DNA from: Polytrichum commune
Lineage: Eukaryota > Streptophyta > Polytrichopsida > Polytrichales > Polytrichaceae
Direction: 5' to 3'
DNA: 64,000 nucleotides
Assembly (NCBI GenBank): GCA_950295325.1
Contig: OX485808.1
Location: 31,392,527 to 31,456,526 of the forward strand
Part shown: in pieces, positions 1-64,000 of the stretch
How the letters are laid out: each line of letters opens with the position of its first letter
Position numbering within the stretch: the stretch's first letter is position 1
Program-made: the position numbers and the translations under genes
The notes under the pieces: generated by a model
The model's input: only the letters and a program-made list of their open reading frames with translations
What the model was told of the DNA's origin: nothing
Databases searched by the model: none

Positions 1-549
1 AAGTTTCTTGTGACTGACTAAGTACTATGGCCGTGAATACATCACCTATTTAGTTCAGTGAGTTTCTAGGGTTAGCCTTTATGTGCACTAAGCTGAAAAG
101 CCATGTATTTTGTGAATCCACCCTCGGATTCATTCAAATTGTGATTGGATCAGGTGGGAGCAATCTTTAAAGCAAACCGCATCCACATGCTTCGTCTCTA
201 TGTCAATGCTTTTCATTGCATTCTATTCAAACCGTTCCTAACCACTAAGTAATCACCAACAGTCACATTATGTTGTTTAAGTTCAATCGTTTACATGAAC
301 GATTCCACTGTAAACCTCATGTAAGTGGTCCATATCACATCAGAGACTTTACCACTACCTCCTCTTTCAGGATTCACTAATATATAATCTATAGGATTAC
401 TGTCGGAATAAAAATTCTACTTAAACCTTGAAGTTCACAAATTGGCCATCTAACTTAATTAATAACCTGACTTTGTTCCTGTTTCTAACAAATTTCATCC
501 TGTACATATATGATCTAGGAGGTTGTGAAAGCTGAATGAGTGGGTAACC
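1..549. other. Region downstream of the PDI gene, no gene seen
   Basis: AT-rich sequence beyond the stop codon of the PDIL5-2-like gene. It presumably holds that gene's 3' UTR and terminator near position 500. I see no coding exon, RNA gene or clear repeat. Confidence 0.5.
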
Positions 550-3500
550 CTAATCTAGTTTGGGGTCATTCCGTTGAGCAAATGCTTGAGTGGCAGATCT
601 CTGTTCTGCCCATCTTCCATATTCAGCCCCCTGATAATCGGACTCCTGATATTCTTGCCTATTTTCTCGAAATGCACTATAGTCAAGACCCCTCAGTAGT
701 GTATACAAGATAGCGATAATAAGGACTGCATATGTCGCTGTGAGGCCAATATTGGCAGTCGCACGTTCGTACAAAGATGGAGGTCGCATTTTATGTCGTT
801 TGAGGCTGTTGTTGTTGAACCCATACAATAGTTTTGAAAGCTCCGACTCCACTTTGTCACCGGCGAATGCATCCGTATCATTGCTCTGTTCAACCACAGG
901 AATTCACAAGACATGATGAAAAATATACCAAAGTTCAACTAGTATATAGGTAAATGCATGGTATCAGCAATCAACATCAGTAATTGTATCAAGGTATCAA
1001 AATTGTAATACCAGTCAAATATTGCTATTTGGTGGGTATGTCAAGCAGAGAGAATCTTTGCATACCCAAGTTGTTATTGGGGACGATACCATTCTAAACC
1101 ATATTGATACTAGGGCAATTTTCCCAGGTATGAGGATTCTTGCATGGTATGTAGACCCAATGGGTATCGGAAACAAAAATACCATCAACTACCCATACCC
1201 TACTGGTATCAAAATAATGCGAAATCCTCATTTTAGAAATCCAAATGATATCCCAAAAAGACAGTACCAGACCAACACTGGTACATACGTCCAAAAAATA
1301 CACCACTATGCAACCCTAGGTAGAAAGAGTAAGTAACTCACCATCACAAAAATGTCCTCATCCCAGACAAATACTGAGGGAAGCTTGGTTGCTTTCCTGA
1401 TGTAAAATGGGCGTACAAATTCGGGCCATTCAGGGCCGACGACATACGTGAAGACAAACTTCCGATTTGCAGGTGCTGCCATCCTAAGTTTTTTCAAGAA
1501 GTGCTTCCCTTCAGGTGTTGTGTCACTTTCCACAACGGCTACCACAATTGGGCGACCATCTTCTTTCACTGGCCTCAGGGTATCCAAGCTCATGTGAGTC
1601 ACCAATGGCAGCAGATTTTGTTCAACAAACTCGGTAACATCACTTGCTGCTCCAATCAAACACAAAACTGAGAATTGTCCAGGACACCTTGTCCTCAACA
1701 GCAGAATTGTAGATTGGATGTTGTACAGTGACAAAAATAAGCCTCAGAAACAACTAGAAACATCACACCGGAAAAGGTAATACAGTCATTAGAGCTCTCC
1801 TCTAACTCAATACGACTTTCAAGTCGGCAGTTGATTGTTTTGCATACAACACCTTCCATGTTTGGTAATTTTTTGTTGCATGCTTAAAGGTATTGTGGAC
1901 GTTTAAATTTAAAGCATTCTATATCAATTCATGAAGGGTCAAACTCGTTTTGGCATGCCAAGAGATGCTCAAATGAGTTTGGCCCTCAGTGAACCTTACA
2001 AAATAGGTTGCTCTTCATTCAAATTCAAACACTACCTTCGAGCATGCACCAGGACAAGTGGAAAGTAATTATTGATATTGTATGCAAAACAAATAGTGAA
2101 AGTTATAGGGTACCAACGAAAAGTCCCACTGAGCATAACCCTGATATAGCCATGGTAACAGCTTTCTTCAGTGAGCAGTTACATGGAGGAGCCTTGATTG
2201 ATTGATTGATACTCTCTGAACTGAAACAAAAGTGACTGGGGAATCTCTACCTTCAAAAGGTCCATAGAAGGTGGACCTCTCCCCATACTCCCCGCGCATG
2301 ACCACCAACGCAGGGCCCTTGTCAAAGTCGAAGTCCATCATGATCTTGTCTGAGAACATTCCCAGAACAGCAAACCATGCCTTGGTCCGGTACTTCTTTG
2401 CAAGATCCTCTAGGTCAGATGCTTTGAGCCCAAACCCAACAAAGAGAGGAATCTCAGGCCCAATAGTTCTCACAAATTTCCGCAGATCGGCTTCAGAGCC
2501 AAAAGTCTCGATGTAAGGTGATGATAAGCGCCTCAAGTAGGATATGAGGCCATCTGCCTTTCGAGGACCCGTGTAATCTGTAGGGAACCCATTGATGAAA
2601 AACTTCAGGGTCGGAAAGGCACTGAAAACACAACAATCAGTCACTCCAGTGCCAATCCCAAACCAACCCTCAATTTTTATCAGGATGCTAACTAACCAAT
2701 ACCTAGACACAAAGAAAATGACAAATGCTGCCTGCTCCAATGATCACTAAGGTAAGTGGGCCTTAAACGGACATTTTTTTTCCCTCTGCACCCAGTTCTT
2801 GTAGGATACAAAGCACGCAATTTGTCCGAGATGATTAACAAATCCAAATCATGCTCATCACCATTTTCCTCATCGTTTATGGAGTTCATATGAATAACTG
2901 GTTCATTATCAAAGTGAAGATTATTGTGCCCATTAAGTGGTCATATAGGTCCCCCCCCCCCACTTATATTGACTACTGAGCCTAGAATGGTTAACAATTT
3001 TTGAGCACGTAGACCAATCTCTTTTAAACACATGATGCCTTTTTGGTGTCTGTTTTTATATTCACACCTAACCAATGACCTAACCATAAACCACTCAAAT
3101 ATAGGTGTCCACATTTCAGGAATGTCTTATAAAAACTGGTCTATCTTACTACAACTCCTTTGACCTCCCTTGCACTGACGAGAAGATCAAGTATATGCGG
3201 GGTGTATAGAAATGATCACTTGCAGAAAGTCCAAAACAGCATAGGTGTTTCCTTCACAGTATGCAACAGAGAGTGTTTCTCACATGATGTGAAATGACTT
3301 CCAAATAGACTGTTGTAAGCTCAAAATAGATGGAATGAGAGAACAGACAATTCGAGAACCAAAACCCATGACTTTGTACAGTGTCAATAAACTGGAGCCA
3401 AAGGAAGAAAAGTTTCGCGAGAAGCCAGCACCACAGTTCACAGATGAGAGATTACCTGATTTTATACTGTGAGGCAATTCTTGAGAATTTCTCAGCGTCA

Positions 3501-4913
3501 ATTTTGGCCAACACAATTGGGCGTGAATCCTTGGCTAGAATAGGAGCTGCAATTTCCAGCTGCAGACAACATCACAAACACGATAAGAAAAACAAGATTG
3601 CTGTATCCACCTGTTCTTAAATCTTTCAAATGACGCAATGAACACTAAAAACCCTAAATAAGGCATACTTAGTGCATTGGTATCTCCTTTCAATTGCTAC
3701 CAACGAACATCTAAAACATTATCAATGTAATAATAATAGATATATACTCAATGCTCAAAGTGACGGTTTAAGCACCATCTACCTCACACTTCCTCCGGCG
3801 AACATGTGTGTAGCTAACAGTGAAAACTACTTGTAGTGGACTGCTTTTCCATACCCAACATAGGAAAATTCAAGTCAAGGGCCTAACTTTAAGGTAGAGC
3901 ATACTAAAACCAACACTCCGCCCAAAACCTAAAACCTAAAATCTCCCGTGTGGGTATTGATTTTAGGTCAACTATCAGTAAATCTTTGGATCCTTATAAC
4001 TTTTGCAAAAGGGATTCAATCAATGCATACTTTGGTTCGTTGGAACCCCCTGAAACATCTCAAACTTTAACAATATAATAGTAGTAGATACACTTAGCGC
4101 TTGGAGTGACGGTTTAAGCACCATCTACCTTGCAATTCCTCTTGCCAAAATACGCAAAGCTAGCAGTGAAACTACTTACTTCCAGTGCACTGATTTTCCA
4201 TACTCATAATCATCACAACTCAGGAATACTTGATTCCAGGGCCTGACCTTAAGGTAGAGCATGCTAAGACCAACACCCTAAATTTTTGCACTATGAGAGT
4301 GTCCACCACCTTGACATCAGGATCCCATGTCGGTGTTGGTCTTAGGTCATCTACCAGGGGCGCTTCAAATCCTTACAACTATCGCAAACAGGATTCAAAT
4401 GAGGCATAGTTAGGTGCATTGGAATCCCTTTAAATTGCTAACAAGAAACATCTACAACTTTATCAATATAATAATAGTAGATACAACTCAGCGCTTACAG
4501 TGTCGGGTTTAGCACCATCTGCACTTAACAACTCAGAAAATCACTTCTTCAACACATGAAGGGGTGGAAGGGAAGATTAGGTAAGGGTAATAGTCGAAGA
4601 ATTTTCTCACCTCCGGTGCCAGACGCTTACAGTAGCCACACCAGGGCGCGTAGAAGTCCACCAATATGTAATCATACTTTGCGATCGCGGCCTCGAAGCT
4701 GTCATCTGTGAGCTCCACAACATGGCCGAAGAAGCTGCTCTCCTGCACAACCTCGCCTCCTACAAACTCTGAATCGTCGAAGCTCTCATCTGCAAGCTCA
4801 TGTTGTGCCGCCACTCCACTACACAACGACAACGAGAACAACAACAGCACCACCACCAAGCATGGTGGTGATACCAGGCGCCAGGATTTCAAGCTCCCTG
4901 CCCACTCCGCCAT
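550..4913 (-). CDS. PDIL5-2: Protein disulfide isomerase-like 5-2 type, membrane-anchored
   Basis: ER thiol oxidoreductase that would catalyse disulfide formation or exchange in secretory proteins. Five coding exons: 4913-4611, 3559-3456, 2621-2251, 1646-1342 and 885-550. All junctions are GT-AG and in phase, giving 472 aa. I chose the ATG at 4913 because it sits in GCAGCCATGGCG and leads straight into a signal peptide with a hydrophobic core ([16 protein letters not shown]); an in-frame ATG further upstream (4964) is less likely. The thioredoxin domain carries the active site [11 protein letters not shown], with Tyr where classical PDIs have His (CGHC), and continues across the first splice as LEIAAPILA. 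Exons 3 and 4 encode redox-inactive thioredoxin-like folds. Exon 5 has one membrane segment ([15 protein letters not shown]) and a polar cytosolic tail without a KDEL-type signal. Length and layout fit plant PDIL5-2 proteins; the exact subfamily is inferred. Confidence 0.92.
2765..3160. repeat. Dispersed repeat family, copy in PDI intron 2
   Basis: Shared landmarks include TCTTGTAGGATACAAA-type sequence, GAATAACTGGTTCATTATCAAAGTGA and a segment around GAGCCTAGAATGG. Related copies lie near 5320-5545, 26695-26890 and 60075-60435. All are diverged and non-coding; element ends were not resolved. Confidence 0.6.
3640..4535. repeat. Three diverged tandem copies inside PDI intron 1
   Basis: A block containing GACGGTTTAAGCACCATCTAC, preceded by a run of ATAATAATAGTAGATA, occurs around 3670-3790, 4030-4140 and 4400-4530. 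Spacing is about 350-395 bp. Intervening segments such as the one with CCTAACTTTAAGGTAGAGCAT (3880) and CCTGACCTTAAGGTAGAGCAT (4240) are also shared. This is a local tandem duplication that lengthened intron 1; no coding capacity is seen. Confidence 0.7.
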
Positions 4914-6680
4914 GGCTGCCAAACTCCCGACACCGAAGAAAGAATGCCAACCTTTGGGTTGCAAATTCGGAGCTAAAGTTCACAGTTTTGGCATTGAAAG
5001 TTGGCTTGGTAGCGCGCTCTCTCTCTCTCTCTCTCTCTCTGCTCCTGAGTCTAGAATCTACTCTGCTTGGAGATTTCAGGTAGGCTAAGCCTTGGCCTAG
5101 GTGATGATGATTCGTCCACGTGGATGGTGCTTAGTCAGACCAAGTTTGGAAGTTTGGGTTAAGGTATGTGGGTGTTATTTAGTTCATTTTTCATGTTCTC
5201 CAAATTCTACTGATTAGATTTACACCATAAATCTCATGTTGCGTTACCAAATCTACAACGAAACATCTCCAAAAACCGAATTGAAAATCATACCTCCTCT
5301 TATCTAGTTATGGTCATTCAAAGTGCACGTTTTGTTGAGTTCTTAACTAGATACATGGGTCCTCCCAATTGTGTTCATTATCAAGTGTAGAGTAGTTATT
5401 GATACTTGAAGACATAGTCAATCTCTTATGAACATGTGTCTTTATGATGTTTGCTCTTTAATCCTCACCAAACCACACACCAATCAAATATAGGGGTCCG
5501 ATTAAGAAAATGAGCCACTTTAGACCCATCTACCCTTACATATAGCAAGAACATGAGTAACTTAGTACCGGTATTCAAGTACGTTTGAACCAAGTGGCAA
5601 GACCTAGTCCAAAATTACAACTTGTTGCATGAATTATAGGAATACAAATGGTGGTATGATTATGACAAGTGTATGACAACATGATTTCAAGCTCCACTAT
5701 TAACAAATCCGCTCGTCATGACTACCGACTCCAACGAGGAAAGAATGTGAAACTTTGGCTTCCAAATTTTGGCACAAATTGTTGTCTTGGAAGCTAGATC
5801 GTGTTCTCCTAAGTCTAGAATCTACTATGGTTGGCGGTTTCAACTAGGACTTTGTCTAGGCCTAGGGGATGATGATTTCTCCACATGGATGGGATGCTCA
5901 ATCAAAACTGCTTTTGGAGGTTCATAACATTCCTTAGCCCTGTGAAGCATGTTCACTTTCTCATGTTTGTAAATCTAATCTCCTATCCACTCTAGGTTCA
6001 AGATGGAATCTCAAACATATAGTTTGTATTATTACGCAATTTTATTCTAGAATCAAAGTTCACCCAACTTAGATTATTCCCATGGAAAGAGAACATGTTG
6101 TCCCCACTTCTACATCATTATGTTTAGGTTGATGTAAATAACTCGTATATAAGTAAAGTTGAACCAAGGCCTAGTCCAATAGTACGACATGGTTGAGTTG
6201 TATGAGCAAATGTGTGTTAGTATTGCAAATGGTGACGTGATTGTGGCAACATTGAAACGGACTTTATTAGAGTAACTTTTTCTTTTAATCTACCACAGTT
6301 GGAGATTTCAACTAGGTTAGTCTAGACCTAGATAAAGACAATTAGTTGTCCACATGGATAATTTGTCCAAGTCAAACCTAGTTGGACATTTGGGTTGTTA
6401 TGAGTATATATAATTAGGTTAGTATGGACCAATACCTAGTCCACAATTACAATGTGTTTGAGTTACATGGCCAAATCCATTGACTCAATGACACGTGTGG
6501 GTATGGCTTTGATAATAATCAAATAATTGTCCTCTGTAATCTATTATTGTATAAGGTTTCAACTAGGATATTAGCGTGGTCTAGGTCTAGATAATGATGA
6601 TGATGATCTTTCTATATGGTACATAGTCGAACCTAATTTGGGAGTTTGGTTGATTGTTAGTAACTTAGTAACTCGTAACA
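4885..6680. repeat. Decayed tandem copies of the PDI first-exon and promoter segment
   Basis: The segment at 4885-5160 holds the start of PDI exon 1 and its leader. It recurs in decayed form at 5685-5935, with shared landmarks AAGAAAGAATG, TCTAGAATCTACT and GATGATGATT. Shorter copies of its distal part, around GGAGATTTCAACTAGG, lie at 6295-6430 and 6555-6670. The copies have no open frame. They look like partial duplications of the gene's 5' end. Confidence 0.65.
5014..5041. repeat. CT dinucleotide repeat in the PDI 5' leader
   Basis: An uninterrupted run of about 12 CT units lies some 100 bp upstream of the PDI start codon. Read on the gene's strand it is a GA tract, which is common in plant core promoters and 5' UTRs. 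Confidence 0.8.
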
Positions 6681-7700
6681 TTTTGAAACCTCATAAGAAA
6701 ATGTCTTTTTTGGTCTACCTTCAAGAATAAAATCCAAAATTCAAGGTCCTTTGATGGGGTGCATGAATGATAAGCATAGTCAAGTGACATACCACCATTG
6801 GTGAAAACCGTATTGTTGCATGTCCTCGGGCATGAAGCCTTCTCACATCTACCAAGATTTGGTCGATGAGGTGTGCCTTGAATGGAATCATTCTCTTAGG
6901 TCATCTGGATTCCCTAAGAATCATTCCATTTGTGTCGGGATACTACATACACTTTTTCGCTATGCAATTAACTACATTCACAAGTGTGGGGTGAAAACCT
7001 ATACCATCAATCCATCATAGTTATTTACAATGTCTCTCCAAGAGGGATGAAACCATGGGTTTAATCTTTCTTTGGAGGATTTTTGGAATTTATCAAGAGC
7101 TCATTAGCTATTAACCTAGTTTGAAAGTTGGGTGAAACTCCTTGGATTTCCTCTTGCCATCCCAAAAGCTTTGAATTTATTAGAATTTAGCACATAGTTT
7201 GCCCATGGGGACCCATCACCTAAATCATGGGTCAACTTATACAAGGTCAACATTCTAATACAATATGACAAGATGGGAAACCAAATTTCAATAGCTGACA
7301 CCACTCTTTATAGCAAGGTAATTTAAGTCTCAAGTAAACTTGGATGACTTCCATAGGAATTGCCACCCTAAATCATGGATAAGCCTATGCTTAGCCCACA
7401 TTATAATATGACAAGTTAAGAAGCCGGTTTTTAACAACCCAACACTACTCTTCAAACAAGACAAACTAAACTTCAAAAAATAACTTATGTGTAAGCTTTT
7501 TAAACTCACGTTTTAGCTAATCTCACCGGGAGTTTGATGCGAAGACTTTACGAATACCAAACTCTAACGTTTTCCACCATCTAATTCCACAAACCTCAAT
7601 GAAAACCGTTTGTAAGTACCAAAGTGGCAAAGAGTACCTAAACCTATGCACAAAATTTCAAAACCCCCCCCAAAACAATATTCTAGTGGCAACTCAACTC
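6681..7700. other. Intergenic, no gene seen
   Basis: AT-rich spacer between the divergent PDI and SMC3 genes. Short frames occur on both strands but none has recognisable domains, splice context or codon bias. Confidence 0.4.
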
Positions 7701-8069
7701 CAAAACTTGGGGCCAATGGAAAGCCGAGGAGGTTCCCGCCATATCCGACCCGTTCCCCGCTCCCCGACCCGTTATTCCTCATTGCCCTCCCGCGCTCTCC
7801 GAAACCAAGCAGCTGCGGGCGTTGAAGCAATTTCGGAGCCACGGCTGTTACGTTCGATTCTTCCATCCAGAGCGAAATCCCGTGTTGAAAGTTACGTATC
7901 AATCACCTCTTAAACATCTCTCGAACGGCGAAGAATTACAGCCTTGACGAGAATTTTAATTTCTCCGGTTTCTGGCGGTCAATGGATGTATAGCCAATCT
8001 CTGGCTATGGTGTTTGGACAAATTGCATCGTAGGCTTGCGAAAGACAAAGAGCCTTGCGGTGTGGCAAG
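7700..8069 (+). promoter_or_regulatory. Probable SMC3 promoter and 5' UTR
   Basis: GC and CpG content rises sharply just upstream of the SMC3 start codon, unlike the AT-rich flanks. This is where transcription of SMC3 is expected to begin. A short upstream ATG at 7984 stops at once. No TATA box could be assigned with confidence. Confidence 0.4.
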
Positions 8070-23978
<15,909 letters not shown>

Positions 23979-25529
23979 AAGCTCGAGCTTGTGTATGAAA
24001 GGTGTAGATTATTAGATGCAAATAGGTCATTTCGGTAGCATATCAGGTGCACATGCATTTCTCTCCGAGGGGATATGTTTTCATAGGATATATGGCTTTA
24101 TGAGCTGTTGATTGTAATTAGGTGGAAAGCCTGGGTCCTTGCAAATGTAGGATTATGATTTGTCAATCCTACACAACCTGTGATGTGGAAGCTGATGAGG
24201 TCTGTAGTTGGGACATTCGTCGAACACAACCTCAACTCTAGCTAAAGTAGTTGTAATTGAATTGCTTCATTGATGGTTACGAAATTTCGACGATTTGCTA
24301 ACTCCTTGAAATTCCCACATTACACTGAATTTCTAATGTAGGGAGTAGCCTTTTGGGTTTACACAATATTACATGCATGATTTCATAGAACAGAAATCAG
24401 AAAACCCCCACAGGTTAGTAAAGTTTCTCAGTCCTGGCAAAAAGGGACTAGCACCCTGTGAGTCCACTTAGTAACATTACTGTTTTGACAGTTTCACTCA
24501 CATTTGTCTAAACATTTATGGGATATTGTGAAGGGTGGTCCACTATTGGAAGCAGTGGTGAATAATAGGCAAAACATACCCTAAACATAGATGTCGTGCA
24601 CTGGTGTGTTGTGTATGCTTCAGATCGTGTGCGTTGTAGTTAACTCATGCATTAAGTGTGAACAGTAAAAAACACTCACAACTTAACAGAGCCAATAAAA
24701 GCAATGCATGTTTTCCCACTGCAATACTGGCACAGGTTACATTTCCATGTCAAATTGATCATATCCCAAACCAATGTGCGAGTGAAACAAGCAAACTACC
24801 GAATTGTTAACTAGAATGAGATTGGACTATGTGCTCAACAAAATATGGATGTCATCCAGGATTGAAATCCTAAGACGATAGGGAGGGCCTTTGTAAACAC
24901 TACGGGGTGAACTTCCATGTAGGTTGCTTGCCCACCAAATTCTAGTGGGAATAAGGACAAACTCTCCCAAATGTAGATGGAATCAGGTGGGGGGTAGGGT
25001 TCGTATGTGCCAATGCTACACTCATCTTCTCAAATCTAGGCCCACCTACTAATCTCCTCCAGGTCATCAAAGATGGAGCTCTAGACCATTGGTCTTCAAA
25101 TATTTTAATGACCAACATTTGTAGGTTAAAAAATGTTTTAGTGGACACATGAAAGTTTAGCAGCACATGGAAGTCCACCCTCCACATTCTAGTACACCAC
25201 GAGAATGTGGTTGGTTGGCAACTTGTGTTTATCTACATGAAAACACCTCCAACCCTCTATTATTTAGAATATAGTGGCGAGCGGCCTACATGAAAAGTCA
25301 CTCTTAGAAGAGAAAGAATCTCCACTCTAACCTCTTTGAACTGTTACATCTCAACTATGATTCTCCTGAAACTTGAAATGACAATGTTCGGGACTTGCAG
25401 TTGCTAACTAATCCCCATCCGATCCAGCGGCCAAAGTTACTTCAATCTTTGAACCAACTCTCTGAAGCTGCCAATTTCCAGAGCAACAATGTTGCTTGGT
25501 GATCATGGTGCCAGATGCTCATTGCGATT
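23979..25529. other. SMC3 3' UTR and intergenic DNA
   Basis: The stop codon lies within GAATAAAAG, so an AATAAA hexamer overlaps it; the real polyadenylation site is probably further on. I see no other gene or RNA in the rest of the interval. Confidence 0.4.
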
Positions 25530-25537
25530 GCGTGGAA

Positions 25538-25765
25538 CAGTGCCCGGGAAGTTTTTGGGCATATATAGTCGGTCAAGATCCTAGTGATTCTAAATCAACC
25601 GGTTACAAGTTGACATCTTCTGGTTTGGCTTTATTCATTTGAGGTAGATTTCATAGATTCCTAAAAAATGATCAGTAATTCTCCTGAAGTCTTGAACTTC
25701 AACCGGTTATTTCTCAAACTCAACCAGTTCATCTGTAACTAACCGCCGGTTCTCCCCGAGCAGTG
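25538..25765 (+). mobile_element. hAT-like MITE, copy A
   Basis: A 228-bp non-coding element flanked by a perfect 8-bp duplication GCGTGGAA (25530-25537 and 25766-25773). The ends CAGTGCCCGGG and, read inward from the right, CACTGCTCGGG form an imperfect terminal inverted repeat. The interior carries repeated AACCGGTT motifs. An 8-bp duplication with CAGTG-type ends is characteristic of hAT transposons. No transposase is encoded. Confidence 0.85.
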
Positions 25766-25978
25766 GCGTGGAATCCTGGACCAGTATGGGCCACAATTGC
25801 GACTCGAGTCCCTGGAAAGTTGTCACAAGGAACTCCTTTCTGTCCCACATGCTGTAGTGGCAATACAAGTATGTGTGCAGACTTGACAGTAGGCATTGTC
25901 AATCCATTGTATTCTCGTGGACGATAATTGTTCTGTGACATGAAATCATGGCTTCCAGGAGCTTGCCCGCCTTCCAAG

Positions 25979-26205
25979 CAATGAACGGGGAGAACCGACC
26001 GCTAGTTATAGATGAACCGGTTGAGTTTGAGAAATAACTGGTTGAAGTTCAAGACTTCAGGAGAATTGCTCATCGTTTTGGAGGAATATAGAGAATATAC
26101 CTCCAATTAATAAAGAACAGCTGAAAGGTGTTAATATGTAACCGGTTGGACTTGGAAACACTAGGATCTCGACCGATTATTTCCCAAAAATCTCCCCGGA
26201 CACTG
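25979..26205 (-). mobile_element. hAT-like MITE, copy B (inverted)
   Basis: A 227-bp copy of the same family in opposite orientation to copy A, so the two form a long inverted repeat around a 213-bp spacer. It is flanked by CTTCCAAG (25971-25978) and CTTCCCAG (26206-26213), a duplication matching at 7 of 8 bases. Confidence 0.85.
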
Positions 26206-26214
26206 CTTCCCAGT

Positions 26215-26419
26215 CAATGATCGGGGAGATTTTTGGATATAACCGGTTGAGATCCTAGTGTTTGCAAGTCCAACCGGTTACATGTTGACATCCTCCGGTT
26301 TTCCTGTATTAAATTAGGGTATATTCCATAAATTCCTCTAAAATGATCGGTAATTCTCCTGCAGTTTTGAACTTCAACCGGTTCATCTGTAACTAACTGC
26401 CGGTTCTCCCCGATCATAG
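26215..26419 (+). mobile_element. hAT-like MITE, copy C
   Basis: A 205-bp copy starting nine bases after copy B. It has ends of the type ATGATCGGGGAGA and a perfect 8-bp duplication TTCCCAGT (26207-26214 and 26420-26427). Its target overlaps the right duplication of copy B by seven bases, so two insertions used nearly the same site. Confidence 0.87.
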
Positions 26420-26427
26420 TTCCCAGT

Positions 26428-29400
26428 GTGTGCTGCCATGGCCACGAAGTTGGTGAAACCTAGATTAGGGCTACCACTGTGCTTCATCTCACAAAGACTC
26501 AGAATATCATATCTTGTGTTATGGGCAGCCCGTGCACCATCATTACAGCTAACTTCAGCATTGGAACTGCGAGCTCATTGTCTTGAAGCCACAAACTGTG
26601 CGTGAGACGAGGTAGACGTGTGTTATTTGGATAAGGTTGAATGCTCTAAAACCACCACACCTCTCAGAATCTCAATAGAAAATTGACGCAGAACTGCCCC
26701 CCATGTGATACTTTTCTCTTTGCACCCACTTCTTGAAGGATATGAAACATGCAATTATTGTGAGATGATTAGCAAATTCAAATAGTACTCATAGCCATTT
26801 GACTCATAACTTTTGCAGCTCAAATGAATATCTTGTTCATTATTAAAGTGAGTAGACTCATGCTCATTAAGTGGTTACAAACTATATTCAGTATTCGGAG
26901 ACTTTGTCATGATTTTGAGGCTATTTAAGGACGTATCTCTCCTCGTGGCGATAGATTTAGGCGGATAGTAATTACATTAATTGATTTGAATGTGTATGAA
27001 TACTTGTGAAAGTAGGCGGCATTACTGAAAGATTATAAAATATACATACTAAATCAACACACTAAATTTAGTTGTCATTTTAGAATGACAAAGACAATTT
27101 CAAATGGTAAGTCATAAAAATTATAACCTCAATGTTAGTGAGGATTTTGCAATTTTATTTGACCTGCAAGTTAATTATGTGTTTCATTGATGGTTCACTT
27201 TCGAAATGAAATCCCAATGAATTGCTTATTTAGTAATTGGAAGTGCACATATATATTGGATTTTAGACCTTGAAGGTGAAGTGCACTCAATATGGGATTT
27301 GTAGTCAAGCGGCCTTCAAGAATGCAAGGGCAATATTTTTTTTGAAGTTGGGCAGGGCGGGCATGAGTTTTCGGTCGGATTCAAAAATTTCCCTGGAGGT
27401 TGCCCCCGCCCGGATTTGACATCCCCCATAGTTCATATGGGGGGACTTAATGTCCGCCTACTTCTATGTGGGGTGCCGGTTTATTTCGATTTCTTACTTT
27501 CTAACTAAATTTGGTGAGTGATAAGACATGACACTTTATGAAGGTCACTGGCAATGAAGGTCATCATCATTTGACTTTTCATATTTGATTTGCACATCAA
27601 TTTCCATACATTTATTGAATGAATTCCAAATTATGTGTTGTTGATATGCGAAGGTTGGTACTACCGTCATCTATGGAAATATGTCTATATTTATATATAT
27701 TATTATTTTAGTTGAAATCGTCATTGTACATTGTTTATAAGTAAATTTTGATACATTATTTTATTAAACCCGCCATGTAATATGGGCCATCATTAGTACA
27801 TACTGACTAGAAATAAGATAATGATAGTCTATAATGAATTTAAAGTAAAAGCACATAGTTTATTATTTTTGCGTTAATAGATTTGCAAAAATAACATGCG
27901 TTTACATCGTTTAGGGTTTGTTACATGATTTAGGGTTTGCCTCGTAAAAGAATTGAATTATTACAGAGGAGAGCTTCCTCATGTGATTGTCAGTATGTGG
28001 TTTAGCTTATTGACGCAATCCATGAATATTCTGATTACTTTGGCCAAGATTGGGTACAAGGCTATAACATGACAACCTAATTTAAAATCATAATTAATCT
28101 AAGAATGTGAAAAAAAATTGATTCATGTTGACTACATCGTAAATTCCAAGTTACACTACATTTTTAAAATTAAATGCAAGAGTATGGACTATACCCAAGT
28201 GCCCCCGGTTTTGGTAAGTAAATGGCCTACTCACTGCCGGATTGTTGTTTGGGTAATTAGAGTGAGGCGAGTGGCTGTCAACATTACATGTACTTATACA
28301 TGGAGGTTTTTTAAGTTTATACCCCTAATTGATAATCTAATTGTCAATATAACCACTACATAAAGTGAAATAATCATGTGTTTGTTTTAATAAAACTTAA
28401 TTGTGACACCTAAATGATACCAAAATAGTCTTTTAAATATTTCATGAGTGTTTCCTTTGGTTTGTTTGCCATATATATATATATATATTGTTAAGATCTA
28501 GATTATGAAAACATCATAAAATACACGTTCCCTAGGAGTACTCCTCAAAAGAAAGGACTTGAAGAACAAAGTGGCCTTTAGTATCCAAGGGTGTACCCAG
28601 GGTGACCGGACGATCCGGTCACCGGGGCTTTCTAACCGGCACATGTCCTTCTTGTGACTGTTAGGACTGCCGGTCCTTTGGCACCCGTTCTTGCACAACA
28701 TAAAATATGGGACACCCATGCATGGGGGGTACCGGTCCTTGGGTGAGAGGGATGGGCACATAGCACCACCCTCTTTTCACCGGCCCACCCATTTATTTTT
28801 TTCAAAAATGAACCGGGACCGGCACATGGAGTTTGGCCCTTTGTCATGATGATACATTTCGTAGGTCTTGGCACACAACACACGCTCGACAAGGGGAGGG
28901 ATTTGTGGCCGTAATTGGGGATAAGTTGACCATCCTCCCCTCAAGTAGATGGCAAATATTAGCACTTTTGAGAATTTATGATGTTTAAGGAGTGGTCAAT
29001 TGGTGTTGGAACCCCCAATTTTGGTGAAATAAAGTGGAGGTGTTTGACTTTGGACGAGTGATGATGATGTAAAAGTGAACTTCTTAGCAAACATCTTGTC
29101 AAAATTCTATGTGGTTGTCTTTTGGCAAAAGTCAAACACCTTTGTAAATTTGACAAAGAGTTCATTTTTACAGAACCACCCCTTTGTCAAAGTTAATTAT
29201 CAAGGGAAGCTAAGACATGAGCGGTGACTTATGAGCAATGTGCGAAACTTATGAGCAATTAGTAGTTAATTGTGAGAAATAAGAAAGATGCCAAACCAAC
29301 ATGCCAAGCAACTTGACCTCCACTTCGATTCACCAAAATGAGGGTTTCCGAACTCACTTGAGCATTTCTCTAATGTAATTATTATATGTCAATAGTGGGG

Positions 29401-30347
29401 CAAAATTGCCTACTAAAACATGAGTTTTTTAGAGACTTTATTGTATGTATTCCAATTCAAGGTTAGGTGGGGGTTGGGTTGAAAATCCTTGAAAGACATT
29501 GACCAAAAAATCCCAAATTCTTAAGAAGCCCAAAAGTGGTTGTGAGCGTTTTCAACTATATCTTTCTCCAGGCTTATTTCTATATTTATAGTTTTGTATC
29601 TTGTACTTTGGATTACTAAAGTTCTAGATCATCTAGACCAAATGGCTTGGAATATTCTATTAATAACTTTGAGATTTGGATCTTGATGTGGTTAAAACCC
29701 TTAGGTTTTTTATAGCATAATTTATATTTGGGTAAGTAGGAAGGTCAATGAGATGAATGTTCTTGACTTTTCCCATCAAGTATGAAAGTCACACTTTTAG
29801 CCAATCATAAGAAAGGGCACTGGATTTTGATTCATCCTAGCATTAATTAGATTTAATTAATATTGATTAGCAAAGTTTTAAGAGGCGAATCTACAACATG
29901 GGCATTCTACAACATTGGCTAATTGTTGCATGTCTTGGGTATCCAAGATTTTATGATGTGAAAATTAAGATGAAGCCAACAACTCCATTGAGAACCAAAT
30001 GCTAACATAATCAACAATAAGTAAGTGTACTTCCACATGTGGTGACAATGCTAGTAAGGCATCTCCATTGGTAGCACCATAGAGTGATTAGCGAGTTCTC
30101 AAGAAGGCTACATAGTGCTATTAAAATCACAAACTTTGGCCATCATCGTGTAAATTACATGTGAATGTTGCAAGTTAGGATTCTTAACAACAACACGTGT
30201 GTCATTATGTAGGCATTACTTATGTGCGCGTCCCAACATATTTGATACAAACTATGTCCACATCATCAAGATTTTATTTTTCATTTATATTATTTGGGTC
30301 CTCATATTGCAAAATAAGTTTTGCTCTTGGTAGTTGCGGGTTGTATG
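26428..30347. other. Gene-poor AT-rich interval
   Basis: About 3.9 kb without a supportable gene. It holds a fragment of a dispersed repeat near 26695-26890, a GC-richer patch at 28580-28960 with a perfect hairpin, and short AT runs near 28475. Small frames on both strands lack recognisable domains. Confidence 0.4.
28601..28623. repeat. Perfect 10-bp hairpin
   Basis: GGTGACCGGA and its exact complement TCCGGTCACC are separated by three bases, inside a GC-richer patch of otherwise AT-rich DNA. No element boundary was recognised. Confidence 0.7.
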
Positions 30348-30360
30348 TACCATGCATTGA
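30348..30360 (+). repeat. Left target-site duplication of the LINE
   Basis: TACCATGCATTGA occurs here and again at 37814-37826, directly after the TTC tail of the LINE. A perfect 13-bp direct repeat at these two places marks the insertion. Confidence 0.92.
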
Positions 30361-32147
30361 CACCTTGCCAAAACATTCAAACTTTTTTTCCAAAATACAT
30401 ACCCGTTACACGAACAAATAACACTCTCACTCCCATACTTATACAACCACATACAAAAATACCATACCCACCCCCCCTCACGAATCATATATGCAATAAT
30501 AGTAACAATTAGCCCCTCTACTGTAGCATGTAACTTGTACCTACAACAACAACCAACACATAACTGGACATCACAAATATTAGAAAAAATGACCAAACTA
30601 TCTAACCCGCCGGAACAACACATAGACACCCCACACCCATACACGTAATTTTGTAACATATTTAATGATACAATCAACCCCGCCAACACAATACACAAAA
30701 AATTATATGATTACATCCACTTACATCCCGACTCACTTAGCATACAAAATTTACAGGAAACATTCCCATACCTATCAAAGCAACTTATAACGGAAGCCTT
30801 AAGATACAATGAACCCATAAACGAATATACACATCCTAACCCACCCATACCCACCCCACCATCACCATCCGAACCAATCTCACTAACAAGCCTAGAAACA
30901 TATACCATAACATGGAACGTTTCTTCACTTAACACTGCTATGCCATGTCTACAAGACTTAATTACAAGAGAACCCCCGTCGATCATCACCCTACAAGAAA
31001 CCAAGCTATCCGCCACAAAATCCACAAAACACATACAAAGGTTATTTCCCCAATATAAACTTTTCTTTAATAATACACATAACATCACGAGAATCACACG
31101 CCAAAGAATGACCTATAGAGGTTTTAGAGGAGGTCTCCTACTCCTTGTACACATCAAACATGCATTCCCGGTAACATCTCCAAAATATCCACTCCCGCAG
31201 CCATATCCCCTTTTCTCCAAATAACACACATAGCCAACCAATCCCTACAACCTTGGCTCCTACTTAACTTATATATGCCCTCACATGAGGACGACCTACC
31301 TCTCATTCCCACCATCCAAAATACCATTACGGACCAAATCAACACACACCCGAACCACACATATATCTTATGCGGAGACTTTAATAGGAACATTGCCCTA
31401 ATAGGACGACAAAACGACCAACAAATTACACCGCCACAAACAGAGGACTACCTATGGAATTCCTTCATACTCGACCTCGGACTGACATATATTCCAACAG
31501 ATACAACATTCTCTAGACAAGGGAGATACAACTACACACAAAACAGCTTAATTGACGGTTTTTTCATAAAAACCCCTGATAACAACCAATACTCCGCTAC
31601 TACAAACCAACATACTCAACTAAACTCCGATCACATGCCCATTCAACTAAAAATTCCCCCTAATACACTCATCGCTAGAACATCAATTATAGCATCCGAA
31701 CCACCACCAAGAATTCTCAACCCTATCCCAAAGGAGAAAATCGAAGACTTCCACACCAAATTTTTTGAAACTAATTCAACTCAAATTGATGAGCTCATAC
31801 TATTATTAAAACATAGCCAACTAACATATGAACAATGGCAATTAGCATGTGATTCACTAAACACCCTCACCGACAACATCACCAACATTGTCTTAGAAAC
31901 ATGTAGTGCCCCACCCATCCCCACATTGCCAAACCGAATTGCCATCCAAGGAGGCTATCTCCCAAAGAAGCCACAAAAAATTTGGAAACTACACTTGTCT
32001 ACCTACCACCCCATCCGGAAGACAATTTACACCATAAAAAATAAACCGAACTGGCGCACCCACCCTATTATTACCCAAGAAATATACAATCATACTCACG
32101 CTATCATAACCCCACCACCAAACCCCTCTCTCCCACACAACACATGA
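30361..32147 (+). pseudogene. LINE N-terminal part and AP-like endonuclease
   Basis: Frame 1 is open from the first base to a TAA at 30646 and then continues to the endonuclease, which starts near 30898 with TYTITWNVSS. Motifs in order are TWN, QETKL, then after a one-base frame change near 31170 YMPSHED, GDFN (31375-31386), SLIDGFF and SDHMP. These are the metal-binding and catalytic positions of APE-type LINE endonucleases, which nick target DNA to prime reverse transcription. The part ends at an in-frame TGA (32145) just before the reverse transcriptase, where the frame simply continues, so the stop is a mutation rather than a true gene end. Confidence 0.88.
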
Positions 32148-34833
32148 GTGGATGCCCTAGCTAAAATTACAAAAGAAGCTAAGAACAAAGCCCGCAAAAT
32201 CACAACCGACTACACCACCAAACAAATTAAAAAAACCATATCAAAATATCAACAACTCTATGATAAAAGTCCCAAGACTATCAACATAAAAGTTTTTAAA
32301 AATACCGACACACCCCCACTCGATTGCCTCATAGATAGGTACAACAACATTCTTACCAACCCAAAAGACATCGCACAAGAAATACATGCCCAACAATCAA
32401 TCAGTAATAAACCAACTGTCCCAACCTGCTATTATCAACCAGACCACCCACAACAATGCATATGCGGAGTCAGACAATACCCGTGGCATGATCTGAATGG
32501 ATATGCCCTTGAAAAAAGAGCCGAAACATCAACTCCCCTGCATACAAACCTAGATCAAGGAACATATGACATATGCCTTAAAAATTTAGCCAACGGGAAA
32601 ACCCCTGGACCCGAAAAAATACCCAATGCCATATTAAAAAATATGTCACCCAGATTTCATACACTTCTACTGCTATTTTTTACCCACTGCTACAAACAAA
32701 AACAAATCCCCGCATCTTGGAAAACAAGCCTCACAATACTCTTATATAAAAAGGGCAACCCCCACCACCTTACTAACCATAGACCAATCGCACTCGCTAA
32801 TACAATTTACAAACTATTTACTAGTACACTTACAAGCATATTATCCACGTACGGAGAAAAATATCAAATCCTACACGACAACCAAGAAGGCTTTAGGGCT
32901 GAACGATACACCGCACGATAAATTACAAACTCTCATAGCGGCATTAGAAGATGCACGACTTATCACTCAAGATATTTACATACTATACATCGATTTCAAA
33001 AACGCCTTCGGATCTATTGATCATGCCAGACTTCTCGCCATTATGAAGGATCTAGGCTACCCACAAGACGTCGTGGCCTTAGTAGGCAATATCTACTCAC
33101 AATCCACTACCACCTTTAACGGAGAACATTTTGATCAAACAAAACCCATACCCATACAACGTGGCACTATATAAGGTGACACCTTGAGTCCACACTTTTT
33201 TATCATATTTCTTGAACCACTCCTACGATGGCTACAACGAGGTAACAATGGATACACCTTTCACACTTCTAATACAAAACTAAGCTCCGCAGCCTACGCA
33301 GACGATCTAGCCGCAATATCCAATAATTTGCCATCCCTCCAACTCCAACTAAATAAATTGGACAAATTCTGTGAGTGGGCAGGTATGGACCTCGGCATCC
33401 CAAAATGCGCTATCACGGGTTGCCCCAACAAAACAAAATTAAACCCCCAAGCCTTCAAAACACACATAAAAAATATCAACATAAACTTTAGAAATCAACC
33501 CATACCTATCCTAAACCAACACGAGCCATACGTTTATCTTGGAATTAATCTAGTCCCCTCATTACAATGGAAAACTCAAACACACATAACAACAACTAAA
33601 CTAATCAAACAATGCAAGCTACTAACCACATGCCCAGCCACCATGAAACAAAAATTCCAAATGATTGACACGGTCATAAAAGCTGGCATCGCCTACAATT
33701 TCTATGCCGTTCCATATTCACTCCCCGCCATTAAGAAACTCGATAAACGAATAATCGCCCTACACAAAACTATATGCGGCTTACCAAAATGCATGTCCAA
33801 TGCGGTCACACAGCTACCACAAGATATGTTCGGCACGGAAGCCTTTTCACTCAAAAATGCATACCTTACATGTATAGGCGAACAACTTATTAATGCCCTC
33901 AATGACAAATAACGACTAGGAAAAATATATAATGGATTAACTAAATATGGCGGATCCCTTAAACTACCACGCATATCCCGTCAAGATTGTATCCGATCAC
34001 CAATTACACGCACGCTATTCTTACTCAAAACAACAAGTGGCATTCACCTCAAGAGCCAACTCGAGAAATTTCCCCTCCTCCCCACACCCTTAGAAACCCA
34101 ATGGATGCACCAAGCACAAACCATACCAACACTAACTCCCACACTCTCCCTTAAATACCTACATAAATTTATCCTCCACAACATAACCGAACTCAAGCAC
34201 ATAACCCACCCCAACGGCACACATCTTATGACAAACAATGACTTCAAATATTACTATGGTACACTCACTAAAACAACACAAGCCGCCCTAGAACAAGCCC
34301 GAACTTTTTTTTGCGAACCACCGTGTCACAACCCATGCCTAAATAATTGCCCAACACATACCCTATCAAACATCCTCAAAAACCCTTACAAAATACACAA
34401 CCACCATATCGACACACGATTAGAAAGACATAATGCACACCTACCCACACCTCCACCTCCGGAATACCCGAAGCCACCCTCATATATACAAAACAACCAC
34501 ATACAATACCCAATTCACTCTATAATAAATGACCGCCCCCACACCTACAAAGATAAACACAAAATTACCAAAAGCTACATATCCTACCTATGCCAATGAA
34601 TACTCCCCCACGAAACCATATACAACAAGTGGCTTCCCCAAAAAGAATTGTTCCCATGGAACAACCAAAACACCATAAACCATAACATTCTACTTCTAAT
34701 ACAATATTATACCCACAAACAAAATCAACACTTCACCAACATCTTAAAATTACACTTTAATGAAGAACAACTAAGAGACACTAGATACATCCCCCCCCCC
34801 CCCCACACAAATTATACCCCTATGTCATGTTAA
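32148..34833 (+). pseudogene. LINE reverse transcriptase
   Basis: Reverse transcriptase blocks in order: NGKTPGPEKIPNAILK, PASWKTSLTILLYKKG, NHRPIALANTIYK, QEGFRAER, then after a frame change near 32905 YIDFKNAFGSID with the first catalytic Asp, RGTI-stop-GDTLSP where Gln is expected, and SSAAYADDLAA with the catalytic Asp pair at about 33300. A stop at 33910 replaces another codon in an otherwise open frame. The following thumb region continues through a TGA at 34597 and contains a cysteine cluster, CEPPCHNPCLNNC. Broken, but with all catalytic motifs still legible. Confidence 0.9.
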
Positions 34834-34849
34834 TATCAACGAATGTAAC

Positions 34850-35737
34850 CCAGATAATGACATCGCCTGCACTCAACACACCATCCAAAGCCAACATGAT
34901 GTAGCACACATATACGACAATGATGGCCGTCACTTAATTACCATTTCCGAACAAAGACTACAATGGTTGTGGGAACAATACCAAAATGCATTACATATAC
35001 AGCACAATCTCGAACCCCCCACACAATCATTCGAACAAGAAGTTGTATGGTTATACCAAAGGTACAAATACCGAATGCCCAAAAGTGACCCCCTCAAACT
35101 ATCACAATATACACTCCCAAATGCCATCATTAACCATATTATAGATTCCTTCCATATCACACATTCATATTTTTCATCACCCGTCACATGCCCTACCACG
35201 CTAAGACAATTCTCCTCCACTTTCTCCCGAGACAAAGTTTTCGGGTCAAGAGGAACGGCATTCCAACACAAATGGACAGGTAACGGGTATGCCCACCCAC
35301 ATACAGAAACAAACACCCAACAAGCCCTTCACTGGGCAAGACTTGCAGCCCACAACAACCCCGACACAATTACAATCCTTATAACAACTGATCCAAATTG
35401 GTATCAGAACCTTTACCCTCATGAAGGTCCTTTCCCGGACTCACACGTCATCACGCACTTTAAAGTAGACACCATTACATACGAAGAACCCACGATACCC
35501 CCAGAACTACAAATCGAACCTCGAATAGAAAGCAGTGACATTAGAATACTATGTATACACCACAAAACCACGTCCATCGGAACCACAAGATATGCATGTC
35601 GCATGAACACTATCGGCGAATCTCTACAAATACCTACTATGTTCAACACAACCGCACCACCCACACCAATGAACACCTCAGTAAACCGTAGTAAGAAATG
35701 GGCCCAACTCACATACCCGCCCCCCCCCCACCCCTAA
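34850..35737 (+). pseudogene. LINE linker domain of unknown function
   Basis: An open stretch of about 290 aa between the reverse transcriptase and RNase H. It is bounded on both sides by C runs that change the frame. Features seen: ISEQRLQWLWEQYQ at the start, then GNGYAHPH, a helix-like QQALHWARLAAHNNP, and ITILITTDPNWYQNLYP. I do not recognise the family with confidence. The last pattern loosely recalls methyltransferase-like folds with an NPP-type motif followed by a beta strand and PDW, but the key NPP is absent here. Confidence 0.6.
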
Positions 35738-36855
35738 CCCATAATACCACTATTCCACCAATCATAAACCATGACATATGCCTACCCCTCAAATACCCAC
35801 CACAATATTGTTATTATACCGATGGGTCATTTATCCCACCCAAAGCAATAACCCAAGAAAATAGGAGACGAGAAAAGGCAGGATATGGAATATACAACCC
35901 TTTTAAAAACCTTAAAATTTCAGAACGACTACCAGGACTCCAAAATATACTACGAGCGGAATTGATGGCTATCCACCACACCTTATGCCTCCTCACCACC
36001 ACATACCGAAATGAACCCGCACACATTTTCACAGATTGTCTTAATGTTTTATACCTCATAAACACACAAACAAAACACCCAACCTCACACAATAGTCACC
36101 CAAACAAGAAGATACTTGAATCAATTATTAAGATGTTACAATCCCGCACACAAACCACCACACTACATAAAGTCAAAGCCCACACGAATATTAGTGGCAA
36201 CGAGCAAGCAAACAAATTAGCCAAAATGGGATGTGAATTAGAACATAGAGATGCCCTAGCCACGTACGAACACGCACACCCCACGCCATACTACCTCCAA
36301 AAAGGATGGTGGCACTCAATGCAAGATACACCAGATAAAGGCCCCATCCGGCACCTTGGCAAATACATCACTAAATACGACAAAAAACATAACCTAGCCC
36401 TCATAGCAACTCAAACACACCAACTACACAAATGGCTAGATAATAAAGATATTGACAAACCACTATCAAATGATTTTTGGAACAACCCGATTATCACAGA
36501 CAGACAAAAAACATGCCTAGTCAAATTCAGAACCGGACAATACATGGGACATGCTAGAAAACAACTCTTCTTCGGAAGAAATGCATACCCCTCACATACG
36601 TGCCCCATATGCAACACACAAGAAGCATACACATGGTTACATGTACTCCTCAAATGTAAACAACAACACATTCACGCACTAATAACCAAAAGACATAACA
36701 AAGCCGTATGGGAAATACGCAAACTTCTCATCTCAAACAAAAAGACAAGATATTACACACTCATGAATGCAGGTACATATAATGAGCTCCCCCAAGAAAA
36801 CACAATACCATCATGGTTACTTCCATGCACTGCAAAGATGTCACTGCAACGCTAG
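35738..36855 (+). pseudogene. LINE RNase H and CCHC zinc finger
   Basis: Type I RNase H, which removes RNA from the RNA-DNA hybrid. Catalytic positions in order: YYTDGSF (Asp), LRAELMAIHH (Glu), IFTDCLN (Asp) and SGNEQANKLAK (last acidic site supplied by Glu in place of the usual Asp). Downstream is CPIC-x9-HVLLKC, a CCHC finger of the C-x2-C-x9-H-x4-C type that usually precedes restriction-like endonucleases. The frame ends at a TAG at 36853, where the downstream endonuclease continues one frame over. Confidence 0.85.
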
Positions 36856-37267
36856 GCTCAAACCTGACATATTATGCATATTAGGACACCCATATAAGTC
36901 CCCACCACTAGAAGCACCCACACCGGAAATTATAGTTCAATTCATAGAATTCACATACTGTAATGACAGATTCTCCACTGAAACCATAAATCAAAAAATT
37001 ACAAAATATCAACCACTCATAAATAATATTATCGCAAAGGGTTGGAACGTAGCCCCACTTATTGTATTAGCATCTGGTGCTAGAGCCACAACTCACATCC
37101 CCTCAATGAACGAACTTGAAACAAAGCTTAAACCTCCTACATCACAAATTAGGAACACATTCAAACAACTTAACATAATTGCCATACAATATGCATACTC
37201 AATATTAATCCACAAAAGACGAATAGAAAATAAACAACCCATCAAAGACCTACAAAATCATAATTAA
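36845..37267 (+). pseudogene. LINE restriction-like endonuclease (second endonuclease)
   Basis: Carries the PD-(D/E)xK pattern of LINE restriction-like endonucleases: CNARLKPDI (PD at 36863-36868), then QFIEFTYCNDRF at the position of the usual VDVTVPFE, then NQKITKYQPL matching K-x(2)-KY. It continues with GWNVAPLIVLASGARATTH and ends at a TAA (37265). In R2-type LINEs this domain cuts the target site. Here it follows RNase H and a CCHC finger in an element that also has an AP-like endonuclease. Glu replaces the common Asp at the second acidic site. Confidence 0.8.
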
Positions 37268-37767
37268 AATTAGAGAGGGGTAGTGGTCAGACCACTAGTT
37301 ATTAAGTTACCACCTATAGCTCAGAAAGGCGGGGAATAGCCGGCTGGTTGGCATAACTTTCCTGCCTATGATTAACTCACTTGCAGCACCAAGTCAAAGT
37401 GTATTGCACTAACACGCTCAGACGGATTCAACGCGAATCGAACCCGGACCGTATTAATATAACACGCATGTCCTTATCCAACTAACCTTGGAACCATGAC
37501 TTGGCGACCAACTATACAACCAACCACCACTTATACTCCAAACAAATACGCACGCTTCTCGTCTCAAACAAAGTAGCAAGACCCACAAAATTCTAAATCA
37601 AAACCCATGCACCCCACACACCCCCTCCCCCCCCCCCCGGTTCAACCGGTTAAAACATCAGTTACTAACATAGTGTCTACTCCCTGCAAAGGGTGAAGTA
37701 GTATTACACCCAACGCTGCTACCCTGGGGTACGGCCACGGTTGTCCTACGAACATATACTTTATTCA
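37268..37767 (+). other. LINE 3' UTR with tRNA-like stretch on the minus strand
   Basis: Non-coding part between the last stop and the terminal hairpin. On the minus strand it contains TTAGTTGGATAAGG (37472-37485) like a tRNA A box and CCGGGTTCGATTCGCG (37431-37446) like a B box, about 27 nt apart. A full cloverleaf does not fold cleanly, so this is not called a tRNA gene. A run of 16 C residues lies near 37624-37640. Confidence 0.45.
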
Positions 37768-37813
37768 CTCCGGCCCCTGGTAGGGACCGGAGTTCTTCTT
37801 CTTCTTCTTCTTC
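37768..37813 (+). terminator. LINE 3'-terminal hairpin and TTC tail
   Basis: An 11-bp stem with one C-A mismatch and a three-base loop (37768-37792) is followed directly by seven TTC units ending at the right target duplication. A conserved 3' hairpin plus simple-repeat tail is how several LINE groups mark RNA for their own reverse transcriptase. Confidence 0.8.
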
Positions 37814-37826
37814 TACCATGCATTGA
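37814..37826 (+). repeat. Right target-site duplication of the LINE
   Basis: Identical to 30348-30360 (TACCATGCATTGA). It directly follows the TTC tail. Confidence 0.92.
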
Positions 37827-37846
37827 TCTCAATACTCATGCTGAAT

Positions 37847-38074
37847 CAATGGATGTGAAAAACCGACCACTAGTTATAGATGAACCGGTTGAGTTCAATG
37901 AGACATAACCAATTGAAGTTCAAATCTTCAGAAGAGCTACCCATCATTTAAGAGGAATATGTGGAATATACCTCACATTAATAAAGAAAAACTGAAAGAT
38001 CACAACATGTAACCGGTTGGACTTGAAAACACTTGGATTTTGACCGATTATGTCCAAAATCTCCCAAGACACTG
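37847..38074 (-). mobile_element. hAT-like MITE, copy D (old)
   Basis: A 228-bp relative of copies A-C in the orientation of copy B. It shares AGTTATAGATGAACCGGTTGAGTT and TGTAACCGGTTGGACTTG-type segments. Flanks TGCTGAAT (37839-37846) and TGCTAGAT (38075-38082) match at 6 of 8 bases, as expected for an older insertion. Confidence 0.75.
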
Positions 38075-38082
38075 TGCTAGAT

Positions 38083-39756
38083 AACATAACAATTGAACAT
38101 GGGATAATATTGACCAAAGTACTCGGGATAGTATTAAAAGAACAACATTGAATTTTATAGTGACAATTGGGTATTATGAATCTATATGCATGGTGTTATA
38201 ATTCTTGATACTAAATTTCAAATTGTCCTTGATCGCCAAATATTTAAATGGGAAAAACGTTTGATTAGGCCTTTTTCAATTAACTCCTCATAGTGACCAC
38301 TAACTTGTATGTGCATCCATGCCCTTGTATGATTTTACAAAAGTTCACTCAATACAAATTTAGCAATCCAAACCTTATAACCCTATATGATTACCATATA
38401 TATATATGAAATGATAAATTGAACCATACAAATATGGAACTTATAAATCCTAGAATCACAAAAAATAAAAATGACAAAATGTGTAGCATATGTATAGATT
38501 TATCAAGGTGTAGTCAAAGTTGGCTATAGTGTATCCAAATGATTCATTTTTTGTTTGAGAAAATAAAACATGCCATGTAGTGTAGGTGAAATCTTACACT
38601 TATATAGCAAGTTGCAAACTAAATAGAAGTTTTAAAACATTTCAAAAAAAATTCTAATATGTAAAGTGGAGAAACCTAGTATGGTGGTCCAACTACCCTA
38701 TCTTTAGCTACTCGCATGCCTCCTTGGTGTTGGCCATTCCTATCTTGGATGTTGTAGGCCGTTCCCGTCCTCAGTATCCTTTCACACTACCGGTTGCCTG
38801 CCTCCTTGATGTTGGTTGCTCCCGTCCTCGGTGTCACAAGTTGCTCCTCTTTTCGATATCCTTACTTTGTTACAATTGGCCGCTTGCCTCATTGGTGTTG
38901 CCATTTTGTTGTTGATGCTCCAGACTAGTCTTGTCCAAGGTTAGTTGGATCTAACACCTTGTTCCCAGTATTTTTGAGGTTTTTTAATTGGTGTCAACAA
39001 CGTCAAGCAGAAACATGAGAGGCAATAAGTTAAAATTAAGACACTTAGCCCGAGAGAGGTAAGTGTAGGCAATTATCCAAGTATGGTAAAAAAAATCATT
39101 GCGAATGGTTAGCTGCCCATACCGCGGACCTCTTCAGCTCATAGGTGGGGAACCAACCCTCTTACACTTGCATTCGGGACTCTCCCCTTAATCAGTAACC
39201 AATAGTTAGATGTGGACTTCCATCCATAGAAGTCCAATCTTACGTTGATTATCTCATTGCTGGAGCAACACTATAACAACCCAAACCATACTACGCAACT
39301 ATGCCACCACGTTGGGTCAATGCCCGTGGAGGCCGTGCCGTTCGGCCTCCGGTGGGTTTGGCTGGCCACGCAGCCTCACCCATGTAAGCCTCTAGGACTC
39401 ACTTGGGCCCTCTCACCAATGGCGCCACAAGTCCCCAAGTATCACTATGGGGTCCTCCTTATGCCCATGGTGTTTCAGGCACTCCCTCATGGAGAGGTGC
39501 GCAACATTACCATATGCAAGTCATTTTCAAATCACCATAGATTAAAGCTTTATTTAAGGGATATAACCTAGTTGTTGATGCATTGATTTCATATTAACCA
39601 ATAATTGATTGATTGAGATGAGTCACCAAATACCTAAAGATGAAGGTGGTGACTACAATTATTTGAAGACAAATGTGATCATTGTAAGTTGATTAAAATG
39701 ACTTATTACAAAAATATTGCAGGTTCAATTTGTGGTATTTCAAGATTATAAAGGTT
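38083..39756. other. Intergenic, no gene seen
   Basis: AT-rich at first, then a patch at 38710-38900 with a few degenerate copies of a segment around CCTTGGTGTTGGCC. At 39115-39500 the base composition becomes more even, but no frame shows recognisable protein similarity. Confidence 0.4.
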
Positions 39757-40712
39757 TGTGAGGCCAAACCACACACCCTTAAGCGTCCTAGTCCGGGTGT
39801 TGGAATGGATATCACATTCGTTTCACATAACTCCCTCTCACCAACTTCATTGGGAGTCACTACATTCCTCATTAATTTGTACACACCAATTTATTCCATA
39901 ACAAGATTACAAGTGTTAAGAAACACTCTTCTCTATTATGGCGCTATGCGCGTGCTCAAATACCATCCCACACAACCGCACCCCCGATTGCACGGAGAGC
40001 TACTACCTAGTTAACCCATCCATTTGGCTTAGGATACTAGTCCTAACTAATCATCCCCTCTAACTGCCTCTAATCCGGCTACCCCTTAGTACTCTTTCTC
40101 AGCTAGCCTCATAAGTCTGTTGCAGCTGGTCTTAGCAACCTGTCTCGGCTAGCCTCGGAAGTCTGTCGCAGCTGGTCTTAGCAACCTTAGTAATCTGATT
40201 TTTTTTTTGGCTCCTCCTAATCAAATCTGTCTTCTAAACTACCCCTAATCCAATCTATTCTCTAAGTCCCCTTAATCAAATCTATTCTCTAACACACTAC
40301 ACCACACACACACTCTCACACACACCACAAAAGAGAGAGAAAAAATGAGAGAGGAGGGAGAGAGATGAGAGAGGGCATCCCACAACCATGACCTCTCTAA
40401 CCTTTTCCTACTTAGTAGGACCTTATCCTATCTACTAACTCCCTATCCCCTTAACCAACAATAACATGTTCAAATTCAAACATTTAAATTCAAGGCTCTT
40501 CCCTTGCCTCGTCAAACACTACTACTCTAATCAAAACACTCCCTAATGCCACTAATCCTCTACTTAACCACACAAAATGGCTTAAGGCCTAAACGTAAAT
40601 TCACACCAAGCCTCAATCTTTTTATACTTTTAATTATTTTAACAACACTCCAAATGCAATTCTAAGTAGATCTTAAACATAAAACAAATATGAGCACTCA
40701 TTTTGGGCTCAT
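39757..40712 (+). mobile_element. LTR-like element abutting the LRR array
   Basis: Starts TGTGAGGCCAAACC and ends TTTTGGGCTCATA. It shares its ends and several internal blocks (CTTAAGCGTCC, GTGTTAAGAAACACT, CCTACTTAGTAGG) with the better preserved solo LTR at 57222-58942. Its right end meets the last LRR unit of the NLR gene exactly. No matching 5-bp duplication was found, so the join may result from a later rearrangement. No internal retrotransposon genes accompany it. Confidence 0.6.
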
Positions 40713-42689
40713 AGTCCTCCAAGCCCTTGGGAGTGCATATTCCCGAAGGAAACTCCTCTAGGGCCTCGCAATCCCTCATGTATAATTTCTTTAAACAAGT
40801 GAACCCCCCAACCCTTCCGGTATTATCCTCAAAGATTTGCATCCTTAAAATGTAAGTCCTCCAAGGCCTTGAGACTGCATATTCCCGAAGGAAACTCCTC
40901 TAAGGCATCACAATTGTGCATGTACAATTCCTTCAAACAAGTCAACCTCCCCAACCCTTCAGGTATTGTCTTCAAAGACCTGCAACCATAAAATGCTAAG
41001 TCCTCCAAAGCCTTGAGAGTGCATATTCCCGTAAGAAACTCCTCCAAGGCCTCACAATCCCACATGAACAATTTCTTCAAACTAGTCAACCCCCCCAACC
41101 CTTCCGGTATTGCCTTCAAAGACCTGCAACCACAAAATGCTAAGTCCTCCAAAGCCTTCAGAGTACATATTCCCGTAGGAAACTCCTCCAAGGCCTCACA
41201 ATCCCAGAAGAATAATCTCTTCAAACAAGTCAACCCCCCAACCCTACCTGTATTGTCCTCAAAGATTTGCATCCTCTGAATGATAATACCTCCAAGCCTT
41301 TGAGAGTGCATATTCCCGAAAGAAACCCCTCCAAGGCCTCACAATCCCACATGAACAATTTCTTCAAACAAGTCAACCCCCGCAACCCTTCTCGTATTGT
41401 CGTCAATGATTTGCATTCGTGGAATTGTAAATCCTCCAAAGCCTTGAGAGTGCATATTCCCGCAGGAAACTCCTCCAAGGCATCACAATTGTACATGTAC
41501 AATTTCTTCAAACAAGTCAACCCCCCCAACCCTTCCGATATTGTCTTCAAAGACCTGCAACCACAAAATGCTAAGTCCTCCAAAGCCTTGAGAGTGCATA
41601 TTCCCATAGGAAACTCCTCCAAAGCCTCACAATTGTACATGTACAATTTCTTCAAACAAGTCAACCCCCCCAACCTTCCGGTATTGTCCTCAAAGATTTG
41701 CATCCATTAAATTGTAAGTCCTCCAAGCCCTTGAGACTGCATATTCCTGAAGGAAACTCCTCTAAGGCATCACAATTGTACATATACAATTTCTTCAAAC
41801 TAGTCAAGCCCCCCAACCCTTCCGGTATGGTCCTTAAAGATTTGCATCCATAGAATGCTAAGTCCTCCAAAGCCTTCAGAGTGCATATTCCCGCAGGAAA
41901 CTCCTCCAAGGCATCACAATTGTACATGTACAATTTCTTCAAACAAGTCAACCCCCCCAACCCTTCCGGTATTGTCCTCAAAGATCTGCATCCATTAAAC
42001 TGTAAGTCCTCCAAAGCCTTGAGAGTGCATATTCCCGTAGGAAACTCCTCCAAGGCCTCACAATTCCAGAAGTACAATTTCCTCAAACAAGTCAACCCCC
42101 CCAACCCTTCCGGTATTGTCCTCAAAGATTTGCATCCACTAAATATTAACCCTCCAATGCCTTCAGAGTGCATATTCCCGTAGGAAACTCCTCCAAGGCC
42201 TCACAATCCCTCATGTACAATTCCTTCAAACTAGTCAACCCCCCCAACCCTTCCGGTATTGTCTGCAAAGACCTCCAACCACAAAATGCTAAGTCCTCCA
42301 ACCACAAAATGCTAAGTCCTCCAATGCCTTGAGAGTGCATATTCCCGTAGGAAACTCCTCCAAGGCCTCACAATCCCAAAAGTACAATTTCTTCAAACAA
42401 CTCAACCCCCCCAACCCTTCCGGTATTGTCCTCAAGGATTTGCATCCTGTAAATGATAATTCCTCCAAAGCCTTGAGAGTGCATATTCCCGTAGGAAACT
42501 CCTCCAAGGCCTCACAATCCCAAAAGTACAATTTCTTCAAACAACTCAACCCCCCCAACCCTTCCGGTATTGTCCTCAATGATCTGCAACCATAAAATAC
42601 TAAGTCCTCCAAAGCCTTGAGAGTGCATATTCCCGTAGGAAACTCCTCCAAAGCCTCACAATTGTACATGTACAATTTCTTCAAACAAG
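40713..42689 (-). pseudogene. Decayed 3' part of the LRR array
   Basis: About 13 further LRR units follow the premature stop. They lie in shifting frames because of small deletions, several in the C run that codes for GLGGL (for example near 42699 and 41670, where ACCCTTCCGG has become ACCTTCCGG). Each deletion turns PEGLGGL into PEGWGG followed by a stop. The units are otherwise well kept, so the frame was probably lost recently. The last one is cut by the LTR-like element. Confidence 0.8.
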
Positions 42690-45600
42690 TCAACCCCCCC
42701 AACCTTCCGGTATTGTCCTCAATGATTTGCATCCAAAAAATTGTAAGTTCTCCAAGGCCTTGAGACTGCATATTCCCGAAGGAAACTCCTCTAAGGCATC
42801 ACAATTGTACATGTCCAATTTCTTCAAACAAGTCAACCCCCCCAACCCTTCCGGTATTGTCTTCAAAGACCTGCAACCATAAAATGCTAAGTCCTCCAAA
42901 GCCTTGAGAGTGCATATTCCCGTAAGAAACTCCTCCAAGGCCTCACAATCCGACATGTCCAATTTCTTCAAACTAGTCAACCCCCCCAACCCTTCCGGTA
43001 TTGTCTTCAATGACCTGCAACCATAAAATGCTAACTCCTCCAAAGCCTTGAGAGTGCATATTCCTGTAGGAAACTCCTCCAAGGCCTCACAATCCCAGAA
43101 GTACAATCTCTTCAAACAAGTCAAACCCCCCAACCCTTCCGGTATTGTCCTCAAGGATTTGCATCCTGTAAATGATAATTCCTCCAAAGCCTTGAGAGTG
43201 CATATTCCCGTAGGAAACTCCTCCAAGGCCTCACAATCCCAAAAGTACAATTTCTTCAAACAACTCAACCCCCCCAACCCTTCCGGTATTGTCCTCAATG
43301 ATCTGCAACCATAAAATACTAAGTCCTCCAGAGCCTTGAGAGTGCATAGTCCCGTAGGAAACTCCTCTAAGGCATCATAATTGAACATGTACAATTTCTT
43401 CAAACAAATCAACCCACCCAACCCTTCCGGTATTGTCCTCAAAGATTTGCATTCGTGGAATTGTAAATCCTCCAAAGCCTTGAGAGTGCATATTCCCGCA
43501 GGAAACTCCTCCAAAGCCTCACAATTGTTAATGTACAATTTCTTCAAACAAATCAACCCCCCCAACCCTTCCGGTATTGTCCTCAAAGATTTGCATCCAT
43601 TGAATTGTAAATCCTCCAAAGCCTTGAGAGTGCATATTCCCGTAGGGAACTCCTCCAAGGCCTCACAATCCCCGAAGTATAATCTCTTCAAACAAGTCAA
43701 ACCCCCCAACCCTTCCGGTATTGTCCTCAAAGATTTGCATCCATTGAATTGTAAATCCTTCAAAGCCTTGAGAGTGCATATTCCCGTAGGGAACTCCTCC
43801 AAGGCCTCACAATCCCCGAAGTATAATCTCTTCAAACAAGTCAAACCCCCCAACCCTTCCGGTATTGTCCTCAAAGATTTGCATCCATTGAATTGTAAAT
43901 CCTCCAAAGCCTTGAGAGTGCATATTCCCGTAGGGAACTCCTCCAAGGCCTCACAATCCGAGAAGTATAATCTCTTCAAACAAGTCAAACCCCCCAACCC
44001 TTCCGGTATTGTCCTCAAGGATTTGCATCCTGTAAATGATAAGTCCTCCAAAGCCTTGAGAGTGCATATTCCGGAAGGAAATTCCTCCAAGGCCTCACAA
44101 TCCCAGAAGTACAATTTCTTCAAACAACTCAACCCCCCCAACCCTTCCGGTATTGTCTTCAATGACCTGCAACCATAAAATGCTAACTCCTCCAAAGCCT
44201 TGAGAGTGCATATTCCTGTAGGAAACTCCTCCAAGGCCTCACAATCCCAGAAGTACAATCTCTTCAAACAAGTCAAACCCCCCAACCCTTCCGGTATTGT
44301 CCTCAAGGATTTGCATCCTGTAAATGATAATTCCTCCAAAGCCTTGAGAGTGCATATTCCCGTAGGAAACTCCTCCAAGGCCTCACAATCCCAAAAGTAC
44401 AATTTCTTCAAACAACTCAACCCCCCCAACCCTTCCGGTATTGTCCTCAATGATCTGCAACCATAAAATACTAAGTCCTCCAGAGCCTTGAGAGTGCATA
44501 GTCCCGTAGGAAACTCCTCTAAGGCATCATAATTGAACATGTACAATTTCTTCAAACAAATCAACCCACCCAACCCTTCCGGTATTGTCCTCAAAGATTT
44601 GCATTCGTGGAATTGTAAATCCTCCAAAGCCTTGAGAGTGCATATTCCCGCAGGAAACTCCTCCAAAGCCTCACAATTGTTAATGTACAATTTCTTCAAA
44701 CAAATCAACCCCCCCAACCCTTCCGGTATTGTCCTCAAAGATTTGCATCCATTGAATTGTAAATCCTCCAAAGCCTTGAGAGTGCATATTCCCGTAGGGA
44801 ACTCCTCCAAGGCCTCACAATCCCCGAAGTATAATCTCTTCAAACAAGTCAAACCCCCCAACCCTTCCGGTATTGTCCTCAAAGATTTGCATCCATTGAA
44901 TTGTAAATCCTTCAAAGCCTTGAGAGTGCATATTCCCGTAGGGAACTCCTCCAAGGCCTCACAATCCCCGAAGTATAATCTCTTCAAACAAGTCAAACCC
45001 CCCAACCCTTCCGGTATTGTCCTCAAGGATTTGCATCCTGTAAATGATAAGTCCTCCAAAGCCTTGAGAGTGCATATTCCGGAAGGAAATTCCTCCAAGG
45101 CCTCACAATCCCAGAAGTACAATTTCTTCAAACAAGTCAACCCCCCCAACCCTTCCGGTATTGTCCTCAAAGATTTGCATCCATTAAACTCTAAGTCCTC
45201 CAAGGCCTTGAGAGTGCATATTCCCGTAGGAAACTCCTCCAAGGCCTCACAATTCCAGAAGTACAATTTCTTCAAACAAATCAACCCCCCCAACCCTTCC
45301 GGTATTGTCCTCAAAGATTTGCATTCGTGGAATTGTAAATCCTCCAAAGCCTTGAGAGTGCATATTCCCGCAGGAAACTCCTCCAAAGCCTCACAATTGT
45401 ACATGTACAATTTCTTCAAACAAATCAACCCCCCCAACCCTTCCGGTACTGTCCTCAATGATTTGCATTCGTGGAATTCTAAATCCTCCAGAGATTTGAG
45501 AGTGCATATTCCTGTAGGAAACTCCTCCAAGGCCTTAGAATCCCAGAAGTACAATTTCTTCAAACAAGTCAAACCCCCCAACCCTTCCGGTATTGTCCTC

Positions 45601-48600
45601 AAAGATTTGCATCCATTGAATTGTAAATCCTCCAAAGCCTTGAGAGTGCATATTCCCGTAGGGAACTCCTCCAAGGCCTCACAATCCCAGAAGTACAATT
45701 TTTTCAAACAAGTCAAGCCCCCCAACCCTTCCGGTATTGTCCTCAAGGATTTGCATCCTGTAAATGATAAGTCCTCCAAAGCCTTGAGAGTGCATATTCC
45801 CGTAGGAAATTCCTCCAAGGCCTCACAATCCCAGAAGTACAATTTCTTCAAACAAGTCAACCCCCCCAACCCTTCCGGTATTGTCCTCAAAGATTTGCAT
45901 CCATTAAACTCTAAGTCCTCCAAGGCCTTGAGAGTGCATATTCCTGTAGGAAACTCCTCCAAGGCCTCACAATTCCTGAAGTACAATTTCTTCAAACAAG
46001 TCAACCCCGCCAACCCTTCCGGTATTGTCCTCAAAGAATTGCATCCATTAAACTGTAAGTCCTCCAAGCCCTTGAGAGTGCATATTCCGGAAGGAAACTC
46101 CTCTAGGGCCTCGCAATCCCACATGTGCAATTTCCTCAAACAAGTCAACCCCCCCAACCCTTCCGGTATTGTCCTCAAAGATTTGCAATTATAAAGGTTG
46201 AGTTCTTCCAATGCTAAGTTGCGAAGGCCAACTGGAAGTTTTCCTTGTGGGAATGTGCACTCTTTGAAAGATATCTCTTTCAAGAATTTAGGTTTGAAAT
46301 TTTGAAAAATAGCAGGTGTGCAAATTATGACATTGAAGAGTTCAAGTACACCCAATTGTTGAAGATGGTCTTCAACAATGGTCATGAAGTCTTTGATGAA
46401 ATATGTATGTTGCTCTGAAATGTTGTAGAGAGTTGAAAAATGGATCCTCAACCATTTCAATGTTTGAGTTTTGGTAATAATAGCCAAAAGTAAGTCGATA
46501 TGTTCACAATTCCGAACACTCAATAATCGTAAGTTTCTCATAGTGTTCACACTTATATTTGTTTGAAGCGAAAAAATATTCCTTTCAAATCTAGTAAATG
46601 AGAGGCCTTCCACAAGTTCTATGCTCTGCATATACAACACCAAATGCCATTAATAATCTGGTAGAGTTTTCACCATATTTGATTTTTAACAACGTACCAA
46701 AGAATCAACAACTTCATCTGCATTATGTGTCATACCTTGTGATTCCAATGATTCAAGAATCTTGTCAACGATATATTCCAACCTCGAGTTTGTTGAAACT
46801 CTTTTTCAACAATCATGCGGCCCATATCACGCAATTGATCATGTATCATTAAAAAACCTCTTTCATCAAATTTCACCAATGATTTGTCTTGTAGACTCTC
46901 CATTGTTTGTTGGGTACTTTCCATGTCATCATGAAAGATTCTAAGAAGCTCGGCTTTTGTATAAACCCAATCACTAGTCCACAAGTCATTGGAAAAGAAA
47001 CAAGTTATGTCTAAAAACATACTCTGTTCTTTCTCACCAAGTTCATCAAAGCTAATCCTCAATGTTTCCCATATTCTCCCATCTATGCTTCCATCATGTC
47101 TTGCCCTCAACAACCTTTGTAAAGTTCGCTCCCATATTCTCAACCTCCTCTCTCCATATAAATAACTACCCATCACCTCCAAACTCAAAGGAAGCCCATC
47201 ACAAGCCTTTACAATCTTCTCAACTACATGTTCCAAATATGGCAAGCATGGTTCGTTGCTCGCAAATGCATGGATAGAAAATAATTCTTTGGATTGCTCT
47301 TTATCAAGGGTCTCCATATCTAGTTTACCAACTATAGGTACATGTCGTTTCAAAGACTCCCAACTACGGGAAGTAGCAATTAGTTTACTATCATAATTGG
47401 CAAGACATGTGTGATCACCTAATAGTTCTTCTAGTTGACTTGCATTGCCCACATTGTCCAACACAATAAGAATTTTTTTCGTCCCTTGCAATTGTTTCAA
47501 AAATTTGTGTCCTTCATTCAATGTTTTGGTTTGAGATGGCTCTATCATATCTTGTAGTTTGTATTTCACGTGAATGGTACAACTTTCACATGTCAAGTCA
47601 CCTACAAAGCATGTCGCATCAAATTTGTGGGAGACATGGCTGCTTAGAGCATTTGCCAAAGTTGACTTCCCAATTCCTCCCATGCCAACAATCCCCAAAC
47701 TACCAAGGTCCTGAAGTTGCTTCTCCAATTCCAATATCTTTCCTTTGAGTCCGATCAATTTGGAAATCAGCTTTGTTTCCTTAGTGACCTGCATAAAATG
47801 CCAAATGTAAACTTTAATTGACATGTAACAAACCTCACTAGAAAAATGCACGAAATTCCAATATTAAACTATGTGTTAACAATAAAGTCACAATGCAAAA
47901 CCTTTAGACTCCTACTAAAACTTTGACATTCAAGGTTGACCTAATTCAATGCTTACCTCGTAAGGTATGTTATTTGATGTTGTGATGTTTGAATTCTCTT
48001 GAGCACTTGATGACGAAATGGAATTTGTCTCCAAGAATTTTGGTAAGTAACGTGGCAACCATTGAGCAAAGGTGATAAACATTTGCCACAAAAGAAGAAT
48101 TGGCCATATATTGAGTCCATGGAATTTATGTGTGACCATCCTCCACCACCGCTTTGAATATTCAATAGAATTGCTAGGAGTTGTGGATTTGTGCAAAATC
48201 CTAGCCACTCTCACATCATTGCCAACCTTGAGCATTGCATCACTTTTCAATTTTCTCAACTTCTTAGAAATATAAAGAAATGTGGGCCTATCCAAGGGTT
48301 CCGAAGACCAACATTCATGTATCAATGATTTCAAATCTTCAGAGCAAGTTTTAGGTAACTCCGGTCTCTCATTTTCCAAAAATTTCACATAGTCACGAAG
48401 CATCGTTCCGGTGTAAGGTCTCTTGTTTGAAACAATCTCATAGCACATCATGCCAAAACTAAACACATCTGTTTTGAATGCATCCACCTTTGAACTTCGT
48501 TTTGTATGAGCTTCAGGTGCCATATATCCTTTAGTACCAAAAATACTCCCATTTGTAGGCACTTGTGGGGAGTTTTTCACTTCAATCTTTGAAATCCCAA

Positions 48601-49684
48601 AATCAAGTATCTTCACATGCACATATTCCATTGTTGAGCCACCCTTTGAAGTCAATATAACATTATCAGGCTTCAAATCACGATGCGCCACTTTCATGTC
48701 GTGAAGATAGCACATTCCACTTGCAATTTGTATCATAATGTCAACTGCCATGGCTTCTGTGAGCATACCTTCTTCCAAAAAACTTGATAAGCTCAAAATT
48801 CCTCGTTCCATGACAATTTCCACTCTTTTACCTTCTCCTGCATGCATGTCACATTCTGTTGCGAAGCCACAACAAAAAAACTTGATGATGTTGGGATGAT
48901 TCAATCCGCCCAAAATACTAGCCTCTTTCCAAACGGCTCTTTCATGGTCAAGGTCACCAACTTTGATAACCTTCGTAGCGGTTGCAAATCCTAACCATTG
49001 GGTTGAGTATACATTCCCATTCGTCCCATTACCCAAAGGCTTAGGTATCCTCCCATACTTAGGGGGCTCATAGATATCTGGAAAAAGGATGCTATCTAAT
49101 TCACCGCCCACAACCTTTCGCAACCCCTTTATTCGTTCCATCAAATATTGCAAAAGCATGCAATGATCATGGCAATTGTTAATTGTGCACAAATCCACTT
49201 CATTGAAAAGTCGTTCAAATATTTCATTTTGGTCTTGCTCAACTTCATCAATGGATGTTGGGTAGAATGTTGAAGACTTCTCAATAACTCGCATTTCCAC
49301 TTCACGATTGGGAAAAGATTGGCACAAAGTTTCGCACATTGTGTGGAAACAATACTCAAAGTCCAAGAGAAGTTCTCTGAAATATTCTTTGTTATTAAGT
49401 TGCATTACCACCTCTCGACACCAATCATCAACCTTGCAACATTCTTCAACCATATGCCTTGCTTTCTTCATAATACCAAGCATCTCTTGCTCTACTTGGT
49501 GGAACACATCCGCATCATAAGAACCATCGATCATGCTTTGAATTATTTTCACACCATTTTGAATATTCACCAACAAATTCTTGCATTGCCTACTATTCAA
49601 AACCTTTGGATTCTCCTCTACTTTAGGGAAGTTTGTAACTTCCATTAGTAAGCCTTGTATGTTTGTCAAGCTTTGCATATGTTC
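42690..49684 (-). CDS. Kinase-NB-ARC-LRR immune receptor (PNL class), possibly disrupted
   Basis: Intracellular immune receptor of the class known from mosses. Exon 47957-49684 codes for a helical N-terminal region of about 200 aa and a protein kinase with LGNGTNGNVY, VIKV, HRDLKPDN, DFG and GYMAPE all intact, then a hydrophobic stretch (WPILLLWQMFITFAQWLP). Exon 46736-47788 codes for NB-ARC: GMGGIGKST, LIVLDNV, LIATSRS, GLPLSLEV, LDITCFF and IHDQL. Exon 42690-46625 begins SIELVEGLSF, has a short spacer and then 24 LRR pairs before a premature TGA at 42690. These exons give about 2239 aa. The splice AG at 49686-49685 implies a further 5' exon that I could not place; an in-frame ATG at 49678 is the alternative start. 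A possible frameshift at the NB-ARC end is listed as a finding. Confidence 0.88.
42993..45020 (-). repeat. Higher-order duplication within the LRR array
   Basis: A block of about 875 bp at 42993-43868 recurs almost unchanged at 44145-45020. The offset is exactly 1152 bp, or eight 144-bp units. Residue changes unique to single units, such as LYMFNYDALEEF with GLCTLK, appear in both copies, so the duplication is recent relative to unit divergence. Confidence 0.9.
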
Positions 49685-49769
49685 CTGGAAAATCATACAC
49701 AAAATATCAATATATAATATACTTATGTAATATACCAATATGCAAGACAAAAAAAAAATTCTCATTATT

Positions 49770-50900
49770 CAAAGAGAATAAAACTACAAACGTATATAAG
49801 CTAAGCAAACTTAGAATCTCAAATGCTCATATTTGTATGAAGCTAGTGAATGATATTCGACATACCAACCACAACCTCTTCAAATTGAAATCCATACAAT
49901 ATGCTTAATTTATAGCAAACAATTATAGTCGATTGTACAATGATAATTCTCCTTTAAAGCTTTAGCTTTTTTCACATGACAACTCACATTGTAACCATGA
50001 CAAGACACAATATTTTCCTTCTCCATGAACAAAATTTCAAAACTAAAAGTTGAACTACACAATTCACCTTTTCTTCAAGAACTACAACAATGAAATAAAC
50101 CAACATAATCAAACATTTACAATTATTAATGCGCGATATTTTTCTCTACCAACAGTTAATCATGAAAAAAAATTATCTTTATTTAGGCCATAGCTAGACA
50201 TTTAAGCCATGCCCGCTCATCAACATACCAAACCAAAAATGTCAAACTAGATACACTTAGCATGAGTGGTTGAGGCAAAGTCATTGTCGCTGAAGTAGTA
50301 ATTCAACGTCGACAAGTTGATTGTGCATTATTGATTCTATCAAGAGATCCCTTTGCTTGCAATATGCACATGCTACCTCTAAATGTTCGCCCACTAACAA
50401 ATGATAATAATCACAATGTCTATATATCTATGTCTCAAAGATATTGTTATTATACGCTATCAAGTTGGTCATCACATGTTAGCTTTGCACAATGTCTACT
50501 TAGTGTTGTTTATTCTATAGTTTGTATTTGCTTGACAAATATTAAGCTCTTAATTCAAGGAGATCATGTTGCAAGGTGGAACAATCATCCTACCAATTGA
50601 CTTCCTCTAACTTCCTAAGAACATTCCTAGCTTAGGATTTCAACTACACTAAATTGGCTCATCAATGTGACAATATTATTAATCCCCCAACATTTCATGA
50701 ATACATTACAAATTTTGTAATATTGAGATCTCATATTGGACTAAAATTGCTACAAGAATATATTCTATTGGTAAATAAGTAATAAGATCATTGTTGGTAG
50801 TATTTAAAAAACTCTTATATGCTAGTCTTCACAATAGCATGTACACTTACAACACGATATTCAATATTTTGAGAGAGTGGGATCCTCTCAAAATAATATT
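49770..50900. other. Upstream of the NLR gene; first exon not resolved
   Basis: This interval should hold the NLR promoter and perhaps a short first exon. I found no convincing ATG-to-donor exon on the minus strand. The sequence is AT-rich with scattered short frames only. Confidence 0.35.
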
Positions 50901-50904
50901 GGCC

Positions 50905-50939
50905 ATTTATCAACCTAAAGTCATGTTAGGTTGATAAAT
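50905..50939. repeat. Perfect 14-bp hairpin beside the foldback element
   Basis: ATTTATCAACCTAA and its exact complement flank a seven-base loop. It lies about 20 bp left of the foldback element and shares the AACCTAA/TTAGGTT motif with its repeat units. Confidence 0.85.
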
Positions 50940-50960
50940 ACTGAATTGTACTTCAGACGT

Positions 50961-51363
50961 GTAGTTTCCATTAAAATGAGAGTATGTTAAGCTGGGAAAT
51001 CGACTCATTAAGGTTGAGTCGACCTAAATGAGGACAATATTTTGTCAATTTAGGTTGAGTTGACCTAAATGAGGACATTATGTTGTCAATTTAGGTTGAG
51101 TCGACCTAAATGAGGACAATATTTTGTCAATTTAGGTTGAGTCGACCTAAATGAGGATATTATGTTGTCAATTTAGGTTGAGTCGACCTAAATGAGGATA
51201 ATATGTTTGTCAATTTAGGTTGAGTCGACCTAAATGAGGACAATATTTTGTCAATTTAGGTTGAGTCGACCTAAATGAGGACAATATGTTGTCAATTTAG
51301 GTTGAGTCGACCTAAATGAGTCAATTTCCCAGCTTAACATACCCTCATTTTAATGGAAACTAC
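50961..51363. mobile_element. Foldback element with eight 41-bp units
   Basis: Near-identical inverted ends of about 50 bp, starting GTAGTTTCCATTAAAATGAG at 50961 and ending with its complement at 51363. They enclose eight tandem copies of a 41-bp unit. Each unit contains the near-palindrome TTTAGGTTGAGTCGACCTAAA and a spacer such as TGAGGACAATATTTTGTCAA. No coding capacity and no clear target duplication. The whole element could fold into a long hairpin. Confidence 0.85.
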
Positions 51364-51365
51364 GG

Positions 51366-54300
51366 CGGAATTTACGGCGGAAAATCAAATGTTATTTTTT
51401 TACTTGTACTCTACAACTTTCCAGTGGTTTTCATTTCATTCTTGGATAAATAATTTGCTTTATGTACTCTCAATTCACTGGAAAACTCTCATTTTAATGA
51501 ATATTGTGTTTTACATGGATCCACTAGTCAATGTGAAATTAACTTTACTGTAGTGACTTGGTATTGCAAGTTAACACCTTAATCCCCATGCATAAAAACA
51601 TGTGTTCTATGCTACATACATCCATTTTTGGATGATTGTTTTATAAGCGGCCCAATGTAATTCCCTCTTCAAATGCACTTTTGAAGTATAGTGTAATGTT
51701 ATTGATTCAAATACACATCGTGGAAGCATATAAATAATACGTATGTTGATCATCAATTTCCCATATTAGTTTTATTCTTTATCCTCCCTCACATTAGATA
51801 ATTGCTTTACGAAGTTTCAAAAAACAAAGATAGAAACGTTTTCACGTTTCAAGTTCAAAGAGAACTTTTTTTAATGCAGGAAAGTCTTGTAGCATTTCTA
51901 ACAAGGAATCCAAGAATATAACTATATATAGGAAGAGAGTTTTCCTTTAAGCATATAATTGTATTGAAAACCTAACAATATGATTATATATATATATATA
52001 TATATTAAAAAACATTTCCAATAACATTTCATTTTAATTGGAAGCAACTACTCATGTGGATCATTTAAAATTAGATGCTCTACAAGGTTTTTTTTTTAAA
52101 ATTGTTTTGATTTTTTAAATACATTGTGGAGGTTTTTTTTTCTGATAAATATGCAACCCAACATTTCTACATCTCATTTTTTTTATTTTGGTCGTCACCC
52201 AACTTTTCTATCCTTCTATTTTTGTGTAATTTGATATCATTTTCACAAAAGTTGTCCTCTTAAGTTGTTTTAATGTCGATGCCCCTTGCATATAATATGA
52301 GAGTTGCGTACCCGGGTGTGCACCAGCATAACATTGCATAAAGTACCACCAACAAGATCCTTAGTCCATAACTTATGCAAGAGCAACCAAAACACGAGAG
52401 CACGTTGCCTAAGGGACAATGAAAGTACTACGATGAGTGACCCCAAGGGATTGTAGCAATACTATGCCGAGGAACAAAGCAAGTTGATAGGTTTAACTTT
52501 GGGCCAAGCAAACGAACTTGGGTAGGATTCTAGCGACGAAATGCTCAATATGCGAACTCCCACTAGCCAAGCGCACACATGTCTCACAAAGAATTCAACT
52601 TCCACATCTTTTTGCATTCCAAATCCTCGTGGATTAGGTATATCCATATTTTCCACAAAACCAACTCTTCACAACAAAAAAAACAACACAAACAAGACCT
52701 ACAAACCCTTATCTAAACAAACCAAATGAGTAGAGGATTGAACCACAATGGTTACATTTGCCTCTTCAAATGAATTGGCAAACTCGTCATAAGTCTCAAG
52801 GTTTAAGAATCCTCACCTTGTAGTCCGGCGCCATCTCTTTCAACACCACCTACAAGAGGATAACCTCCCCACAACTTTGCTCGCTTTCAAAGAATCATAC
52901 ACCACTCATGATGTACAATGATCATTATAGCCATGATGTCTTAGAGTGTACACCTGGAAGACACCATTCGATGCCAAAAAAATTAGTTGCAGTATTCCAC
53001 TAGCATATAGTAAATGCCTCCACTATTAATACTCATACAAAGATGAACAATCAATTATGAATTTACGTTGATATCTATACGTCCATGAAAAAGGCCCCAC
53101 AAATAGTCTCCCACCTGATCAAAAGAAGTCCCCTTTAGCTTAACACAAGAAAATATCAAGTTGCTTTAAAGTTCCAACATCCATGTTCCAACATTCACTA
53201 TTGGCTTCCTCCACAACCAATGATCCTAGCTCCTGAAGATACACATCAATAGCCACAACTTCAGTATTCCCGACAGGGATCTATGAAACCCACATCATGG
53301 AGATATTTGAATCAAATTTGTGCATCTTCAATCATTGCAATCGAACATTTTGTAAGAAACGCAACACAAAGTTCCCATCAACATGCTACTCTATCTATAG
53401 CCTCGTGAACAAGGTCATTATCAACATTGTCTTCTAAACTACGGCAATTCGATGAGTTTGAGATATGAAAAAATTCTACAAGGATTCTTCTCCGGGCTTG
53501 AAGTCTTTCTCGCTCAGATGTGTGCAAGCAAACTTGAAAGTATACAATTTGAGTATTCAAGCTATGGAACAATTTCAAATCATCTGCACGAGAGAGTACA
53601 AAAAACAAGGGAGCCCGTTTCCTCACTCCCCTCACAACTTCGCTAAGACTAGGTCGTGAAATGGTTTGAACCCCCTCAAAACACTTTTGTACCGCAAGAA
53701 TACTAGAGAGATAGCAGAGTATCACATATCTGAAGGCTAGAGTATCAAATGTTCTAAGAATCCGAGAATTAGTTTGCAGGTGATCAAACCCCACTAAGTC
53801 ATGTTATACGAGGATCTTGGCACATCCACTTCCACTCAGAGAACCCTAAAACTCCCTCATATTGGTTACTAAACCTTGACATGCCAACTCCAATAGAAAT
53901 AGATGCACACCATCAACAACCAGCTTCTAAAAACCCCTTTCCCCACCCAATGCTAAAAGAAATTCAGCATTTGTAACAATACATGTAACCACAACCACTT
54001 GAGATAATCTAACTACATAACATCGTCAACTCGTGCAAAGCCAAACAACCTACACATCCACCCCTATTCGAAGAAGCCACCGCAGTTGAGAACACATGGG
54101 TTCTCCTCTCCAACTTGGCCAACACAATGTGCTTTCCTCCACATCCAACTCCAACTCAAAAGACTGAGCACCACAACCAATTCAAACCAAACAAATAGCA
54201 AACGATCTTCCACCTCACCAATACCTCAAAGCTTGAAGCTCACACCGCTCCCACTTGTTGACAAATGCGACCTAGCAACAACATGGACCGAATTTTGATG

Positions 54301-54770
54301 CTCAAATTCCAGAGATGCTACTATACAAGTAGGGGGTTTGGCTTACTTGCCTCTTTGAAAAAATCTAGCTAATTATTTACAAGGAATTAAATTTTGTACA
54401 ACTTGCATTCCTCATCATTTCCTCTACTCCATCGCCGAAACAATCTTGCACGAATTTCAAGCCACTCTTTCTGGCCAAATCAGTTTAATTTCACAGTTTT
54501 CCCTAAGCCTTATTACCTAGTGAAACACCTTTATACAACAACTGGCCAAATTGATTGGTTTTTTGCCATAAGATGGAATTAGTCTAAAATGGACACTATC
54601 ATTGGGTTTCTTTATTTGACAAATTTGCTTCTGTGTATATTAGTATCTAGTTGTGGCCAAATTCAAATTGACAACCATGAGAGTCAGACTTGTTAATTTT
54701 GGAGTCAAAGTGATTAATGTTTTAAAGTTTTGAAGTGCATCATTCATAGACCACCCTTTGTTTTTGGAGT
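51366..54770. other. Repeat-poor interval without a supportable gene
   Basis: AT-rich to about 52300, with a TA run near 51986-52005, then more even composition to 54300. Several frames of 60-140 codons exist (for example on the minus strand at 53378-53794), but none shows a recognisable domain or splice structure. Possibly old degenerate transposon sequence. Confidence 0.35.
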
Positions 54771-54774
54771 TGTT

Positions 54775-55620
54775 ATTATTCATCGTGGGACCTGTAACTT
54801 GGGCCGAGAGCCTCCTTGGTTGACAATGTGGTTGGGTGGACCCGCGTCTGCCACATATTTTAACAACCCTTGACACCTTCTCCCAATGCACGATGAAATT
54901 GTCGGAACTTATTAAGCTTTTTAGCACGCGAAAGCAAGCTCACAGGGTAGCACAATTGGTAGTGCAACACCGGGATAATACAAGTGTGGCGGGCAACGCT
55001 TTGGGTGCGTTGGAAATCGGTGCTTATAAAATCTATAACCTCCCCCCAATAGGAAAATTTTGGGGGCACTAGCGCCGACGAAGCAGGGCCAAGCAAGCGC
55101 ACCTGCTATCTTGCGCACTCAAACCCACCAAGCCACTGCGGAAGAAGATTGCGTTCCTTAACTTACGCAAATGCAACAAATGCGGCTCAGGCAGGTTGGA
55201 GTCCCTGCACCGTTTATGATTTTTTGATGTGCCATACCATAAATATGTCATGCAAGGGCTCAGCAGTGTCATGCAAGGCTATAAAATGTTTACAATACAT
55301 TTCCTTTCTTACCACACTGGTTATTGCAATTAGTGTGTGTTAGTATGCGGAGTTACGTAATGCTATAAATATTTAATGAGATTGCAATGTTCTACCGAGC
55401 AAAGTCATTTATGTTCTATAATGACTTAACAACTTATTGTATTGAACTTTCGTTAGTAAAACTTCAACTCCCGAGTATGTTGTAATTGCACTTCGTAATT
55501 TCGAATAGTAGCATGCACTGATTGGGGATAACCTATGTAGCAAAGCTCAAAAAAGGTGTTTGCACAATGTAAGAACATTAACGACATTACTTGCGGAAAC
55601 CTTCCACTCTTTGTAACAAT
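54775..55620. repeat. Dispersed 0.8-kb duplication, copy 1
   Basis: Begins near GGGCCGAGAGCCTCCTTGGTTGA and is repeated, diverged, at 61675-62490. It includes a stretch resembling a tRNA D-arm/A box (GGGTAGCACAATTGGTAGTGC, about 54944-54964) and carries a TA-flanked MITE at its right side. No intact gene. Confidence 0.75.
55324..55528. mobile_element. TA-flanked MITE family, copy 1
   Basis: Ends are long inverted repeats related to TCCCAATTAGTGTGTGTTACTA, each bordered by TA. Copy 1 has changes in the first bases (TTGCAATT). Two more copies lie at 59866-60055 and 62207-62377. TA borders suggest a Tc1/mariner-type origin. Confidence 0.7.
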
Positions 55621-56139
55621 TTAGAGCATGGAGTAATTCTAAACAGCAAGTGACACCATTTTTCCGAAGGAAAAGTTTGATTAAATGTTTGATTAAGATA
55701 CGTAATTGAAGTAGGGCCACTTCCCTTAACCCGTATACGTCTAAAGGGTCCATTTTGAGCCTCTGGATGTCATCGATAGGGTTTGAGAAATGGTCTTTAC
55801 AGCAGAAATGACAAAAATTTAATTTGCAAAAATTATTAAAAAAAAAGAAATCAAAGTTGACTATGTATGAAGTTAAGCCTATTCATCATATACATAAAAC
55901 CAATTGGAACATTCATGTAGATTGAATTAAAAGAAGATTCTAGGTTGAATAAATGTCAGACATCCCATATGACCAATTAATGAGTACAAGAGTCTTCACT
56001 TCCGTAATGGATGAGATATTCATAACCACTCCAAAATCTACGAGGAAAGTAACTGTGGCCCTCATTTGGATTTGCTAACCATTTTATACTACTAATGTGT
56101 TTCATATCCTCAGAGATGTAGGCTGGTTGGAAAAGTTGT

Positions 56140-56183
56140 TAACCATTAGCACAACATCAATAACACATTACCAGCATCCCATC

Positions 56184-56215
<32 letters not shown>

Positions 56216-56700
56216 GCACTCACACATGGCATGACTACTGGAACCATTTGGACACCCAGAAATGCAACAACATACCGAAAACGAAGACACCTTCCCTAAA
56301 CTAACATAAAACAAAACACAACAAACCAAAACAACACAAAACAGAGCAAGCTAAACACCATCCCAGTAGATGTCCTTCCCATCTCAACAACAAAGAATCA
56401 GCCCAAAAGGCCTCGGAGCCCACACACCCAAACCTGGGATTGAATTTTAAAGCTAAAACCTCAACTGATCGCAACCCAAACTCCACGGGAAACCATCAAC
56501 ACATCCCAAAACCATCCCAAACATTCGACACATTGAAATCTGCAAACATTTATTTTGTCTCCAAGGGTGGGATCACTCACCGCCACTCCCAAATGCTCCC
56601 ATTTTCGATGACTGATCACCGACATCTCCACCATAACATATCCCTCCCCTCCACTTCCCTCTGCTTCCAAGGAGCGCCGTAACCTGCACAAAATACATCA
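56140..56700. repeat. Duplicated unit, copy 1 (uninterrupted)
   Basis: Contains a CAA microsatellite (about 56183-56215) and a region with CATCTCAACAACAAAGAATC. The same order recurs at 56978-57221 and 58948-59290, where a solo LTR splits it. On the minus strand both copies keep a related frame containing DPT(F/L)GD and GWFWDVLMV; its function is unknown. Confidence 0.75.
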
Positions 56701-57221
56701 AGACCCATCTACTTGAGTTTGTATCATTGATCTTCAAAACAAAACACGAGTCTCTTACAACATCAAATTTTGGTCTAAATACTCAAAGCTTTCGCCTACA
56801 AATGATGCCATAAGACACCACCTTTCAATAGTTTTCAACTCATCCCATTAGTATCAACGGACATTAAATCTTCCTCTACAAGCTACTGTATTTGGTCATG
56901 CACCAAATAGAATCCAAAAAGAATTATTATGAAAAGGTTACCTTCAACACACAACACACAACACGATTGCTCTCCATAAATGCTTGACCATCAGCACAAC
57001 ATCAACAACACATTACCGACATACCATCATCAACAACAACAACAACAACGATAATAACCACTCACACATCACATGACTACTGTTAACTCGAGATGGAACC
57101 CTTTAGACACCCAGAAATGCAACAACGTACCGAAAACGAACACACCTTCGCTAAACTAACATAAACCAAAACACAACAAAACAAAACAACACAAAACAGA
57201 GCAAGCTAAATACCAGCCCAG

Positions 57222-58942
57222 TGTGAGGCCAAACCCCCCACCCTTAAGCGTCCGTAGTCCGAGTAGTGGGTTTGGGCTCACATTCCTCCGCGGTATTGGA
57301 TTTGGACTTGGATGAGTCCATAGTGCAAGGTTCACCCTTCAAGTGGTCTTGGATTTAACTTTGGTCTTTGCTTCCTTTGTCTTGCCATCGCGAGAGTGCT
57401 CCACATTCTCCATTAAGTTGTGCACGTGGTTTATTTTTAAAGAGAGGATGCAAGTGTTAAAAAAAACACTATTCTCTATAGTCAATCTCAAATACATTTA
57501 CTTGTGAAAGCCACACATAACACTAACTAGCATAATGTAACTAACTACTTGTCTATGAGCTAATTAGGTAGGCTATCTACTAAGCTCCTTCATGAACCCA
57601 TCTCTTTACTTTCTAATTACATAAACCTAGCTCCTTCATAAACCCAGCTCCTTCATAAACCCAGCTTCTTAGCTTCTAACTAAACAAACCCAGCTCCTTC
57701 ATAAACCCAGCTCCTTCATGAACCCACAACTTTGTAGTTGTAATCCCCAACTACCTCACTAATTATTCAAGCCCTTAACTAATCTTCCTACCTAATTTCC
57801 CTAATTCTACTAACAACCCCTTTCTAATCACACAATTCTTCTCTAATCCTAAAATCCTAAAATCCTAGAGAGGAGAGGGGGAGAGAGAATTTCCTAACTT
57901 CACTAAGACTAACTAATCCACACAAGTATATTTTTGCACTCATCACAACATCAAGTGCTCAACTCTTAAACATGGAACTTGCAACCACGTGTATTCAAAA
58001 CATGAACTTAAAGTACCACAAATTGGAATCATGAATTAACTTTAAAATCCTTCACGTCAACACTAATTCTACCAAGAGGTCAAGCCCTCTTCAAGGCTAA
58101 CAAGCCTTGGCTCTCAAACTAAAAACTAAGCACACACATGTGCTCCAATATGGCTTCCCACACCCACACTTATAACTCGTGGGGTGCCTTGGAGCACAAA
58201 GGAAAGAGAGGATGAGTGAGGGAAGAATGAGGGATTATATAGTAAGCTTGAGGGGGTGAGCACCCTCAAGGCTCACGATAAGCCCTTGAGATTTCCTCCT
58301 ACTTAGTAGGCGCCAATCCTATCTTCTAAGTCTTCCTCCCTCGAATGATCAACAAGGATCCTAATTCGAACATTTAACTAGCCTTGGCTTTCTACCTACC
58401 ACACTTTACCAAACTTGGGATGCTTCAACCCAAACTTAGCCTCCTTCGCTTTCCGCCGCCATAACTTTCTCCCCTTACTTTCCCAAATCGTCGCTCACCA
58501 CTTAATTCAAACCACGATGCTTAACTCGTGATTTGATTGGTGCTTTGAGAATTTGCTTATCCTCCACCTTGCATTCTTCCTTGGGCCTTCCCCATTAAGT
58601 GGCCATGATGAGGTGATCCACTTGTGCGCTCCATGTGATCCTCCATTCATCCCAATTCGAATGCATTTGCCTCTTGAGTCACTTTGGTTGTCTCCATCCA
58701 TTTGTACTAGCCTACTCACTAACTACTCAATCCAAGTTCTCCTTACCTATCCTCATTCACTCAAATCCTTCCGAAGGTAAAAACACAATAACAACTCACA
58801 TCCTAGCCTCTTACAACATGGTACTTCTAAGACTAACATTTCACTCTTTTTATATTTTTGTGAAGTAACATGCTACTTCAAAGTGCATCAACTAACGTTT
58901 CAAGGGTCTAAGACTAAATGTGGGCACCCTTTTGGGCTCACA
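57222..58942 (+). mobile_element. Solo LTR with 5-bp target duplication
   Basis: A 1721-bp element starting TGTGAGGCC and ending GGGCTCACA, so TG...CA with six-base inverted ends. It is flanked by CCCAG on both sides (57217-57221 and 58943-58947) and splits a host unit whose intact copy lies at 56140-56700. No gag or pol is present. This is what recombination between the two LTRs of a retrotransposon leaves behind. A shorter relative abuts the NLR gene at 39757-40712. Confidence 0.85.
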
Positions 58943-58947
58943 CCCAG

Positions 58948-59290
58948 CGGATGTCCTTCCCATCTCAACAACAAAGAATCAGCCCAAAAGGCCGCGGATC
59001 CCACACACCCAAACTTGGGATTGAATTTTAAAGCTAAACCCTCAACTGATCGCAACCCAAACCCAAGCCAACAACACTCCAAACTCCACAGAAAACCATC
59101 AACACATCCCAAAACCATCCCAAACCTTCGACACGTTCAAATCTGCAAACATTCTTTCTGTCTCCAAAGGTGGGATCACTCACCACCCCTCCCAAATCCT
59201 CCCACTTTCGATCACTGATCACCTAGATTGCCACCCCAACATATCCCCCCCTCCACTTCCCTCCCCTTCCAAGTAGCCCCCCAACCTGCA
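58948..59290. repeat. Duplicated unit, copy 2 (right half)
   Basis: Continues the unit interrupted by the solo LTR; its left half is at 56978-57221. Aligns with 56366-56700 through GGATGTCCTTCCCATCTC, AAAGCTAAACCCTCAACTGATCGC and ATCTGCAAACATT. Confidence 0.75.
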
Positions 59291-59329
59291 CAAAACACCA
59301 AATTCTTGCCCAAAAAGCTTGAAACGTTG

Positions 59330-59670
59330 ATGCGGGGGAGGTGGGAACAAGATGTGATTCAACTGGGCTCCATTGCAAATGGCGTAGACACGAGCACAAG
59401 AGAGAGAGAAATGGTGTTCTGCGAGAGGGCTCCAAGTTTAGAGGCGACGGGGGCTATGGAAGCTGCTGTGCTTGTGCTTCCCTGTGTGGGTGTTGTGGAG
59501 GAAGGAGGCCAGGGACGGGCCGGGCCGGGTGGCAGACGACGGGGACGCAGAGGAGCGGGTCGGGCGGCGCGGCCCGGGCACGGGGAGGTCAAAGTGGTAC
59601 GTCGGGAAGGAAGGTGGGAGGAAGGGGGCGCCGGGCGCCGGGTGACGTCAGCGGGGTGGGGGAGGTGTAG
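59330..59670. promoter_or_regulatory. GC-rich, CpG-rich island with TGACGTCA
   Basis: A sharp GC peak in AT-rich DNA, with many CpGs and a perfect bZIP-type palindrome TGACGTCA near 59643. Frames of about 75-185 codons arise on both strands but are Arg/Pro/Gly-rich, as expected from composition alone. It may be the promoter or first exon of a gene read to the left; no product is recognised. Confidence 0.35.
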
Positions 59671-59865
59671 TTCATACGTTACTTTCCAGGATCTTTGTTG
59701 TTGCTTGCGCCCAACGGCGACTGGGGAGTGGCCACGTAGTCAGCTACTTAGTAATAATCATCGACATGACTTAGGTTATTAGTTGAGTGGGGAGGGACTT
59801 AAGTGTCACACTAATTAAGATAGGTGAGCTTTAAATGCTTACTTTTTCCCAACCACACTTGATTA

Positions 59866-60055
59866 TCCCAATTAGTGCGTGTCACTACTCGGAGTTACAC
59901 GGTGCAATAACGTCTTACTGGGGTTCAATGTTTCTTAACGAAAGTTCAATTGGATATTAAGGCTATATAAATGACTTTGCTTGGTAAAATGCTACGTTCT
60001 CGTTAAATGGTTATAGCAATGCATGACTCTCAATAGTAACACACACTAATTGGGA
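59866..60055. mobile_element. TA-flanked MITE family, copy 2
   Basis: A 190-bp element. The left end TCCCAATTAGTGCGTGTCACTA and the complement of the right end TCCCAATTAGTGTGTGTTACTA match at 20 of 22 positions. TA borders both sides. Unlike copies 1 and 3, it is not embedded in the 0.8-kb duplication. Confidence 0.8.
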
Positions 60056-60074
60056 TAAATCAGTCTAGCCCACT

Positions 60075-60435
60075 TCTCCTAGGATATGAAACACGTGGTT
60101 AGTACCTATGAGATGGTTTAGCAAGTCTAAATCAAGGCCATGGACCACTTTCCTCGTAATATTTGAAGCTCGTGTGAATATCTTATTTATTATCAAAGTG
60201 AGGATTTTTGCACTTGCTAAATGGCTCCTAAATGGTCATATGTATCCCCTTCCCCAAAATTATGTTTAGTTTTGGAGCCTAGAATGGATATCATATTTTC
60301 AACACCGGTCCCATTCATACATGCGTCTTTTTGGTATATGTTCACAAAATCACACCAAACCATGTACTAATCAAATACAAGTGTTTGATTCGCATAAGTT
60401 ATTGAATTAGGCATGTCTACCTTAGATACCCGAAT
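60075..60435. repeat. Dispersed repeat family, copy at 60 kb
   Basis: Same order of landmarks as the copy at 2765-3160: TAGGATATGAAACA, then TATTATCAAAGTGAGGA, then GGAGCCTAGAATGG, then CTTTTTGGTATATG and a segment with ACTAATCAAATACAAGTG. Non-coding and diverged. Confidence 0.6.
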
Positions 60436-61243
60436 GATACGAACTCGACATTGGTAAAAACTTACTTTCTACAAATTTGATGTTGTTTCATCCTACATTA
60501 TTGTATTCATCTTAATTTGGAGTCTCTATGTGTGATTTAGGCATTGATTTGACTAAATATAAAAACACTCGAGCTCTATATAGCAATCAATGTTTCACCC
60601 TCCACTTTGGTAGATGCTCTGGAACATCACCCTATAGTGGGTTGGACAAAAATCTCCAAATTTTGAAGTTATTTATTGATCGATTATTCACGATTTAAAA
60701 ATTCACACTTGATAAATGAGAACTAAATTATTTGTAGATTTAGTGTGGGCAACTTCCTTTGACATGATTCCCATTCTTTTCACAAGCTATGTTGTTTGCC
60801 ATTACGGAAGGCAACTGCTTGGAATAAAGCCTTGTCAAAATTGTCGTGTAGCACAACGCAAGGCTGACCTCACCTATTGATGTGTCCATTTTCGTAAAGT
60901 AGACATCATAGATTCAAAAAACACCCAGCGGTGACTAAGAAGTGCCCACGTAGTTAGGGTGAATGGCTACTATCTTATGGACATGACTTAGGTCAAGTGA
61001 GTAGGGAGGAATTAGTGGTTGGAAAATGTAATGTGGGTTGGAGAATGATCTCCAAATTTGAAGAGCTTTTTCTTACCATGCAGGGTTTTATTTATTTTTT
61101 CACAATTCAAAGGCTTGGATTTTTTAAATGAAAAATCTCGTAGAATGGATTTTGGAGAATTATTACTTTGAAGAATTTTCCACATTATTTGTAATATTTG
61201 TTGCTTGTGTTTAACATCGACCGAGCACAAGTCACACATACTG

Positions 61244-61390
61244 TAGAGGGCTCCCTATTTCATCTTTACACGTGCCGGAATGTAGTTACCATGTGTGATA
61301 CAAGTGGGTTGTGTCGAATGTGAGCATGATATTATACGTAGCAATTTTCGAGGGAAATAATGAATCTCTGTCGAAATAGGGAGCCCTCTA
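61244..61390. mobile_element. Small Stowaway/mariner-like MITE
   Basis: A perfect 18-bp inverted repeat (TAGAGGGCTCCCTATTTC and its complement) bounds about 147 bp. Taking the outer TA as the target duplication leaves ends GAGGGCTCCC. No coding capacity. Confidence 0.8.
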
Positions 61391-61674
61391 TGTACGGTTA
61401 CCTAGAGATATAAATATGTTCTTGAATATTAGATTATTCTTAATCATGGACGCCGGTTTTACTTTGGTGTTCCCTAGACATTGCACGATGCATACCTTAA
61501 GGGTTACGCTAATGTATTACACTCCACTTGAAAAGTCACAACTTTGAAGACAGCCGGATGTGCATGAATCCATCTTTTTTCTTTTTCTTTTTGGTGAAGG
61601 TGTAATCTTGGGCTATGTACCACAAAATGCGGGCTCCGACTCCATGCCACCACCAATTTATTTGTTGTTGTTGT

Positions 61675-62490
61675 TGTTATTATTATTCATCATGGGGCCC
61701 ATAACTTGGGCCGAGAGCCTCCTTGGTTGACGATGTGGTTGGGTGGACCCTGTCCTCCACATATCTTTAACAACCCTTGACACCTTCTCCCCACGCACGA
61801 TGAAATTGTCGGTACTTATTAAGCTTATTAGGACCAGAAAGCAAGCTCACAAGGTAGTACAATTGGTGCAACACCGGGACAATACAAGATACGGCAGGCC
61901 CCACTTGCGGTGCATTGGAATTCGGTGCTTATATAATCTATAACCTCCCCCATTAGGCAAAATTTGGGGACACGAGCGCTGACGAAGCAAGGCCAAGCAA
62001 GTGCCCTTGTTACCTTGCGCACTCAAACCCACCAAGCCAATTCGGAAGAAGGTTCCAATCCTTAACTTATGCAAATGGAACAAACGCGGCTTGGCCTTGT
62101 TGGAGTCCCTGCACCCTTTATGAAAATTTTAATGTCCCATACTATTCAGAGTCATTCAAGGCTATTAAATGTTTACGATACAATTCCTTTCCTACCACAC
62201 TGGTTATCCCAATTAGTGTGGGTTCCTATGCGGAGTCACGTAATGCGATAATAATTTAATGAGATTGCAATATTCTATATGAACAACAATAATGAACTTT
62301 CGTTAGTGAATATCGAATTCATGAGTAAGTTGTTATTGCACTGCGTGATTTCAAATAGTAACACGCACTAATTGGGATAATCTATGTAGCAAAGCTCAAC
62401 TAAGTTGTTTGGACAATGCTAAACGTAAACGACTTTACTTGCGAAAACCATCCACTCTTTGTAACAACTTAGAGCGTTGAGTAACTCTAC
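61675..62490. repeat. Dispersed 0.8-kb duplication, copy 2
   Basis: Diverged copy of 54775-55620 in the same orientation, sharing ACTTGGGCCGAGAGCCTCC, ATGAAATTGTCGG, CAACACCGGGA and CACTCAAACCCACCAAGCCA. It includes the third TA-flanked MITE. A run of TTG units lies just before it (about 61661-61675). Confidence 0.75.
62207..62377. mobile_element. TA-flanked MITE family, copy 3
   Basis: A 171-bp element with ends TCCCAATTAGTGTGGGTTCCTA and the complement of TAGTAACACGCACTAATTGGGA, bordered by TA. Confidence 0.78.
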
Positions 62491-63225
62491 ATAGCATGTG
62501 ACACTAGATTTCTTAATTGGTGTAGTGGTCCCAAGAAAAGTAGCCCTAGTGTGGGCACTTTGCAATCCACATGCAAGTTTGGCCGTTGGATCAAATGGGA
62601 ACTATCTCATCCAATTAACAATTGCGTTATCACAAGCATTACTGTTTAAAGTTTCAAAAGCAGGTTTGAGAAGAGAAACTTATCAAAGATCAAAGTGAAA
62701 TTTAGTTTTCATTTTGAGGGATCACATAGGCCCTCTTAATTGTGTACATTACAAAGCATCTAAAGATCTCTATATACTACGCACATATTCCAAATTCAAC
62801 AACACAAAAAAGACAAAGAAAAAGTAACGCCCGTAGCTAGGTGCCGGCATGAATGTGAGCCGTTAACCTAATGTTGATCACGGTTGTCCATGAGTGGGCT
62901 CATGTGTATGTATATAACACTATATTCGTTATTTGGAGACTTTTTGTTAATTTTGAGACTATTTAAGGACGTGGCTTTCACATTTATAGGAATGAAAACA
63001 CTAAAAATATGCTATGTTCCCAATTTTGGAAACAAATAAGAGACTCAAATGCATGGAACTACACATTAACAATAAGAAAATGGGATATATGAAAACATTT
63101 GCATATGGAAAATCAATATCATATTTATTGAATAGGGGTTGAAGTACAAAATGCAAGTGGAATATCCAATATTAGGCGAAAGTCCTAGAAACATAATTCC
63201 ACAACTACATGTATGTTAATATAGC
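62491..63225. other. Intergenic, no gene seen
   Basis: AT-rich spacer downstream of the partial gene at the right edge. Its 3' UTR is expected at the right end of this interval. Nothing else recognised. Confidence 0.4.
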
Positions 63226-64000
63226 CTATACGTTCGGATCATGATTACGACTCACTACTTTTGCTTTTGCAATACTATTATTAGCATTTACGGCCGTTTC
63301 ACGTTCCTTTGCTTTCATGGCCTCCATGGCTCTAAAGATCTCGGGTCCGCGGCTGTAACCTTGTTTATTTGTTGACCCCGAATATGCGCCATTTGCCCAT
63401 ATTTGCCGACCCCCTTCCGAATAAGTGGAATACGAATGCGTTTGGGAAACCGAACGTCTTGCACTCTTCCGTAGGGCCAAACAACGATCAGACTCGCAAG
63501 AAGCTGTCTTCAGTGTTCGCCTATCCAATGACGAAGTCGATGATGCCCGGCCCACATTCGTGTACATTGGGGTCTGAACAATGACCATAAATATATATAA
63601 TGAAGTGGGTTAGTATAAGTGGTTACAAGTTACGGATGGAAGTCCGAAAAACCCAAGAAGTTGAAATGCACTAATACACGGAAATCATCAAGGAAAAACT
63701 TGAGAATGCCAATAGTTGGGCACCTTCGCCTTTGGGGCGCTGGTTAGAGCTTTTGGGACATCGACGGGTGTAGATACAAGCCCGAGAGGGACGTTCGCAA
63801 ACGCCGGGACATCAATTTGGGGTTCATCCATGCAAAGGCGTCTGGTCGACCGTGGGTTACGGACGTGCTTCTCACTGCGGAGGGGAGATGGAGATGGACT
63901 TGGAGAGTAATTGAGTTTTGCAACCTTTGCAGGAGGGCTATCCACGACTCCGTCTTCAAACCCGGAGTCTTTGGAGTAATCAACAGCAGAGGCAGCATCG
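63226..64000 (-). CDS. 3' end of an unrecognised gene, partial
   Basis: Two exons on the minus strand, the first running off the window: 64000-63700 and 63573-63226, ending in TAG. The first reads DAASAVDYSKDSGFEDG and continues through a Pro/Ser segment (SPSPSPSPLRSEK) and DEPQIDVPAFANVP to NYWHSQ. The second starts TPMYTNVGRASS and ends SRNHDPNV. The junction is in phase, with a clear TTGTTCAG acceptor and a weak GTTTTT donor. The sequence is polar and low in hydrophobics, so probably largely disordered; a nuclear role would be a guess. I recognise no domain. Confidence 0.6.

Follow-up and report, generated by a model that had tools for sequence, protein, structure and literature searches.

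A probable Dualen/RandI-type dual-endonuclease LINE family with a PCIF1-like domain in a land-plant, probably moss, genome

Results

It was found that the 64,000-nucleotide stretch of DNA analysed here (the window) carries a dead, 5′-truncated copy of a LINE family that has multiplied in the genome of a land plant, probably a moss. I assign this family to the dual-endonuclease LINEs of the Dualen/RandI type with a probability of about 0.8, Dualen being compared by its descriptions only. In the descriptions available, Dualen comes from green algae and is placed in few lineages. For transposable elements of land plants, the accessible part of a review from 2022 mentions no LINEs other than L1 and RTE (PMC9033089), and no report of Dualen/RandI in moss or land plants was found among the titles and abstract beginnings in an open-access collection. 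A preliminary description of this DNA had proposed a Dualen/RandI-like element. The apurinic-type endonuclease (APE), the RNase H, a reverse transcriptase (RT) apart from L1 and the C-terminal motif bear this out in part; profile support for the second nuclease was not obtained.

The broken copy was delimited on the + strand at 30361..37813 by homology to other copies and by its domains. A 13-bp target-site duplication, TACCATGCATTGA, read in the sequence and found by a script search for direct repeats, flanks it at 30348..30360 and 37814..37826 (no strand assigned); it was the sole direct repeat longer than 10 bp among the 23 sequences scanned by the script. Similarity to other family copies begins at 30360 and ends at about 37802-37815. 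Since the duplication and the limits of homology fall at the same places, the extent originally proposed for the element is right. Elsewhere, duplications of about 12 bp (L026) and about 8 bp (L027) were seen where the ends were read by eye. Several frame breaks and in-frame stop codons interrupt the window copy, which is missing the family's 5′ part and adjoins a locus with kinase, NB-ARC and LRR domains.

Is this a single relic or a member of a family? In the 408-Mb genome to which the window belongs, a search with PF12237 gave 697 first-look candidates, of which 150 were scored. All 150 exceeded the curated cut-off for PF12237, and none did in 14 control genomes. In another search of this genome, the C-terminal region of the window copy was matched by 150 of 150 scored candidates. 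The family matches are spread over all seven large contigs. The 3′ flanks differ at 27/27 distinct insertion places, and thus there is no fixed target such as rDNA. Auxin-response-factor domains gave 10 matches in this genome and none in the 14 control genomes; together with the kinase/NB-ARC/LRR locus, they mark a land plant or a close streptophyte. The land-plant host of the preliminary description was thus supported, and the host is probably a moss.

Two copies fetched whole are each a single reading frame of about 2,900 codons. Their order is a leader with a StopGo/2A-like motif at its end, a conserved stretch of 150-190 amino acids, APE, RT, a PCIF1-like domain, RNase H, a CCHC finger, and a restriction-like endonuclease, the last being probable. 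Domains were also found by profile in copies L009-L011, L017, and L029. Because dS was saturated for distant pairs, dN/dS was taken from the near pairs only. Among L009, L010, and L011, it was 0.06 for the RT, 0.10 for the PCIF1-like domain, and 0.09-0.10 for the CCHC finger with the restriction-like endonuclease.

The APE of the window copy (30907..31643, + strand, by Pfam) is broken by a frame change. An AP-type endonuclease N-terminal to the RT had been claimed from its motifs, and the profile search confirmed it with Exo_endo_phos_2 at 1.3e-10 and Exo_endo_phos at 3.9e-5 (24.0 bits, slightly below the curated cut-off of 24.5). The motifs QETKL, GDFNR, and SDHMP are present. The active-site motifs are intact in 5/7 aligned copies; L017 and L021 each carry a single change. 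The RT core with YADD (32751..33549, + strand) was recognized in three pieces by RVT_1 at 0.048, 0.0012, and 2.5e-8, just the last of which exceeds the cut-off; the same profile gave 2.5e-26 in copy L009. In the RT tree, R2 and the family were separated from human and moss L1 with an ultrafast bootstrap support of 99. Thus, grouping with L1, which the preliminary description had named as a result that would speak against it, did not occur. Against the PDB set, the RT profile of the family was closest to R2 (7.8e-25), followed by L1 ORF2p (9.6e-16). A human L1 RT query had its best matches in the genome at 100-147 bits, while family copies L030 and L029 scored 66.6 and 65.2. L1-type RTs also occur in the host genome.

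RNase H (35803..36234, + strand; PF00075, 2.1e-15) is placed between the RT and the C-terminal nuclease. A CCHC finger, read by eye at 36601..36657 on the + strand, precedes the nuclease, and its four ligands are kept in 11/11 aligned copies. The segment at 36836..37264 (+ strand) is a probable restriction-like (PD-D/E-xK) endonuclease of the R2 type, as judged from the motif pattern R-L-K-P-D-I ... F-I-E-F-T ... K-x-x-K-Y, the same nuclease pattern as in R2Bm. With an R2-like spacing, the pattern arose in 0/200000 shuffles of the L009 segment. It is found in 26/28 loci (25 distinct places) and is missing in L021 and L024. In the copies examined, both the APE and the C-terminal nuclease regions lie at the expected places with a low dN/dS.

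The profile searches found no relative of the nuclease. The segment had no Pfam match in the window copy, and for 11 members of the nuclease alignment, Pfam gave one weak match (SwaI-like, 0.1) outside the nuclease region. The family profile had 0 matches in PDB at E<=10, and hhalign of the 28 loci against R2Bm gave a probability of 0.2%, with shuffled controls reaching 2.4%. The alignment had no relative among viral contigs, and structure prediction from the single window sequence was uninformative (mean pLDDT 38.8). However, a control query with the R2Bm nuclease matched just R2Bm entries at E<=10, although the same PDB set holds other R2 proteins. Thus, the negative searches are weak evidence. 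A PD-(D/E)xK domain behind the CCHC finger and after the RNase H had been proposed at the outset; its pattern, spacing, and position held, and the profile match did not come. A failed profile search, which had been named as grounds for giving up the proposal, did occur, but by a search shown to be insensitive. Since there is no Pfam, PDB-profile, or hhalign match, the second endonuclease is placed at the motif level.

I found a further domain that the preliminary description did not have. PCIF1 is the cap m6Am methyltransferase, and PF12237 is its family. A PCIF1-like domain of methyltransferase fold lies between the RT and the RNase H at 34931..35650 (+ strand), where PF12237 (PCIF1_WW/methyltransferase-like) matched at 7.3e-11 with 42.4 bits against a cut-off of 31.1; in L029, the match was 2e-12. 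Zebrafish PCIF1 (6irx) was reached at E 0.065 by phmmer and 0.012 by the family profile. The FSSP...C...FGS.G region is common to the family and PCIF1. The position of the NPPF motif reads AHPH or AHPP (AHPH in the window copy), with H-P-P kept in some copies (L029, L031). The N of NPPF is H in 30/30 readable copies, L028 being unreadable there, and both the catalytic N and the catalytic F are changed in these 30. A WW domain was not found in L029. No relative of the PCIF1-like alignment was seen among viral contigs. A 66-residue piece of zebrafish PCIF1 had no match in the host genome, a null without weight either way, and structure prediction from the single window segment was uninformative (mean pLDDT 36.0). 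Among the titles and abstract beginnings in an open-access collection, there was no report of PCIF1 with retrotransposons, retroelements, or algae.

The longer copies have one to three StopGo/2A-like motifs, while the truncated window copy has none. A strict GDIExNPGP pattern in DNA was met at 255 places in the genome and at 0 in a reversed control; L029 carries LLRSGDIETNPGP, an instance of it. These places match the StopGo/2A core (D/G/C/N)(V/I)ExNPGP and are candidates at the motif level. Among the 150 listed PF12237 matches, 68 lie on contigs C1 and C2, and for 37 of these the motif list has a same-strand entry lying 3-8 kb upstream, where a mean of 0.11 would be expected at random; the distances observed were 4.0-6.3 kb. 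In the subfamily of the window copy, the enzyme-adjacent motif is GDIHPNPGP in 14/14 copies where it is visible, with H replacing the canonical E. Conservation of the leader ahead of the 2A is low (about 22% between L029 and L030), and A/C-rich sequence has few stop codons by composition. Thus, some of the leader frame may be noncoding.

The upstream part of the 3′ untranslated region (37268..37670, + strand) was defined by blastn alignment in 23 fetched loci; L011, L026, L027, and L028 align just near the end, and L030 did not align. A conserved folded RNA follows at 37671..37793 (+ strand). Its consensus fold from 8 divergent copies has 40 predicted pairs, 10 of which show changes on both sides, with a small covariation term (-0.19); the window sequence alone has a fold no more stable than those of its shuffled versions (z -0.80). 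The copy ends in a (TTC)n tail, read at 37794..37813 (+ strand). Other tails are (ATCT)n in L029 and L030 and a T-run in L025. Rfam gave no family at gathering scores and one chance match at a loose threshold, and ARAGORN with the bacterial code found no tRNA.

Discussion

Could the family be something other than Dualen/RandI? It may represent a new dual-endonuclease clade outside that group, in which an APE and a restriction-like nuclease came together a second time, by a separate fusion, and whose lineage is marked by the PCIF1-like domain. It would fit the finding that the accessible parts of the Dualen descriptions mention neither a PCIF1-like domain nor a series of 2A motifs. However, the domain set, the RNase H, and an RT nearer to R2 than to L1 fit those descriptions, as do short-repeat 3′ ends like those of Chlamydomonas RandI-linked SINEs, and a new clade is rather improbable. 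An ordinary plant L1 whose C-terminal segment is an unrelated tail, with no second endonuclease, would agree with the failure of that segment in every profile search. It is very improbable, given an RT outside the human and moss L1 group, the scores of the human L1 query, and a nuclease pattern that recurs among the loci and not among shuffles. Algal contamination of the assembly could be suspected from the green-algal origin of Dualen, but was rejected as next to impossible. The placement of the copies refutes it; they lie on all seven large contigs, and the window copy sits within a perfect target duplication beside the kinase/NB-ARC/LRR locus.

The PCIF1-like domain raises a separate choice. 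Its catalytic N is H in every readable copy, so the domain is probably a pseudo-enzyme, as judged from sequence. A still active methyltransferase with an altered motif (HPP/HPH), marking the RNA or DNA of the element, is unlikely. Low dN/dS over the whole fold region and the H-P-P of L029 and L031 would suit such activity. On the other side, the equivalents of both N553 and F556 are changed, and according to the accessible text, the joint change of these residues inactivates human PCIF1 (PMC10544176). In Drosophila PCIF1, a single F-to-H change was proposed, in the part available, as a possible cause of the absence of m6Am (PMC9479742). Loss of the catalytic motif shared by the copies under low dN/dS suggests that the PCIF1 fold has been put to a second, non-catalytic use.

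For the Dualen/RandI-type family, the following mechanism may be considered. StopGo motifs, conserved as they are, would split leader products from the enzyme polyprotein. Reverse transcription would start at the 3′ RNA end with its short-repeat tail, where comparison supports the structure and recognition is presumed. One endonuclease may open the first strand and the other may help cut the second. Target-primed reverse transcription would leave copies that are cut short at the 5′ end and flanked by duplications of about 8-13 bp, a footprint seen for three copies. In the least certain step, the PCIF1-like domain, having lost its catalytic N and F, more probably binds RNA than methylates it, and perhaps holds the transcript that encodes it by the capped 5′ end. 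Taken together, a tentative and rather doubtful picture is that a dual-endonuclease LINE lineage was maintained in land plants and acquired a domain of the cap-methyltransferase family, now a non-catalytic RNA- or cap-binding module. It would be expressed via a natural StopGo chain, with one protein holding the capped 5′ and folded 3′ ends. If true, holding both ends would result in cis-preference and would serve to check that transcripts are intact. One would not expect a PCIF1-family domain within a LINE polyprotein, and its presence would connect retrotransposition with the chemistry of the mRNA cap. With many copies, some of them with long open frames, a land plant would be a tractable host for studying the role of two endonucleases in one element.

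Among known systems, the Dualen/RandI elements of Chlamydomonas and relatives share an APE, a restriction-like nuclease (probable here), and RNase H in one element, and the short-repeat 3′ tails of linked SINEs resemble those of the family (PMC4640811, PMC3636483, PMC8226300, PMC3747384, in the parts available). The land-plant host, the PCIF1-like domain, and the 2A-like motifs set the family apart from these partial descriptions. Dualen itself serves, in the accessible text, as evidence that APE-bearing LINEs arose through replacement of the restriction-like nuclease (PMC4640811). The R2-group LINEs (R2Bm, R2Tg) have the closest RT in the PDB set and the same order of CCHC finger and KPDI...(D/E)...KxxKY nuclease, whereas the family has an APE and RNase H and varied insertion places in lieu of a fixed target. 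Plant L1 LINEs share APE and RNase H but differ in RT clade, C-terminal nuclease, tail, PCIF1-like domain, and 2A-like motifs.

StopGo is best known, from the text available, in viruses and in trypanosome and animal LINEs (PMC4981915), and natural motifs in a plant element would extend this mechanism; the accessible part of a 2026 survey did not find its use in plant viruses (PMC12846837). The family resembles these systems in its strict GDIExNPGP places but often has two or three candidate motifs in a row, many with H, K, Q, or Y for E. PCIF1/CAPAM is likened by the PF12237 match and the FSSP...C...FGS.G region. It has NPPF, whereas the family has AHPH/AHPP, no WW domain (in L029), and a domain inside a LINE polyprotein. 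Retrotransposons bearing methylases (DAM in DIRS; DCM in DIRS and Ty3/Gypsy) likewise hold a methyltransferase-family domain within the polyprotein, but from other methyltransferase families and in other orders of elements.

Structure of the window copy

The LINE copy lies in a genome of 407.8 Mb and 64 contigs, of which the window covers C6:31392527-31456526. Its limits in the preliminary description, 30361 to 37813, proved exact, since a 13-bp target-site duplication (TACCATGCATTGA; 30348-30360 and 37814-37826) stands on both sides and similarity to other copies begins at 30360 and ends near 37813. Other copies extend further upstream; thus, the window copy is 5′-truncated. Six-frame reading gave a plus-strand run of open pieces spanning 30649-37267, broken up by several frame changes and in-frame stops. 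In Pfam searches, the domains on this strand follow in the order apurinic-type endonuclease (APE; 3.9e-5 and 1.3e-10), reverse transcriptase (RT; RVT_1 in three pieces, 0.048, 0.0012, and 2.5e-8), PCIF1_WW (PF12237; 34931-35650, 7.3e-11), and RNase_H (2.1e-15). The piece 33913-34596 and the C-terminal piece had no Pfam match.

A probable second endonuclease

Downstream of the RNase H, a CCHC finger precedes a segment of about 150 residues that carries KPDI, FIEF, and KxxKY. The nuclease of R2Bm, an R2-group LINE, has KPDI, IVDV, and KRNKY at similar spacing. The R2Bm motif piece was confirmed in PDB 8gh6, while 8ibw has A in place of that D. A joint R2Bm/family pattern fits both R2Bm and the window copy. 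Of the 28 loci read, 26 have it, at 25 distinct places, and L021 and L024 do not; PD is retained in 27 of the 28, with HD in L024. The pattern occurred in 0 of 200,000 shuffles of the segment of L009, another family copy, an optimistic figure because the pattern was built after viewing both sequences. Profile tests of the C-terminal nuclease region (Pfam, PDB, and hhalign with R2Bm) yielded no match to restriction-like endonucleases, an outcome that the preliminary description had set as counting against it. In a control showing the low sensitivity of such tests, the R2Bm nuclease matched R2Bm entries alone at E ≤ 10, though the PDB set includes other R2 proteins (1121-1390 residues). Thus, these tests may fail even from R2 to R2. 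Of the dual-endonuclease layout proposed earlier, the APE part is established by Pfam, while the restriction-like (RLE) part is probable from motifs and spacing, with negative profile searches. I put the probability that the family has a second nuclease at roughly 85%.

A PCIF1-like domain

The most surprising part of the element, absent from the preliminary description, is the PCIF1-like domain between RT and RNase H. PF12237 was found in all four scanned long ORFs spanning the region (L009, 1.6e-9; L010, 9.8e-9; L011, 6.2e-10; L029, 2e-12). Its curated cut-off was passed by 150 of 150 scored candidates in the same genome (697 at first look) and in 0 of 14 control genomes. A PDB profile search with the domain ranked PCIF1 first and second (6irx, 0.012; 6irv, 0.077), which is weak, yet the right molecule. 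At the site of PCIF1 A-N-P-P-F, aligned copies have A-H-P-H or the variants A-H-P-P and A-H-P-D; the N of NPPF is H in all 30 readable copies (20 of 21 rows of the first alignment, where L028 has a piece junction at the site, and ten of ten later copies). A joint change of N553 and F556 serves to kill human PCIF1, according to passages of PMC10544176, and both counterparts are gone in the family. The domain is nevertheless under selection to be kept, since its dN/dS (0.10 among L009, L010, and L011) is close to the values for CCHC plus RLE (0.09-0.10) and RNase H (0.06-0.10) in these copies; the RT value is 0.06. By inference, it might have a cap- or RNA-binding role.

StopGo/2A-like motifs

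Before the enzyme part, L029 reads LLRSGDIETNPGPM and L030 reads GDIKPNPGPM. In a scripted search for NPG in a G-D/A-I/V/T context, 16 of 22 long loci (L009-L011, L013-L019, L021-L024, L029, and L030) had one to three such motifs, standing in tandem; the other six start downstream of the motif part, are truncated, or are without a motif. Among copies of the window's subfamily that show a motif beside the enzyme part, it is GDIHPNPGP in 14 of 14. A strict GDIExNPGP DNA pattern, in several synonymous codings, has 255 places in the genome versus 0 in a reversed control. Among the listed matches (100 motif places, 99 of them on contigs C1 and C2, and 68 PF12237 hits on C1 and C2), a same-strand motif lies 3-8 kb upstream of 37 of the 68 hits, where random placement gives 0.11; observed distances are 4.0-6.3 kb. 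L029 and L030 are 49% identical in the stretch after the motif and about 22% in the one before it. A survey, in its passages on the motif, gives the 2A core as (D/G/C/N)(V/I)ExNPGP, from which functional variants rarely depart, and reports there no evidence for natural 2A use by plant viruses (PMC12846837).

The family, its 3′ end, and insertion

The family was sampled as 20 fetched copies and ten further stretches. Matches to the C-terminal region (150 of 150 scored candidates; 4136 at first look) are spread over all seven large contigs and C24. C24:13397-13831 and C3:876184-876618 had equal match score and frame length in three separate genome searches; C24 may duplicate a stretch of C3 or represent its alternate haplotype. 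The longest stop-to-stop frames are 2169 aa (L009), 2919 aa (L029), and 2924 aa (L030). By alignment, L030, L009, L010, and L011 are 61-64% identical to L029 over the enzyme part, and subfamilies this far apart share a 3′ end roughly 123 nt long. RNAalifold gave it 40 pairs, 10 with both-sided change, with a covariation term of only -0.19. Against shuffles, the L030 end folds better (z -3.69) and the window copy's does not (z -0.80). Most tails are (TTC)n; L029 and L030 end in (ATCT)n instead, and L025 in a T-run. Duplications are known for three copies. That of the window copy is 13 bp; by eye, L026 has one of about 12 bp and L027 one of about 8 bp, which runs two bases into the start of homology. 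L020, L025, and L028 extend past the fetched stretch. The 27 distinct insertion places have 27 different 3′ flanks, indicating no fixed target. In the 3′ untranslated region, a stretch at 37282-37505 looks tRNA-like in reverse complement (GGTTCGATTC, by eye), as does one in the 3′ regions of L029 and L030; this stretch is missing in L011, L026, L027, and L028, and it had no Rfam or ARAGORN match in the window.

Surroundings

A kinase, NB-ARC, and LRR locus occupies 42.7-49.8 kb of the window. On the minus strand at 46733-49765, a protein kinase ORF (1.4e-43) adjoins an NB-ARC ORF (5.2e-25), forming a kinase-type NLR locus. Very regular 144-bp tandem repeats at 40700-46643, in families of 35-37 copies, encode leucine-rich repeats, partly within one 1317-aa minus-strand frame. 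A 153-nt inverted repeat pair (26231-26383 and 37907-38059; 81% complementary, 11.5 kb apart) has its second arm directly downstream of the LINE. At 50960-51361, 41-bp tandem repeats also make an inverted pair. Auxin-response-factor domains had 10 matches in the genome and none in 14 control genomes. These domains and the kinase-NLR locus indicate a host among the land plants or close streptophytes, and the type of that locus together with the seven large contigs suggests a moss.

Class of the element

The RT profile matched R2 (7.8e-25) and L1 ORF2p (9.6e-16) in the PDB. The same genome has L1-type RTs, the best at 1e-40 to human L1; those of L039-L042 lie in long open frames of 637-1483 aa. 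In a 14-sequence RT tree, the family is one clade with support 100. The preliminary description would have been contradicted by a firm grouping with L1; instead, R2 plus the family are split from human and moss L1 with support 99, which, in a tree without an outgroup or a Dualen sequence, rules out an L1 identity and does not prove Dualen. Dualen/RandI, the dual-endonuclease LINE group, is the best filing, not a proven one. A 2022 review, in its passages on plant LINEs, names only L1 and RTE (PMC9033089). The relevant passages elsewhere write of Dualen from Chlamydomonas and its relatives (PMC8226300; PMC3747384) and of LINE/Dualen in cryptophytes (PMC12747079).
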